A stretch of 64,000 nucleotides of DNA from NCBI RefSeq assembly GCF_027359415.1, contig NZ_CP114780.1, positions 1,448,764 to 1,512,763 on the forward strand. Direction: 5' to 3'. Source of the stretch: Prochlorococcus marinus str. MIT 0918. GTDB taxonomy: Bacteria > Cyanobacteriota > Cyanobacteriia > PCC-6307 > Cyanobiaceae. A program made the translations under genes and the position numbers. Of this stretch, positions 1-64,000 are shown in pieces; within the stretch, counting starts at the first letter, position 1; each line of letters starts with the position of its first letter. The notes under the pieces are model-generated. The model saw only the letters and a list, made by a program, of their open reading frames with translations. It was not told the DNA's origin and searched no databases.

Positions 1-1193
1 TCCCATTTGCCTAATTTATTTCTTGATAATTCTGGGCAATTGAACCAATTCATTGGTTTTTCATAAGGTAACCAATCATTAGTAATATTTTTCAATTTTG
101 ATAAAAATGGTTGATGGCTAATGTTGATTGTTTCTGCATTGAATCTTACAAGTGCAACTATTCGTTCTCCCCACTCCATATTTTTTATAGGTAGAAGCAA
201 TAAGGAATCTATTGGAATGCTTTTTTTTTGAGCAGCTTCTAGAAGCTTGATTTGTAATTGTTCTGGGAAAACAATTTCCCCACCAGAATTTATAGCTGTA
301 TCTCTTCTTCCAAGAATTTTGAGTTGTTGCATTTGATTATCAATAACTAATTCTGCAGCATCTCCTGATTCCCACCATCCATTGTTACTTGCAATCGATT
401 TGAGCTCGCCATTTTCTGTTAAAAATTTAGCTATCCTCTTTGTTCGAATTTGTAGTGCATTATTAATTCCAATTCGCAATTGAATATCATTTAAAGGTAT
501 GCCTAAAAGATTATTTCCAGATAAGAAATGCTCTGGATTTTGAGAGGTAATCATAGCTGCTGTCTCAGTTGTGCCATAACAAGGTGCTAAACGAATATTT
601 AGGATTCTGGCTTGTTTGGCTATGTGCTGTGAAATAGCTGATCCTCCCACCCAAATTACGGAGAATAATTGTAACCAACGAATTCCAGAAGGATGCTGAA
701 TGAGACGAGTGAGTTGAGTTGGTACTAAAGATGTAATTAGTGGACTTTTGTTCTGATCAATTAAACTAAGTGATTGGGCCTCTAGTTCATAAGGGTTATT
801 CATTATTGCAGGCTTTATAGATATATATTTTGCACCCCAGCATCGACTTCTCCACCAAGGTAGTAGTCCACTTACATGGCACATGGGCAGCCCATTTACT
901 ATTTGACAATTTTTTGGGTCTAACGAAATAGATTGCAACCATTGACCAGTTGCTAATGCTGATTGATCTAGATGTCTATAAGGATGTAGACATAATTGAT
1001 ATCTTCCACTAGTTCCCCCCCCTTGAATAATTATCCCTGGTTCATGAGGTAATAAGTTTTCTTTAAGAATGCTTTGTTGTTTATTACCCGAGCGCAATTC
1101 GACCCAACAGCCTTTGTCAATTGCTTGAGCAAGTTCCTTGATATATTCTTCAGGATCTTCCCCTGTCCAGCTTATAGATTTTAGCTGGTTCAT
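1..1193 (-). CDS. menE: O-succinylbenzoate-CoA ligase MenE, 3' end cut by window edge
   Basis: This adenylating enzyme joins CoA to o-succinylbenzoate in phylloquinone (vitamin K1) synthesis, the quinone of photosystem I. About 397 codons are visible from an ATG at 1193. The ATP-binding loop reads GGGTSGR, looser than the family consensus. Later landmarks are clear: YGTTETA, SGD, and near the window edge the A10 motif RNKLGKW with the catalytic lysine, so only a few C-terminal residues are missing. Its ATG overlaps the menC TGA stop by four bases (ATGA), indicating translational coupling. The menC-menA neighbourhood supports MenE over other acyl-CoA ligases. Confidence 0.9.
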   Translation of the reverse strand, partial: MNQLKSISWTGEDPEEYIKELAQAIDKGCWVELRSGNKQQSILKENLLPHEPGIIIQGGGTSGRYQLCLHPYRHLDQSALATGQWLQSISLDPKNCQIVNGLPMCHVSGLLPWWRSRCWGAKYISIKPAIMNNPYELEAQSLSLIDQNKSPLITSLVPTQLTRLIQHPSGIRWLQLFSVIWVGGSAISQHIAKQARILNIRLAPCYGTTETAAMITSQNPEHFLSGNNLLGIPLNDIQLRIGINNALQIRTKRIAKFLTENGELKSIASNNGWWESGDAAELVIDNQMQQLKILGRRDTAINSGGEIVFPEQLQIKLLEAAQKKSIPIDSLLLLPIKNMEWGERIVALVRFNAETINISHQPFLSKLKNITNDWLPYEKPMNWFNCPELSRNKLGKW

Positions 1194-2161
1194 GCAGCAT
1201 CCCACACTAATTGTGGGTTATAGGAAAAAAGTGGTCCATTGGGACACCAGCCTGGAGCCAACCCAGGCTGGGTAGGAGTAGCTCCTTTTTGCTGCAATGC
1301 TGCGAAATGTTCTACCCAACGTCGACCAATTCCAGTTTCAAAACATGTACTGATTGTTTTATAACTATTTTTTGTACTTAGCTCGGCAAGCAAATCTCTT
1401 GGATCCCCTTCTAATAGTGGCCGTCTTACTTGCCAATTCTTCCAAGTTTTTCTTAATGAAGGGTAGAGTATTAGTGATTCATCTAGAGCAACAGGTATTT
1501 GATTTGCTAATTCTTGTAACCCTTCAATATCATTAAAAGGAAGAGGTTGTTCTAGCCATTCAAGTTTAGGCTCATTATGTAATAGATCTGCCCAGTCTTT
1601 AGCTTGCTTGCGATTCCAGGAACCATTTGCATCTATCCTTAACAGTGAATTTTTAGGTATTCGAAAAAGTATTTGCTTTACTAAATTAATGTTGAAGTTA
1701 TTAGAAGAATTAGTGACTTTCCATTTATAAGTAAGACTTTTTTGTAACAGTTGATTTTTTTCTAGAAATGAATCGAGTGTGCTTAATATTAGCGATTTAT
1801 CAGTAGGCAATAATAATGCAGATGAAGAGACCTTTAGCCAATTTTGTTTGGATTCGCTACCGATTAAACCATCTATTTCTGCTAAAGCAGCTCCAATGGC
1901 AAATCCAAGAGAGCCTGGCCATGTTTTTATTTTTTTTTCTAAGGCTTCGCGAGAAGTTGTAGTACTTAGATTATTTATTATTCTTGCGCATATTTGTAGT
2001 TCTGATATTTGCAATGGGGAAATTTCTCCCCAGCCTATTCTCCCTCTGTCATTTCGAAGTTTAATTAACCAGCCTTTTTTTTCTTTGATAACTCCTGTTG
2101 AAGTTTGGAGTGGTTTAGTTAAAGGGAATGAGAAGGGCTTAGATTTGAGTTGTAGATTCAT
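1190..2161 (-). CDS. menC: o-succinylbenzoate synthase MenC
   Basis: This enolase-superfamily dehydratase makes o-succinylbenzoate from SHCHC in phylloquinone synthesis. The 323 residues carry the KxK base motif (K146-W-K148), and metal ligands in DAN (D177), EQP (E204) and DES (D227). The second catalytic lysine, normally in a KP motif on the seventh strand, appears as arginine (RRPLLEG, R246/R247). Such substitutions can be lineage-specific, so I do not call the gene broken. It sits between menA and menE on the same strand, with a 5-base gap to menA and a 4-base overlap with menE. Confidence 0.93.
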   Translation of the reverse strand: MNLQLKSKPFSFPLTKPLQTSTGVIKEKKGWLIKLRNDRGRIGWGEISPLQISELQICARIINNLSTTTSREALEKKIKTWPGSLGFAIGAALAEIDGLIGSESKQNWLKVSSSALLLPTDKSLILSTLDSFLEKNQLLQKSLTYKWKVTNSSNNFNINLVKQILFRIPKNSLLRIDANGSWNRKQAKDWADLLHNEPKLEWLEQPLPFNDIEGLQELANQIPVALDESLILYPSLRKTWKNWQVRRPLLEGDPRDLLAELSTKNSYKTISTCFETGIGRRWVEHFAALQQKGATPTQPGLAPGWCPNGPLFSYNPQLVWDAA

Positions 2162-2166
2162 TTATT

Positions 2167-3123
2167 TTAGCTTAAAAACCCTTGCTCAAAGAAAGGATTA
2201 ATTCCTAACCCAATGCCTAATCCAATTCCATTTAATGTTTGAAAACGTAAGGCTAAAAACTTACTTTCACTAATCATTTCAGGATGGTTGTGGTGCTTTT
2301 TAAGTAAACGAATTAATTTAATGGCAGGCGGCAATCCAATTAATCCTAATAAAGATGTAATTGGCCAGTGACCATAAATGATTGGGATGAATTCCAATCC
2401 AAAAGTTAGTATTACAAACCAAGGTACTAAATCAGAAGCTCTATGAGTCCCTAAGCGCACTAATAATGTCTTTTTGCCATGTGCAGAATCCTCGACCACT
2501 TGATGAAAATTGGCACAAAATAGTACTAATGTAGTTGCCAAAGCTGGCCCTCCTCCTAGTAAAGTCGCTGTACTCCAAGGGATTACGTTTGCGTTAGTTG
2601 AGATAACTAAAAGTGCTGAAGCTGTAGCAAAGGGCCCAAATGCAATCCAACACAGAGGTTCTCCCCAACCTTGATATCCGAGTCTAAAAGGAGGACCTTG
2701 ATACAGATAACCAAGGGCGCAACTGCCTATTACTAATAAAAAAACAGCAACATGACTTCTTAGTGCCAGAATTAGAATTAATAACAATCCTAGTAAAAGT
2801 GCAAAATAGGCAAGGTTTCGAACTAATCGTCTTTTTCCAGTTAGTGTAACGACAGAGTGGAACTTAAATTCATCAACTCCTGTTGCTGAATCAAATAGAT
2901 CATTAGTTAAGTTTTCCCAGATTAAAAGAAAAATAGAAGCTATTAGAAATCCAAGTAATTGGTCTAACCGTAAATCTTCTCTTGCTCCTATCGTCCATCC
3001 TGCTGCTAATAATACCGGCATAATGGCCACTGAATACAGTGGCCATTTAATGGCTTTTTTCCATAAGTGCCTTCTTTGTTTTTTTGAAGAATGAAGTGAT
3101 GCAACAGCATTTTTGTCTTTCAT
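2167..3123 (-). CDS. menA: 1,4-dihydroxy-2-naphthoate phytyltransferase MenA
   Basis: This integral-membrane prenyltransferase (UbiA superfamily) attaches the phytyl tail to dihydroxynaphthoate. The 318-residue protein is highly hydrophobic with about eight membrane segments. It carries the first Asp-rich motif NDLFDSATGVD (about residues 74-84), which binds the prenyl diphosphate through magnesium. A second polar cluster, NFHQVVEDSAHGK (about residue 200), matches the second Asp-rich loop. It leads the leftward menA-menC-menE unit and diverges from menF across 79 bases, which probably hold both promoters. The family also includes MenA for menaquinone; phytyl as substrate is inferred from the cyanobacterial context. 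Confidence 0.92.
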   Translation of the reverse strand: MKDKNAVASLHSSKKQRRHLWKKAIKWPLYSVAIMPVLLAAGWTIGAREDLRLDQLLGFLIASIFLLIWENLTNDLFDSATGVDEFKFHSVVTLTGKRRLVRNLAYFALLLGLLLILILALRSHVAVFLLVIGSCALGYLYQGPPFRLGYQGWGEPLCWIAFGPFATASALLVISTNANVIPWSTATLLGGGPALATTLVLFCANFHQVVEDSAHGKKTLLVRLGTHRASDLVPWFVILTFGLEFIPIIYGHWPITSLLGLIGLPPAIKLIRLLKKHHNHPEMISESKFLALRFQTLNGIGLGIGLGINPFFEQGFLS

Positions 3124-3202
3124 AGGATTTTGATCTACTCCTCCTAGGCTGGGTTACGGTTTATACATTTCATTAGTCTCTTTTATCATTACCTAATTAG
3201 GA

Positions 3203-4615
3203 ATGAAGATCAGCTTGACATTTAGTGAAATTTTGCAAGCTTCTTTACGAGGCTGGAATTTAAGGCGGCCTGATCAATGTTTATTGAGCCTTGCTTTACC
3301 AATTGATCTGATAGATCCGCTGAAGCAATTATCTAGAATTAGCAATCAACATCAGTTTGGTTTTTTGTGGGATCAAGCTCCTGGAATTTCTATTGCTGCC
3401 TCAGGACAATGTCAGAATTTTGAATTAATTGGCCAACGTAGGTTTGAATTAGCTCAAAGATTCAGTGATGAGACTTTTACAAGATTGGTTGATCTTTCCC
3501 CTGACGTGCCAATCCAGGCGAAACCAAGGATTTTGTATGCATTTACATTTTTTGAACAAACTACTGATTCTAAAAGGGTAGCTAAGGCAACCCCTGCTGT
3601 ACAGGCTGTCTTGCCTAGATGGCAGTTGACTGCCCAGGCTGGGAGTGGATGGCTCAGGTTGAATTCTGTGATTGCTCATGAAGCCGATATAAGGGATTTT
3701 GTAGAGCAGATTTGGTTGATGCGTGAAAACTTGTTGGAATCTTTAGTAAATTCAACTTCTATAAAAATTAAAAGTTGGACTGCTATTAATACTGTTCAGG
3801 ATTGGCAAAAAAATTATCGTTTGGCTTTAAAAACAGGAATTAATTTAGTAGAGTCTGGTGAGCTTGAGAAATTAGTACTTGCAGTTAGACAATCAGTTTT
3901 ATTGAAGAATCCATTAGACCCTATAGAATTACTTTCGAATTTAAGAAAAAAGCAAAAAGGGAGTTGTCGCTTCCTTTGGAAGCGGTCTAATGATGAATCA
4001 TTCTTTGCAGCATCTCCGGAACGCTTGCTTAGTATGAAACAAGGAAATTTACAGACCGATGCTTTGGCTGGAACTGCACGTAGCGATGATAGCGGTGAAG
4101 ATTTGCTTAAATCTGAAAAAAATTTAAGAGAACATGAATTAGTAGTTTCTTCAATTCAAAACCAATTAGTTAAAAAAGGATTATCTCCTATTCGACTTAG
4201 ATGCCCTCGTGTAGCCAGACATGGTCATTTGATTCATCTGCATACACCAATTAAAGCTAAAGCCCAAGGGTTTACCCCTCTTGACTTAGTTCAAACTTTA
4301 CACCCTACCCCTGCTGTAGCTGGTTTTCCAAGAAGCAAGTCAATGCAATGGTTGCAAACACTTGAACCATTTGATCGAGCATATTACGCTGCTCCAATTG
4401 GTTGGATAGATAATTCTGGTAATGCCGAATTTCGAGTTGCTATTAGATATGGATATACCCAAGGTAAAAATTTGCATTTAATTGCAGGGGCTGGATTAGT
4501 TAAAGGTTCTTCGGTAGAGGGAGAATTACAAGAAGTGGGGTTAAAACTTGCTGTGTTAGCTAATCAATTTGATCTTGGGTTACAAAATCAAGCAATATCT
4601 TTTAATAGGCATTGA
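3203..4615 (+). CDS. menF: isochorismate synthase MenF
   Basis: This enzyme converts chorismate to isochorismate, the committed step to phylloquinone. The 470-residue protein has the chorismate-binding fold in its C-terminal half: the base lysine region [11 protein letters not shown] (about residue 225), [25 protein letters not shown] and the final GAGLVKGS. The poorly conserved N-terminal half is usual for isochorismate synthases. The ATG at 3203 is preceded by TTAGGA. Its 3' end overlaps the convergent gshB by 28 bases. Related EntC/TrpE enzymes share the fold; men-gene neighbours decide the call. Confidence 0.92.
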
Positions 4616-5514
4616 ATTACTTGATCGGCAAGAGGAATATTCATTAATCGTTCGACTTCTCTTATGCCTGTTGGACTTGTGACGTTTATTTCACTAAGCA
4701 TTCCTCCAATTACATCAATCCCTACAAAAAATAGACCTTCATTTTTAAGAGAAGGGCCTAATTCATCACAAATGTTCTTTTCTCGAACTGTTAGCTCTGT
4801 AGCTTCAGCATTACCTCCTAAAGCAAGATTACTTCTAAAATCCCCGTATTTTGGTCTACGGTTTATCGCACCAAATGGATCCCCATTGACTAATAGAATT
4901 CGTTTATCGCCTTCAGTAACTTTAGGAAGAAATTTTTGCATCATTACAGGCATTTGTTCTTGAGTTGTGACTAGTTCAAGTAATGCATCAATGCCTTCTG
5001 CTGCATTAGCTACTCGAATCACACCTTGACCTCCTTTTCCACCTAAAGGCTTTAAAACTACTTCGCCTTGTTCTTTTGCAAAATCCTTTAATTCGTTGAC
5101 CCTACTTGCTACCAATGTAGGGGCCATTAATTTGCTGAACCTTAGTGCCCCAAGCTTTTCATTCCATGCTCTAAGGGAAGAAGGTTTATTCAGAACTAAT
5201 ACTCCATCCCGTTCTGCTACTTCTAGTAAATGAGTTGCATATAAGAAAGCTTCATTAACAGGAGGGTCTTTGCGCATCCAAATGCAATCAAATGCATTTA
5301 AATCAAGATTCACTGGTTCTCCTAGAGTTATCCATGGATCAGGGATAATAGTTCTGGCTACAACTCTAGCTTTTGCTCCGATTGCTTGAAGGTCTGCAGG
5401 GGTGCATCCCCAAACCTCAATAGAAGCTCTATGAGCTGCTTCTATCAAGGCTGCAGTTGAATCTTTTGCAGGATTGATTAGCTCAATAGGATCAAGGACA
5501 AATAATTGTTTCAT
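4588..5514 (-). CDS. gshB: glutathione synthetase GshB
   Basis: This ATP-grasp ligase adds glycine to gamma-glutamylcysteine to complete glutathione. The 308-residue length is normal for bacterial GshB. Landmarks are MRKDPPV (about residue 88), [12 protein letters not shown], the ATP-grasp loop [11 protein letters not shown] (about residue 155) and the C-terminal [12 protein letters not shown]. The gene follows grxC with 5 bases between them, pairing glutathione synthesis with a glutathione-dependent reductase. The last codons overlap the opposed menF. Confidence 0.96.
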
Positions 5515-5519
5515 GGCAT

Positions 5520-5783
5520 TTATTGATGCTGCTCAATTAGGGCATCTAATTCATTCGAGCCTTCAAGAGAATAAAGTTCATCACACCCTCCAATTCCTTG
5601 ATTATTAATGAAGATTTGAGGCACTGTTGTGCGCCCACTAGCTCTCTCGGTCATTTTTTGGCGAGCTTCTTGGTTCCCATCTATTGGGAGCTCTTCATAT
5701 TGAATGCCTTTACTATCAAGCAAAGCTTTTGCACGAATACAAAATGGACAATATTGCCAGGTGTAGATTTCAACTTTTGCCAT
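5520..5783 (-). CDS. grxC: glutaredoxin 3
   Basis: This small dithiol glutaredoxin reduces protein disulfides and glutathione mixed disulfides. The 87-residue protein has the CPFC active site at residues 12-15, the cis-proline TVPQIFI and the GGCDEL glutathione-binding loop. It has the usual length and no extra domain. It is the first gene of a grxC-gshB unit and diverges from prfB across 79 bases. Confidence 0.95.
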
Positions 5784-5862
5784 AGTTAAGCAATAGGTTG
5801 CTGCTTATCCTAAGGATGGTTGGTAAAATTTAAAGTTAATAGTTGTTTTTTTATTTTTACTT

Positions 5863-6991
5863 GTGCAAGATCTTACTGATTTTAAGAAAACAATTTCTGT
5901 TTTAACTAAGCGTCTGAAGAATTCTCAAGACTGTCTTTGACGTACCTCGTTTAAATGCACTTCAACAAGATCTTGAGCAGATTGCTGCGCAACCTGAATT
6001 TTGGACTGATCAGCAGAAGGCGAAAAAACAGATGCGCCAACTTGATGAGGTTAAGGACCAATTAACTAAATTAGCCCAATGGCATAGTGCTATAGATGAT
6101 GCTAACGCTTCTTTAGAGCTCTATGATCTTGAACCTGATGAGCAAATGCTGGGAGAGGCTAAAGTTGGACTGAATAAATTGCAAGCAGAACTTGATCTTT
6201 GGGAATTGGAGCGTTTGTTAAGTGGTCCTTATGATAAAGAAGGAGCAGTATTGGCTATAAATGCTGGTGCTGGAGGCACAGATGCTCAAGATTGGGCTCA
6301 GATGTTATTACGTATGTATACTCGATGGGCAGAAGGGCATGGAATGAAAGTAAAACTTACTGAACTTTCCGAAGGTGAAGAGGCCGGTATCAAAAGTGCA
6401 ACAATTGAGATAGAAGGCAGATATGCTTATGGTTATTTGCAAAATGAGAAAGGAACCCATCGTTTGGTTCGGATTTCACCTTTTAATGCAAATGCAAAAC
6501 GTCAGACAAGCTTTGCAGGCGTTGAAGTTATGCCACAATTAGATGATAATGTTCAGCTAGAGATTCCTGAAAAGGATTTAGAAATAACTACGAGTCGATC
6601 AGGTGGTGCTGGAGGACAAAATGTTAATAAAGTTGAGACAGCAGTGCGTATTCTTCATATCCCTACTGGGTTAGCTGTTCGTTGTACCCAAGAGAGATCT
6701 CAACTTCAAAATAAGGAAAAGGCGATGGCTTTATTAAAGGCAAAATTGATGATTATTGCACAAGAACAAAGAGCTGCAGAAATTGCAGATATAAGAGGTG
6801 ACATAGTGGAAGCAGCATGGGGTAATCAAATTAGAAATTATGTTTTTCATCCTTATCAAATGGTTAAGGATTTACGTACTTCTAAAGAATCCAATGATGT
6901 TGAAGCTGTGATGAATGGGGATTTGGATTTATTTATTCAATCTCTCCTTTTACAAGGAATTGAGACTAAAAACAATCAAACTCATAATTAA
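5863..6991 (+). CDS. prfB: peptide chain release factor 2 with programmed +1 frameshift
   Basis: RF2 terminates translation at UGA and UAA. The coding sequence is split. A GTG-initiated first part of 25 codons (5863-5937, beginning MQDLTDFKK) ends at an in-frame TGA (5938-5940) in the context CTT TGA C. Shifting +1 at CTT continues as DVPRLNALQ without a break to 6991, giving about 375 residues. The second part has the SPF stop-codon recognition tripeptide typical of RF2 and the catalytic GGQ ([11 protein letters not shown]). The leader peptide aligns with the E. coli RF2 N-terminus, so this is autoregulatory recoding and not a sequencing error. The usual internal Shine-Dalgarno is not seen. 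DUF3285 and ybeY follow. Confidence 0.95.
5935..5941 (+). promoter_or_regulatory. prfB +1 recoding site (CTT TGA C)
   Basis: The heptamer CTTTGAC is the conserved RF2 slip site: tRNA-Leu at CTT shifts onto TTT when RF2 is scarce and UGA decodes slowly. The C after TGA is the weak-termination context found at known sites. In E. coli an AGGGGG element lies three bases upstream of CTT; here the upstream bases read CAAGACTGT, without a purine-rich Shine-Dalgarno match. Confidence 0.9.
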
Positions 6992-6997
6992 ATTTTA

Positions 6998-7186
6998 ATG
7001 AACCACGATTCTTCTGAAACAACTTCTAATAAGAGAACCCCACCTCCAAGCTTTATTAAATTAGCCATGAAAAATATGGTTAGAAAGGGTGGCCAAAGTC
7101 TAATTCATTTTGGTTTTACAGCTATTGGTTTTATCGCTTTTATTGTATTTATAGCTGTTCTTGGAAGACCATCATTCCCTCACTAA
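6998..7186 (+). CDS. DUF3285 small membrane protein
   Basis: This is a 62-residue cyanobacterial protein of unknown function. It has a polar N-terminus, the family core PPPSFIKLAMKNMVRKGG (about residues 16-33), and one C-terminal membrane segment ending LGRPSFP. It lies 6 bases after prfB and 7 bases before the preferred ybeY start, so it is almost certainly cotranscribed with both. The basic patch before the membrane segment suggests an N-in topology. No catalytic residue is evident. Confidence 0.85.
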   Translation: MNHDSSETTSNKRTPPPSFIKLAMKNMVRKGGQSLIHFGFTAIGFIAFIVFIAVLGRPSFPH

Positions 7187-7193
7187 TATATTG

Positions 7194-7778
7194 ATGACTA
7201 AGCCACTAATTTCAAAAGATTTTTTAGATGTGGATCTAGCATTTAAGGCTTACGAGTTAGATAATTTTACTGATGGACAAGATAGTAAAGGAGTCGACTG
7301 TTTAATCAACGTTGATTTTTGGACCTTGGAGTTTAAAAATTGGATTACGACTTTACGTCAGATTCCTTCAGTGATTGGCCCTAAGATAATTAGAGAACAT
7401 AATTATTTTAGTATTGGTTTGGTATTTACTGATAACCTTTCCATTCAAAAATTGAATGCACAATGGCGTCATATTGATAAGCCCACAGATGTACTTTCAT
7501 TCCCTGTGATTGATGAAAATATTATTTCTCCGTATGATCAATTTGTAGAGTTGGGTGACATCATTGTTTCAGTAGACATGGCGCAACAACAAGCAAAATT
7601 GCATGAGCATTCTTTCGTTTCAGAATTAAGATGGTTAGTAAGTCATGGTTTCTTACATTTGCTTGGATGGGACCATCCTTCCTCAAAAAGACTTAAAGAA
7701 ATGTTGTGCCTTCAAGAAAAATTACTTGATACCAAGCTTTTACCGACGCTTGAAACATGTATTACATTTGATCAATGA
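7194..7778 (+). CDS. ybeY: endoribonuclease YbeY
   Basis: This zinc-dependent endoribonuclease is needed for 16S rRNA 3' processing and ribosome quality control. The 194-residue protein contains the metal motif HGFLHLLGWDH near the C-terminus, preceded by TDVLSFP and LGDI. I chose the ATG at 7194 because the alternative ATG at 7161 would run through the end of the DUF3285 gene; both are in frame. The N-terminus is longer than in E. coli. The stop overlaps the dgkA start as ATGA, which suggests coupled translation. Confidence 0.93.
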   Translation: MTKPLISKDFLDVDLAFKAYELDNFTDGQDSKGVDCLINVDFWTLEFKNWITTLRQIPSVIGPKIIREHNYFSIGLVFTDNLSIQKLNAQWRHIDKPTDVLSFPVIDENIISPYDQFVELGDIIVSVDMAQQQAKLHEHSFVSELRWLVSHGFLHLLGWDHPSSKRLKEMLCLQEKLLDTKLLPTLETCITFDQ

Positions 7779-8236
7779 TTACATCTGATTCAAATTTAAA
7801 TAAAGCTGATAAGGTTTCAGATATAGCTACTCAACGTGAGAAAATCTCAAGACGAGGTGCATGGGCGATTGCTAAAGATTTACCAGCGAGCTTTAAATAT
7901 GCGGCTCAAGGTTTAGGATATGCTTTTTTGAGCCAACGAAACTTTCGTATTCATATTGTTATTGGTTTATTAGTTAGTATTTTCGCTGTTTGGTTGGAAT
8001 TGCCAATTCACGATGTAGCTATCTTAGTTATTACCATTGCAACTGTTTTAGTCTTAGAATTAATAAATACATCTATAGAAGCAGTAGTTGACCTTGCAAT
8101 TGGAAGACGTTTTCATCCTTTAGCTCGTATAGCTAAAGACTGTGCTGCAGCATCTGTTTTGGTAGCTTCGGTAGCTTCTTTTGTCATAGCACTTCTTTTG
8201 ATTGCACCCTCGTTTTTAAAGAGAATTGGCTTTTAA
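7775..8236 (+). CDS. dgkA: diacylglycerol kinase (DgkA family)
   Basis: This small integral-membrane lipid kinase phosphorylates diacylglycerol, or undecaprenol in Gram-positive relatives. Of 153 residues, the first 35 or so are soluble and three membrane segments follow. The family signature is present: INTSIEAVVDL followed by AKDCAAASV (about residues 92-130). The N-terminal extension is longer than in E. coli DgkA. It overlaps ybeY by four bases; ybeY-dgkA neighbours are common in bacteria. Confidence 0.92.
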   Translation: MITSDSNLNKADKVSDIATQREKISRRGAWAIAKDLPASFKYAAQGLGYAFLSQRNFRIHIVIGLLVSIFAVWLELPIHDVAILVITIATVLVLELINTSIEAVVDLAIGRRFHPLARIAKDCAAASVLVASVASFVIALLLIAPSFLKRIGF

Positions 8237-8250
8237 CATGGATTGATTTT

Positions 8251-8844
8251 ATGCTTTTAGTTATTGACAATTACGATAGTTTTACTTTTAACCTTGTTCA
8301 GTATTTTGGAGAGTTATCGACAAAATACTCTGTTGCTCAAGATATCTTGGTGAAACGTAATGATGAAATCTCATTAATGGAAATACAATCATTATCACCT
8401 GATGCAGTGGTACTTTCTCCTGGCCCAGGAGATCCGAATCAATCAGGTATTTGTTTAGAGATTTTGAGTGAATTGTCCGGCTTGAAGCCTATTCTTGGTG
8501 TTTGTTTAGGGCATCAAGCAATTGCACAAACTTTTGGTGGCAAAGTTGTAAGAGCTAATGAGTTAATGCATGGAAAAACTTCCAAAGTTTTTCATAATGG
8601 TCAAGGGATTTTCAAAGGTATATCTGATCCACTTGTAGCAACTAGATATCATAGTTTAATAGCTGAAAAGAAATCATTACCACAATGTCTTGAGGTTACT
8701 GCATGGCTTGAAGATGGCACAATTATGGGTATTCGACATAGAAAATATCAGAATCTGTTTGGAGTTCAGTTCCACCCTGAAAGTGTTCTTACACAATCTG
8801 GTCATCACTTATTAAGTAACTTTTTAGGATTAGCAAAATCCTAA
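8251..8844 (+). CDS. trpG: glutamine amidotransferase for anthranilate / aminodeoxychorismate synthase
   Basis: This class I glutamine amidotransferase subunit supplies ammonia for anthranilate (tryptophan) or 4-amino-4-deoxychorismate (folate). The 197 residues start LLVIDNYDSFTFNLVQY. They hold the nucleophile cysteine in GVCLGHQ and the His-Glu pair in FHPES. Sequence cannot separate TrpG from PabA, and one protein may serve both pathways. It starts 14 bases after dgkA on the same strand, with no tryptophan genes nearby. Confidence 0.92.
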   Translation: MLLVIDNYDSFTFNLVQYFGELSTKYSVAQDILVKRNDEISLMEIQSLSPDAVVLSPGPGDPNQSGICLEILSELSGLKPILGVCLGHQAIAQTFGGKVVRANELMHGKTSKVFHNGQGIFKGISDPLVATRYHSLIAEKKSLPQCLEVTAWLEDGTIMGIRHRKYQNLFGVQFHPESVLTQSGHHLLSNFLGLAKS

Positions 8845-8867
8845 AATTTCTTTTTCTTTTTTGATTT

Positions 8868-9608
8868 ATGATAGGTAAACTCTTGCTATTACGATCCATT
8901 TTTAAGCCAGTATGTTCTTTCTTAGTAATGACAACTACAGCGTTGACTTTACCAAGTATTGTGAAAGCTTTAGAAATTACAAGTTTTGGCCATAGTTCAT
9001 TATTAATTAAGGGAGGAGGACATTCAGTTTTATTAAATCCATTTAAAGCTGTGGGGTGTGCGGAAGGTTTAGCCGAGCCCAATGTTCATGCAGATATTGT
9101 TCTTGCAAGTTCTGAGTTGGCAGATGAAGGACATTGGAATAAAAAAGGTGTATTTTTTGTCAAACCCGGTTCTTATAGGATTGGTCGTTTACGTTTGGAA
9201 GGCTTCTCTGCATTGCATGACCGTTTAGGGGGAAGGCGTTTTGGTTATGGTACATTTTGGCAATGGCAACAACAAGGAGTTAATATTACACATCTAGGAG
9301 GTATTGCTGGCCCTATTAACTATCAAGATAAGTTACTTTTAGGACGCCCTGATATTTTGGTTATCGGAGTGGGAGGTGGAGCTAAAGTATATAACGCTAA
9401 AGAAGCTGCAGCAGTGATTAATGAATTGAATCCAAAAATTGTTATACCAGTACAATATCTTCGAGGTAAAACACTTAAAAACTGTGATCAATCAGGTATT
9501 AAGCCATTCTTAGAAGCTACTAAAGGGATAGAAGTTCGTAATGTTGGTAAAACCTATAGTGTTCCAAGGAGTCTTCCTCAAAAGACCACTATTCATTTAA
9601 TGCCTTAA
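8868..9608 (+). CDS. exported metallo-beta-lactamase-fold protein
   Basis: This 246-residue protein belongs to the Zn-hydrolase-like MBL superfamily (COG2220-type) and has an N-terminal hydrophobic segment that looks like a signal peptide (about residues 10-35). The fold is recognised from ITSFGHSSLLIKGG and LLNPF at the start, and later HDRLGG and THLGG. The zinc-binding HxHxDH motif is not present; the equivalent stretch reads SSELADEGHW. Activity is therefore uncertain and the substrate unknown. The 3' end overlaps hisC by 20 bases. Confidence 0.75.
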   Translation: MIGKLLLLRSIFKPVCSFLVMTTTALTLPSIVKALEITSFGHSSLLIKGGGHSVLLNPFKAVGCAEGLAEPNVHADIVLASSELADEGHWNKKGVFFVKPGSYRIGRLRLEGFSALHDRLGGRRFGYGTFWQWQQQGVNITHLGGIAGPINYQDKLLLGRPDILVIGVGGGAKVYNAKEAAAVINELNPKIVIPVQYLRGKTLKNCDQSGIKPFLEATKGIEVRNVGKTYSVPRSLPQKTTIHLMP

Positions 9609-10722
9609 TATCGTCTGCTTGTAGATATGCTTTCCAAAAGCTTTTCATTTGACTAGTCGTTCCAATACTGACACGCAGAGAACCATTAAGAAGCGGTTTG
9701 TTTGCCATGCTTCTGACTAGTATCCCTGATGATTTTAGAGATGATTCTACGCTATTAACTGATCTGTTTGGCCAAAGCAAGAAATAATTACCGGCTTCTA
9801 GATGATGCTTTATATTGTGACTTTCTAATTGATCTTTTATCCATTCCCTAGCCTTGAGTACCTTTGCGACGTAATCATCGATGTATGCTTGATCTTTAAG
9901 AGCTGCAAATGCTGCAGTTACCGCAAAGCTATTAACATCATAAGGACCAGTGACACGATAAATACGATCAATTACTTCATGATGAGCTATGGCAAACCCT
10001 ATGCGCAATCCTGCAAGTCCAGATGTTTTGGAAAGTGACCTTAGTACAACAATATTTGGGACTGCCTTGAAATTGATTGTTGACAAGACACTCTTTCCTA
10101 AGAATGCTTCATAGAGTTCATCAATGACTATTAGTGTTTGAGGAGATATTTTCGCTAATTCAATAATTTTCGTCGGAGATAAATGAGTGCCTGTTGGATT
10201 ATTAGGGTTGCATATAATTAATATCTTCGGGTTATGTTTGATTAAAGATTGGTAGATTTTGTTAAAAGGAAAAGAAAATCTGTTGCCTTCATATGGAATT
10301 TGAATGGTTTCCATTCCTTGCATCGAAGCACAAGGTTGGTAGTAACCAAAAGTTGGTTGTGTTGTGAGAAATTTTTTCTTTTTATCTCCATAAGCATAAA
10401 AAATTGAATGGATTGCAGCATCAACGCCATTAAAGAGGCCTACCTCTTTAGGAGTAAGTAAATGACTTAGCCCTGAAGCGTTGAGGTTTTGAGAAACTGC
10501 TTCTTGCAAACCATCATATTCAGGATAAATAGAAATTTGTTCTGAGGAGATGTTTTTAATCGCTTCTATAACTTTTGGGCTAGGGCCAATAGTATTTTCA
10601 TTAAAATCAAGACGTAGCAGGAGCCTCCGACCTTCCAAAGGGGCTGAATAAGGAAGCATTCCCTCTACTTCACTACATGCTAAAGGAGGCTTTTGAGAGG
10701 GGAAATCTGTATTAGGTTCCAC
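9589..10722 (-). CDS. hisC: histidinol-phosphate aminotransferase HisC
   Basis: This PLP enzyme converts imidazole-acetol phosphate to histidinol phosphate. Motifs are RLDFNEN, NPNNPTGTHLSP, the Schiff-base lysine in LRSLSKTSGLAGLRIG and RVSIG near the end. I chose a GTG at 10722, whose first base is the last base of the argS TAG (TAGTG), with a GGAGAG ribosome site about eight bases upstream; this gives 377 residues. ATG at 10659 is an alternative, and ATG at 10809 would overlap argS by 88 bases. It is the third gene of nadC-argS-hisC. A second, CobD-like aminotransferase lies at 24.9 kb. Confidence 0.9.
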   Translation of the reverse strand: MEPNTDFPSQKPPLACSEVEGMLPYSAPLEGRRLLLRLDFNENTIGPSPKVIEAIKNISSEQISIYPEYDGLQEAVSQNLNASGLSHLLTPKEVGLFNGVDAAIHSIFYAYGDKKKKFLTTQPTFGYYQPCASMQGMETIQIPYEGNRFSFPFNKIYQSLIKHNPKILIICNPNNPTGTHLSPTKIIELAKISPQTLIVIDELYEAFLGKSVLSTINFKAVPNIVVLRSLSKTSGLAGLRIGFAIAHHEVIDRIYRVTGPYDVNSFAVTAAFAALKDQAYIDDYVAKVLKAREWIKDQLESHNIKHHLEAGNYFLLWPNRSVNSVESSLKSSGILVRSMANKPLLNGSLRVSIGTTSQMKSFWKAYLQADDIKALNE

Positions 10723-12533
10723 TACATTCTCTCCAAAGTTGAAATACCTAGAAGATTTAAGCCTGTACTTAATATATCTCCAGTCAGTTGACATAGTATT
10801 AAACGGCAAGATCTTGAAGGATCTTTCGCTTTTAAAACAGGTATTTGATCATAAAAACGATTGAATACCTGGCTTAATTCATATAAATAACTGCACAGAC
10901 GATTAGGTAATAACTCTTCTTCAACCTCAATAATGACATCATCAAACTTCAAAATTTGTCGTACGAGGTTCCACTCTTGAACTTGATGAAATTCAAGGTT
11001 AAGGTTGGAAGATTTGAACCCTCCTGATTTTTTACAAATACTTTTGATCCGAACTAAAGCATATAAAAGATATGGTGCAGTATTCCCTTGTAGTGAGAGC
11101 ATTCGATCAAAACTAAATTGATAATTAGTAATTCTGTTTTGACTAAGGTCAGCATATTTTACGGCTCCAATACCAATTTTAGTTGCGACTTCATTTATAA
11201 ATTCTGGACTTTCTATTCGTCCTTCTTCTTGATATCGCTTTTCTACATCTTGCTTAGCACGATTAACTGCTTCGTTCAAAAGGTCTTTGAGGCGAACTGT
11301 ATCACCAGAACGAGTTTTTAATTTCTTTCCATCTTCTCCTTGGACAAGACCAAATGGAACATGATCTAAGCGGCCAGACTCTGGAATCCATCCTGCACGC
11401 TCTGCAACTTGGAATACACCTGAAAAATGGTTAGCTTGGCCAGCATCCGTTACATAAATGATGCGGTCTGCTCCATCTCCATTTGGTTTGGCTTGAAAAC
11501 GATAACGGATAGCTGCTAAGTCTGTTGTGGCATAGTTAAAACCTCCATCAGATTTTTGTACAATTAGCGGTAGGGGGCGACCATTTTTTGAAGTTATACC
11601 CTCTAGAAAAACGCATTGAGCGCCTTGATCACTAACTAACAAGTCTAATTGCTTTAGTTCTAGAACTACTTGTTCTAAATAAGGATTATAAAAAGACTCG
11701 CCTCTTTCGTTAAGATCGATTTCAAGCTGATTATAAAGTATTTGAAATTCTTTACGAGATTGTTCACATAATAAGTTCCAAGCTCTTAGACTTTCTTCAT
11801 CCCCCGCTTGTAATTTGACTACTTCTTTACGCGAAGATGCTTTGAAATCAGTGTCTTCGTCAAACCTTTTTTTTGCTTGACGATAAAATTCGACTAAATC
11901 ACCAAGGTCAACTACATTTGCTGTTTTTAATGCTTCTGGAGCAACTAATTTTAGGTATGTAATTAACATTCCAAATTGCGTTCCCCAATCTCCTACATGG
12001 TTTAAACGAATAACTGGATGGCCACGAAATTTTAAAATACGGGCAATTGAATCTCCAATAATTGTTGAACGTAAATGTCCAACATGCATCTCTTTTGCAA
12101 TGTTTGGACTGGAAAAATCAATAATTGTAGGCTTTACTGTATTTTTTAATGTTTCACTGGTTGCCCGAGGAACTCCTAGATGACTATCTTTAAGTAGGGT
12201 TTGTATCTCATCGGCTAAACAGTTATTTTTAATTGTTAGATTTATAAAACCTGGCCCCGCTATTTGAGCTGGCAGACAGAAATCATTGAAAGACTGATTT
12301 TGCTCAAGTTTTTTTACAATTGCTTCGGCAATATGACGTGGAGGTTGTTTGATAACCTTAGCTAAACTAAGTGCACTATTAATTTGAAAATCTCCAAACT
12401 CTGGTTTGGATGCTGGCACTATGTGAGAGTCTAAAATAAAGCCGGATTTTGTTTCAGAGCATCTTGTCTCAGGGAAAATACTTAAGATTGTATTTTCAAT
12501 TTCTTTTTTTAATAATTGGAAAACTCTTTGCAT
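10722..12533 (-). CDS. argS: arginyl-tRNA synthetase
   Basis: This class I synthetase charges tRNA-Arg. The 603 residues carry the HIGH-type motif in [17 protein letters not shown] (about residue 130), the KMSKS-region variant GKKLKTRSG usual for ArgRS, the N-terminal Add-1 domain and the C-terminal helical anticodon-binding domain. nadC lies two bases upstream and hisC overlaps its stop by one base, so the three form one tightly packed unit. Confidence 0.97.
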
Positions 12534-12535
12534 TA

Positions 12536-13399
12536 TTAATTAATTGTATTTGAATTGAAGCGCATGCTGAAATCTATCCAAGTGCTTTTAGTGATGGGAG
12601 CACTGCTTGAAATAATATCAACACCTGTAGAGGCATAGTTTTTAATTTCTAAAGGGTCAATCCCTGAGGCTTCTATCACTATCTCTTTAGAAATTTGTGC
12701 TGCTAATTTTCTCAAATGCGGAACAAGATGAACTATTTCTACTGGAGTCATCTCATCAAGAAGTACTCCATCAGCACCTGACATAACAGCTTCTTTTGCT
12801 TGGGATTTTGTTTCTGCCTCGACAATAATTTTTGTAGTCCATGGAATTGATTCTCGAAGACATTTAATGGAATGATTAATACCCTTGCCCCAGGCGATAT
12901 GATTTTCTTTTAGCATAGCTGCATCATCTAGCCCCAATCTATGATTTAAACCACCACCACATCTGACGGCATATTTTTCTAATTGACGGAGTCCAGGAGT
13001 TGTTTTTCTTGTGTCTGCTAATCGAACTCCAGTCCCTTTCAGCTCGAAAACGAGACTTTGTGTTTTTGTAGCTATTCCTGAGAGATGCATTGCAAGATTA
13101 AGAGATGTACGCTCACCTGCCAATAGAACAGACACAGGGCCTTGAAGCTCCAAGATTTTCTCTCCTATTTTAAAATTTTCCCCATCCTTTTTTTTTAAAT
13201 CCACTTTGACATTTTGATCTAGACGTTTATATAGGGTTTTAACTATGTCTCCGCCACAAAAGACCCCTTCTTGTTTACTTATCCAATGTGCATTAACAAT
13301 GTCATTGCTAATGGCTGTCTGAGTAAGGTCTCCGCGACCTACATCTTCATTAAGCCAAATATCTAAAAGATGATTGATTGTTGGTGGAAGTATATTCAA
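12536..13399 (-). CDS. nadC: quinolinate phosphoribosyltransferase NadC
   Basis: This enzyme makes nicotinate mononucleotide from quinolinate and PRPP in NAD synthesis. The 287-residue protein contains [46 protein letters not shown] and the C-terminal EASGID. The only suitable start is TTG at 13399, giving [12 protein letters not shown] in register with homologues; no in-frame ATG lies nearby. It heads nadC-argS-hisC. Confidence 0.95.
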
Positions 13400-13474
13400 G
13401 ATTTTAGAAAAGAAAAGGTAAGAGTGACGAGGTGTTCGATTTGAAAAGTTGAGTGTTTTCGTAAGTAATACTAT

Positions 13475-13510
13475 AAAAATCTAATTTAATATTTAAATAT
13501 AGATTCTTTT
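13475..13510 (-). terminator. AT-rich terminator after mnmE
   Basis: On the minus strand AATCTA pairs with TAGATT around an AT-only loop that can itself pair (ATTTAA near its complement), and a TTTTTAT tract follows. It lies directly after the mnmE stop. With few G-C pairs it would be a weak terminator. Confidence 0.4.
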
Positions 13511-14876
13511 ATTTACCAATACAAAATTTTGAAAATATTCGATCAAGCACTGCTTCGGTTATTTCTTCACCAGTTAATTCACCTAGTCTGAAAACCGCTT
13601 CTCGTAAATCTATAGTCCAAAAATCCCAGGGTAGTTTTTGCTCTGCTACAGTCTCAATTTTTTCTAACGCACTTGCGGCTAATTGAACTAGGTCCAGTTG
13701 TCTTTGGTTTAATGCAATCTCAAGACTTTCGATCTTGTTGGCATCACATAATTTTAATAGAGCTTCAATCATTTCACTTTCACCTTCTCCTGTTAATGCA
13801 CTAATTGTTGCATCAGGCTTTACTATTGTCGATTTAATTTGAATATCTGATTTATTGCCCAATAAGAGTGTTGGCGTTCCTTTTGGGATTTCATTTAAAA
13901 GTTTTTGATCATTTTTAGTCCATCCTTGGCTGATATCAAAAATCAATACAATTACATCTGCTACCACTAAAGCTTTTTGGCTAAGAGAGATCCCGATTTG
14001 TTCAATTGCATCTTGTGTTTCTCTAATGCCAGCAGTATCTAATAATGTGATAGGAACTCCTTCTAGTACAATTTCACTTTCCAAAAGATCTCTTGTAGTA
14101 CCTGGTAAATCTGTAACTATAGCTCGTTTCTTTTTACTAAGAAGATTTAGCAGTGAACTTTTTCCGACATTTGGGGTTCCTACAAGCGCAATTTTCAATC
14201 CATTATTTATGAAAGAACCTTGCTTAGCATCAGAAATAAGCTTATAAAGGTTTTCCTTTATGGATATTACTTCTGCGATTAAAGTTTGTTCGTCAAGATT
14301 GGGGAGATCATCCTCAAAGTCAATTCTTGCTTCAATTTCACTAAGTTGATCAATAAGTTTGTCTCTTAATGAGTTGATTTGAGTAGTAATTTCCCCATTA
14401 ATACCCGCTATGGCAAGTTGTGCTGCCTTTTCACTTCTTGCACTGATTAAGTCATTGATTGCTTCGGCTTGAGTAAGGTTAAGCCTTCCATTTAGGACTG
14501 CACGCTGGCTAAATTCCCCAGGCAGAGCTCTTCGTGTATTGGTTTGTGTAAGTAAAAGATCAAGGACTTGTTGAACAACAATGAGACCACCATGACAATG
14601 AATCTCTACTACGTCTTCACCAGTAAAGCTTCGAGGTCCTTCCATTATTAAGATTAAAACTTCGTCTATCTTTTTTTTAGTCTTTTTGTTTATTACATGT
14701 CCGTATAAAATTCGATGACTCTTCCACAATTGTTCTCCTGGGATGGTCACAATGCTTTTGACGGCTTGTTGAGATGATGGCCCCGAGACTTTGATAATTG
14801 CAATTGCTCCCTGTCCTGGGGCAACTGCAGATGCGATTGCTGCGATTGTTTCTTCTGTAGTGAATGCAGAGTTCAT
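13509..14876 (-). CDS. mnmE: tRNA modification GTPase MnmE (TrmE)
   Basis: With MnmG, this GTPase builds the (carboxymethyl)aminomethyl group on wobble uridine 34 of tRNAs. The 455-residue protein has the formyl-THF-binding N-domain (GQGAIAIIKVSGP), an embedded G domain with GTPNVGKSSLLN (about residue 233), LPGTTRD, DTAGIRET and GNKSD, and the terminal CIGK with the catalytic cysteine. All signatures are intact. It diverges from the DUF2062 gene across 71 bases. Confidence 0.97.
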   Translation of the reverse strand: MNSAFTTEETIAAIASAVAPGQGAIAIIKVSGPSSQQAVKSIVTIPGEQLWKSHRILYGHVINKKTKKKIDEVLILIMEGPRSFTGEDVVEIHCHGGLIVVQQVLDLLLTQTNTRRALPGEFSQRAVLNGRLNLTQAEAINDLISARSEKAAQLAIAGINGEITTQINSLRDKLIDQLSEIEARIDFEDDLPNLDEQTLIAEVISIKENLYKLISDAKQGSFINNGLKIALVGTPNVGKSSLLNLLSKKKRAIVTDLPGTTRDLLESEIVLEGVPITLLDTAGIRETQDAIEQIGISLSQKALVVADVIVLIFDISQGWTKNDQKLLNEIPKGTPTLLLGNKSDIQIKSTIVKPDATISALTGEGESEMIEALLKLCDANKIESLEIALNQRQLDLVQLAASALEKIETVAEQKLPWDFWTIDLREAVFRLGELTGEEITEAVLDRIFSKFCIGK

Positions 14877-14947
14877 AAATTTACATTCTTCTTCCGTTGT
14901 CTACTATCACTAGGAGGCTAGTTTTTTCAAAACCTGTAGGCTCTAAC

Positions 14948-15406
14948 ATGATTGATGTCTTCTTTAGATTAATTAAAAAGGTTAGGAATGTTGTTCGTTG
15001 GTTTTGGGAAGAGCATGGTACTCCAGCCTATCGAGCTCGTGGGGTAGGGGTGGGCGTTTTTAGCGGATGCTTCCCACTGTTTGGATTCCAGTCTTTGATT
15101 GGGATTTTTTTGGCAAGTCTCTTTAGAGGAAATCATTTCCTTGCGATAACAGGAACTTGGATTAGTAATCCTTTTACATATATTCCTCTTTATTGGTTCA
15201 ACTATAAAGTTGGAAAGTTTTTTTTAGGTGAAGTTAATAATTTAAGTAGTTTGGGAGAACTGACTCAATATAGATTGTGGACCCAAGGTTGGATTATTAG
15301 TAGTAGAATCTTATTAGGATCAACAATTGTCGGATTATTATTTGGATTATTATTTGGCTGTATTTCATATCAATTTTTTAAAGCTAAATCAAGATTATAT
15401 AAATAA
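14948..15406 (+). CDS. DUF2062 membrane protein
   Basis: This 152-residue membrane protein of unknown function has the DUF2062 pattern: a basic amphipathic N-terminus, GTPAYRARGVGVGVFSGCFP, FGFQSLIG, and ISNPFTYIPLYWF, with about three membrane segments. Start choice is open. ATG at 14948 is used; an in-frame TTG at 14897 would add 17 residues, and an AGGAGG at about 14912 is too far from either to decide. The stop codon lies inside a large palindrome. Confidence 0.82.
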   Translation: MIDVFFRLIKKVRNVVRWFWEEHGTPAYRARGVGVGVFSGCFPLFGFQSLIGIFLASLFRGNHFLAITGTWISNPFTYIPLYWFNYKVGKFFLGEVNNLSSLGELTQYRLWTQGWIISSRILLGSTIVGLLFGLLFGCISYQFFKAKSRLYK

Positions 15407-15430
15407 CTATTTATATAATCTTGATTTTTT
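15386..15430 (+). terminator. 20-bp palindromic terminator between convergent genes
   Basis: Positions 15386-15405 are the exact reverse complement of 15408-15427, separated by two bases, with a T run at 15424-15430. The stem is almost all A-T with four G-C pairs. It includes the last codons and part of the stop of the DUF2062 gene. As rel is opposed and ends at 15494, it could also stop that transcript. Confidence 0.75.
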
Positions 15431-15493
15431 AATACTTAGTTATTCATGTAGGTAATAGCTATTATTTAGTAATAAAAAATAATTATTGAGTTA

Positions 15494-17824
15494 TTAACTT
15501 AGTCCTGTTCTGGCAATATCTATGACATCAGCCATTGCGCGAATTTTATTTATGGTCATGGCTAGCTGCGCTGAACTTTTTAATTCAATTCTAAGGTCAA
15601 TACATGCAGGTTTCCCATAGGAAGTCTGAACACGTGCATCACTAACATTAATACTACTGTCGGATAATCGCATTAAAATGTCTTTAAGAACACCAACTCG
15701 GTCAATTACTTCGATTTTTAGTTGAGTAGAGAACTTTGTATCATGACTCGATAATTCCTCATTCCATTTAACAGGTAATTGTCTGACGCTGGGTATGTTA
15801 CTAATATTCGCACAATTTTGTCGATGAATAGTTATCCCATGATTGCCAAGTGCAACAGTACCAATTATTTCTTCTCCAGGGAGAGGACTGCAGCATCCTC
15901 CTAAGCGATAATCTAACCCTTCTAAACCAAGAATAGGAGACGTTTTTACAGAGGATTCTTTAGGGGATGCATATTCTGCATTGGTCGAGACTTGCTTAGC
16001 AATTTCATTATTGGTTTCAGGAATATGTGTATTCATATTTTGTAGTCGAATCTCTTCTCGTAGCCGATTTAGTACTTGATGGAGAGTAATTGCTCCGAAA
16101 CCAAGTGCAGCAAGTAAATCTTCAGTAGTTTTAAGATTGCACCGCTCAGCAACTTTTTTCATTGCTTCGCTGGTAAGTAATGAATCAAGTCCTTTCCGGC
16201 CCAGGTCGCGTTCTAACAGCTCTTTACCTCTTTGAATCGTTTCATCTCTATGACTAACTTTGTACCATTGTCTGATACGATTTCGGGCAGTTGGAGTGGC
16301 TACAAAATTAAGCCAATCAAGACTAGGATGTGCTGTGTTAGTTGTAATAATCTCTACAAAATCACCATTGTTTAACTTTGTTGCTAATGGACATAGTTTG
16401 TCATTAATGCGTGTTCCATAGCAGTGATTACCTACCTCTGAATGAATTCTATAAGCAAAATCTATAGCTGTAGAGCCTTTCCTTAAGCCTACGACATCTC
16501 CTTTAGGAGTAAACACAAAAACCTCTTCGTCAAATAAATCTTCTTTGATTGATGAAAGATAGTCATTATGATCAGAGCTATTTTCTTCTTGTTGCCAGTC
16601 GACTAATTGACGCAACCAGCTAAATTTTTCTGTATTCCCTACAGCAGGAGAACCACCTTCTTTATATTTCCAGTGAGCGGCTATTCCAAATTCAGCTACT
16701 TGGTGCATTTCAGGTGTTCTGATTTGCACCTCAATTGGCCTATGACGACCTATCACCGCTGTATGAAGAGATTGGTATCCATTAGGCTTTGGAAGGCCTA
16801 TGTAATCCTTGAAACGACCAGGTATAGGCCTGAAGGTGTCATGAACAACTGCTAGAGCTCTATAACAACTTTCTAAATTAGGAACAATAATTCTTAAGGC
16901 TGCTACATCATAAATTTCATGAAATGCTTTATCTTGTCTTTGCATTTTGCTCCAGATACCAAACAGATGTTTAGGTCTTCCACTGATTTCAAATTTTTTT
17001 AGACCAGAATTTTGTAATCGCTCTCGTAGAAGTTCAACTGTTTGTGCTAAACGCTTCTCTCGTTCACTCCTTTTAGTCACTACTTCCTGTTGGATCTCTC
17101 TATATTGATCTGGTTCCAAAAGTTTAAAAGCAAGATCTTCTAACTCCCATTTAAAACGTCCAATTCCCAATCTATTGGCTAGTGGAGCATAGATCTCTCG
17201 GGTCTCTTGTGCAATTCTTTGTTGTTTATCTGCTTGAAGTGAATCAAGAGTACGCATGTTATGTAATCTATCCGCTAATTTCACCAGAACAACACGAATA
17301 TCTCTGGCCATGGCAAGAAACATTTTCCGTAAATTTTCTGCTTGAGCTTCAGTCCTGTTGGGGAAGTGAATACCGCCTAATTTAGTTACTCCTTCAACTA
17401 ATCCACTAACTTCATTACCAAAATACCCTTCTAATAATTCAAGTGTGATACTGGTATCTTCCACAACATCATGTAGAAAACCGGCTGCTATGACCTTAGG
17501 GCTTGCTCCTATTTCTCTTAATAAGTTTGCTACGGCCAAAGGGTGAACGATATATGGATCTCCACTTGCGCGAAATTGACCTTTATGTAGTCTAAAAGCG
17601 AGATCAAACGAACAAGCTAGTAATGCTTTTGAATCTGTAGGGCAGCATTCACCTACGGCAGGAGGAACTACTTCTAAGCAATTGATCAACCATTCTGGCA
17701 ACTCAATCCCATAATCTTCTGGGAGTTTGATTCCGTCAGACCTAAGTTGAGGCCCTGCAAACATGGGCAAATCCCAGGACAAATTGGTCTGTGCTTCATT
17801 AGACGCAGATGTGGCGTTTAGCAT
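15494..17824 (-). CDS. spoT: bifunctional (p)ppGpp synthetase/hydrolase (RSH family)
   Basis: This long RelA/SpoT homologue makes and degrades the alarmone (p)ppGpp. The 776 residues contain, in order, the HD hydrolase domain (FLHDVVEDTS, about residue 113), the synthetase domain with RFKDYIGLPKPNGYQSLH, a TGS domain (FVFTPKGDVVGL, about residue 435), a conserved cysteine region (RLGGCCSPLPGE) and a C-terminal ACT domain. The RxKD form of the synthetase motif and the intact HD residues are those of bifunctional enzymes. No other RSH gene occurs here. It diverges from the ABC transporter gene. Confidence 0.94.
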   Translation of the reverse strand: MLNATSASNEAQTNLSWDLPMFAGPQLRSDGIKLPEDYGIELPEWLINCLEVVPPAVGECCPTDSKALLACSFDLAFRLHKGQFRASGDPYIVHPLAVANLLREIGASPKVIAAGFLHDVVEDTSITLELLEGYFGNEVSGLVEGVTKLGGIHFPNRTEAQAENLRKMFLAMARDIRVVLVKLADRLHNMRTLDSLQADKQQRIAQETREIYAPLANRLGIGRFKWELEDLAFKLLEPDQYREIQQEVVTKRSEREKRLAQTVELLRERLQNSGLKKFEISGRPKHLFGIWSKMQRQDKAFHEIYDVAALRIIVPNLESCYRALAVVHDTFRPIPGRFKDYIGLPKPNGYQSLHTAVIGRHRPIEVQIRTPEMHQVAEFGIAAHWKYKEGGSPAVGNTEKFSWLRQLVDWQQEENSSDHNDYLSSIKEDLFDEEVFVFTPKGDVVGLRKGSTAIDFAYRIHSEVGNHCYGTRINDKLCPLATKLNNGDFVEIITTNTAHPSLDWLNFVATPTARNRIRQWYKVSHRDETIQRGKELLERDLGRKGLDSLLTSEAMKKVAERCNLKTTEDLLAALGFGAITLHQVLNRLREEIRLQNMNTHIPETNNEIAKQVSTNAEYASPKESSVKTSPILGLEGLDYRLGGCCSPLPGEEIIGTVALGNHGITIHRQNCANISNIPSVRQLPVKWNEELSSHDTKFSTQLKIEVIDRVGVLKDILMRLSDSSINVSDARVQTSYGKPACIDLRIELKSSAQLAMTINKIRAMADVIDIARTGLS

Positions 17825-17879
17825 CAGGCCAAAGACTTTAATTTATTTTATTCATGTGTAAGCAGCCTTGCTAAAACTT

Positions 17880-19490
17880 ATGAATTGTTCTCAAAACGAT
17901 GTTTTAAATATAAAAGGCTTAAGTGTTTCTTATCCAGGTTCTTCTGATTGGGTCTTAGAGGATCTGAATATGAGTCTTAAGGCAGGTGAACGCCTTGCTT
18001 TAATAGGAAGTTCAGGGTCTGGTAAAAGCACTGTTGCGAAAGTTTTATTACAAATACTTCCATCAGGCAGTATTTGTAGAGGACAACTTTTATTGAAAAA
18101 TAAAGATCTTTTGAGCCTGAATGAAAAAGATTTGAAAAGACTAAGAGGTGAATTGATTGGATTGATTTTTCAAGATCCTGGCTCACGTTTGAATCCATTG
18201 ATGACTATTGGAGAACACCTTTTAGATACCTTCAAGGCTCATCAACAAAACCAATCACTGACTGTTCAGAAACTTAAATCAGAAAAATTATTAGAACAAG
18301 TTGGCATTAATCCTCAAAGGTTTAATGCATATCCTCATGAATTTAGTGGTGGTATGCGTCAGCGCTTATGCATTGCTTTGGCAATTGCCTTAAACCCTCC
18401 TTTAATCATTGCTGATGAACCAACTTCAAGCCTTGATGTTGTAATAGCTAATCAGATTATGAGCGAATTAAGTATTTTATGTGATGAGTTGGGGAGTTCT
18501 CTTTTATTGATTACTCATGACTTAGCTCTTGCCTCAAAGTGGTCTCAAAGAATAGCAATCCTTGACCAAGGAAAAATTGTTGAAGAGCAATCAAATCGCA
18601 AGCTTTTTATTTCTCCTCAATCAGTTCTTGCTAAGAAATTGGTTAGTGCAGCTATAGCGCGTGAAGAATGTTCTCAATCATTCGACCAGAAAAGGGAGGT
18701 CATTTTTGAAGTTGACAGATTACGATGTTGGCATCCTTTGCCAGGAGTACCTTGGAAAAACACTTGGGTCAAGGCAATTGATGAAATTAGTTTTTCTTTA
18801 AGTATTGGAGAAACGCTTGGTGTGGTTGGAGTTTCTGGATGTGGGAAGAGTACTTTATGTCGAGCTCTTTTAGGTTTAACTCCTATTAGGGGAGGCGAAG
18901 TTAAATTGTATGGAAGAAATTTAAGAGATTCACATGACAACTCTCTAAAAAAAGCTAAACAAGTAATCCAAATGGTCTTTCAAGACCCTTTTGCTTCTTT
19001 AAATCCTAAGATGACAGTATTAGAAGCTATTTCTGACCCTCTTCTTATTCATGGTTTGGCCAACAAAGCAAGTGCAAAAGAACAAACAAGGTTGCTTTTA
19101 GAGCAAGTCGGTCTTATTCCAGCACAAGATTTTCAGAATCGTTTTCCTCATCAGCTTTCAGGTGGTCAGCAACAAAGAGTAGCTATTGCTCGAGCCCTTG
19201 CGATGAAACCGAAAGTTCTTATTTGTGATGAAAGTGTAAGCATGTTAGATGCTGAGATTCAAACGGATGTTTTATCATTACTTCGCTCATTACAAGTTAA
19301 TTTAGGATTAGCAATTCTCTTTATTACTCATGACCTGGCTGTGGCAAGTTCTTTTTGTCACAGAATCATTGTTTTAAATAAAGGTAAAATTGTTGAAGAA
19401 GGTTTTGCTAAGCAAATAATAAGTTCTCCAACTACTACTTTCACTCAAAAATTAGTGAGTTCTTCACCAAGAGTGAGATCTTTTAATTAG
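17880..19490 (+). CDS. double-ATPase ABC transporter protein, peptide/nickel type
   Basis: Two ABC ATPase domains are fused in one 536-residue chain, in the order of DppD-DppF. Domain 1 has GSSGSGKST, the signature FSGGMRQR and Walker B IIADEPTSSLD. Domain 2 has GVSGCGKST, LSGGQQQR and LICDESVSMLD. Both look competent. The family energises uptake of oligopeptides, nickel or similar solutes at the inner membrane. No permease or binding-protein gene lies beside it, so partners must be elsewhere. ATG at 17880 was preferred over an in-frame TTG at 17868. Confidence 0.88.
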   Translation: MNCSQNDVLNIKGLSVSYPGSSDWVLEDLNMSLKAGERLALIGSSGSGKSTVAKVLLQILPSGSICRGQLLLKNKDLLSLNEKDLKRLRGELIGLIFQDPGSRLNPLMTIGEHLLDTFKAHQQNQSLTVQKLKSEKLLEQVGINPQRFNAYPHEFSGGMRQRLCIALAIALNPPLIIADEPTSSLDVVIANQIMSELSILCDELGSSLLLITHDLALASKWSQRIAILDQGKIVEEQSNRKLFISPQSVLAKKLVSAAIAREECSQSFDQKREVIFEVDRLRCWHPLPGVPWKNTWVKAIDEISFSLSIGETLGVVGVSGCGKSTLCRALLGLTPIRGGEVKLYGRNLRDSHDNSLKKAKQVIQMVFQDPFASLNPKMTVLEAISDPLLIHGLANKASAKEQTRLLLEQVGLIPAQDFQNRFPHQLSGGQQQRVAIARALAMKPKVLICDESVSMLDAEIQTDVLSLLRSLQVNLGLAILFITHDLAVASSFCHRIIVLNKGKIVEEGFAKQIISSPTTTFTQKLVSSSPRVRSFN

Positions 19491-19499
19491 TTAAGTAAT

Positions 19500-20456
19500 T
19501 TATTTTCTCAAGATAGTCAGAATCTTTTCAAATGTATGCGGTAATGGAGCTTCAAAAAGCATCTCATTATTTTTGATAGGATGCTTTAATCCGAGATGGC
19601 GAGCATGTAAAACTTGACTTTTAACATTAGTTGGTAATTTCTTACAACGGCTATATGTAGGGTCTCCTAGAATTGGATGTCCAATATGAGCAGAATGAAC
19701 ACGAATTTGGTGAGTTCGACCAGTATCTAATTGAAACGTTAAAAGAGAGTAATCACCAAGTCTCTCAATGAGTTCCCAATGAGTACATGCATACCTCCCA
19801 GTGTCATTACTAACGACAGCATATCTTTTTCTATCAACCGGATGTCTACCTATATCGCCAATAATAGAGCCTTTATCTCCTTTAGGGACGCCATGTACTA
19901 TAGCCATGTACTTTCTAGATGCAATCCTTTTTTGAATTTGAACTTGGAGCTTAACTAAAGCTTCTTGTGACTTTGCTACAACAATGCAGCCTGTTGTATC
20001 CTTATCAAGTCGATGCACTATTCCAGGGCGAAGCTTTCCATTTATTCCTGGCAAATCAGAACAGTGATGCAATAATCCATTAACTAGTGTGCCATCTTTA
20101 TTGCCTGGTGCTGGATGTACTGTTAAACCTGCTGGTTTGTTAATAACAATAATATGCTCATCTTCAAAAAGGATATTTAAATCCATTTTTTGTGGTTTCA
20201 AATATGGTAATGGTTCAGGAGGTGGTTGCCATAATTGAACTTCATCTCCTTCTCTAAGAGGTGTTTTAGCTTTTCCTTCTTTTCCATTAACAAGCACTAA
20301 TCCATTTTCAATGAATTTCTGGACCCTTGCTCTACTTTCATCAGGCCGCTTGCTGACTAACCATCGATCTAGACGCATAGGTAAAGGTTTAGAGTAATGA
20401 AGTGCTATTAGCTCCCCTTCTCCTTTCCCAAATGATTGTGTTGGATCTTCAGACAT
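19500..20456 (-). CDS. rluD: RluA-family 23S rRNA pseudouridine synthase
   Basis: The enzyme isomerises specific uridines in 23S rRNA. The 318 residues begin with an S4-like RNA-binding domain (about residues 25-90, MRLDRWLVSKRPDESRA), followed by the catalytic domain with NKPAGLTVHP, the active-site HRLDKDTTG (Asp about residue 150) and TGRTHQIRVH. RluD-type specificity is inferred from the S4 domain and length. It is nine bases downstream of rbgA, so two ribosome-assembly genes share a unit. Confidence 0.9.
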   Translation of the reverse strand: MSEDPTQSFGKGEGELIALHYSKPLPMRLDRWLVSKRPDESRARVQKFIENGLVLVNGKEGKAKTPLREGDEVQLWQPPPEPLPYLKPQKMDLNILFEDEHIIVINKPAGLTVHPAPGNKDGTLVNGLLHHCSDLPGINGKLRPGIVHRLDKDTTGCIVVAKSQEALVKLQVQIQKRIASRKYMAIVHGVPKGDKGSIIGDIGRHPVDRKRYAVVSNDTGRYACTHWELIERLGDYSLLTFQLDTGRTHQIRVHSAHIGHPILGDPTYSRCKKLPTNVKSQVLHARHLGLKHPIKNNEMLFEAPLPHTFEKILTILRK

Positions 20457-20464
20457 TTGTAATT

Positions 20465-21322
20465 TTATGGAAGTTCCAGAGAAATGGGACCAATTAGTTT
20501 CTTGCGGAAATCATCTAGTAGTCTTTGTGCCATTCTACATTTATCCCCTGACGTGTGATAGTTAGCTGCATCTTCTAGCCATAGATGTGGATTGGTGCGA
20601 TGTTTTTTAATATCTATTCCATAACGGCTATTAAGGATATCTGATTGTATGCCAGCAATATTTATTAGTTTGATTTCATTCATTATCTCTAAGAATCTTA
20701 TTGCTACTGATTCAACATCATAAGAAGCTTGTCCGATGTCATCACATATAGCAAGTTTGATCGCAGCTTCTTGATCTTCTAATTTAGGAGGTAATACACC
20801 AGGTGAATCCAATAAATCAAGTTGTTGTCCAACTCGAACCCATCTCAGAGATTTTGTTACCCCAGCTTTTCTTGAACTTTGCACAATTTTTTTATTGACT
20901 AATCTATTGATTAGAGCGGACTTCCCAACATTTGGGAATCCAAGAGTAAGTGCTCTGACTGCTCTATTACGCATACCTCTAAATGATCGTCTTTGATTCA
21001 ATTCTTCTCCAAGTTCAATAGCTGCTTCTTTAATTTGCTTTATTCCATCACCATTTTTAGCATTACACCACCAAAATGGTTGCCCTTGCTGTTTAAACCA
21101 TTTATCCCACGAAGTTATAGCCTTGTTTGAAATCATATCTTTTCGATTGATCACCATTAAATGCTTTTTGTTTTTGATCCATTTCTGAAGATAAGGATGT
21201 GAAGTGGCAAGTGGAATTCGAGCATCTCTTACTTCGATAACTAGATCTATTTTTTCTAGATGAGTAGTAAGTTGTTTTTCGGCTTTTGCTATGTGGCCTG
21301 GATACCATTGAATAAGTTGCAT
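20465..21322 (-). CDS. rbgA: ribosome biogenesis GTPase RbgA/YlqF
   Basis: This circularly permuted GTPase acts late in 50S subunit assembly. The 285-residue protein has the permuted order: NRKDM (G4) first, then GFPNVGKSALINRL (G1), LLDSPGVLPP (G3). The N-terminus MQLIQWYPGHIAKAEK is the conserved family start, which supports the ATG at 21322 rather than an in-frame TTG at 21355. It is followed closely by rluD. Confidence 0.93.
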   Translation of the reverse strand: MQLIQWYPGHIAKAEKQLTTHLEKIDLVIEVRDARIPLATSHPYLQKWIKNKKHLMVINRKDMISNKAITSWDKWFKQQGQPFWWCNAKNGDGIKQIKEAAIELGEELNQRRSFRGMRNRAVRALTLGFPNVGKSALINRLVNKKIVQSSRKAGVTKSLRWVRVGQQLDLLDSPGVLPPKLEDQEAAIKLAICDDIGQASYDVESVAIRFLEIMNEIKLINIAGIQSDILNSRYGIDIKKHRTNPHLWLEDAANYHTSGDKCRMAQRLLDDFRKKLIGPISLELP

Positions 21323-21783
21323 TTTCACGAAGGCTTTAAATTTGAGAAGATGCAATTTTGATCACTTTGGAGAGCGTACTTTGATGGTTTTTATGGAGAT
21401 TAATCTTTCTTTTTATAATAATTACATGAATTATGATTATTTGGGAAATATCAGAAATGATCATATGCAGGTTGCTATCTATTGACGGCTTTAATTCAGA
21501 GGTTCTTGTTAACTCTACTTTTATTTCTTTTTGGACTTTTCATAGTTTTGAAACTTGCTTCTTCTCTGAAAATTATTTTTGTGATATAGACATAAATTCT
21601 TGTTCTAGATCTATCATTTTAATCTCATTGTAATAAGAAACAGTATTACTAGAAAACCTAATTCTTGCAATACCAATGGTTTTCAGAGTTTAACGTTGTG
21701 GCCAGGTGAATTGTCTGGCTCCTTCAGAATCCATTTGTACTTGTATCGGGTTATTGTCGGCGATCAAGATTTTAAGTTAAGTC
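21323..21783. other. 461-base gap between rbgA and pgk
   Basis: No gene here is supported. Frames of 33 and 66 codons on the plus strand (from about 21382 and 21433) have unconvincing composition. A TATAAT lies at about 21414 on the plus strand but without a clear -35 box. Just upstream of pgk, GCCAG (21701-21705) and CTGGC (21715-21719) can form a short hairpin, probably in the pgk leader. No tRNA or known small RNA was recognised. Confidence 0.5.
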
Positions 21784-22992
21784 ATGTCAAAGCGTTCTCT
21801 CTCAAGTCTCGGAATTGAGGACCTCAGTGGGAAGAAAGTTTTAGTTAGGGTTGATTTTAACGTCCCTCTTAATGAAGAAGGTTCGATAACCGATGACACA
21901 AGAATTCGTGCAGCTCTCCCAACTATTAAACATTTAATGGAGAATCAAGCCAAAGTAATTCTTGCAGCTCATTTTGGCAGACCTAAAGGTCAGGTGAATG
22001 AAAGTATGCGCCTTACCCCAGTCGCTAAAAGATTGAGTGAATTACTAGACCAGACTGTTGCAAAAACTGATAGTTGCATTGGTCCTGATGCAAAAGCAAA
22101 AGTCCAAGAAATGAGTAATGGAGAAGTTATTCTTTTGGAGAATGTCAGATTTATTGCAGGGGAAGAAAAAAATGATTCGGAGTTTTCAAAACAATTATCC
22201 GCTTTAGCTGAGATTTATGTGAATGATGCGTTTGGTGCAGCGCATAGAGCTCATGCTTCCACTGAAGGAGTGACAAACTTTTTAAATCCAAGTGTTGCAG
22301 GATATTTAATGGAAAAAGAGTTGCAATATTTGCAAGGGGCTATCGATTCACCTAAGCGTCCTTTAGCTGCAATTGTAGGTGGCTCTAAGGTAAGTAGTAA
22401 AATCGGAGTTTTAGAGTCTTTGATTGATAAGTGTGACAAGGTATTAATTGGTGGAGGAATGATATTTACCTTTTATAAAGCTAGAGGTTTGTCCGTAGGC
22501 AAAAGTTTAGTAGAAGATGACAAGCTGGAGCTTGCTCGATCTTTAGAACAAAAGGCAAAAGCTAAGGGGGTGCAGTTGCTTTTACCTAATGATGTCGTCT
22601 TAGCAGACAATTTTGCTCCAGATGCTGACAGTCAGATTTCAGACATAGATTCAATACCAGAAGGATGGATGGGTTTAGATATAGGACCTGAATCAATAAA
22701 GCTATTCCAAAAAGCTTTAGGTGATTGTCAAACTGTTATTTGGAATGGTCCTATGGGTGTTTTTGAATTTGATAAATTTGCGAATGGAACAAATGCAATT
22801 TCAACAACATTGGCTGAATTGAGTGCTAAAGGATGCTGCACAATTATTGGAGGAGGTGATTCTGTTGCAGCAGTAGAAAAGGCTGGGCTTGCATCCAAGA
22901 TGTCTCATATTTCTACTGGTGGAGGAGCTAGTCTTGAGTTGCTTGAGGGGAAGGTTTTGCCAGGGGTTGCAGCGCTTGACAATCAAGCTTAA
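21784..22992 (+). CDS. pgk: phosphoglycerate kinase
   Basis: In photosynthetic cells this enzyme phosphorylates 3-phosphoglycerate in the Calvin cycle; the reverse reaction yields ATP in glycolysis. The 402-residue protein shows [31 protein letters not shown] and the nucleotide-binding [13 protein letters not shown] near the end. It is a single gene with a 5' leader of uncertain length. It converges with the 23.0 kb unknown, with 34 bases between stops. Confidence 0.98.
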
Positions 22993-23026
22993 TTAAACAA
23001 TATTTTTCTAGCAAAGTTATCTGTAA

Positions 23027-23773
23027 TTATTTAAGGATTAAATTTTCTTTTTTAGATACAATTTTAACTGCTTTAGTTATAGATACAATCCCATTTGGAT
23101 GGGCTAAAAGAGCCCCCCACCTTTGTATACCTGGTTTTAAAGGAGCCCTTACCTTCTTAAAGATTCCTCCAGATTCCATTGGCACTAATTCAATTTCTTG
23201 ATGATTATTTGAGTGTAAATCTTTTGAATTTATAGCTATTAAACCACCTGCTAAAATTGAATCTTTTAGGGGTTTATTCACTATAATATCAATATCATAA
23301 CTACTTCCTGTAAGAACTATATTCGGTATACCTATTGTTATATCTATGTCGCTATTAATTGTTTTTAATATTGAGTATTCACTAATTAATTCTGTAGCAA
23401 TAGCTTTCATATCACTAAGCTTAACAGCAATTACTTTCTCGGCTTTTAGTGAGTATTCATATGCACCTATTTGTTCTTTACCTTTTATATCTATTAATAG
23501 CATTTGCTTTGCATTTGACTTACTTTTTAAATGTTTTATAGACCATTTTGCATTTGGAAATGATTCCCTAAAATAATTATATTTTTGATATAGTTCATCA
23601 GCTATTTTAGTTGCAAATAATTGGTAGAGATCCGCTTTTTTTTTGCTATTTAATGCTTTTTCTACTTTATTGCCAAAGGCTTCAATTTCATTGGCTTCGA
23701 CCAAAGTGCTTGGATAGAAAGCCAACATGACCATTAATCCTGAAGAAAAAATAGATTTAAGTAAATTGTGCAC
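23027..23773 (-). CDS. secreted protein of unknown function
   Basis: I do not recognise this 248-residue protein. A GTG start at 23773 gives a short basic N-terminus and a hydrophobic segment ending near residue 27 (LVEANE), a likely signal peptide. The mature part is Lys/Ile/Ser-rich without cysteine. Its first half resembles a small alpha-beta domain rich in charged helices (VEKALNSKKKADLYQLFA); the second half is beta-rich. It is separated from the divergent murG by about 57 bases. A periplasmic or lipid-side role is possible but unproven. Confidence 0.7.
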   Translation of the reverse strand: MHNLLKSIFSSGLMVMLAFYPSTLVEANEIEAFGNKVEKALNSKKKADLYQLFATKIADELYQKYNYFRESFPNAKWSIKHLKSKSNAKQMLLIDIKGKEQIGAYEYSLKAEKVIAVKLSDMKAIATELISEYSILKTINSDIDITIGIPNIVLTGSSYDIDIIVNKPLKDSILAGGLIAINSKDLHSNNHQEIELVPMESGGIFKKVRAPLKPGIQRWGALLAHPNGIVSITKAVKIVSKKENLILK

Positions 23774-23830
23774 CTAGTGAGTTTTTAGTTACCTATAACT
23801 TAACCGTAGACCATTTTGAGTACTGTTTTT

Positions 23831-24898
23831 ATGGTTAGGCTTCTTATTGCTGCTAGTGGTACAGGGGGACATATTTTCCCTGCTCTTTCAGTAGCAGAAG
23901 AATTGCCTGTTTCTTGGGAAATAAGCTGGTTAGGGGTGCCTAGTCGTTTGGAGAACGTATTAGTTCCAAAAAAATTTCAGATGACATTAATACCAGTTGA
24001 TGGTTTACAAGGGAATGGTCTAAAGAAGGTTTTTCAATTGATCAAGTTAATTGCATCTAGTTTTTTGGTTATTCGTTTGATTAGGAGGAAACGAATTCAA
24101 GTTGTATTTTCAACAGGAGGGTATATTGCGGCCCCTGCAATAATTGCCTCAAAAATTTGTGGCGTGAAAGTTATTTTACATGAATCTAATGCTTTCCCTG
24201 GAAAAGTAACACGGCTCTTGGGAATTTTTTGTGATGAGGTTGCCTTGGGGATACCTCATGCAAAAGAAAAATTAATAAGTTGCAAAACGATTTGTACTGG
24301 GACACCTGTTAGAAAATCATTTCTTCTCAAACATGCATTACCTCGATGGGTACCTCAAGGATGTTCTCCATTAATTGTTGTGATGGGTGGTAGTCAAGGA
24401 GCTGTAGGGTTAAATAACATTATTAAAGAGATATTACCTACCTTATTGAGCAGAGGGTTTCGAATTGTTCATATTACAGGTGAGAATTCGGCATTAGGAA
24501 TTAAGAATCGAAATTTAGTTGAAAAGACTTTTACTAATGATATCCCTGGCTTATTTCAACATGCTCATCTTGTAATTACTAGAGCCGGTTCTGGTGCTTT
24601 AAGCGAACTTGCTGTATGTGGTACTCCTGCAATTTTTGTTCCTTATCCATATGCAGCAGATAACCATCAAGAATGTAATGCTGTATATGCAGCATTACAT
24701 GGAGGTGCATTTATTATTCATCAACATCAATCCAGCTCAAAAACATTACAGAAGACTATAGAACTTTTATTCCGAGGCTATTTATCTAACAATTCTATTC
24801 AGAATGACTTGTTAGAACAAATGAGTAAAGGAATGAAAAGAATAGCTAGTTCAAAAGCCCATTTGAAATTAGTAAAAATACTTATAAGCTATGTGTGA
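23831..24898 (+). CDS. murG: UDP-GlcNAc transferase MurG
   Basis: MurG adds GlcNAc to lipid I to form lipid II on the cytoplasmic face of the membrane. The 355 residues begin MVRLLIAASGTGGHIFPALS with the donor/acceptor glycine loop. Later motifs are FSTGGYIAAPA, HESNAFPGK, MGGSQGA and TRAGSGALSELA. ATG at 23831 matches homologues; an in-frame TTG at 23816 is the alternative. The 3' end overlaps the opposed CobD-like gene by 17 bases. Confidence 0.95.
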   Translation: MVRLLIAASGTGGHIFPALSVAEELPVSWEISWLGVPSRLENVLVPKKFQMTLIPVDGLQGNGLKKVFQLIKLIASSFLVIRLIRRKRIQVVFSTGGYIAAPAIIASKICGVKVILHESNAFPGKVTRLLGIFCDEVALGIPHAKEKLISCKTICTGTPVRKSFLLKHALPRWVPQGCSPLIVVMGGSQGAVGLNNIIKEILPTLLSRGFRIVHITGENSALGIKNRNLVEKTFTNDIPGLFQHAHLVITRAGSGALSELAVCGTPAIFVPYPYAADNHQECNAVYAALHGGAFIIHQHQSSSKTLQKTIELLFRGYLSNNSIQNDLLEQMSKGMKRIASSKAHLKLVKILISYV

Positions 24899-26006
24899 TT
24901 ATTTTTTTCATTGTATCTACAATACGTCGATTATTTGATTTACTCTGAAGACTAATACGCAGCCAATTTTCTCCTAACCCTTTAAAGGATCTACAATCGC
25001 GCACTAAAATATTTTTATAACCAAGTTGTTCTCTTAGTTTTGATAGGGACTTATAGCTTTCAATTAGCTGGAAATTAGTTGATGAGGGGTGAGAAATAAT
25101 ACCCGGGATTTTTTGAAGATTTTCGTGAAGCCATTCGCCTTCTTTTCTTACCCAGTGATGGACCTTTTTAATTCTTTTTGTCAGGATTTGTTTTTCATTC
25201 ATTAAGACCTTTATTATTGATATAGATAATCCATTAACAGGCCAGGGATCTCTTAATGCTTGCCATCGCCAAAGTCTTTCTTCAGAGCTAATTGCATACC
25301 CTATTCTTAATCCCGCTATTGCAAATAGCTTGGTTAAGCTTCTAAGGACAATTAAATTTGGATAATGTTTTACTAATGGTATTAATGACTCTTTGTCTCC
25401 ATTAGGGACTAATGGTAAGAAAGCTTCGTCACAGATAATAAGACTATTATTTTTTAGTAGTTCTTCTATAGATTGCCTACTCCAAAAGTGACCAGTAGGG
25501 TTGTGTGGATTAGTTATCCAAAGCACTTTTGCTTTAGTTGCCCATGGGAAAGGTTTAGGATATTCTTTATCCCAATGTAGAGGCAGTGGTTTCTGGATGT
25601 ATTTTCCACCCCAGCAATCTAGAGCTCTTTTATAATCATAAAACCCTGGGTAAGGTAATATGCTGATTCCATGTATTGATGCTTCATGTGCTGCCCAAGT
25701 TATTAATTCTGACGCACCATTCCCAGGTAGGATCATGGTCGGACAAACTTGATGATAACGGCCAAGTGCTTCTCGTATGTCGTTGTGATTTCGATCTGGA
25801 TAGGATCTGATTATTTGGCTATCAATTGCTTCATGCAAATGTCGATGTAATTTTGAAGGTAATGAAAAAGGGACTATAGATGCACTCGCATCTATAAGTG
25901 AATTTATATCTACTCCTAAATTTTTTGCTTCTTCTTCTAGATTTCCACCATGTTGAAGCATGTATGCTGATAGTGAATTATTATACTGATTAGCTTTTAA
26001 ATCCAT
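24882..26006 (-). CDS. CobD-like class I/II aminotransferase (threonine-phosphate decarboxylase type)
   Basis: This 374-residue PLP protein opens with [14 protein letters not shown] and DASASIVPF, the opening typical of CobD (L-threonine-O-3-phosphate decarboxylase), which makes the aminopropanol linker of cobalamins. Other landmarks are [23 protein letters not shown] and the Schiff-base lysine in [16 protein letters not shown]. HisC-like specificity cannot be excluded. The start overlaps the last ten bases of pyrD, so the two are likely cotranscribed. No other cobalamin gene is in the window. Confidence 0.75.
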
Positions 26007-27178
26007 GGCACATCGCTTCCAATAGCTTCTGAGATATTTTTAAATCCATGACGACTAAGTTGAGATGTTAACCCTTCAAGAATATTAGGTACTAAGATTG
26101 GCCCTTGAAAAATCCACCCTGTATAGATTTGGATAAGAGAAGCTCCAGCTGTAATACGTTCCCAGGCACTTTCAGGGGAGTCAATTCCACCGACTCCAAT
26201 TAAAGGAAGCTCTTTCCCTGAGTTTTTACGTAGCCGTCGTATGATTTCCACTGCTCTGTTTCGTAAAGGGCGACCACTGAGCCCCCCTTCTTCTTTACTT
26301 AGAGGTATTCCGGTTTGTGAAATGATTCTTTCTTCAAGGCCTAAACGATTGAGACTAGTATTAACAGCAATAATTCCCGCTAATCCTTCCTCAAAAGCTA
26401 CTTGAGCTAACCCATCAATTTGGTGATTGTCTAAGTCAGGTGCAATTTTTACCAGCAAAGGAGGGCAAGAAGGTATTCTCCTTAATCGTTTAATTAATTT
26501 TCGTAATTGAGTAGAATCCTGTAACTTCCTTAACCCTGGTGTGTTGGGTGAGCTCACATTAATCACTACATAATCAGCAAAATCTGATAAAAGTTCTAAT
26601 GAAGAGGCGTAGTCATCACCAGCTTGCTCAAGAGGAGTTATTTTTGATTTGCCTAAGTTGAGGCCAACAATAGAAGATCTCTTCCCTGGGGATTCAATTC
26701 TTTGCCTTTCTAGAGTTTTTCTTAGTTCTTTTGCTCCATTATTGTTAAAACCCATTCTATTTAAAGCAGCCTTTTCTTTTGAAAGGCGAAAAAGTCTAGG
26801 TTTTGGATTTCCTTCTTGAGCATGCCAAGTTACTGTCCCAAGCTCTGAAAATCCAAATCCAAAATCTTCCCAAATACAAGCTGCAATTCCATTTTTATCA
26901 AAACCTGCTGCAAGACCTATAGGATTTTTAAAATGACATCCAAATAATCTTTGCTCTAGTTTATTGTCTTTACGTTGTAATTCCTTAGCTAAAACAGCTA
27001 GGCCTTGAGATATGACAGGCCATTTTCGAAGTAAAGAGATTTTGCCAAGATTGTTAAGGGTGAATTGAGTTAACTGTTCTGCGTCTAGACCTTCATCTTT
27101 AGCCAGTATTGGACTGATGAGTTGCTTGTAAATTGATTCACTGGAGAACAGTTGTGAACGTGATCTACTATTCATTTT
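25997..27178 (-). CDS. pyrD: dihydroorotate dehydrogenase, class 2
   Basis: This membrane-associated, quinone-linked flavoenzyme oxidises dihydroorotate in pyrimidine synthesis. The 393 residues have a helical N-terminus typical of class 2, then [33 protein letters not shown] (the catalytic serine lies in this region) and [16 protein letters not shown] at 27178 lies inside the last codons of rnhA (11-base overlap). A start at 27211 would extend the overlap for no alignment gain. The cobD-like gene overlaps its 3' end. Confidence 0.95.
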
Positions 27179-27662
27179 GATTTTTATGATCACATTGCAG
27201 TTGTATCGCAATCCTTTTTGAAAAGCTCACAGCTATATAATCGACTCTTTCATTATCAGGATCGCCACTATGACCTTTTACGTATTCTAAAGACACATCC
27301 GGCAACCGAGAGTTGTCTAATGCTTTCCAAAGATCTTGATTGAGTACTTTTTTACCTGCAGCAGTTTTCCAACCTTTTTGTTTCCATCCTATTATCCATT
27401 TTTCAAAGCCATCAATAAGATATTTGCTGTCAGTACGAATTTTTAGATTTGGATGTCTAGGGAGATTTTCTAGTTTTTTTAAAATCGATAAAGCTGCATA
27501 AAGTTCCATACGATTATTCGTTGTATTTTCTGCAAAACCTCCAAACTCTTCTATGGTCCCGTCTTCAAAACGTAATATTGCACCCCATCCTCCTGGGCCT
27601 GGATTTCCACTACATGCCCCATCAGTGGCTGCTGCGATTACTAGACCATGCTGTTTGATCAT
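27168..27662 (-). CDS. rnhA: ribonuclease HI
   Basis: RNase HI degrades the RNA strand of RNA-DNA hybrids. The 164-residue protein has the four carboxylates in [32 protein letters not shown] and [12 protein letters not shown]. The ATG at 27662 gives [15 protein letters not shown], in register with E. coli RNase HI. An upstream in-frame ATG at 27695 would translate through the rplL terminator hairpin. The chosen start is only about three bases from the terminator U tract, so it lacks a usual ribosome site. pyrD overlaps its end. Confidence 0.92.
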
Positions 27663-27664
27663 GT

Positions 27665-27693
27665 GAAAAAAATAGCCGGTCATTGTGACCGGC
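27665..27693 (-). terminator. rho-independent terminator of the rplJ-rplL unit
   Basis: On the minus strand GCCGGTCA and TGACCGGC form a perfect 8-bp stem with a three-base loop (27675-27693), followed by TATTTTTTTC. It lies 46 bases after the rplL stop and immediately before the rnhA start codon. Confidence 0.9.
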
Positions 27694-27738
27694 ATTTGTT
27701 ATTGGTTGTAGAAATTCTTAGTCAGAAGCAATTGGAAT

Positions 27739-28131
27739 TTACTTAAGAGTTACTTTTCCGCCTGCATCCTCTATAGATTTCTTAAGGGCTTCTGCATCCT
27801 CTTTGGATGCACCTTCTTTAATAGTTTTAGGAGCAGCTTCAACCATAGCTTTTGCGTCTCCTAATCCTAGCCCTGTTGCATTCCTAACTTCTTTTAGGAC
27901 TTTGATTTTTGCTGATGGCTCAAAACTTTCGAGCACTACATCAAATTCGGTTTTTTCTTCTGCGGCACCTTCACTATCGCCACCAGTGGCGCCAGGAGCA
28001 GCCATGACAACGCCAGCAGATGCGGCGGCGGAAACACCGAAGGCCTCTTCTATTTGCTTAACAAGCTCTGAGGCTTCAAGTAATGAAAGGCTTTTTAAGG
28101 ACTCGAGAATCTCGTCTGTTTTTGAAGACAT
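27739..28131 (-). CDS. rplL: 50S ribosomal protein L7/L12
   Basis: L7/L12 forms the flexible stalk that recruits translation factors. The 130-residue protein has the N-terminal dimerisation domain, an Ala/Gly-rich hinge ([11 protein letters not shown]) and the C-terminal domain with [10 protein letters not shown] and [18 protein letters not shown]. It follows rplJ by 57 bases and ends at a strong terminator. Confidence 0.98.
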
Positions 28132-28188
28132 GATTTGAATACGGCAGATATTTAGGGAGAAAAAGATTTAGTCGAAGGTTGAGCTGAG

Positions 28189-28716
28189 TTAACTTTTAGT
28201 ATTCTCAGCATGTTGATTTAGTGATCTGGCTAGACCAGAAGGAACCTCATTAATGCCAACTGCAATTTTTGTAGCAATCGCATTGATTGAACCAGCAATT
28301 TGAGCCATAAGGACTTCTTTGGAAGGCAATGCAGCTATTGCTTTTATTTCGTCCTGACTAAGGAGTTTGCCTTCAAAGAGGCCGCCTTTTGTTTCGGATT
28401 TTTTGGTTTCCTTTTGAAAAGCTTGGACAGCTTTCAGAGCACTACCTACATCGCCTTTTACAAGAACAAATGCATTTGTGCCACTTAACAACGATTCAAG
28501 GCCTGACCAAGAAGAATTACCATTAATTGCTTGGCGCATCAAGGTGTTTTTAGTTACCTTGCAAATGCCGCTGCTGGGCTCTAATCGAGTTCGCAGATCT
28601 GACATTTCTTTAATGGTTAAGCCCCTGTAATCAAGAACTAAAGCCATTTCAGCTTTATCGAGGAGGCCTTTAATCTCTTCGACAATTTGTTTTTTGCTCT
28701 CCAGCGTGCGGCCCAT
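28189..28716 (-). CDS. rplJ: 50S ribosomal protein L10
   Basis: L10 anchors the L7/L12 dimers on the 50S subunit. The 175 residues begin [16 protein letters not shown] and include [13 protein letters not shown] and [11 protein letters not shown], with the L12-binding helix at the C-terminus. A structured leader lies 168-228 bases upstream, where L10 is expected to bind its own mRNA and repress rplJL. Confidence 0.97.
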
Positions 28717-28883
28717 AGTTAATTGGATCGAATCGGGGGAAGAAGCCGGACATACGGCCGTATTTTCTCTAGTGAAAGAGACGAGGCCGCTGTCGATTCA
28801 AACCAATTAGGAAAATCGTGTTGCGTCTACCTCGGCAGGACTTTTATATAGAATCACTAAATGTGGTATTTAGTAATTTTAAA

Positions 28884-28944
28884 CCTGCTGTCTTAGGCCG
28901 GGCGCATGCCCGTTTGGCTAAGCCAATCTCTCTAAGATACAGCA
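28884..28944 (-). promoter_or_regulatory. putative L10 (rplJ) leader RNA
   Basis: In the 234-base rplA-rplJ spacer, on the minus strand TGCTGT-AT-CTTAG pairs with CTAAG-ACAGCA apart from a two-base bulge. It encloses a hairpin GGGC-ATGC-GCCC and a small GGCTTAGCC arm. A closed three-way fold with a CTAAGACAGCAGG strand is what autoregulatory L10 leaders look like. I infer that L10-L12 binding here controls rplJL expression. Confidence 0.75.
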
Positions 28945-28950
28945 AAGGGG

Positions 28951-29658
28951 CTACCCTTCGTCTGCACTGTCTTGCAACGAAGCCATATCTACCTCTACGG
29001 AAGGCCCCATAGTGGAACTTAAATAAAGACTTTTCCAGTAACGGCCTTTTGCTCCACTAGGTTTATTTCGATCAATTGTTCCATGTAAAACTTTTAAGTT
29101 CTCTAGAAGGTCTTCTGCTGAGAAGCTTGCTTTCCCAAAACGAACGTGAATAATTCCTGCACGGTCTGCTCTGAACTCAAGTTTTCCAGCTTTGAATTCT
29201 TTGATTGCATTCCCAAGATCAGTTGTGACAGTTCCAGCTTTCGGATTGGGCATTAGACCTCTAGGTCCAAGTACTCGGCCTAATTTGGCTACCTTTGGCA
29301 TCATGTCAGGTGTAGCAATTAAAAGATCAAAATTCATCTCTCCTTTGTTTATAGATTCAATTAATTCTTCTTCACCAGCTAAATCAGCACCTGCTGCACT
29401 TGCTTCAGCTACTTTTTCACCTTTAGCAATAACAGCTATACGTACTTTTTGCCCTGTTCCTTTTGGGAGAGTAACTGTTGTTCGAATTTGTTGATCAGTA
29501 TATTTAGGATCAATTCCTAAACGAGCATGAGCCTCTATGGTTTCATCAAATTTTGCAGTTGCATTTTCTTTAACGAGAGAAATTGCTTCTAGAGGTGAAT
29601 AGGGCTTATCTTCTATTTTTGAAGATAAGGTTGTCATTCTTTTGGAGAGTTTTTTCAT
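28951..29658 (-). CDS. rplA: 50S ribosomal protein L1
   Basis: L1 forms the mobile stalk near the E site of the 50S subunit. The 235 residues are of normal length, with the signatures [44 protein letters not shown] and [11 protein letters not shown] near the end. It lies between rplK (81-base spacer) and the rplJ leader. L1 is a translational repressor of its own operon in other bacteria. Confidence 0.98.
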
Positions 29659-29667
29659 AAGAGAGTA

Positions 29668-29697
29668 GGGGTGCTGTCGACAAATTTGTCTCCCCCT
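29668..29697 (-). promoter_or_regulatory. palindrome in rplK-rplA spacer, possible L1 control hairpin
   Basis: The 12-base palindrome GACAAATTTGTC (29679-29690) lies between GGGG-type and CCCC-type arms just upstream of rplA. It could fold on the rplKA mRNA. L1-binding mimics exist in other bacteria, but this match is by position only. Confidence 0.35.
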
Positions 29698-29739
29698 TGA
29701 TAGTTGGGAAGCCTACTTGAAAAGGAAATAAAGAGAAAA

Positions 29740-30165
29740 TTAATCCGTTATGGAAACGCCCATGTTCCGAGCAGTCCCTTCAATAACCCTCATTGCTGAT
29801 TCTATGTTGTTGCAATTGAGATCGGGCAATTTGGTTTTGGCGATTTCTTCAAGCTGAGCACGATTTATACTACCTGCTTGCCCCTTGGCTGATTCCCCTG
29901 ATCCTTTAGGGATTCCTGCAGCCTTAGTAATTAGGACTGATGCAGGGGGGGTTTTGGTGATAAAAGTAAAACTTCTATCTTCAAAGACAGAGATTTCAAC
30001 AGGGATAACAAAACCGGCTTTATCTTGAGTTCTGGCATTGTATTCTTTGCAGAATGCCATAATATTGACTCCATGTTGACCTAAAGCTGGGCCAACTGGA
30101 GGCGCTGGATTAGCTTTGCCAGCCTGCAGGGCTAACTTGATCACAGCTACAGTTTTCTTTGCCAT
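29740..30165 (-). CDS. rplK: 50S ribosomal protein L11
   Basis: L11 lies at the GTPase-associated centre of the 50S subunit and takes part in stringent control. The 141-residue protein has [23 protein letters not shown] at the N-terminus, [13 protein letters not shown] and the C-terminal RNA-binding domain ending MGVSI. It follows nusG by 121 bases and precedes rplA. Confidence 0.98.
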
Positions 30166-30286
30166 CTTCTTGAAAAGGGATTAATTACGAATTGCCTGGT
30201 TAAAGGAAAAGTTTGTTAAAAGGTTTTGGTCAACCTATTGGTTTGTATGCCCAGAACTAATTATGCATGAACAAGGAATCAGTTAG

Positions 30287-30946
30287 TTAATTCTGTTTAT
30301 TAATTTGAGAGAATTCTAGTTCTACTGGAGTTTCTCTTCCAAAAATTGAGAGTAGAGCTTTTAGTTTGCTTCTTTCTCCAGAGACTTCTATTACTTCGCC
30401 TTGGAAATCTTTAAAAGGTCCTGAAGTGACAATAATTTGATCGCCTTCAGTCAAATCAAGCTTAACAACAGTTTTCTTTTCTGCTGCTCGTTTGAAAATC
30501 CTATTTACTTCTTGCCTGCTTAGTGGTCTTGGTTTTATATGACCTCTTCCTTTCCCAGTAGAGCGACGATCTTCAGCTCCAACAAAATTAATTACATTAG
30601 GAGTGCTCCGAACAGCCATCATAGTGTCTTCATCAAGGATCATTCGAACAAGTACATATCCAGGGAATACTTTTTCTTCGGTAGATTGCCTACTGCCATC
30701 TTTTTTTAATTTTACAGCAGGTGTGTGAGGAATTTCAATTTCTATAATTCTATTGCTAACTCCCAGAGTCACTGCTCTTTGTTCAAGTGTGGCTTTGACT
30801 TTTTTTTCACAACTGGATGCAACCTGAATTGCATACCATCTTGCGATACTGGTTTTAGCTGAAGAAATACCTTCGTCTTCTACTTGAGAATTAGGTAGAT
30901 CCATTATCTCTAAGGGTTCTTGAATCGTGGGATCAATCTCTGACAC
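30287..30946 (-). CDS. nusG: transcription antitermination factor NusG
   Basis: NusG binds RNA polymerase and controls elongation, pausing and coupling to ribosomes. The 219-residue protein has an NGN domain (RWYAIQVASSCEKKVK, FPGYVLVRM) and a C-terminal KOW domain (EGDQIIVTSGPFKDFQGEV). A GTG at 30946 gives about 35 residues ahead of the NGN domain, longer than E. coli but common in cyanobacteria. It sits in the secE-nusG-rplK-rplA order. Confidence 0.96.
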   Translation of the reverse strand: MSEIDPTIQEPLEIMDLPNSQVEDEGISSAKTSIARWYAIQVASSCEKKVKATLEQRAVTLGVSNRIIEIEIPHTPAVKLKKDGSRQSTEEKVFPGYVLVRMILDEDTMMAVRSTPNVINFVGAEDRRSTGKGRGHIKPRPLSRQEVNRIFKRAAEKKTVVKLDLTEGDQIIVTSGPFKDFQGEVIEVSGERSKLKALLSIFGRETPVELEFSQINKQN

Positions 30947-30990
30947 TGTTAAGAGGAATTAGGTGGATGGAAAAGTTGAAAATTCTTGGT

Positions 30991-31266
30991 TCAACGGAAA
31001 ATGTGTGATGCGCCCCAACCATAAAAACGGCTTACAGCTGCAATTGATGCTGCAGATAGTGAAACCATTAATATTACGGCTATTGATTCACTAAAAAGTT
31101 GTTGCCGACTGGGCCAGACAACTAATTTTAACTCATCGATAGTTGAGCTAAGAAAACCTTTGTTAATTGAAGGTTTATCTTCACTATCAATAGAATCTGG
31201 TTTTGGGCTTTCTTGAGGAGTTGAACTTGTCACGGTGTTTAAGCTTGAGGCTAATATGGCCTGCAT
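30991..31266 (-). CDS. secE: preprotein translocase subunit SecE
   Basis: SecE clamps SecY in the protein-export channel of the plasma and thylakoid membranes. The 91 residues contain an acidic, disordered N-terminus of about 35 residues, the conserved FLSSTIDELKLVVWPSRQQL amphipathic helix and one membrane segment near residues 60-82. This is the single-span form typical of cyanobacteria. nusG follows at 44 bases. Confidence 0.94.
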   Translation of the reverse strand: MQAILASSLNTVTSSTPQESPKPDSIDSEDKPSINKGFLSSTIDELKLVVWPSRQQLFSESIAVILMVSLSAASIAAVSRFYGWGASHIFR

Positions 31267-31326
31267 GCAGGAGAATTATTCATCCGGCAAGCTAATAGCC
31301 TAATTGATAGTCTAGATATCATTATT

Positions 31327-34065
31327 TTAATTTTCTGCCAAAAATTCTAAAGAATTTGGATTTTCGTCAGAAGTTATTACTCTAATAGCTTTTGCTCCTA
31401 TAAATTTATCTTCTAATAATTTTGTGGCTAAGGGATTTTCTATGCGCCTTCTAAGAATTCTGCTTAAAGGTCTTGCTCCATACTCAGGTTCATAGGCCTC
31501 TAGCGCCAGTGCTTCTATAGTTGCGTTATCAATTCGAAATTCTAAATTTTGTTCAGCAAGTAGATTTGTGAGATCTATTAATTGAAGTTGAATTATTTTC
31601 TTTAAATTCTCTTTGTTAATAGGACTAAAGCGAATGATTTCATCTATGCGATTTAAGAACTCAGGTCGAAATTGTTGATTTAATGCTTTTTCAATAGTTG
31701 CATCAAGGTTTGCTTCAAGATCATTTTCAGCTTGGATTTGTTGTTGTAATAACTTCGCATTCTCTAAGATTGCTCTGCTTGCAAGATTGCTTGTCATTAC
31801 AACAACAGTATGGCGAAAGTCAATCGTTCTTCCTTGAGAATCAGTTAATCGTCCATCATCAAGGACTTGTAAAAGAATATTAAATACATCTGAATGAGCT
31901 TTTTCTATTTCGTCTAACAAAAGAACTGAATATGGTTTTCGGCGAATTGATTCGGTTAATTGTCCACCTTCTTCGTATCCAACATATCCAGGAGGTGCGC
32001 CTATCAATCTTGCGACAGCATTCCTTTCCATAAATTCACTCATATCTAGTCTTATCAGTGCCTCAGACTCGTCAAATAATGAAGCAGCCAAAGTTTTAGC
32101 AAGCTCTGTTTTACCTACTCCTGTAGGCCCTAAAAAGAGGAAGGAGCCTATAGGTCTTCGTTTGTCTTTCATGCCGGCTCTAGCTCTTTTTATTGCTGCA
32201 GCAACTGCTTTTACAGCTTCAGGCTGGCCAATTACTTTATTTGCCAAATCTTTTTCTAAGTCCAATAGCTTTTGTTTTTCTCCCGCAAGGACTTTGTTGA
32301 CCGGTATTCCAGTCCAACGAGCAACTATATCTGCAATATCTTCTTCTTCAACTTGATATTTTATAAGTGTATTATCATTTTCAATAGAATAGTTAATTTC
32401 ATATATTTTTTGTTTGAGATCATTTAAGGTTTCATTTTTAAGTCTTGCAGCCTCTTCCAGGTTCCCTTCTTCTTCTGCTTTTGCGAGTAATACTTTAGTG
32501 TCTTCTTCATCTTTATTTAATTCATTTAATTCTTCCATTAGTTCTTTTTCTTGTTTCCATTTCTTAAGCAAATTATTTAGATGTATAGCTGTTAAATCTA
32601 TTTCTTTCTCAATATTTTCTATTTCTCCTAATTGACTAAATTTTTCTCTATCTATTAATTTAAGTTCTAACTCATTAATTTTAGACTCAGTTGCTAAAAT
32701 AATCTTTGGTTTGTTATTAGCTTCCATCTTTAATTGTGCTGATGCTTCATCAATCAGATCAATAGCTTTGTCAGGCAGGCAACGATCACTTATATATCTG
32801 TCTGCAAAACGATTTGCAGCAATTAAAGCTTCATCAGTAATTTTAACTCCATGATGGCTCTCATAACGCTCTTTAATTCCTCGTAAAATCTCTACACTTA
32901 AGTCAATATTTGGCTCTTTAATCATTATTTGTTGGAACCGTCTGTTCAATGCTTGATCTTTTTCAATTGTTCTACGATAATTTTCTGGAGTAGTTGTACC
33001 AATACATCTAATATCTCCTTTGGCCAAAATTGGTTTTAATATACTTCCAGCATCAGTACTAGATCTTTCAGGACTAAGAATTGTATGCAAATCATCTATA
33101 AATAAAACAACACCTGATTTCGTTTTGCTTGCTTCTTCAAGAATAGATCTAAGTCTTTCTTCAAATTGACCTCTAAATTTTGCACCTGCTATTAATGCAC
33201 CAATATCTAATGAAATAAGTTGCAAAGATTTTATTGAATCAGGAACTTCATCAACTACTATTTTTTGTGCTAATAATTCAGCTATAGCTGTTTTCCCTAC
33301 TCCTGGTGCGCCAATTAAAATAGGATTATTTTTACCTCTTCTAGATAAAACTTTAATAGTTAAATGAATTTCTTCTTCTCTACCAATGACAGGATCTAAT
33401 TCTCCTTTTTTAGCTGCCAGAGTAAGATCCTTCCCATAGATTTCTAATGGACTAGGCTGATTTTCTATTTTTAATGGTTTTACAATCTCAACTGAATCAC
33501 TCCTAATGATATTGGACGGTTTGATTTCCCTGGTTTGATCATTTTTAATTGAAAAATTGCTATTCGTAGTATTTCTATTTAATATTTTCTTCGATTTGAT
33601 ATTTTTAGGTAACCGCCTTAATTCCCCTTCTAAAATTTCACTAGTGAGGCCTAACTCGTTAAAAATTTCAGTACCAATTCTTTTATCTCTTCCAATAGCT
33701 ATAAGTAAGTGTGATATCTCTATGAACTTTGAACCCCACCTGCAGCGAAAATTATTTGCTGTATCGAAAAGAATTTCTAGATCTTCCCCAACAAATAATT
33801 TATTTGATTTTGTAGTTTCTATACTTGCAAGAAACTCTTCTAACTTATCTAAAAGTTCAGCTTGATTAATTGGTAATGCATTAATTGTTTCCTGATAGAT
33901 TCTTTCTGTAAAAAGGACTTGAAGCAGGTGTTCTATATCTAAGTATTCATGTCTCCACCTTTTTGCTTCTTCTTCGCTAGCAAGGATTAGATTCCATGCA
34001 TCATCACTAAAACAGTCAGGATTAGTGGTTAAGCTTTTGGACATGGTTTGTTTTTGGCTGGTCAT
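31327..34065 (-). CDS. clpB2: ClpB-family AAA+ chaperone (second-type ClpB)
   Basis: This HSP100 protein is expected to unfold aggregates with DnaK. The 912 residues have a Clp N-domain (about residues 15-150), a long low-complexity linker (about 155-205), AAA-1 with GAPGVGKTA (252-260), a coiled middle domain (about 455-570) and AAA-2 with GPTGVGKTELAKTL and LLLDEIEKAH. In AAA-1 the Walker B reads FIDDLH rather than FIDELH, and the pore loop reads GAKFRG rather than GAKYRG. Arginine fingers (NRRF) are kept. These differences and the operon position next to secE suggest the constitutive ClpB2 rather than the heat-shock ClpB. Confidence 0.88.
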   Translation of the reverse strand: MTSQKQTMSKSLTTNPDCFSDDAWNLILASEEEAKRWRHEYLDIEHLLQVLFTERIYQETINALPINQAELLDKLEEFLASIETTKSNKLFVGEDLEILFDTANNFRCRWGSKFIEISHLLIAIGRDKRIGTEIFNELGLTSEILEGELRRLPKNIKSKKILNRNTTNSNFSIKNDQTREIKPSNIIRSDSVEIVKPLKIENQPSPLEIYGKDLTLAAKKGELDPVIGREEEIHLTIKVLSRRGKNNPILIGAPGVGKTAIAELLAQKIVVDEVPDSIKSLQLISLDIGALIAGAKFRGQFEERLRSILEEASKTKSGVVLFIDDLHTILSPERSSTDAGSILKPILAKGDIRCIGTTTPENYRRTIEKDQALNRRFQQIMIKEPNIDLSVEILRGIKERYESHHGVKITDEALIAANRFADRYISDRCLPDKAIDLIDEASAQLKMEANNKPKIILATESKINELELKLIDREKFSQLGEIENIEKEIDLTAIHLNNLLKKWKQEKELMEELNELNKDEEDTKVLLAKAEEEGNLEEAARLKNETLNDLKQKIYEINYSIENDNTLIKYQVEEEDIADIVARWTGIPVNKVLAGEKQKLLDLEKDLANKVIGQPEAVKAVAAAIKRARAGMKDKRRPIGSFLFLGPTGVGKTELAKTLAASLFDESEALIRLDMSEFMERNAVARLIGAPPGYVGYEEGGQLTESIRRKPYSVLLLDEIEKAHSDVFNILLQVLDDGRLTDSQGRTIDFRHTVVVMTSNLASRAILENAKLLQQQIQAENDLEANLDATIEKALNQQFRPEFLNRIDEIIRFSPINKENLKKIIQLQLIDLTNLLAEQNLEFRIDNATIEALALEAYEPEYGARPLSRILRRRIENPLATKLLEDKFIGAKAIRVITSDENPNSLEFLAEN

Positions 34066-34079
34066 ATAAGAGATCTGAT

Positions 34080-34481
34080 TTATTGGTTCAAATTTCTTGA
34101 GGAAATTTCAATTAATTCAATTTTGTAGCCATCTGGATCTTCTATGAAGGCAATAATTGTTGTCCCATGTTTCATTGGCCCAGGTTCTCTAGTTACTGTG
34201 CCACCATTTTTTTTAATTGATGCACATGTTTCATATATATTTCCAACTCCAAGAGCAATATGACCAAAACCATTGCCCAAATCATAATTCTTTGTATCCC
34301 AGTTGTAAGTAAGTTCAAGTACTGTGCCCTCCTCTTCTGACGCATATCCTAAAAATGCAAGCGTAAATCGACCAGCGGGATAATCTTTTTGCCTTAAAAG
34401 TTTCATGCCAAGTGTTTTGGTATAAAACCAAATGGATTTTTCTAAATCTCCAACACGCAGCATTGTGTGAAGTATTTGCAT
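34080..34481 (-). CDS. gloA: lactoylglutathione lyase (glyoxalase I)
   Basis: This metalloenzyme isomerises the methylglyoxal-glutathione hemithioacetal to lactoylglutathione. The 133 residues carry four metal ligands at expected places: His5 (QILHTML), Glu in TVLELTYNW, His in FGHIALGV and Glu in YKIELIEI. It lies 14 bases before clpB2 on the same strand and diverges from eno. Glutathione supply fits gshB at 5 kb. Confidence 0.94.
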
Positions 34482-34488
34482 GTTGTGA

Positions 34489-35925
<1,437 letters not shown>

Positions 35926-35962
35926 ATTTTTTAATTAACAATCAATGAGTTAAAAGGGGTTT

Positions 35963-37642
35963 TTACTTGTTACCTTGAATTTTTTCAAGTTTTTCTTCTT
36001 TTCTAATTTTCAATTGCAACTTTAACCAACCCATTGTTATTGGGAACGCAATAGCGATAGGTAATAATGAATAAATAGCCTTATTGCTAGAACCTAAAAG
36101 TGCTGCTGATATTCCAAGACATCCAAGTAAAATAGATTGCCCCATTGATTGTTGCGCATTAATCATTCTACGAAGTTGCCTGTCAGACTCACCCAGTCTT
36201 ATTTGAAGTTGAAGGTCTCCTTGTTCAAGTCTTTCAAGGCTTTCATCTAAACGCTTTGGCAAACCAACAGCTTTCGTCCCTATTTCACCAAATTGTCTAC
36301 CTATTTCATTAATGAGATCATTAGGATTGTTTGATGTCATGAGAGGAATTAAGTATGGCTTTGTTATCGCTATTAAATTAAAGCTTGGGTCAAGACTTCT
36401 TCCTACTCCTTCAAAAGTGGAGAGGGCGCGCATAACAAAAATTAGTTCAACAGGTAGTCTAAAAGGCTGATTGTAAACTAATTCATAAAGATCTGCCGAT
36501 AATTTTTCAATAGTATCTTTGCCAAATGGAGGAGTCAGACGCTCTTTTAGCATTATTCTAATTAATCTTCTTACAGGGCCTAAATCTATACCTTCTTCAA
36601 GTAGGCCACTTTCCTGAAATTCTTTTACTAGTTTTGAGGCATCTTTTAATGCTGCAGCACGTACCATTTTACCAAGTCTTTCTCTTAAACCATCTGAGAC
36701 CATTCCCATCATTCCAAAGTCATAAAAGATAATTGAGCCATCAGAAGAAATAGCTAAATTTCCAGGATGTGGATCTGCATGAAAAAAACCAAATTCAATA
36801 AGTTGTTTTAAATAGTTGGATGCTCCTCGTTCTGCAATTTCTTTAGGGTTTAGACCATTCTTTAAAATTTCCTCTTGATTATTGATTTTAATACCAGGGA
36901 GATAATCTAAGCAGATAACTTTTTGTGAGCTTAATTCCCATATCACTCCAGGAATTTTAATTTGTGGATCTTCTAGAAATTGTTGTCGAAACCTTGCTGC
37001 ATATTGAGCTTCTATTCGAAAATCTAGTTCTTTAAGTAAAACTCTTTTACATTCATCTGCGATCGCTATCCAATCACGACCTTTGCTGAAATATTTACTT
37101 TTTTGAAGTAAAACCGCAACTTGTTTCATGACCTCAAGATCAAGCTTGAAGAAGTTTTCTAACCCAGGGCGTTGAATCTTGAAAACGACTTGTCTTCCAC
37201 TTCGTAAGCATGCTTTATGAACTTGTGCAATTGATGCTGCAGCAATGGGGACCTCATCCAGATCAATAATTTCTTTACAGCGTTCGCCTAATTCGATTTC
37301 TAATAAACTTTGAACTGTCTCAAAGTTAAATGGTGGGACTTTATCTTGTAAGCCTGCTAATTCGATAATCCAACTTTTGGGCAAGATATCAGGTCTTGAT
37401 GAGATTAATTGGCCAAGCTTTATAAATGCAGAGCCAAGAGCAAGTAGTTCTTGTTTGAGCCATTTAGCTCTGTCCTTTTGCCGTTTTTCTTGTTTGTGAA
37501 TTTGAAAGCCAGTTACATAGCTCCATTTTTGAGAGTCATACCATAGAAAAAATAGTAATAAAAACACTGATTTCCAAATTCTTACTGCTCGTATATTTCT
37601 ACGAAATATTTTTTGTAAAATGTTAAACGAGTTCAAATTCAA
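35963..37642 (-). CDS. UbiB/ABC1 (ADCK) family atypical kinase
   Basis: This 559-residue protein belongs to the UbiB family of atypical kinases tied to quinone metabolism and, in plastids, to lipid droplets. It has the inhibitory KxGQ motif (FIKLGQLISSRPDILP), the Ala-rich loop AAASIAQVHKA replacing the usual P-loop, the HADPHPGN catalytic loop and YDFGMMG metal site. One or two hydrophobic stretches near the C-terminus suggest membrane attachment. The start is a TTG overlapping the upstream gene's stop (TTGA). Confidence 0.9.
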   Translation of the reverse strand: MNLNSFNILQKIFRRNIRAVRIWKSVFLLLFFLWYDSQKWSYVTGFQIHKQEKRQKDRAKWLKQELLALGSAFIKLGQLISSRPDILPKSWIIELAGLQDKVPPFNFETVQSLLEIELGERCKEIIDLDEVPIAAASIAQVHKACLRSGRQVVFKIQRPGLENFFKLDLEVMKQVAVLLQKSKYFSKGRDWIAIADECKRVLLKELDFRIEAQYAARFRQQFLEDPQIKIPGVIWELSSQKVICLDYLPGIKINNQEEILKNGLNPKEIAERGASNYLKQLIEFGFFHADPHPGNLAISSDGSIIFYDFGMMGMVSDGLRERLGKMVRAAALKDASKLVKEFQESGLLEEGIDLGPVRRLIRIMLKERLTPPFGKDTIEKLSADLYELVYNQPFRLPVELIFVMRALSTFEGVGRSLDPSFNLIAITKPYLIPLMTSNNPNDLINEIGRQFGEIGTKAVGLPKRLDESLERLEQGDLQLQIRLGESDRQLRRMINAQQSMGQSILLGCLGISAALLGSSNKAIYSLLPIAIAFPITMGWLKLQLKIRKEEKLEKIQGNK

Positions 37643-37947
37643 CCCTCAATACTTTTAGTTATTATTGAAATTTTTTCTCTGATTCTATCTATTTGATTTT
37701 GAGAACTTTCAGGCTCTTGATTTTGTAGTGGACTATCCTGGGAGACTGTCTCAGGATTGTTAATTGCATCTAGACGAAAAGCTTCATTAACAATTTCTTC
37801 TTTTAATGCATCCCATTCTTGTTCAATTCGATCCGGAGCATTCTTAAATAAAACAGATGCTTCGGAAATGGAAGAAACAATTATTTTCTCACAACGTACT
37901 TTTAGCCTGCTAACAGTGGCTCTTAGAAAAGTTTTAGATGACACCAT
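37639..37947 (-). CDS. hypothetical protein upstream of UbiB-type kinase
   Basis: I do not recognise this 102-residue soluble protein. Its first 65 residues are helical and charged (RIEQEWDALKEEIVNEAF), then a Gln/Ser/Pro-rich linker is followed by a short basic helix. No cysteine motif or membrane segment apart from C19 is evident. Four bases are shared with the UbiB-type kinase gene, so the two are translated together; a role with that kinase is possible. Confidence 0.7.
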   Translation of the reverse strand: MVSSKTFLRATVSRLKVRCEKIIVSSISEASVLFKNAPDRIEQEWDALKEEIVNEAFRLDAINNPETVSQDSPLQNQEPESSQNQIDRIREKISIITKSIEG

Positions 37948-37990
37948 AGCTCAACTTTAATAAATTCGACTTTATAAGATTTTGGAGTAG

Positions 37991-38497
37991 TTATGGCTTT
38001 GGAAGTGTTTTGAAAAGCCTATTAAAGAAACTTTTTTCCTCTTTTGACAAGCCATCAATTTTTATTTCTATGATTGGAGTCACTATAATATCATCATTTT
38101 TCGATAGATTGGATAAGTTTTCTTTGGCGAATTTTGATTGGTTTAATAGCTTAATTTTAGATATTATCTTTTTATCAGTTAAATCAGGATCATTTTCATC
38201 ATTTTTTGATGAGTTATTCTTCATTAAGGATGTGTTTATTTTGGGTGCAAAATTTGAAATGTTATTTTGCTCTTTTATATCGGTTCTCCTTTGCAATTGA
38301 TTTGAATTTTCAATTTGAATAGCTCCTTTTATAGAATCAATTTCAGTATATTTTTCTTTTATATTTTCTTGTATACCTGCTAGTTTGTTTTGTTGGTTTT
38401 CTGCCTTTAAAAAATGGTTAGTTATTTTGTAACCAATCGCAAGGCAAACACCAATTGTAAAAGGAAATAACCAGAATATTAGAATTTTTCTAATCAT
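37991..38497 (-). CDS. hypothetical membrane-anchored Asn/Lys-rich protein
   Basis: I do not recognise this 168-residue protein. Residues 5-30 form one membrane segment or uncleaved signal anchor (ILIFWLFPFTIGVCLAIG). The rest is rich in Asn, Lys, Ser and Ile and looks disordered until a short C-terminal stretch, EEKSFFNRLFKTLPKP. It contains no known motif. It lies 43 bases upstream of the 102-residue gene in the same direction. Strong AT bias in composition suggests fast drift. Confidence 0.6.
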   Translation of the reverse strand: MIRKILIFWLFPFTIGVCLAIGYKITNHFLKAENQQNKLAGIQENIKEKYTEIDSIKGAIQIENSNQLQRRTDIKEQNNISNFAPKINTSLMKNNSSKNDENDPDLTDKKIISKIKLLNQSKFAKENLSNLSKNDDIIVTPIIEIKIDGLSKEEKSFFNRLFKTLPKP

Positions 38498-38761
38498 ACT
38501 TAGTTTTTAATGCATGCATTTTAGTTCATCTATTCTAAAATTATACTATTTTTTTCTTGCTTAGAACTATTAAGCCTAAGAATTAATTTAATTGCTTCTA
38601 TGTTGTAATTTAGTCTGTTAGACGATCAAAAACAATTTTTTTAGTTCTCAATAGATTTTGAAATAGAAATATTCTTGCTATTAAGCTTTGATTATTTTTC
38701 TTCTTTCTGCGTTCTAAGCTTTATAAAGTAATAGCAAAGCAATTTAACCCGAGGGTGAGTT
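38498..38761. other. 264-base gap, divergent promoters likely
   Basis: AT-rich spacer between a leftward unknown and the rightward flavoprotein. No open frame longer than about 20 codons looks real. GAGGGTGAG at 38751-38759 is a good ribosome site for the TTG at 38762. No RNA gene was recognised. Confidence 0.5.
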
Positions 38762-39718
38762 TTGGAAACAATTGAAACAGATGTGGTGATAGTAGGAGGT
38801 GGCCCAGCTGGTTGCAGCTGTGCTCTTTACACATCAAGAGCAGATCTAAAGACAGTTATTTTAGATAAGAACCCTTCGGTTGGAGCTCTTGCCATTACGC
38901 ATCAAATTGCAAATTATCCTGGAGTCCCAACGGATATGAGCGGAGAAGATTTATTGAATTTGATGAGAGACCAAGCTGTTAAATATGGTACAGATTACCG
39001 TCGAGCACAGGTTTTTGGAGTCGATGTCAATGGGGATTGGAAAACCGTATATACACCAGAGGGAACTTTTAAGGGAAGAGCGCTAGTTCTTGCTAGTGGC
39101 GCCATGGGCAGGCCAGCTTCTTTCAAGGGTGAAGCCGAATTCTTAGGACGAGGTGTTAGTTATTGCGCTACTTGTGACGGAGCTTTTTATAGAAATCGAG
39201 AAGTTGCTGTAGTTGGAGTTAATAAAGAGGCGATTGAAGAAGCCAATGTTTTGACTAAATTTGCATCTACTGTTCATTGGATTACATCAAGTGACCCTAA
39301 AGCAGATGATGCCCATGCTCAAAGTTTAATAAAACAATCTAATGTAAAACATTGGAGTAGAACTAGGTTGCTCGAAATACAAGGTAATGATCAAGGCGTG
39401 TCAGGAATCCTTTTGAAAAATCGAGCTAAAGAGGAGAATCAATTAGTTTCTACTGAAGGTGTATTTGTTTATATGAGTGGCTCTAAACCTATTACTGACT
39501 TTTTAGGGGATCAAATTGCATTGAAAGAGGATGGAGGTGTTGTAGTCGATGACTTTATGTCTACTACTTCTGAAGGAGTTTGGGCAATTGGTGATATTAG
39601 AAATACTCCTTTTAAGCAAGCTGTTGTCGCTGCATCAGATGGATGCATAGCTGCTATGGCTATTGATAGATTTTTGAATAGTCGTAAATCTATTCGTGTG
39701 GATTGGGTTCACACCTGA
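38762..39718 (+). CDS. thioredoxin-reductase-like flavoprotein, apparently NADPH-independent (DDOR/FFTR type)
   Basis: This 318-residue protein has the thioredoxin reductase architecture: FAD loop VGGGPAGCSCALY (residues 11-23), redox pair CATC (C135, C138) and C-terminal FAD site WAIGDIRNTPFKQAVVAASDG. The NADPH-binding GGGxSA motif is replaced by GVNKEA (152-157), and the HRR arginine motif for the 2'-phosphate is absent. That pattern fits the ferredoxin-linked or diflavin disulfide oxidoreductases described in cyanobacteria. A TTG start has a strong ribosome site (GAGGGTGAG). It converges on sbtB. Confidence 0.82.
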   Translation: METIETDVVIVGGGPAGCSCALYTSRADLKTVILDKNPSVGALAITHQIANYPGVPTDMSGEDLLNLMRDQAVKYGTDYRRAQVFGVDVNGDWKTVYTPEGTFKGRALVLASGAMGRPASFKGEAEFLGRGVSYCATCDGAFYRNREVAVVGVNKEAIEEANVLTKFASTVHWITSSDPKADDAHAQSLIKQSNVKHWSRTRLLEIQGNDQGVSGILLKNRAKEENQLVSTEGVFVYMSGSKPITDFLGDQIALKEDGGVVVDDFMSTTSEGVWAIGDIRNTPFKQAVVAASDGCIAAMAIDRFLNSRKSIRVDWVHT

Positions 39719-39743
39719 AAAATATATTCATTTATTTTCAAAT

Positions 39744-40025
39744 TTATAATGGAGTTGCCTCGGATACATAGGCAACACCACCATAATAATTCAATATAGA
39801 CTTTATATTTTCTCTTGTTTTATTAATAATATCTTCATCGCAAAAAACTATTACGTGTGCATTAGCTCCTAATCCTGAGAATTCCATATCTTCTGAAACT
39901 ATTGTTTCAGGGCCTCTGCCAGTAGCATGTTTCATGACTGTATAGCCTGGTGCTCCTGCATTTTCAAGAGCAGTTAGAATTGCGTCTAATTCTCTCTCGC
40001 TAAAGATAAGATCTAATCTTTTCAT
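39744..40025 (-). CDS. sbtB: SbtB, PII-like regulator of bicarbonate transporter
   Basis: SbtB is a trimeric PII-like protein that binds adenine nucleotides including cAMP and gates SbtA. The 93-residue protein has the ferredoxin-like fold and a T-loop-like segment (about residues 33-50, ATGRGPETIVSED). It ends at SEATPL and so lacks the C-terminal CGPxGC loop of Synechocystis SbtB. It lies 10 bases after sbtA on the same strand, which makes the call firm despite low sequence conservation. Confidence 0.88.
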   Translation of the reverse strand: MKRLDLIFSERELDAILTALENAGAPGYTVMKHATGRGPETIVSEDMEFSGLGANAHVIVFCDEDIINKTRENIKSILNYYGGVAYVSEATPL

Positions 40026-40035
40026 TCTTGGTGCG

Positions 40036-41028
40036 CTAAGAAGGAATAAATGTGTTCACTAATCCCATATATAGTGGAATTCCAATAACTATATTAAAAG
40101 GAAATGTTAAACCAAGAGTAGTTGAAATGTAATAACTTGCTTTGGCTTCAGGAACGGTCATGCGCATAGCTGCTGGTACTGCAAGATATGATGCACTTGC
40201 ACAAAGAACAGCAAATAATAAAGCATTACCAGGACCTAACACTAATGCTTTTGCGACAGCTATTCCCAATAATGCATTAAATAGAGGTATTAGTACAGCA
40301 AAAAATATTAGAAATGATCCTGCTTTTCTTAAACCAGGTAGTCTTTGGGCAGCGACTATACCCATATCAAGCAGGAAGAAGCACTCTGCGCCATAAAATA
40401 ACTTGCCGGTAAATGGTTGCATTTTTTCAACACCGCTTGGATTATGTGCTGCAGTTAAAAATCCAATTAATAGACTGCCAAGAAGTAAATAAACTGATCC
40501 ATTGAGAACAGACTCTCTTAATATCGTTCTCCATTTCATTGGTCTTGAATCTGGCCTTCGATTTTTTGTGCCTGCTATCTTTACTAAAATAAGACCAACA
40601 ATAATTGCCGGCGATTCCATTAGTGCAAGAGCAGCAACCATAAAACCGTCAAAAGGTATATTTTGACTTTCTAAAAAACTTTCAGCTGTTATAAAAGTAA
40701 CTGCACTTATTGATCCGTAAGCTGCTGCAATAGCTGCTGAATTGAATACATCAAGCTTAAGTCTGAGAATTACAAAACAAATTAATGGAATGACAAGAGA
40801 CATAATTATAGCTGAACCAACAGTAGGTAATACTTGACCCCCTAACCCACTGCTTTCAAGTTCCATGCCCCCCTTAAAACCAATTGCTAAAAGTAGATAT
40901 AAAGAAAATAGTTTTGGTAATGGTGCTGGAATCTCTAGATCAGAGCGAAGAACAACAGCAACTATTCCTAAGAAAAAGAAAAGGACAGGAGGAGTAAGTA
41001 CATTTTGTAAGACAAGATTAGTCTCCAT
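40036..41028 (-). CDS. sbtA: sodium-dependent bicarbonate transporter SbtA
   Basis: SbtA imports bicarbonate with sodium across the plasma membrane to feed carboxysomes. The 330 residues form about ten membrane segments in two inverted halves, linked by a basic cytosolic loop (KNRRPDSRPMKWR, about residue 155). Family landmarks are LLAIGFKGG near residue 48 and SASYLAVPAAMRM near 290. The gene lies 23 bases after the SulP transporter and just before sbtB, forming a carbon-uptake unit. Confidence 0.9.
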   Translation of the reverse strand: METNLVLQNVLTPPVLFFFLGIVAVVLRSDLEIPAPLPKLFSLYLLLAIGFKGGMELESSGLGGQVLPTVGSAIIMSLVIPLICFVILRLKLDVFNSAAIAAAYGSISAVTFITAESFLESQNIPFDGFMVAALALMESPAIIVGLILVKIAGTKNRRPDSRPMKWRTILRESVLNGSVYLLLGSLLIGFLTAAHNPSGVEKMQPFTGKLFYGAECFFLLDMGIVAAQRLPGLRKAGSFLIFFAVLIPLFNALLGIAVAKALVLGPGNALLFAVLCASASYLAVPAAMRMTVPEAKASYYISTTLGLTFPFNIVIGIPLYMGLVNTFIPS

Positions 41029-41051
41029 AAATTAATAGCTAATTGATGCTT

Positions 41052-42728
41052 TTAAACGTTATTAAGATCATTACTGGCTGCTTGAAGAGCTTCCTTCCTT
41101 GACCCAATTAGACCTTTCACTCCAAATTTAGATAATCTATCTTTCACTCTGCCGGTTGCTCCAGCGACATACGCTTTTCTTGAGTTAATTTGCGCTTCCT
41201 GCATCATATCTTCAATAGCTAATGTCGCTGTAACTCCTAGTCTAGGAACATCAGTAATATCTAAAATTAATATTTTGTAGTTTCGAATTAGCATCATTCT
41301 TTCTGTGATACCTTTAGCTGCTCCAAAACTGAGTGGGCCTTTAAGTCTAAATAGCATTACCTCACCAGCGCAACTTTCTAATATTTTTTGCTCATCCTCA
41401 GGTAAAGGTAGATCTTGCATTGAATTTTCAAGAGGGTTATCAGCATCCATTCCTTCTAATTGAGTTTGCGTAATTGAATCTATTGTGAGCATATTTGCAA
41501 TAAAAACTCCCACTAGAACTGCCCAGATTAGATCCCAAAAGACAGTCATCAATAATACGCCATACATTACACTTGCGGTTTTTAAAGAAAGTTTGTGAGC
41601 TCTAAGTAAGAAACCCCAGTCAATAATATCTAGGCCAACTTTTATAAGAATTCCCGCAAGAAGGGCTGTTGGTATTTGTTCAGCAAGTGGACCAGCACCA
41701 ACTAATACTATTAACAATACTATTGAATGAACCATGCCAGAGAGGGGGGTGGCTCCTCCAGATTTGACATTGATAACTGTTCTCATAGTTGCTCCAGCAC
41801 CTGGGAGACCAGAAAACATTCCTGCTATAGCATTGCCTATCCCTTGTCCTATTAGTTCTCTATCTGAGTTGTGACGTGTTTGTGAAATATTGTCTGCAAC
41901 TAATGAAGTTAATAAAGAATCAATTGCCCCTAATACGGCAAGAACTAAACCTGCTTTGAAAATTATTGGCAAATATTGATTAAAGCTAGGAAGATTAAAA
42001 GATGGAACTCCTCTTGGAATCTCTCCAATTCTATCTAATGCAGTATTTCCAAAAAGAACAATTGAGAGAGGAGTAACTATTAAAAGAGCTAAAAGGGGAG
42101 ATGGAATCCATTGACTAACTTTCCTTGGAGTTAAGAAAACTATTCCAAGAGTCATTATTGCAACTCCAATTGCTGCTCCATTAGGTTCAAAATTAGAAAA
42201 AACTGTTGAGAGAGATTCTATTACGCCACCTCTAGTACTAATTCCTAATAGAGGTCCAATTTGCAACGCAATAATAATCACTCCAATTCCAGACATAAAG
42301 CCTGAAACAACTGAATAAGGGACAAGAGTTATATATTTACCAAGTTTTAATATCCCAAATAAAATTTGAAATAATCCTCCAATAACAACTGCAGCCATTA
42401 CAAGTGGCAAAATTTGTTGAGCTGAAAGGTCTCTTGGTACACCTACTGCGGCAAGACTTGCAACCACTCCCGCAACTGTTACGCTCATAGGACCTGTAGG
42501 CCCACTTACTTGAGCTGGCGTGCCACCAAATAAAGCTGCTAAGAAACCAACAACGACAGCTCCATACAAGCCATATATTGCACCACCAGGACCAAGCGCT
42601 GCATTCCCAAAAGCAAGTGCTAGTGGAAGAGCTACTACTGCGGCTGTTACCCCTCCTAAAACGTCCCCTCTAATATTTTTCAGATGAAAACCATGAATCA
42701 GAGCCACTGAAAACTCTCCATTGTTCAT
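41052..42728 (-). CDS. bicA: SulP-family transporter, BicA-like bicarbonate carrier
   Basis: This 558-residue protein has the SulP layout: about 12-14 membrane segments, then a cytosolic STAS domain (about residues 440-550). Conserved stretches are VALPLALAFG, GGTPAQVSGPTGPMSVT and SLLTSLVADN. SulP proteins carry sulfate or bicarbonate. Placement with sbtA-sbtB supports a BicA-type bicarbonate role; sulfate remains possible. It is first in the leftward unit and diverges from hemB, with an inverted repeat in the 142-base spacer. Confidence 0.85.
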   Translation of the reverse strand: MNNGEFSVALIHGFHLKNIRGDVLGGVTAAVVALPLALAFGNAALGPGGAIYGLYGAVVVGFLAALFGGTPAQVSGPTGPMSVTVAGVVASLAAVGVPRDLSAQQILPLVMAAVVIGGLFQILFGILKLGKYITLVPYSVVSGFMSGIGVIIIALQIGPLLGISTRGGVIESLSTVFSNFEPNGAAIGVAIMTLGIVFLTPRKVSQWIPSPLLALLIVTPLSIVLFGNTALDRIGEIPRGVPSFNLPSFNQYLPIIFKAGLVLAVLGAIDSLLTSLVADNISQTRHNSDRELIGQGIGNAIAGMFSGLPGAGATMRTVINVKSGGATPLSGMVHSIVLLIVLVGAGPLAEQIPTALLAGILIKVGLDIIDWGFLLRAHKLSLKTASVMYGVLLMTVFWDLIWAVLVGVFIANMLTIDSITQTQLEGMDADNPLENSMQDLPLPEDEQKILESCAGEVMLFRLKGPLSFGAAKGITERMMLIRNYKILILDITDVPRLGVTATLAIEDMMQEAQINSRKAYVAGATGRVKDRLSKFGVKGLIGSRKEALQAASNDLNNV

Positions 42729-42818
42729 TTAACTTGAAGCAGCTTATCTTGTAGAGGGTACTTATTGCATTTTTTGTAGAAACAAATTTAAAGCCATTTA
42801 CGATTGATGTGGAACTAA

Positions 42819-42847
42819 AATGAGCCAGAGGAAGCTTTAGGCTCATT
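42819..42847. repeat. inverted repeat in bicA-hemB spacer
   Basis: AATGAGCC (42819-42826) and GGCTCATT (42840-42847) are perfect complements around 13 bases. Read on the minus strand the stem runs into TTTTAG, so it may be a terminator-like attenuator ahead of bicA. It could instead be an operator or part of the hemB leader. Confidence 0.55.
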
Positions 42848-42870
42848 ATTCATTTTACTTTGTTCATCAT

Positions 42871-43869
42871 ATGGACCTCACTTATCGGCCTCGACGACTT
42901 CGTAAAACACCAGCTTTAAGAAGTATGGTGAGAGAAAACATTATTACTCCTTCAGATTTTATTTATCCATTATTCATTCATGAAGGTGAAGAGGTTGAGC
43001 CCATTGGAGCAATGCCCGGAGCTAATCGATGGACTATGAATAGTTTGGTTGATGAGGTTAAAAGAGCTTGGAGCTTAGGAATCAGATGCATAGTTTTATT
43101 CCCAAAAGTTGCTGAATCTTTGAAAACAGAAGGAGGAGAAGAATGTTTTAACAAAAATGGGTTAATCCCCAGAGCAATTAGGAAATTGAAAGAAGAATTG
43201 CCAGAGATGACAATTATGACCGATGTTGCTTTAGATCCATATTCAATAGATGGACATGATGGAATTGTTAGTCAGGAGGGAGTGGTTTTAAATGACGAGA
43301 CAGTAGAACATTTGTGTAAGCAAGCTATTGTTCAAGCTCAAGCTGGAGCTGACCTTATAGGACCTAGTGACATGATGGATGGACGAGTAGGTGCTATTCG
43401 TGAAGCTTTAGACGATGAAGGTTTTGAGAGCGTTGGAATTATTAGCTATACCGCAAAATACTCTTCTGCTTATTATGGACCTTTTCGAGAGGCACTTGAC
43501 TCTGCTCCACGCGCTTTAAATTCTAAGCCAATACCCAAGGATAAAAGCACCTATCAAATGGATCCCTCAAATGCCAGGGAAGCTATTACTGAAGCGTATT
43601 TAGATGAGCAAGAAGGTTCTGATATTTTAATGGTTAAGCCAGGGTTAGCGTATCTCGATATTATTTATCGCATAAGACAAGAGTCAGAATTGCCTATTGC
43701 TGCTTACAACGTTAGTGGTGAATATTCAATGATTAAAGCTGCTGCTTTAAAAGGATGGGTTGATGAAAAGTCAGTAGTATTAGAAACTTTGTTGAGCTTT
43801 AAAAGAGCAGGCGCGGATTTGATTCTGACTTATCATGCATGTGACGCTGCTAAATGGTTACAAGATTAA
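42871..43869 (+). CDS. hemB: porphobilinogen synthase (ALA dehydratase)
   Basis: HemB condenses two 5-aminolevulinates to porphobilinogen for chlorophyll and haem. The 332-residue protein has Schiff-base lysines in YTAKYSSAYYGPF and MVKPGLAYLD. The metal loop reads DVALDPYSIDGHDG, with aspartates instead of cysteines, which marks the magnesium-type enzyme known from plants and cyanobacteria. The ATG at 42871 directly precedes MDLTYRPRRLRKTP, a normal family start. Confidence 0.97.
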   Translation: MDLTYRPRRLRKTPALRSMVRENIITPSDFIYPLFIHEGEEVEPIGAMPGANRWTMNSLVDEVKRAWSLGIRCIVLFPKVAESLKTEGGEECFNKNGLIPRAIRKLKEELPEMTIMTDVALDPYSIDGHDGIVSQEGVVLNDETVEHLCKQAIVQAQAGADLIGPSDMMDGRVGAIREALDDEGFESVGIISYTAKYSSAYYGPFREALDSAPRALNSKPIPKDKSTYQMDPSNAREAITEAYLDEQEGSDILMVKPGLAYLDIIYRIRQESELPIAAYNVSGEYSMIKAAALKGWVDEKSVVLETLLSFKRAGADLILTYHACDAAKWLQD

Positions 43870-43939
43870 TGAAAATCATGAGTAAATTTGTTACTTATTT
43901 TTTATGTATTAGGTTATAGAGTATTAGAGAGAGCTTCAA

Positions 43940-44335
43940 ATGTCTGCCTTAAAGTGTATAGCAAATGTTCAAAGACTTGGCCATGTAGCTATACGTGTAA
44001 AAGATGTCGAGAGGGCAAAATTGTTTTATATCAATTTAGGTATGAAACTAGTTTGGGATGATCAAGACTGGTGTTATTTAGAAGTTGAGCCCGGTAAAGA
44101 TGGTTTGGCTTTGTTAGGACCTACTTATAAAGCTGCCGGGCCCCATTTCGCTTTTCATTTTACAGATAAAAGCGAAGTCGAAGATGCTCACAAGAATTTG
44201 ATCAAATCTGGAGTGGAAGTTGGCTCGTTACATGATCATCGAGATGGGACAGCCTCGTTTTACCTTAAAGATTCTGAAGGTAATTGGTTGGAAATGCTTT
44301 ATCACCCACCTGAAGGGATCTTTTCTAATCAATAA
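43940..44335 (+). CDS. VOC/glyoxalase-family protein
   Basis: This 131-residue member of the vicinal-oxygen-chelate superfamily has candidate metal ligands: His in LGHVAIRV, Glu in YLEVEPG, His in HFAFHF and Glu in WLEMLYH. Substrate is unknown. It differs from the GloA gene at 34 kb and is not a close copy. It starts 70 bases after hemB and mutS2 follows by 19 bases, so a hemB-VOC-mutS2 transcript is plausible. Confidence 0.85.
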   Translation: MSALKCIANVQRLGHVAIRVKDVERAKLFYINLGMKLVWDDQDWCYLEVEPGKDGLALLGPTYKAAGPHFAFHFTDKSEVEDAHKNLIKSGVEVGSLHDHRDGTASFYLKDSEGNWLEMLYHPPEGIFSNQ

Positions 44336-44354
44336 GACAGTGAGTAATTCTTGA

Positions 44355-46772
44355 ATGGGCCTTATAGATAAGAATTCTGAATCATATATTGCTGATATAG
44401 CCTTTCAAGAAACCCTTGATTTATTGGAGTGGCCAAGGCTTTGCGAGCAACTTGCATCATTTGCATCTTCATCAGTAGGGAGGAAAAAATGCTTGCATTC
44501 TTCAATACCAAATAATTTTGAGACTAGTCATCAATATCTTGCAGAGACTTTAGAAATTGGCTCTTTAGATGAAGAGATTGAAGGAGGTATTAGTTTTCAT
44601 GGCATAAATGATTTAGAAGATATTATTTTGAGATGTTCTAAAGGAGGTGTTCTAACTGGGATTCAATTATTGGAAGTTGCTGAAACACTAAGAGCTGCTC
44701 GTCGATTGCGTCGTCAAATTGAACAGCCAGAAATTAGGCCACACATATCCTCACTTGTTTCTAATTTCGTCACATTACCTGATCTACAAAGACGGATTGA
44801 ATTCATGTTAGAAGAAGGTGGAAGAGTGGCCGATCGATCAAGCCAGCAATTGTTTGAATTAAGGCAAAAGGCGAGTCGATTGAGTGTTGAGAGAAAAGAA
44901 TGTTTAAAAGAGGTTGTAAGGAGGCATCATGCGGTTTTGCAAACCACAGTATTAGCAGAACGTTTTAGCCGTCCTGTTATGGCATTAAAAGCTGGAGCAC
45001 TTGATCAAATTTCGGGGACTGTTCATGACACTTCTGCTTCAGGTAATACGGTTTATATAGAGCCTCAAATTGTTATCCCACTAGGTAATAGAATATCTAA
45101 AATTCAAGACCAAATTTTAGTAGAAGAGCAGAGAATATTATCGGATTTAAGTAGTCAAGTAGGTAAAAACTTCGAAGAGCTTGAACATCTTTCTCAGGCT
45201 TTACCAAAATTGGATTTTGCTTTAGCAAGAGCACGATACGGAAAATGGATAGGAGGTATTGCTCCTTCGATAAAAAATGAACCCGAATCAGATTTTTTGA
45301 TTCAGGAATTTCGCCACCCTTTGCTTGTTTGGCAAGAGCATTATGAAGATGGTGAGCCGGTTGTGCCAATTAGTTTTGAAATCTCTTCAAGTGTTATGTC
45401 TGTTATTATTACTGGCCCAAACACAGGTGGTAAAACAGTTACTTTAAAAAGCATTGGATTGGCGATTCTTATGGCTAAGTTTGGTTTGTTATTACCATCA
45501 ATTGGCGAGCCTTCTTTACCTTGGTGCCATAAGGTTTTAGCAGATATTGGAGATGAACAATCACTTCAACAAAATTTATCAACTTTTAGTGGACATATAG
45601 TTCGTATTCGACGAATTCTTAAGACTATATCTACCGAACCTGGTCCCATAGTAGTGTTACTGGATGAATTAGGAGCAGGAACTGATCCTACTGAGGGTAC
45701 TGCTTTAGCCCATGCTTTACTTATGACATTTGCAGATCGAGCAAGGTTGACTGTTGCGACGACACATTTTGGTGAGTTAAAAACTTTAAAATATAATGAC
45801 ACTCGTTTTGAGAATGCTTCAGTTGGTTTTAATAGCGATACTATTTGCCCTACATACCATTTGCAATGGGGTATTCCTGGAAGAAGTAATGCTTTGGCAA
45901 TTGCAAACCGATTGGGTCTTGATGATTCTGTTATAGGTCACGCGAAGCAATTAATGAGAGTTAATGGTACCGAAAATGTAAATAGTATTATTGAAGGATT
46001 AGAAAAACAAAGAGAAAGACAACAGGAAGCTGCTGAAGATGCGGCTGCTTTGTTGGCTCGTACAGAATTGCTTCATGAAGAATTAATTAGCCGTTGGGAG
46101 AAAGAACGTCAACAATCTGAGAAGTTTCAAGAAAGAGGTAAAAAGAAGTTAGAAATTTCTATACTTGAGGGACAAAAGGAAGTTAAATCATTAATTCGGC
46201 GACTACGGGATAGATCAGCAGATGGTGAGATTGCGAGAACAGTAGGTCAGCGTTTAAAACGAATAGAAGCTGTACATTTTCAAGATAAAACTAACAAAGA
46301 TAAGATTAACTGGTTCCCTAAAGTTGGGGATAGGGTGAGGTTGATTTCTATAGGCAAATCAGGAGAAGTCGTTTCAGTTTCAGATGATGGAATGCAGCTT
46401 ACAGTTATGTGTGGAGTCTTTCGAAGTACAGTTGATTTAAGTGCTGTCGAAAGTCTTGATGGTAAAAAACCGAGTTTCACCAAACCATTATTTAATGTAA
46501 AAGCGAATCTTTCTTTAGGGGGCAATTCAAATATTAGAACCAAACGTAATACTGTTGACGTGAGAGGTTTAAGGGTGCATGAAGCTGAAGCTGTAATCGA
46601 AGAAAAATTCCGAAATACCCTGGGCCCTGTATGGGTCATACATGGTATAGGTACTGGTAGGCTGAAAAAAGGATTAACGGAGTGGTTGAAAAATCTCGAC
46701 TATGTTGAAAAAATAACAATGGCAGAAAAGTATGATGGTGGAGCAGGCTGTAGTGTCGTATGGCTGAGATGA
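44355..46772 (+). CDS. mutS2: MutS2 family ATPase/endonuclease
   Basis: MutS2 proteins lack the mismatch-binding domain of MutS; they suppress recombination or, in Bacillus, split collided ribosomes. The 805 residues have a lever/clamp region, ATPase with GPNTGGKTVTLKSIG (about residue 352), LLDELGAGTDPTEG and TTHFGELK, a coiled segment (about 540-640), a KOW-like domain (PKVGDRVRLISIG) and a C-terminal Smr nuclease domain with VDVRGLRVHEA and HGIGTGRLKKGL. All motifs are intact. Confidence 0.94.
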   Translation: MGLIDKNSESYIADIAFQETLDLLEWPRLCEQLASFASSSVGRKKCLHSSIPNNFETSHQYLAETLEIGSLDEEIEGGISFHGINDLEDIILRCSKGGVLTGIQLLEVAETLRAARRLRRQIEQPEIRPHISSLVSNFVTLPDLQRRIEFMLEEGGRVADRSSQQLFELRQKASRLSVERKECLKEVVRRHHAVLQTTVLAERFSRPVMALKAGALDQISGTVHDTSASGNTVYIEPQIVIPLGNRISKIQDQILVEEQRILSDLSSQVGKNFEELEHLSQALPKLDFALARARYGKWIGGIAPSIKNEPESDFLIQEFRHPLLVWQEHYEDGEPVVPISFEISSSVMSVIITGPNTGGKTVTLKSIGLAILMAKFGLLLPSIGEPSLPWCHKVLADIGDEQSLQQNLSTFSGHIVRIRRILKTISTEPGPIVVLLDELGAGTDPTEGTALAHALLMTFADRARLTVATTHFGELKTLKYNDTRFENASVGFNSDTICPTYHLQWGIPGRSNALAIANRLGLDDSVIGHAKQLMRVNGTENVNSIIEGLEKQRERQQEAAEDAAALLARTELLHEELISRWEKERQQSEKFQERGKKKLEISILEGQKEVKSLIRRLRDRSADGEIARTVGQRLKRIEAVHFQDKTNKDKINWFPKVGDRVRLISIGKSGEVVSVSDDGMQLTVMCGVFRSTVDLSAVESLDGKKPSFTKPLFNVKANLSLGGNSNIRTKRNTVDVRGLRVHEAEAVIEEKFRNTLGPVWVIHGIGTGRLKKGLTEWLKNLDYVEKITMAEKYDGGAGCSVVWLR

Positions 46773-47052
46773 TCTATTAATATTGATTGTAATTAATGCT
46801 TGTTGATAAAACAAGAACAATATTTATGTTAACGATTGAGCTATGTACTTTAAAGATGAGAGACATAATAGTTTTATTGTCTACTCATTACAAGTAAAAG
46901 AGATTTCGGAGACGTTATTCCTTATTGTTATTTTTTCTTGGCTTACGAATCGAGATTCTATATTTTTTATTGATACATTTGCATTATTGTAGTTTTAGAG
47001 GAAGTACATATTGTATTTGCTTTTCGTAATTCCTTGCTTTAGCTAGATTCAA
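46773..47052. other. 280-base gap between mutS2 and obg
   Basis: AT-rich spacer. CTTGTT and AACAAG (about 46800-46816) could form a weak hairpin after mutS2 but no T tract follows. A 34-codon frame starting near 46797 is not convincing. No RNA gene was recognised; the obg promoter probably lies here. Confidence 0.45.
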
Positions 47053-48042
47053 ATGCAGTTTATAGATCAAGCGCGTATAAAAGTAAGCGCAGGACGTGGC
47101 GGAGATGGAATAGTAGCCTTTAGAAGAGAAAAGTATGTGCCTGCTGGAGGTCCTTCTGGTGGTGATGGAGGTAATGGCGGAAATATAATTTTCCAAGCGG
47201 ATGACAACCTTCAAACTTTACTGGATTTCAAGTTTAAGCAACTTATTCTTGCTGCTGATGGTCGAAGGGGAGGTCCTAATAAATGTACAGGAGCGTCTGG
47301 AAATGATTTAATACTTAAAGTCCCTTGTGGTACAGAAGTTCGACATATCAATACGGGAATTATTTTTGGAGATTTAACAGTTAATGGAGATACTCTGGTC
47401 GTTGCTTATGGCGGTTCTGGTGGGCTCGGTAATGCCCACTATTTAAGTAATAGAAATCGCGCTCCAGAGAAGTTTACAGAGGGCAAAGAAGGTGAAGAGT
47501 GGTTGCTTAATCTTGAATTGAAGTTATTAGCAGAAGTTGGAATTATTGGATTGCCAAATGCAGGAAAAAGCACATTAATTTCAGTCCTTTCTTCAGCAAA
47601 ACCTAAGGTTGCTGATTATCCTTTTACTACTTTGATACCAAACCTTGGGGTTGTAAGAAAACCAACAGGTGATGGCACTGTATTTGCTGACATTCCTGGT
47701 TTAATAGCTGGTGCTGCTCAAGGTATAGGTTTAGGTCATGATTTTTTAAGGCATATAGAAAGAACAAAATTATTGGTTCACCTTGTAGATGCTTCTTCAT
47801 TAAACCCTTTAGAAGACATCAAAGTTGTGGAAACTGAGCTTGAGGCTTATGGGCATGGTCTTATTGATCGTCCTAGAATTATGGTTTTGAATAAAAAAGA
47901 ACTTTTAATAGCCGAGAAATTTAAAGAATTAGAACAGCAATTAAAAAAGGAACTTAGTCGTGAATTGATTTTTATTTCTGCTGCAATGAGTCAAGGATTA
48001 GATCTACTTCTAAGAAAAGTTTGGGAAAGCCTTAATACTTAA
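47053..48042 (+). CDS. obg: GTPase Obg/CgtA
   Basis: Obg is an essential GTPase in late 50S assembly and stress signalling. The 329 residues contain the glycine-rich Obg domain ([21 protein letters not shown] and repeats of GG up to about residue 155) and a G domain with [26 protein letters not shown] and LNKKEL. The C-terminal OCT domain is absent, as is usual in marine cyanobacteria. A 60-residue gene follows. Confidence 0.96.
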
Positions 48043-48124
48043 TACTATTTATATATTTAATAGCAAAATAAGACTTGTCGAAAAGAGAAGAATTGGTCAT
48101 AAATAGAGAGAGGTATAGTTTTTT

Positions 48125-48307
48125 ATGAATTTTTACACTTGTTTTGATAATCAGGGTGAAGTTATCGCTCGCTGTCAAACATCTCAAGAAATCGAAGTTT
48201 TGAGGCGTATGGGCCGTCCTATTAAAGAGGTTAAGGAAATGAGGAGAGAGGAATCTATTGTTTGTTCTCTTACTGGCAGCCCATCAGATTTCAATATGGA
48301 TTATTAA
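48125..48307 (+). CDS. small hypothetical protein, 60 aa
   Basis: I do not recognise a named family. The sequence MNFYTCFDNQGEVIARCQTS followed by EIEVLRRMGRPIKEVKEMRR reads like a compact strand-strand-helix unit with three cysteines. Codon use is normal and it ends before a strong terminator. It lies 82 bases after obg in the same direction, probably the last gene of that transcript. Confidence 0.7.
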   Translation: MNFYTCFDNQGEVIARCQTSQEIEVLRRMGRPIKEVKEMRREESIVCSLTGSPSDFNMDY

Positions 48308-48340
48308 TCTTTCTTTTGAGTGAGTGGGATTTAACTCATA

Positions 48341-48371
48341 AAAAAGAGTGGGCCTAAGCCCACTCTTTTTA
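48341..48371. terminator. bidirectional terminator between the 60-aa gene and CP12
   Basis: AAAAAGAGTGGGC (48341-48353) and its exact complement (48358-48370) flank a CTAA loop, giving a 13-bp stem with A and T ends that provide a U tract in both directions. The CP12 stop codon is inside it. Confidence 0.92.
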
Positions 48372-48587
48372 ATCATCATAGACTAAGCATTCAGGTTCGT
48401 CCGGATTGGCATCACAGAATAATTCCAAGGCATTAGGGTCATGCTTGTCTTCTGGATGATGTTCCTTATATTCCTCAAGAGAGTGTAGCTCCTCTTCGAG
48501 GTGACGGACTTTAGGAGAGTTGCCTTGAGCTTTGGCTGAAAGGATCTCAGTTTGATCCTTTTGAATGTGCTCATCAATGGATTTCAT
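48369..48587 (-). CDS. cp12: CP12, Calvin-cycle regulatory protein
   Basis: CP12 is a small disordered protein that links GAPDH and phosphoribulokinase into an inactive complex in the dark. The 72 residues end with the GAPDH-binding tail ALELFCDANPDEPECLVYDD, with its Cys pair; the central HLEEELHSLEEYKEHH stands in for the AWD_VEEL core. The N-terminal cysteine pair of chloroplast CP12 is missing. ATG at 48587 (MKSIDEHIQKDQ) fits homologues; a TTG at 48614 would add nine residues. Confidence 0.92.
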   Translation of the reverse strand: MKSIDEHIQKDQTEILSAKAQGNSPKVRHLEEELHSLEEYKEHHPEDKHDPNALELFCDANPDEPECLVYDD

Positions 48588-48785
48588 TTTCTTGGCTAAA
48601 GCATTCTCATTCAACTTACATACATTAAATTAGTTGAGGATTTGTGCCACGTTCGGTTATCAATAATTAGTTTGCTTTACAACACCTTTGGCCTAATACC
48701 GTATCCTTAGATACCATTTCCTCCATTTAGGTTTGTATTTGAGAATCTTTAAATTGCTTTTATTGAGGATATTTAACCAAAATAG

Positions 48786-48811
48786 AAAACTAAAAAGCCT
48801 CTTCGGCTTTA
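48786..48811 (-). terminator. terminator overlapping the end of the DUF2301 gene
   Basis: On the minus strand AAAGCC and GGCTTT pair around GAAGA (48794-48810) and are followed by TTTAGTTTT. The left arm and loop encode the last residues of the DUF2301 protein. Confidence 0.6.
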
Positions 48812-49431
48812 GTCCTTTTTAAGAATTCGAAAACACTCTTGTCTCCAATATCAGATGCCGCATCCATCCCAAACTTTCGAATTGCAAGGATGGTTAAAAG
48901 CATTGCAGATGAAATCAGTAAAAACATTATTATTTCGTTGCTAAAAAAATTGAACAAGTGGCTTAAAATGCTTAAAGGTAAAAGTAATGTTAGGCCTATA
49001 GCTTCTGGACGTCGAAAACAGAAAAACTCCTTAAACCCCAAACCAGTTAAAGCTGCAAAAGTAGGGCCAATTAGTAATGACAATAATGGATTGGAGGAAA
49101 TGTTAGGTAATAACTCTGATGGATTTTCAGTTAAAAGAAGTATTGAAAGCCCTATTAATCCAAGAGCAGACAATGCTTGTAGAGTTTTATGAAGAAAACT
49201 AATATAAATATGAATCCATTTAAGAGCAAAGCCAAGTGAAATTGAAAGGATTAAAAGCCAAATCCATACATAATTTGGTCCTATTAGTAGCCAATTTATT
49301 AGTCCGCTTATAAATGAAATTCCACATATGAAAAGAGAAATTCTATACAGTTGAACTTCTTTTTGATCTTGAGAAGTGATTTTATATTTTCCATAAATAC
49401 CTTCATACTCTTTCTCTAAAGCTGTGTTCAT
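48790..49431 (-). CDS. DUF2301 integral membrane protein
   Basis: This 213-residue cyanobacterial membrane protein of unknown function has a soluble N-terminus (YGKYKITSQDQKEVQLYR) and six or so membrane segments. The charged loop FKEFFCFRRPEAIG (about residue 133) is well conserved in DUF2301. The C-terminus is cytosolic and acidic. It is a single gene; its last codons overlap a terminator hairpin. Confidence 0.85.
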   Translation of the reverse strand: MNTALEKEYEGIYGKYKITSQDQKEVQLYRISLFICGISFISGLINWLLIGPNYVWIWLLILSISLGFALKWIHIYISFLHKTLQALSALGLIGLSILLLTENPSELLPNISSNPLLSLLIGPTFAALTGLGFKEFFCFRRPEAIGLTLLLPLSILSHLFNFFSNEIIMFLLISSAMLLTILAIRKFGMDAASDIGDKSVFEFLKRTKAEEAF

Positions 49432-49474
49432 GATTTTTATGTAAGAAAATTAGGTTTTGATTTTTTTAATTGGA

Positions 49475-50455
49475 TCATTTGTAATTGATTATTTCTTGTA
49501 AGTCTGGCCCTCTTGGAATAATGTTACTTGCGTTAAGAGGAAAAAGAGCACCATAGTAGTCATTGAGCCAATTATGTGAATTACAGGTTTTGGAAACTTT
49601 GGGTATGTTAAAAAATCTTTTACGCCATTCGAGAATTTTTGGAAAAGCTTGCAGAGATTTTTCAGAACATCCGAATAAGGGAGCATAAACTGATTCCCAA
49701 CGAATAATAGTTGGAAATAATCTGATATCTGCAATAGTTATTTTATTTCCGCATAGCCAGGGTCCTTTTCTGGAAAGATGTTCATTTAATATTTTCATTG
49801 CTTTAAATAGGTCTTCACTCGCATTGTTATATGCAGTTTGATTTCTTGCAAAGCCACATTTATATACACCATTATTTATTGAAAATTGAATTAGCTCTTG
49901 CCAATTATTGATTTCTTTATGAAGATTTTGTGGGTTTAAATCTTCAAAGTTTTTATCTTCTGAAGGCCATTCATTAAGGACTTCTACTAATTGCGCACTT
50001 TCATTACCTAATAATTTGGGCTGGCTATTTGGAATTCCTTTTGGATCTATTAGTGCTGGAACTGTAGCTCTATGTTCTGGTGGAGAATTGCAAAGCTTGT
50101 AAATTTCAAGAAGGGAATTGCATCCTTTCCAAGCTGGATTTATTTTCCAGTTCCCAGCTTTATGATCAGCTTCTGCAATTAGCAAATTTAAACTACTCGA
50201 TAAATTCTTAAGCTCATATATCAACCATGTTCTATGGGCCCAAGGACAACTCCTCCCTATGATTAATAGGGGTAATTCGTTTTTAGACCTTTGAAGTAAA
50301 TCTTGCTTGTTAGGTATAGTTGCTTTTAGTGCATGACTAGGCTTTCTCACATAATTCCCTTGTTCGTCACAAGGTGCAAGGGCATTCATTAATTGATTCC
50401 ATTGCCAGTTCCAACCTTTGCGAGCAGTTGTAACTATTCCAGGGGGTATTGACAT
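49475..50455 (-). CDS. Xi-class glutathione transferase (glutathionyl-hydroquinone reductase-like)
   Basis: This 326-residue enzyme has the Xi-class active site CPWAHRTW (about residue 73) where the cysteine reduces glutathionyl adducts of quinols. The N-terminal thioredoxin-like domain carries NESAQLVEVLNEW and the C-terminal helical domain ends ADIRLFPTIIRWESVY. ATG at 50455 (MSIPPGIV) is used; a TTG three codons upstream is possible. Glutathione supply fits gshB in this window. The physiological substrate is unknown. Confidence 0.87.
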   Translation of the reverse strand: MSIPPGIVTTARKGWNWQWNQLMNALAPCDEQGNYVRKPSHALKATIPNKQDLLQRSKNELPLLIIGRSCPWAHRTWLIYELKNLSSSLNLLIAEADHKAGNWKINPAWKGCNSLLEIYKLCNSPPEHRATVPALIDPKGIPNSQPKLLGNESAQLVEVLNEWPSEDKNFEDLNPQNLHKEINNWQELIQFSINNGVYKCGFARNQTAYNNASEDLFKAMKILNEHLSRKGPWLCGNKITIADIRLFPTIIRWESVYAPLFGCSEKSLQAFPKILEWRKRFFNIPKVSKTCNSHNWLNDYYGALFPLNASNIIPRGPDLQEIINYK

Positions 50456-50510
50456 AAAATCCAATCTTGTAGATATTTTCAGGTATGAGATGTTTTGTTT
50501 ATAAAGCTTG

Positions 50511-51434
50511 ATGTCTGATATTCAGGTTCTTTTAGTAGCTGGTACTCATGGTAATGAGATTAATGCTGCTTGGATTTTTGATCAATTTGAGGAAAATGAA
50601 AAGTTAATTGATTTTCCTGGTCTTGATATTCAAACTGTGATTGGGAATCCAATTGCTCGTAAAAATGGTTGTAGATATTTAGATAGAGATTTGAACAGAA
50701 GTTTTTCTAATGATTTGCTTAATAATTCTGGATTGAATAATTTAGAGATTGATCGAGCTCAATGGCTTCTTAGCAAATATGGTCCTGCTGGGACTAAGCC
50801 GTCAAAAATTGTTATTGATTTCCATAGTACAACTGCTGCTATGGGTTCTTCTCTAGTGATTTATGGACGTCGATCAGCTGATTTGGCATTAGCATCCATT
50901 ATCCAAAATCGTCTTGGCCTTCCAATTTATTTACATGAGGGTGATCCATCCCAAAAGGGTTTTTTAGTTGAATCTTGGCCTTGTGGACTTGTAGTAGAAA
51001 TAGGTCCTGTCCCTCAAAGTTTATTGAGTTCCCAAATTATTAAAAGCACTTTATTGATTCTTTTGACTTCTCTAAAAGAGATTATTAAGGCAAATTCTGA
51101 CCAAGCAATATTCCCTAATAAAGTTGTAATTCATAGACATTTAAAAAGTCTTGATTTTCCTAGAGACAGATTAGGCCGAATAGCATCATTCATTCACCCC
51201 AAACTTCAAGGAAGAGATTGGTATCCTATTAAAGGTGGACACCCTTTGTTCGTAGATTTGCTTGGAAAAATTACTTATTTAGATCTTGAATCCTTTTCTG
51301 GAGAAGTTATTCCACTATTTATTAATGAAGCAGCCTATGCAGAGAAAGGCATCGCTATGAGCCTAACAAAAAGGGAAGTATTGGATCTTAGGAAAGAGGA
51401 CTTTAAGCAACTTATTGAATTATTTAATATATAA
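50511..51434 (+). CDS. aspartoacylase / succinylglutamate desuccinylase family (AstE/AspA)
   Basis: This zinc carboxypeptidase-like hydrolase has 307 residues. Zinc ligands are in GTHGNE (His and Glu, about residues 12-17) and DFHSTT (His about residue 104). Substrate-binding NPIARKNGCRYLDRDLNR follows the aspartoacylase pattern, including the arginines. Aspartoacylase cleaves N-acetylaspartate; the natural substrate in cyanobacteria is not established. ATG at 50511 is preferred to a TTG at 50508. It precedes psbA by 317 bases. Confidence 0.88.
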   Translation: MSDIQVLLVAGTHGNEINAAWIFDQFEENEKLIDFPGLDIQTVIGNPIARKNGCRYLDRDLNRSFSNDLLNNSGLNNLEIDRAQWLLSKYGPAGTKPSKIVIDFHSTTAAMGSSLVIYGRRSADLALASIIQNRLGLPIYLHEGDPSQKGFLVESWPCGLVVEIGPVPQSLLSSQIIKSTLLILLTSLKEIIKANSDQAIFPNKVVIHRHLKSLDFPRDRLGRIASFIHPKLQGRDWYPIKGGHPLFVDLLGKITYLDLESFSGEVIPLFINEAAYAEKGIAMSLTKREVLDLRKEDFKQLIELFNI

Positions 51435-51751
51435 TTTCTTATATATTTATACTATGCATTCCTTATAGTTTATACCCTACCTACTGAATTTTCAAACTAA
51501 TTATTATTAATAACTTCTAATTATTAATTTTTAAAAAGATATTTTATAGGAATACCTTTACGTTTAATTCATTGGATTGACTATGGCTTTGTTATTTCAG
51601 CTCAAATTACAAAGCCCATTGCAAATAGTTTCTTAATGAAAATCTTTCCTACGTCACTCGCACTATTGCAAATTTTCCATTAAGATCATCCCGGCGGGTT
51701 CATATCCGTTCTTACATAATTTTCCCTTTTTGGGATTTTCTTCACGTCCTC
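51435..51751 (+). promoter_or_regulatory. 317-base psbA upstream region
   Basis: No gene is visible. The first 150 bases are nearly pure A/T. A TAAGAT at 51681-51686 could serve as a -10 box with a leader of about 58 bases, but no matching -35 is evident. CCCGGCGGG (51690-51698) is the only GC-rich palindromic patch and would lie at or near the 5' end of the mRNA. The psbA promoter must be here by position. Confidence 0.45.
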
Positions 51752-52834
51752 ATGACCACCATTAGGCAGCAACGTTCATCGTTGCTCAAAGGATGGCCTC
51801 AGTTCTGTGAGTGGGTCACATCCACTGACAACCGTATTTATGTCGGTTGGTTCGGTGTTTTGATGATTCCTTGCCTTTTAGCTGCAGCCATATGTTTTGT
51901 AGTTGCTTTTATAGCAGCTCCTCCAGTTGATATTGATGGTATTCGCGAGCCTGTAGCAGGATCTTTTATCTATGGAAACAACATCATTTCTGGTGCTGTA
52001 GTTCCTTCTAGTAATGCTATAGGTCTTCATTTTTACCCTATTTGGGAAGCTGCGACTCTTGATGAGTGGCTTTATAACGGCGGTCCTTATCAGCTCGTTG
52101 TTTTTCACTTCCTTATTGGTATTTGCGGTTGGATGGGCCGTCAATGGGAACTTTCATACCGCCTAGGTATGCGCCCATGGATTTGTGTTGCTTATTCAGC
52201 TCCTGTATCTGCAGCTTTTGCAGTATTCCTTGTTTATCCATTTGGTCAGGGTTCTTTCTCTGATGGAATGCCTTTAGGTATATCAGGAACATTTAACTTT
52301 ATGTTTGTGTTCCAGGCAGAGCACAACATACTTATGCACCCCTTCCATATGGCAGGTGTTGCAGGTATGTTTGGCGGCAGCTTGTTCTCAGCTATGCATG
52401 GTTCTTTGGTGACTTCTTCACTAATTCGTGAAACCACCGAGACTGAGTCTCAGAACTATGGTTATAAGTTTGGCCAAGAGGAAGAGACTTATAACATCGT
52501 TGCAGCTCATGGCTACTTCGGTCGTTTAATCTTCCAATATGCAAGTTTCAACAATAGCCGCAGTCTTCACTTCTTCTTGGCTATCTTCCCTGTTGTTTGT
52601 GTTTGGTTGACTTCTATGGGCATATGCACCATGGCTTTCAACCTCAATGGATTTAACTTTAACCAATCTGTTGTTGATGCAAATGGAAAGGTTGTTCCTA
52701 CTTGGGGAGATGTTCTTAACCGTGCAAACTTAGGTATGGAAGTTATGCATGAGCGCAATGCTCACAACTTCCCACTTGACCTAGCTGCTGCTGAAACCAC
52801 TTCTGTGGCTTTAGTTGCTCCTGCTATTGGTTAA
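51752..52834 (+). CDS. psbA: photosystem II D1 protein
   Basis: D1 binds the reaction-centre chlorophylls, QB and most ligands of the Mn4CaO5 cluster. The 360 residues contain five membrane helices. Landmarks are [21 protein letters not shown] (Q131, canonical position 130), [15 protein letters not shown] and the C-terminal [14 protein letters not shown], the cluster ligands, after which processing occurs. The ICGWMGR segment is a variant of the common IFCYMGR. One residue is inserted near the N-terminus relative to Synechocystis. It is a monocistronic unit with two downstream terminators. Confidence 0.99.
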
Positions 52835-52874
52835 TAGATATTTCTAATAGGAAAAACTCATTTTAAGAGTTTTT

Positions 52875-52905
52875 AAACCCCCTTTCTTTGAAAGGGGGTT
52901 TTTTT
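52875..52905 (+). terminator. psbA terminator 1
   Basis: AAACCCCCTTTC (52875-52886) and GAAAGGGGGTTT (52890-52901) form a 12-bp stem with a three-base loop, followed by a T run to 52905. It lies 41 bases after the psbA stop. Confidence 0.95.
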
Positions 52906-52922
52906 ATAATTGAATTGCTGTT

Positions 52923-52952
52923 AAAAGCCTAATCATTGATTAGGCTTTTTTT
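52923..52952 (+). terminator. psbA terminator 2 (tandem)
   Basis: AAAAGCCTAAT and ATTAGGCTTTT pair around CATTG (52923-52947+), followed by a T run ending at 52952. It backs up terminator 1, and aroC starts 39 bases later. Confidence 0.9.
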
Positions 52953-52990
52953 AGATTAAGTCCTTTTTGTTTTTGAGGATTAAGGAATTC

Positions 52991-54079
52991 ATGGGAAGTA
53001 GTTTTGGAAAGTTATTTAAAGTCACCACATTTGGTGAGTCTCATGGTGGTGGAGTTGGAGTAATTCTGGAAGGTTGCCCTCCAAGAATGGAATTAGATCT
53101 TCAGAAAATACAAGAAGAGCTCGATAGAAGAAGACCTGGCCAAAGTAAAATAACTACTCCTAGAAATGAATTAGATAAAGTAGAAATTTTAAGTGGAGTA
53201 GTTAATAACAAAACACTAGGAAGCCCTATAGCAATGCTTGTAAGGAATAAGGATCAGCGGCCAAAGGATTATGGAGAAATGAAAGAGATTTTTCGACCTT
53301 CTCATGCAGATGGAACTTATCAATTGAAATATGGAATCAATACAGATAGTGGGGGAGGAAGAGCTTCTGCAAGAGAAACTATTGGACGAGTTGCGGCTGG
53401 AGCAATAGCTAAGCAAGTGCTCTATAAAGTTAGTAATGTTGAAATACTTGCTTGGGTAAAGCGTATTCACAATATTGAAGCTGATATAAATCATGAGAGA
53501 GTGACGATGAAAGATATTGAATCCAACCTCGTACGTTGTCCAAATCAAAGTACCGCTCAATTAATGATAGATAGAATTGAAGAAATTAGTCGAGAAGGAG
53601 ATTCTTGTGGAGGTGTTATTGAATGTGTTGTTCGGAATATTCCTGGAGGATTGGGAATGCCAGTTTTTGACAAATTAGAGGCTGATCTAGCAAAGGCTTT
53701 AATGTCTCTTCCAGCAACTAAAGGCTTTGAAGTTGGCTCTGGATTTAGTGGAACATTCCTTAAAGGGAGTGAACATAATGATCCTTTCTTGCCTTCTCAA
53801 GGAAATCGCTTAAAAACAGTTACTAATAATTCTGGAGGAATTCAGGGAGGTATTAGTAATGGCGAACCAATAGTCTTAAGAGTTGGGTTCAAGCCAACAG
53901 CAACTATTCGGAAGAGTCAACAAACAATTGATTCAGATGGGAATCCAAGACAGCTTGAAGCAAAAGGTCGTCATGACCCTTGTGTTTTGCCAAGAGCTGT
54001 TCCTATGGTAGAGGCAATGGTCGCAATTGTTTTGGCAGATCACCTTTTAAGGCAACAAGGCCAGTGCACTTTGTGGTAA
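52991..54079 (+). CDS. aroC: chorismate synthase
   Basis: This FMN-dependent enzyme makes chorismate, the precursor for aromatic amino acids, folate and phylloquinone. The 362 residues start [19 protein letters not shown], the usual start, with GESHGG near residue 16. Further signatures are [30 protein letters not shown] and [14 protein letters not shown]. The frame is open upstream to 52967 but this lies close to terminator 2. It is convergent with eda (47-base spacer). The product feeds menF at 3 kb. Confidence 0.96.
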
Positions 54080-54126
54080 TGAATTAAAAACTTGCTGGAA
54101 AAATATTGCATATAAGTAGTTATAAT

Positions 54127-54777
54127 TTAAAGATTATTTTCTATAATCCATTTTTTTAGAAGAAGTAAACTGTTTTCTTTTTGAGAGAAACTTCTGCCTA
54201 ATGCAATAGCGTTACACCCATTTTTTAACCATGCATTTAGATCATTAAGTCTTAAACCTCCTGCTGCTATTACAAATGGAAATGTAGAGAAAGAAGCTTT
54301 TATTTGATTTAAATATGATGAGCCTACTAATGTCGCTGGAAAGAGTTTAATAATCTTATGCCCAAAGTTAATTGCTTGATAAATCTCCGAAGGGGTTAAG
54401 ACACCAGGGATTAATATCTGATCTAATACTTTTGCTTTTTCTTGTAACTCTAGATTCCAACATGGACTCATTGCGTAAGAAAATCCAAGTTGTTTTATTT
54501 CATCTAAAGCATTGATATGTGATACAGAGGCTGCTCCAAATGAAAATCCTTGAAATGCTTTGTTAAGTTCTTCTATGAAAAAGCTCCAGTTTTTATGATG
54601 AGACCAAGCAATTTCTATATGTTTGATATTTGCATCTCTTAAGCCAGTAATTAATTTAATCACTGGCTTAAGGTCACAATTATCTAGTTCATTTATAGGA
54701 ATTCTAACAACGATTATTAATGGTTGAGTTGATAAAGAAGAAACTAAGTCAGCTTGTTTTTTAAGCCATATGTTCAC
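54127..54777 (-). CDS. eda: KDPG/KHG-aldolase family protein
   Basis: The family cleaves 2-keto-3-deoxy-6-phosphogluconate to pyruvate and glyceraldehyde-3-phosphate in the Entner-Doudoroff route. The 216 residues keep the Schiff-base lysine (K144 in IIKLFPA) and the catalytic glutamate (E55 in HIEIAW). The substrate-phosphate/carboxylate arginine (R49 in E. coli, in LRT) is replaced by serine (WSHH), and GAGTV is GAASV. Activity may be altered. A GTG start is used. It lies nine bases after ftsH on the same strand. Confidence 0.8.
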   Translation of the reverse strand: MNIWLKKQADLVSSLSTQPLIIVVRIPINELDNCDLKPVIKLITGLRDANIKHIEIAWSHHKNWSFFIEELNKAFQGFSFGAASVSHINALDEIKQLGFSYAMSPCWNLELQEKAKVLDQILIPGVLTPSEIYQAINFGHKIIKLFPATLVGSSYLNQIKASFSTFPFVIAAGGLRLNDLNAWLKNGCNAIALGRSFSQKENSLLLLKKWIIENNL

Positions 54778-54786
54778 TTAATTTAT

Positions 54787-56640
54787 TTAAAGATAATCAG
54801 CAACTTTTACTTCGCGCTTTATCAGTAATTCTTGCAAATCTTCTGCATCTACAGTCTCTTTTTGTATAAGCATTGTAGCAAGTTCATCAAGAACTGATCG
54901 ATTATCTACGAGTGCTTTAGTTGCTCTTTTGTAGGCTATCTCTACCAAACAAGAAACTTCGTCATCTATAGTTGCAGCAGTATCTTCTGAGAAGTCTCTT
55001 TCAGCAGCAATATCACGACCAAGAAACATTCCTCCTTGTGATCTTCCTAATGCAACAGGACCAAGCTTTTCACTCATTCCAAAACGAGTAACCATTTGCC
55101 GTGCTACTTGGGCAACTTGCTTGAGATCATTTGAAGCACCAGTTGTAACCTCATTTTCTCCATAAACTATTTCTTCAGCAACTCTGCCACCAAGAGCAAC
55201 AGCCATTTGGTTCTGTAAATAAGATCTTGAGTAAAGACCTGATTCCATTCTTTCTTCACTGGGAGTAAAGAAAGTTAGGCCACCTGCTTGGCCTCTTGGA
55301 ATAATGGAAATTTTTTGTACAGGATCATAGTCAGGCATTACTGCTCCAACTAATGCATGACCAGCTTCGTGGTAAGCCACCAATTCCTTACGTTTCTTGC
55401 TCATTACGCGATCTTTTTTCTCGGGCCCAGCCATTACTCGCTCAATAGCATCACTAATTTCTAAATTGCTTACTTCTGTACCTTCTCTCCTTGCTGCTAG
55501 AATAGCTGCTTCATTCAATAAATTAGCCAAATCAGCACCTGTAAAGCCTGGTGTTCGTCTAGCTACTTGGTCCAAATCTACGTCTTGAGATAAGGTTTTT
55601 TCTCGTGCATGTACTTTTAGAATTTGCAACCGACCTGAATAATCTGGTCTGTCAACTACAACTTGTCTGTCAAATCGTCCTGGCCTTAGGAGTGCCGAAT
55701 CAAGAACATCTGGTCTGTTCGTTGCAGCAACTATGATTATCCCAGTATTACCTTCAAAACCATCCATTTCTGTTAGTAATTGATTAAGGGTTTGCTCTCT
55801 TTCATCATTTCCTCCACCAAGCCCTGCCCCACGTTGTCGCCCAACTGCGTCAATCTCATCAATAAATACAATACATGGAGCATTCTTTTTAGCTTGTTCA
55901 AAAAGATCTCTAACTCTGCTTGCTCCTACACCAACGAACATTTCTACAAATTCAGAACCTGAGATTGAGAAAAATGGTACGGCTGCTTCACCAGCCACTG
56001 CTTTTGCTAAGAGAGTTTTACCTGTTCCTGGAGGACCAACAAGGAGGACACCTTTTGGAATCTTTGCCCCAACAGCTGTAAAACGATCAGGATTTTTTAA
56101 AAAATCAACAACCTCCGCAAGTTCTAATTTTGCCCCCTCTATTCCAGCTACATCTCCAAATGTAACCTGTGTAGAAGGTTCCATCTGTAAGCGAGCTTTA
56201 CTCTTGCCAAAGCTCATCGCAGGGTTTCCGCCTCCACCAGATCCTCCTTGAGCTCGTCTAAATAGAAAGAACAAACCACCTAAAAGAAGAATTGGGAAAA
56301 TTAGACTTCCAGCAGCTTGTTGCCATGGATTTGCTTGTTGAGTAGGTTGAACGGCAATGTCAACATCATGTTCAGTAAGCAGTTGAAGAAGATCTTTGTC
56401 TGGAGCAAGATTTACTTCTGCTCGAGTGCCATCAGTTTCAATAATTTGAGCAGTTGAATTATCAGGAGAAATTAATACCCTGCTAACTTGATTTTCTTGA
56501 ACAGCTTCAATGAAATCGCTATATCTCAGAGTCTCTATACGTTGAGATGTATTGGGTCTGTCAAGGAAAGCAGTACCAACAAAAATTAGGACTACAACCA
56601 TCAAGGCGTAGAGGGCTATGTTGCGCCAGCGTTTGTTCAA
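54787..56640 (-). CDS. ftsH: ATP-dependent membrane protease FtsH
   Basis: FtsH is a thylakoid/plasma-membrane AAA+ metalloprotease that removes damaged D1 during photosystem II repair. The 617 residues have two membrane segments (about 8-25 and 110-128), AAA domain with [14 protein letters not shown] and [15 protein letters not shown] arginine fingers in [11 protein letters not shown], and zinc site HEAGH (about residue 420). A TTG start gives MNKRWRN, the family N-terminus. It follows sat by 50 bases and psbA is nearby. Confidence 0.97.
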
Positions 56641-56690
56641 GGTTCGTTTTCTCGTATAGAAGCAATGTTAATAGTATTTTGATCTATCTG

Positions 56691-57863
56691 TTAGGCATTC
56701 CGTAGTACTTCTACCACACTTTTAAAAGCAAACCATTCTGGAATGTCTTCTCCTGCTCTGAGCATTTTCCTGAATTGAGTTCCACTAAGCTTTTTAATGT
56801 GTAATTCTTGTTTTTCTGCATGATCTGCAGTTACATATCCTTCTTCTTCTGTAAATACAAGATTAAGGGATGGAACGGTATCCATTTCTAACTCTGGTGC
56901 ACATTCTTTTGCAAAATTTTGAGCGTCGTAAGGGCCATAAAAATCTTCTCCTGTTAATTGGGATTTACAGCCAGCCATATCACGACCAATTATGAAATGA
57001 GAACAACCATAATTTCTTCTAATTATCATATGCTGTAGAGCTTCTCTGGGCCCAGCCATATGCATTGAATAAGGAAGATAAGCCCATTTGATATTTGGGT
57101 TTTCTACTTCTTCAGCAAGCTTTTCATATGTCTGAAACCTAATTTCTCCAGGGATATCGTCTTGTTGTGTTGGTCCGCATGTTGGATGAACAAGGACTAC
57201 GGCTTTTTTGCTGACATTTTCTGCAAAAAGTGCTTGTGTGAAAAGTTCATAATGAGCTCTATGAATAGGATTTCTGCATTGAAAAGCTACTACATCTTGA
57301 TCTATAGGAAGTTCTTTTCTTACTTCAGCAGGTGTTTTACAAGGAAAGATTCTTGTTGGGAGTTCTAGTCCCTGTAATTTGCCACCTAGATAAAATCGTT
57401 TTCTTTCAGTAGCTATCATTTTTACAGCAGGATGCTCTAATGATGTTGTCCCATAACATTTTTTTGCTTCTAGGACTTTGTCTGGTTCCCACTTATCTTC
57501 AATGGTAAGTATTGCAAGATCTTGTTTTTTATATTTGAGAAGGATTGTATCTCCTATAGAGATATCTTCACGATCAGTATCCATAACTATAGGCAGACCA
57601 AATAATATGCCTGAAACTGTTCTATTCTTATCAACTACTGAATCATAATTTTCTTGATTCATGAATCCTTGAAGAGGAGAAAATCCTCCAATTAAAAGAA
57701 GTTCAATATCACAGGCATTTCTTTCTGAACAATTTAAAGATTTAATTTCGGGTGTCTTAATTCCTTCTTGACATTCTATTGGAACCATAAGATTTACTAG
57801 CTCCCCACCATATGGTTTTATTACTTCAGATCGTTGATTGCTGAGGGATTGATTAGAGGGCAT
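56691..57863 (-). CDS. sat: sulfate adenylyltransferase (ATP sulfurylase)
   Basis: This enzyme activates sulfate to APS for assimilation. The 390-residue protein is the single-chain form without an APS kinase domain. Active-site motifs are QCRNPIHRAH (about residue 196), GRDMAGCKS and the C-terminal GTQFRKMLRAGE. The PUA-like N-domain precedes the catalytic core. ftsH follows on the same strand with a 50-base spacer. Upstream it is separated from psbO by a strong terminator. Confidence 0.96.
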   Translation of the reverse strand: MPSNQSLSNQRSEVIKPYGGELVNLMVPIECQEGIKTPEIKSLNCSERNACDIELLLIGGFSPLQGFMNQENYDSVVDKNRTVSGILFGLPIVMDTDREDISIGDTILLKYKKQDLAILTIEDKWEPDKVLEAKKCYGTTSLEHPAVKMIATERKRFYLGGKLQGLELPTRIFPCKTPAEVRKELPIDQDVVAFQCRNPIHRAHYELFTQALFAENVSKKAVVLVHPTCGPTQQDDIPGEIRFQTYEKLAEEVENPNIKWAYLPYSMHMAGPREALQHMIIRRNYGCSHFIIGRDMAGCKSQLTGEDFYGPYDAQNFAKECAPELEMDTVPSLNLVFTEEEGYVTADHAEKQELHIKKLSGTQFRKMLRAGEDIPEWFAFKSVVEVLRNA

Positions 57864-57928
57864 TACGAAAATTTGTCTGCCCGGAGATTCTCCCAGATAA
57901 GCGTCTAAAAAACTAGAGCAGGTATAAA

Positions 57929-57963
57929 AAAAAAGGAGGCTGCAAATGGCAGCCTCCTTTTTT
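57929..57963. terminator. terminator between psbO and sat
   Basis: GGAGGCTGC (57935-57943) and GCAGCCTCC (57949-57957) pair, and the flanking A and T runs extend the stem to about 15 bp. The minus-strand T tract (nine bases) makes it the psbO terminator; it can also work in the other direction. Confidence 0.93.
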
Positions 57964-57995
57964 ATTTTGATTAAGCTTGAGCAAATAAGATTTGC

Positions 57996-58787
57996 TTAAG
58001 CTTTGCGTCCATAAAGCTCGCCGATGATTTTTACATCAACGGGATCCTTAGAACCAAGATCATTGTCTGATGGTTGGATTGCTTCAAAAGATCCTGCAAA
58101 CTCTTGAGTATCAGAGTCAACATTATCTATAGAAAGTGTAATCACACCAGAACCGTCAAGATCTCTTTTGATGTTTTCTTTTGCAAGCTCTTCATCATCA
58201 CCACCTAGGGCAACAAGACCTTGTGCATATTCAACACCAGTGTCTTTAGCACGACTCTTAGGGTCTAAGAAATCACCTGTGCGGTAGCTAGGTGTGTAGG
58301 TAGTGCCTGAGGCTTGAGTGCCTGGGGCTATCGATTTACCTTTGAAATCTACTGCCATTTGCTTAGCAGAGAAAACAAAAGGAAATTCTTCTCCATTGGG
58401 AGAAAGAACTGTAATTAATTGAAAATCGATACCACCTTGCTCTTTGAAGGTGCTTCCAGAAACATCACCATAGACTTGTTCAACTGTGGTGTTGTTTCTT
58501 GGGCTAATAATTTTTGCTGGTACGAAATCAGCCTTAGCTCTTTTTGATTTAGCAATCTTTACATACACTTCTGTTGGGTGCATGCAGATGTCTGTAAGAG
58601 CTCCATCAATGCTGAGTGATCCTTGAGATCCAGCAGATATTGTTGGGCAATCATTTGCTTTGCCGGTATTAACAACATCGGCAAATCTTGCATTACCTCT
58701 TTCTCCGGAGGCAGATACACTACTTGGGGCAGCTATGAAGGTGAGACAGAAAGCAAGCACCAGGGCTAGCAGAGGACGAAATCTCAT
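57996..58787 (-). CDS. psbO: photosystem II manganese-stabilising protein PsbO
   Basis: PsbO is the lumenal extrinsic subunit that protects the Mn4CaO5 cluster of photosystem II. The 263 residues start with a signal peptide (about 1-26, cleaved near SVSAS). The mature beta-barrel has one Cys pair (NDCPTI and DICMHP), and conserved KPRN-like SPRNNTTVEQVYG and GKSIAPG stretches. Length matches cyanobacterial PsbO. Strong downstream terminator and long 5' region fit an abundant monocistronic mRNA. Confidence 0.97.
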   Translation of the reverse strand: MRFRPLLALVLAFCLTFIAAPSSVSASGERGNARFADVVNTGKANDCPTISAGSQGSLSIDGALTDICMHPTEVYVKIAKSKRAKADFVPAKIISPRNNTTVEQVYGDVSGSTFKEQGGIDFQLITVLSPNGEEFPFVFSAKQMAVDFKGKSIAPGTQASGTTYTPSYRTGDFLDPKSRAKDTGVEYAQGLVALGGDDEELAKENIKRDLDGSGVITLSIDNVDSDTQEFAGSFEAIQPSDNDLGSKDPVDVKIIGELYGRKA

Positions 58788-59006
58788 GGATTGGAAGCCA
58801 AAGGCTAAATGAATGCGGTGTAAAAACCGCCCTATTACTCAGTTGGGAGCTTACAGGGGGAAATGCTCGTTATGTAGAGCCTTTTGCAGCTCTAAACAAC
58901 TCGTAGCTTAATTATGCATCAAAAAAATGGCACATTCTCCCGTAAATCATTGCGGCACAAGACTTCTTCCTTTTTAAGGCTTTAAATAGTTTTTTTGATG
59001 ATGTTG
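58788..59006 (-). promoter_or_regulatory. 219-base psbO upstream region
   Basis: On the minus strand GCGGT and ACCGC can pair in the leader 40-55 bases before the ATG. GAGC and GGCTC arms further upstream are weaker. The psbO promoter is expected here; no clear sigma-70 boxes were found. No convincing terminator of coaBC is visible in the distal part. Confidence 0.4.
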
Positions 59007-60278
59007 TTAATTGTTGATTGATTTGCTCATTAAAAGACCTTTTATTGAATCTAATAATTGGTGAGCGATAGATAATTTGCAATTTACGGGCATTGCTTTA
59101 ACACCTCCTTTGCTGTCAAGTAACCAGCCTCCATTTGAATCGGATTCGAATCCTTGGTTTTCCCTGTCAATTGGGTTTGCCATTAAAAGATCACAACACT
59201 TTTGATTTTTCTTTGAGATTGCAAGTCTTTTAATTTCATTATCACTTCCTGCTAAAGCAGCAAAGCCAAGGAAAATTTGGTTTTTCTTTTTGTTCTTAAT
59301 GAGGGTATGCAATAAATCAGGAACTATTTCAAATCGATTTGCAAGTGATTGTAAAAGTTCTTTTTTTTCAATTTTATCTTTGCTGATGTTTGTGCTCTTT
59401 ATGTCAGCTACTGCTGCTGACATGGCTATAACCTCAGCAGATGGTTGCAAAGATTCGAGCGACTTAAGCATATCCTTAGCACTTCTTACCTCAATGCAAT
59501 TTAAACCTTCTAAAAATGTTGAGCTCATTTGTAGTGGTCCATGTATTAAATCAACTTTTGCCCCTCTAAATCTCGCGGCTTGACTAAGAAATACGCCCAT
59601 TTTACCGCTACTTCGATTAGTGAAGAACCTTGCTGAATCAATATCTTCAATTGTTGCTCCTGCACTGATTAAAAGTGTTATATCTTTCAAATCTTTTTTT
59701 AGATAACCGGCTTCTTTGATTTGAATGGTTGCACTTTCTATTGCTAATTGAATAAGTTCAACGCTTACCATTCGACCATTTCCTATTCGATCACAAGCTA
59801 GTAATCCTTCTGATGGAGGTAATGGGATCAGATTCGGAAAATCTTTTACTTTGTTCCAATTTGCTTTTATCAAAGGGTTATTCCACATACCTGTATTCAT
59901 TGCAGGCGCTATTATTATTGGTTTTTCTGAAGCCAAGAGAATACTTGTGCTTAAATTTTCTGCTAGTCCATGAACCCATTTAGCAAGAGAAGAAGCGCTT
60001 AAAGGAGCAACAACAACAATATCTGCCCATTCTGCAAGAGCGATATGTAATGGTCTTGATTCAGCATGGTCCCATTGGTGTTCATCTTGATAGCATCGAT
60101 TTCTGCTGATAATTGATAAAGATAGTGGGCTAACTAGCTTTGCTGCACTTTCTGTTACTACGCAACGAACTTCTGCACCTTGCTTAATTAAATTACTAAT
60201 GAGTAAGGGGGTTTTAATGGCAGCAATGCTCCCTGTAGCTATGATTAAGAGCTTTTTCCCTTTTAATAATTGCTTCAT
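59007..60278 (-). CDS. coaBC: bifunctional phosphopantothenoylcysteine decarboxylase/synthetase CoaBC
   Basis: CoaBC adds cysteine to phosphopantothenate and decarboxylates the product in coenzyme A synthesis. The CoaC half (about residues 1-185) has GSIAAIKTP, the catalytic histidine in HPLHIA-type SRPLHIALAEWAD, PAMNTGMWNNP and the cysteine in LACDRIGNGRM. The CoaB half has SAGATIEDIDSARFFTNRSSGKMG and AAVADI with KIEKKE. The 423 residues are a normal length. The ATG directly follows the DUF2555 stop. Confidence 0.95.
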   Translation of the reverse strand: MKQLLKGKKLLIIATGSIAAIKTPLLISNLIKQGAEVRCVVTESAAKLVSPLSLSIISRNRCYQDEHQWDHAESRPLHIALAEWADIVVVAPLSASSLAKWVHGLAENLSTSILLASEKPIIIAPAMNTGMWNNPLIKANWNKVKDFPNLIPLPPSEGLLACDRIGNGRMVSVELIQLAIESATIQIKEAGYLKKDLKDITLLISAGATIEDIDSARFFTNRSSGKMGVFLSQAARFRGAKVDLIHGPLQMSSTFLEGLNCIEVRSAKDMLKSLESLQPSAEVIAMSAAVADIKSTNISKDKIEKKELLQSLANRFEIVPDLLHTLIKNKKKNQIFLGFAALAGSDNEIKRLAISKKNQKCCDLLMANPIDRENQGFESDSNGGWLLDSKGGVKAMPVNCKLSIAHQLLDSIKGLLMSKSINN

Positions 60279-60518
60279 TTAATCTTCATCAAATTGTTCC
60301 TGGTCTATTAAATGTAAATAGTCAAGAGTTAACTCTGGTCTATGGATGGCCAGTGCTCTTAAAAGATGCCAGTCATTTAAACCTGCAAAAGGATTTATAT
60401 AATCGTCTTGTTCAAGCCTTTCGGCTAGAACTGCCGTCGATTCTTCATCAAAATCCAGCAGGATTTCTGTGGTTATTCTTTGGTTTTTTGCGTTTGAAAT
60501 AGTATGGGTGTCTTCCAT
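60279..60518 (-). CDS. DUF2555 cyanobacterial protein
   Basis: This 79-residue protein of unknown function is acidic and soluble. The family core EESTAVLAERLEQDDYINPFAGLNDWHLLRALA (split here) is readable around residues 26-58: NPFAGLNDWHLLRAL is the best-conserved run. The coaBC gene begins one base after its stop, so the pair is cotranscribed; DUF2555 beside coaBC is a common cyanobacterial arrangement to check. Confidence 0.82.
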   Translation of the reverse strand: MEDTHTISNAKNQRITTEILLDFDEESTAVLAERLEQDDYINPFAGLNDWHLLRALAIHRPELTLDYLHLIDQEQFDED

Positions 60519-60771
60519 AGTTTTTATTTCTTGTCTTTAAGCAATAATTGCGGAGCAATCCTTTGGTTGAAAGGAATAATTACTCTACGTATGAAACTTT
60601 TCTTAAATATCATAAAAGATTGAGCCTTTCTAATTGAAAGAAAGTTCTAAATGTAAAAAAATAATTTGATATAGAGTTTATATTTTATGTGCAATTCCTT
60701 GGTTGCTTTTGCCAGAATTCATATAAGGAGTTAAAAAACCTATTAAGTTAATGTTAAAAGGAATTTGATTT
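60519..60771. other. 253-base intergenic region with divergent promoters
   Basis: AT-rich spacer between the leftward DUF2555-coaBC unit and a rightward 66-residue gene. Several hairpin-forming pieces are visible, such as CCTTT and AAAGG, but none has terminator form. AAAAGG about eight bases before 60772 is the likely ribosome site. No RNA gene was recognised. Confidence 0.45.
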
Positions 60772-60972
60772 ATGTCTCAATCAAAAAGAGAACAAGTTGT
60801 TAGCCATCTTAGATATGTGAGGCAGGAACTTCGAGAAATGCATCAAGGAGTACTTGATGATGGCTTGCTTCCAGAGCCAGGAGAGATTCGAGGTGTTATG
60901 GCTCAAATGGAGGCATTACATGAATTGCTTGAAGGGAAGGCTAAGCCTAAAGCAAAACCTTTAGAAGATTAA
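60772..60972 (+). CDS. small hypothetical helical protein, 66 aa
   Basis: I do not recognise a named family. The 66 residues are almost all helix-forming and charged (REQVVSHLRYVRQELREMHQG, then MAQMEALHELLEGKAK), with a GLLPEPGEI loop that suggests a helical hairpin. A Lys-rich tail KAKPKAKPLED could contact nucleic acid or membrane. Good ribosome site and normal codon use support a real gene. It may share a transcript with the DUF565 gene 112 bases later. Confidence 0.7.
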   Translation: MSQSKREQVVSHLRYVRQELREMHQGVLDDGLLPEPGEIRGVMAQMEALHELLEGKAKPKAKPLED

Positions 60973-61084
60973 TAGCTTTAAAGCTGTCTCTAAGAAGAAC
61001 AAATGCATATTGAATTTTTTCTGTTTATGTTCTACACAAATTATAATCAACTATACTTTTCTTAGGGAATTATTGACATAAAAG

Positions 61085-61420
61085 ATGAAATACCAACCCA
61101 CAAGTTTAAATCTAAATATTGAGAATTTGATTAGAGTCTTAGAAGTATGGGCGTATAATCCATGGCGTAGATATTCTTTATTTTTAATTATTTTCTTTTC
61201 TGCTTTTTTATTAGGAAGCTCAATTGGAATGATTAATGGTGTTCTCGCTTTAATGGACCCTATAGGTGCATTCTTTACAGTTTTATTTATTGAATTCCTT
61301 ATTAGAATTAGAAGAGTGGCTGTTCGTAAAAAAGAATTTTCTCTTTCATTTAAAATAATTGATATTTTTAGAATGGGATTTGTGTATGGACTTTTTATGG
61401 AAGGATTTAAATTACTTTGA
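61085..61420 (+). CDS. ycf20: DUF565 / Ycf20-like membrane protein
   Basis: This 111-residue protein matches the DUF565/Ycf20 family found in cyanobacteria and plastids; the plant version affects non-photochemical quenching. It has NPWRRYSLFLIIFFSAFLLG (about residues 25-44) and ALMDPIGAFFTVLFIEFLIRIRR (split motifs), giving two or three membrane segments, and a C-terminal amphipathic stretch. It converges with pyrB nine bases away. Confidence 0.85.
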   Translation: MKYQPTSLNLNIENLIRVLEVWAYNPWRRYSLFLIIFFSAFLLGSSIGMINGVLALMDPIGAFFTVLFIEFLIRIRRVAVRKKEFSLSFKIIDIFRMGFVYGLFMEGFKLL

Positions 61421-61429
61421 AAATTGAGT

Positions 61430-62449
61430 TTAATTATTTTTTGAGGCAGCAAGAAGATATAAAAGTGCCATTCGAACAGGGATGCTATTAGAGACTTGAT
61501 CTTCCACTAAGCAAATAGACGGATCGTCTAACACTTCACTGCTAATTTCAATCCCTCTATTTACTGGTCCTGGATGTAAAACAGGGACTTTTCGTGGGCA
61601 ATATTTGAGATTCTCATGATTTATTCCAAATTCCCTGTGATACCTTTCAAGGTTTGTTAAAAGATTTTCACTCATTCTTTCTTTTTGAAGTCGGAGTGTA
61701 AAAACTGCATCTACGTCTATCAATGCTTCTTTTAGTGATCTCGATATTGTGATTTCCCCACGATGTTTGATTGGATCTTTTGTTTGTCCAGAAGGGGGCT
61801 TTCGTGAAAAATTGATAAAATCTTCAGGTAGCAGAGTATTTGGTCCACAGAGTACAACATTGGCTCCACATGCTGTAAGGGCCCATAAATTTGAACGAGT
61901 AACTCTTGAATGAAGAATATCTCCGACAATAGCTATGCGTTTACCTGCAAGATTTTCGGGAGAAGGCTTTTTAGAATTAAAGAAATGAGTCAATGTATAC
62001 AAATCAAGAAGTGCTTGGCTTGGGTGACTATGGAGCCCATCTCCACCATTCAGTATGGAGACCTGTTTTTGGGTTTTATCGAAAAAATTCGCAATTTGCT
62101 CAGGTACACCAGCGCTCGCATGACGAACAATGAGAATATCAGCTCCCATTGCTACATAAGTTAGAGCAGTGTCTAGAGGTGTTTCTCCTTTACTTAAAGC
62201 GCTAGTAGATGGAGAAAATGATTGAATATCTGCTGATAGACGTTTTGCGGCAAGTTCAAAACTACTTCTGGTTCTTGTACTTGGTTCGAAAAATAAAGTT
62301 GTTATTAAGCGTCCTTGCAATGCTGGCAATTTTCTAGAACCAGATTTTGGAAGTAATTTAAATCTATTGGTAAGTTCTAGAACAGTTTTATAGTCTTCAA
62401 GAGAGAAGGACGATAAATCTAAAATATGTTTGTGCTTCCAGTTACTCAT
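61430..62449 (-). CDS. pyrB: aspartate carbamoyltransferase catalytic subunit
   Basis: PyrB makes carbamoyl-aspartate in pyrimidine synthesis. The 339 residues contain the carbamoyl-phosphate loop STRTRSSFE (about residue 60), [25 protein letters not shown] and [13 protein letters not shown] at 62449 forms an ATGA overlap with the stop of the DNA glycosylase gene; starting nine codons upstream at 62476 would increase the overlap. No regulatory pyrI gene is adjacent. pyrD lies elsewhere in the window. Confidence 0.96.
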
Positions 62450-63057
62450 GGAGCTTTGTGAGGGGTTGGTGTCCAAGCTAAATGCCTAGGAGGAGTCCTG
62501 TCTCCTTTAGATCTTTTGCTTACACTTCGACTAGTTTTTAAATACCATCTCCAAGGTAAATCTTTGCCCTTTGAAATTCCTATTCTTGTTGTTTGAATAA
62601 TTTCATGCATATTGGTAGCTGATGGGTTTTGACTTAGCCATATACCATTCTCTATTGAGATAGGACAATTGTCATTGCTTCTATTTAATCCAAATCTATT
62701 TGCTAATAATCCTGGCCCTGAAGCAATACGTTCATTTTCATTAGGAATTGCTATTGCTCTAAGGAGAACTCCACTAGCCCAATCATCTTTATCTGTAACT
62801 ATGTTGACACAGTGATAAATGCCATAAGTTAAATAAACATATAAACGTCCAGGCTCTCCAAAAAGAGTTTCATTTTTTGAGTTTCTACTTTTGTAACCAT
62901 GACATGCTTCTTCTTCTTGGGAATAAGCTTCTGTTTCTACAATTACTCCCCAAAGAAGTCTTTGATTCGATTGTCTTTTAATGAGTAAACAACCAATTAA
63001 ATCTCTTGCAACAACTTTTGCTGGCCTAGAATAGAAGCAGTTTGGGAGAGGAGAAAT
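62446..63057 (-). CDS. DNA-3-methyladenine glycosylase (AAG/MPG family) with non-standard start
   Basis: This base-excision repair enzyme removes alkylated purines. About 203 residues are readable: [20 protein letters not shown] at the N-terminus, the catalytic glutamate in [29 protein letters not shown] and [11 protein letters not shown]. No in-frame ATG, GTG or TTG occurs before the catalytic core; the frame opens after a TAG (63067-63069). ATT at 63057 (or ATA at 63063) aligns with the start of homologues. The stop overlaps the pyrB start (ATGA). Either a rare start codon is used or the 5' end has changed. Confidence 0.82.
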
Positions 63058-63222
63058 AGTTATTTGCTATTAAAGATAAATGGACTAAGTAAATTATTTT
63101 TATTTAGAATATATTTCAATTTTATAAAGTCATAAATTAAAATGGATTAAGTTTCATTTTAATTGAAAAACTTTTAATAGTAAAGGATTCATGTTGAAAA
63201 CCTCTTCTTAATTACTAATTTT

Positions 63223-63969
63223 ATGCGCTTAGATCTTTCTACTTGGCAAGAAGTTGAAGAATATTTAAAAAATTGCAAAGGGATTATTTTGCCTATTGGA
63301 TCTACTGAACAACATGGACCAACTGGCGCAATAGGAACGGATGCTTTAACTGCGAAATCTATAGCACTTGCGGTGGGGAAAAGAACAGGAGTATATGTTG
63401 CTCCTGTTCAGGCATATGGGATGGCTGAGCATCATCTTGGATTCCCAGGGACTATGAGTTTGCAGCCTTCAACTTTACTGCAATTAATTCATGACCTTGT
63501 TTTATCTCTTGCTAAAAATGGGTTTGAGAGGATTTTCATTATTAATGGTCATGGAGGAAATATTTCTACAATTAAATCTGCATTTGCCCAGGCCTATAGC
63601 ACTGCATCAAAATTAGAATTACCAGTGGCTAATTCTTTAAGATGTAAAATTGTTAGTTGGTTCATGACGCCTGAAGTATTAAGAGAAGCTAGATCGTTAT
63701 ATGGAGATAAGGAAGGCCAACATGCCACTCCTAGTGAAATAGCTATTACTCTTTATTTGCATCCCGATTTAATACAAAAGCAATGTAAGCTTCCTCCGCC
63801 TGCCAAATCAGGACCTATATATGATAGTCAGGACTTCAAGAGGAGATATCCTGATGGAAGAATGGGGTCAGACCCTTATCTAGCCAAGCCTGAGCATGGC
63901 AAAATGTTCCTTGACAAAGCAACTATTGCTTTGAGTACGGATTTAGTAAATTTCCTAAAAGAGTTATGA
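63223..63969 (+). CDS. creatininase-family metallohydrolase
   Basis: This 248-residue protein has the creatininase fold metal ligands: Glu in GSTEQHG (about residue 28), His and Asp in HGPTGAIGTDAL and the NGHGGN loop (about residue 110), plus Glu in ASEIAIT-type PSEIAIT. Family members act on cyclic amides or in cofactor synthesis; the substrate here is unknown. gatC starts within its stop codon (ATGA), so the two are cotranslated. It is divergent from the glycosylase gene. Confidence 0.88.
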   Translation: MRLDLSTWQEVEEYLKNCKGIILPIGSTEQHGPTGAIGTDALTAKSIALAVGKRTGVYVAPVQAYGMAEHHLGFPGTMSLQPSTLLQLIHDLVLSLAKNGFERIFIINGHGGNISTIKSAFAQAYSTASKLELPVANSLRCKIVSWFMTPEVLREARSLYGDKEGQHATPSEIAITLYLHPDLIQKQCKLPPPAKSGPIYDSQDFKRRYPDGRMGSDPYLAKPEHGKMFLDKATIALSTDLVNFLKEL

Positions 63970-64000
63970 GTAAAATTACTCCTGAAGATGTTCGCAAGGT
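63966..64000 (+). CDS. gatC: aspartyl/glutamyl-tRNA amidotransferase subunit C (5' end only)
   Basis: Only 11 codons are visible (MSKITPEDVRK). They match the conserved N-terminus of GatC, the small subunit of the GatCAB complex that makes Gln-tRNA and Asn-tRNA by transamidation. The ATG overlaps the creatininase-family stop by four bases. The call rests on this short match and needs the sequence beyond the edge. Confidence 0.7.
   Translation, partial: MSKITPEDVRK

Follow-up and report, generated by a model that had tools for sequence, protein, structure and literature searches.

A conserved mRNA hairpin upstream of the prfB +1 frameshift site in Cyanobacteriia and its decay in Prochlorococcus marinus MIT 0918

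Results

The prfB gene of MIT 0918 is split by an early UGA

The window analyzed here is a 64,000-nucleotide stretch of the Prochlorococcus marinus str. MIT 0918 genome (NZ_CP114780.1, positions 1,448,764 to 1,512,763, forward strand). It contains a prfB gene interrupted by an early in-frame UGA at CUU-UGA-C (Table 1). The initial annotation of an intact CTTTGAC heptamer was borne out: the reading frame opens with GTG at 5863 and runs for 25 sense codons to the internal stop, with CTT at 5935-5937, TGA at 5938-5940 and C at 5941. The first +1-frame codon is GAC (5939-5941), from which the frame continues through 5942-6991. Its product was identified as RF2 (TIGR00020, E=2e-141), with the SPF and GGQ motifs present, and comparison with the sister RF2 indicated purifying selection (dN 0.089, dS 1.54). 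The 1.79 Mb genome of this strain (one contig, 99.99% complete) yielded no further RF2 gene. CTTTGAC occurs 4 times in the window against 10 expected, so the heptamer alone is no commoner than chance; its placement in prfB is not a chance event, because every one of the 281 Cyanobacteriia loci in the main set has it at the identical prfB position. The sequence constraint on the +1 frame supports RF2 expression by this strain.

Table 1. Features of the prfB shift region in the window (window coordinates).
Feature	Position	Strand	Remarks
prfB zero-frame leader ORF	5863..5940	+	GTG to internal UGA, 25 codons; GTG position matched in sister loci L083 and L088
Weak register-shifted alternative stem, GUCU-GA-AG-AAUU-CU-CA-AGAC	5912..5931	+	-3.4 kcal/mol, not better than shuffles
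Decayed hairpin 5′ arm	5913..5919	+	TCTGAAG; consensus CCTGGGY / CCTGAGC
Decayed hairpin 3′ arm	5923..5929	+	TCTCAAG; consensus RCCCAGG / GCTCAGG
Site of the Shine-Dalgarno-like AGGA of relatives	5927..5930	+	AAGA in window; AGGA in 280/281 loci
Shift heptamer CTT TGA C (slippery CUUU, weak stop UGAC)	5935..5941	+	Invariant across the 281-locus set
RF2 body, +1 frame, 349 codons	5942..6991	+	Reached only via frameshift

A predicted hairpin precedes the shift site throughout Cyanobacteriia

The comparison covered 289 prfB shift sites taken from picocyanobacterial records and from genomes of the genus, family and phylum, comprising 281 sites from Cyanobacteriia and 8 from other classes. The norm of AGGGGG that the annotation had presumed for the clade proved wrong, and a weak AGGA inside a conserved hairpin was found instead. 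The consensus of the 281 Cyanobacteriia sites is CGCCTGGGNNNNNCCCAGGACTRT-CTTTGAC, spelled in codons as CGC CTG GGN NNN NCC CAG GAY TRY CTT TGA C. Within it, CCTGGGN-NNN-NCCCAGG is a perfect inverted repeat; the 3′ arm stops at -6, counted from the first base of CTT. This predicts a hairpin with a 7-bp stem and a 3-nt loop that spans -22 to -6 and carries the Shine-Dalgarno (SD)-like AGGA in its 3′ arm. When stems of at least 6 bp near the site were tabulated, 139 of the 182 distinct sites had one ending at -6, whereas no other position exceeded 3.

The hairpin has a median energy of about -12.0 kcal/mol. A strong SD-like element (AGGGGG or AGGAGG) 3 nt before CUU is absent: the SD:anti-SD duplex reaches about -4.2 to -4.5 kcal/mol in Cyanobacteriia and about 0 in the window, compared with -12.5 kcal/mol for the E. 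coli prfB sequence, whose AGGGGGUAUCUUUGAC core was confirmed and whose bases upstream of AGGGGGUAU are provisional. The 8 sites of the phylum that fall outside Cyanobacteriia (L208-L215), in classes taken to be non-photosynthetic solely from placement and genome size, carry AGGAG or AGGAGG here (mean duplex -9.5 kcal/mol), and the conserved hairpin is absent from them. A further site from another class of this phylum (L216, family f30) reads AGGGGG-TTG-CTT-TGA-T, a canonical strong SD with T after the stop.

All 7 pairs are kept in 256 of the 281 loci and 6 pairs in 22, such that at least 6 of 7 are retained in 278; the remaining three are the window (5 pairs) and L076 and L101 (4 pairs). Positions -8 to -5 read AGGA in every locus but the window (280 of 281). 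A strict hairpin-plus-heptamer pattern matched 367 of 388 Cyanobacteriia genomes, representing 148 of 155 genera, and the reversed control pattern gave zero matches in the same 388 genomes. These comparisons demonstrate, at the level of sequence, a conserved predicted mRNA hairpin immediately before the +1 shift site of prfB in class Cyanobacteriia, accompanied by a weak AGGA and lacking a strong SD-like element. By gene, slippery site and stop, the class belongs to the prfB +1 frameshift family, but its sequences lack the strong SD.

Exceptions partly separate the hairpin from the other elements of the site

Two Prochlorococcus-lineage loci (L076 and L101, genus g7) have lost the hairpin (CGCTTGAAAAATGCACAGGACTGT) and kept AGGA, which makes them a natural single-loss control and implies that the hairpin is not indispensable. 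The reverse is seen in L352 and L353 (family f19) and L361 (f12), where AGC replaces AGG and the stem is kept, with an anti-SD duplex of 0 to +1.2 kcal/mol and a hairpin of -7 to -8.5 kcal/mol. In L355-L357 (f18) the triplet is GGG, forming a U-G pair within the stem. Milder departures comprise a bulged stem (L350), a mismatch (L349), AGGG (L351) and, on a deep branch, a retained 6-bp stem with two wobbles (L364). Six loci keep the stem and have a stop context other than TGAC, namely TGAG (L354, L363), TGAT (L358-L360) and TGAA (L362). Through these six sites the usually near-invariant +4 C is lost in at least three families (f4, f40 and f44). The frameshift was lost in none of the genomes with a readable site; two others gave no full RF2 match and one only a fragment.

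Several further observations were made in these genomes. In two genomes of genus g60, the normal prfB is preceded at a distance of about 330 bp by a second RF2-like gene (G353:C1:246224-248361 and G298:C1:4523709-4525842); it shares 50-51% identity with the query, and the matched region contains a single in-frame TGA. The HIP1 octamer (GCGATCGC), or most of it, adjoins the 5′ arm in many non-picocyanobacterial prfB genes (L157, L160, L170, L171, L174 and L176). The hairpin is not a dispersed repeat, with 1-4 loose matches per genome and most of the off-target ones mismatched. One contig labelled as a Verrucomicrobiales MAG (L062) carries a Synechococcus-type prfB, probably through a binning error.

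The constancy of AGGA raises the alternative that this weak element, which lies one base closer to the P site than its E. coli counterpart, stimulates shifting through the anti-SD, with the hairpin as a by-product or an insulator. This would accommodate the AGGAG or AGGAGG of the sister classes, the AGGAG seen in a few cyanobacteria (L006, L086 and L204) and the AGGA retained in hairpin-less L101. We nevertheless regard it as rather unlikely, given that the duplex, at about -4.2 kcal/mol, is weaker than the -9.5 to -12.5 kcal/mol seen elsewhere, that the 5′ arm, which makes no anti-SD contact, is frozen as strongly as AGG, that AGG was dropped with the stem retained in three genomes from two families, and that AGG is sequestered once the hairpin folds. 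The contributions of AGGA and the hairpin cannot be fully separated by conservation, because AGGA is also nearly invariant.

It is less probable still that the hairpin is a genuine RNA element serving some other role, such as mRNA decay, transcription attenuation, protein binding or the blocking of initiation at the internal AGGA. Position and conservation alone are no proof of a recoding role, and four representative loci gave no match at the gathering score among 4227 Rfam families. However, the distance to the shift codon is fixed class-wide, no T-run follows the hairpin, the element is not a dispersed repeat, and the sister classes from which it is missing have a strong SD in its place.

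Both elements have decayed in the window strain

In the window, the bases preceding the heptamer (5911-5934) read CGTCTGAAGAATTCTCAAGACTGT and contain neither AGG nor any SD-like run; CAAGACTGT stands where an AGG-containing sequence is usual. The corresponding site of the sister genome G001 is CGCCTGAGCAATGCTCAGGACTGT, with a hairpin of about -10 kcal/mol, and AGG has become AAG in the window. Of the clade hairpin, 5 of 7 pairs are left, two of them G-U, and two positions are mismatched. What folding remains amounts to -3.4 to -4.8 kcal/mol, and shuffled sequence does as well, such that the stable hairpin found immediately 5′ of the E-site codon in the class is not present in this strain. Within 14 nt upstream of CTT, the best anti-SD duplex has an energy of about 0 kcal/mol, compared with about -4.2 kcal/mol in relatives. 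No other genome found has lost both the hairpin and AGGA, and we interpret this one as a divergent lineage that would operate with neither component.

Searches for substitutes covered both elements and the rRNA. From -60 to +50, no replacement SD stronger than -3.2 kcal/mol was found, and the only replacement hairpin was the register-shifted stem of Table 1 (z -0.85; 43 of 200 shuffles folded equally well). The 16S anti-SD of this genome is intact (CTGGATCACCTCCTAA), which rules out a mutated 16S 3′ end as the cause and places the lost pairing on the mRNA side.

The absence of an internal SD that the initial annotation reported for this gene is accordingly upheld, and its proposals as to what takes the place of the SD divide between clade and strain. 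A different stimulator fits the clade, where it is likely to be the hairpin; in the window strain, whose hairpin has decayed too, slow decoding alone fits, perhaps with a very weak remnant. A purine-rich stimulator at another spacing, named there as a refutation, has a partial counterpart in the relatives, AGGA shifted by 1 nt compared with E. coli, and is absent from the window.

The RF2 of this strain must still arise by shifting, because the post-shift +1 codons are conserved and no start codon precedes the ATG at 6032; since RF2 has to come from the +1 frame, inefficient shifting at CUU-UGA-C is most likely. This would take place during an RF2-limited pause, helped at best by a weak residual hairpin. 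The strain thus probably shifts poorly and leans on RF2 shortage, and autoregulation would balance poor shifting at a lower RF2 level. TGA makes up 20.7% of stops in this genome and 26.0% in the sister (crude ORF calls), which fits a reduced RF2 need via stop-codon usage without being proof, and is suggestive at most.

The same ATG opens an in-frame ORF of 319 aa, and RF2 of the window strain might instead initiate there, past the shift site; alternatively, the unusual bases might be sequencing errors. Either explanation appears very improbable: the 30 residues between the shift and this ATG are conserved RF2 sequence, the genome is a single, nearly complete contig in which no second RF2 gene was found, and the changes are several and scattered like ordinary divergence in a gene under purifying selection.

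Codon usage in the stem indicates selection on the RNA

Changes in the stem codons were counted on a tree for which only the post-shift part of the RF2 protein was used, which makes the phylogeny independent of the stem. The stem Leu codon CTG changed once, whereas counts of 32-50 were obtained for 18 conserved Leu columns in prfB; the Arg codon CGC changed 4 times, compared with 29-48 at the comparison Arg columns; and the Gln codon CAG changed once, in the window itself, compared with 11-34. In the AT-rich genus g13, all three codons are kept in 14 of 14 distinct sites, where prfB usage predicts 2-3% for CTG and CGC and 19% for CAG. Codon usage alone yields 4.6-4.9 of the 7 pairs in G+C-richer groups, and recoding the HL group by its own usage gives 4.0 expected pairs against 7.0 observed.

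Covariation is limited to pairs 7-15 and 9-13, the latter often open. Pair 7-15 is GC in 35, GU in 10, AU in 10 and mismatched in 3 of 58 distinct sites; 95% of cells are paired, a share that falls to at most 55% after a one-column offset of the partner. At prfB, the combination of A7 with C15 is absent from all 281 sites, whereas A-C is common in chance matches elsewhere in the genomes. A test of independent pairs on the tree was underpowered (5 pairs, p 0.25). The codon freeze is offered as the stronger argument for RNA-level selection, outweighing covariation, and compensation at pair 7-15 would bear only indirectly on stem function in +1 shifting.

The encoded peptide (RLGKTQDYL or RLGNAQDCL) keeps R, L, G and Q in most groups, but a nascent-peptide or protein-fold constraint with a coincidental inverted repeat is scarcely credible as the source of this conservation, since synonymous positions are frozen, a Gly-to-Ser change (GGC to AGC) is accompanied by a synonymous GCC to GCT, Arg-to-His or Arg-to-Leu changes retain the paired third base (CAC, CTC), and recoding by group usage yields far fewer pairs.

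Discussion

We consider it likely, judging from comparative sequence data and from analogy with engineered hairpins, that the cyanobacterial hairpin re-forms behind the ribosome and stimulates +1 slippage, and that the window strain has lost both components and shifts inefficiently. The ribosome would melt the hairpin while translating through it. With CUU in the P site and UGA in the A site, the 3′ arm would sit in the platform and exit region usually taken by the SD:anti-SD helix; the positions of the arm (-12 to -6) coincide in part with those of the E. coli SD helix (-9 to -4), and two bases remain before the E-site codon. When RF2 is scarce, refolding behind the E site would favour forward movement on the mRNA and block backward movement, peptidyl-tRNA-Leu would re-pair from CUU to UUU, and RF2 would be made. 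Because a melted stem can re-form only once its 3′ arm exits the mRNA path, closing of the basal pairs would favour forward motion, which is the +1 direction. The hairpin would thus be the equivalent of the SD:anti-SD duplex, aided by the weak AGGA, for which both the 5′ arm and 16S rRNA are possible pairing partners.

Experimental precedents exist for such an effect. On E. coli ribosomes, +1 shifting at CUUUGA is enhanced by artificial hairpins placed beside the E site, to about 60% of the SD effect; stimulation falls when the hairpins are destabilised and occurs only without RF2 (Huang 2018, PMC6321510). Upstream hairpins also stimulate +1 shifting in yeast (Cho 2013, PMC3639245). The same study reports that attenuation of -1 shifting by an upstream hairpin depends on stability and spacing, the effect being halved in a eukaryotic -1 system when the hairpin was moved from 2 to 5 nt. 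Given this spacing effect, the distance of 5 nt between the stem base and CTT in Cyanobacteriia counts against the hairpin model.

In gene, CUUU slippery site, UGA(C) and +1 direction, as well as in presumed RF2 autoregulation, the cyanobacterial sites resemble the E. coli-type prfB frameshift (AGGGGG-UAU-CUU-UGA-C), and they differ in having no strong SD and a hairpin at -22 to -6 that encloses a weak AGGA. With the refolding hairpins of Huang 2018 (PMC6321510) and Cho 2013 (PMC3639245) they share a stable hairpin located immediately upstream of the E site as a putative mimic of the SD duplex, and with the former also the CUUUGA site and bacterial ribosomes. Those hairpins were engineered or coronavirus-derived and placed in reporters, whereas the cyanobacterial one is natural, conserved and within the RF2 gene. 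In T4 gene 60 bypassing and the barley yellow dwarf virus 5′ stem-loop, as treated in sections of a general review (PMC5009743), RNA structure behind the ribosome likewise affects forward movement or recoding; these cases, as presented there, involve a long bypass or viral -1 shifting rather than a +1 shift at a stop, and their sequences are unrelated.

A 12,753-genome survey found the prfB SD to be hyper-conserved and approaching AGGGGG, with hairpins and cyanobacteria unmentioned in its text (PMC12421855), and an RF2 hairpin is not described in the searched passages of the general review cited above. Our literature searches returned no description of a cyanobacterial prfB hairpin. Priority is uncertain, as Baranov et al. 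2002, reportedly the first survey of RF2 sites, may mention stems.

Recoding by mRNA-rRNA pairing has its textbook example in the RF2 frameshift, which has been described as nearly uniform in bacteria. Frameshift-site predictors that demand an SD motif could overlook or mis-score cyanobacterial prfB. Genomes with a single loss, retaining only the hairpin or only AGG, together with the one double-loss genome, provide a natural test set. On balance, we lean towards the view that an ancestor of the oxygenic cyanobacteria swapped an rRNA-pairing stimulator for a forward-pushing hairpin, which would constitute a natural, class-wide case of +1 frameshifting driven by a hairpin, and that in the window strain the shift survives the loss of all recognisable stimulators. 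If this is true, the duplex behind the E site would be mechanically decisive in this recoding event, and the rRNA itself would not.
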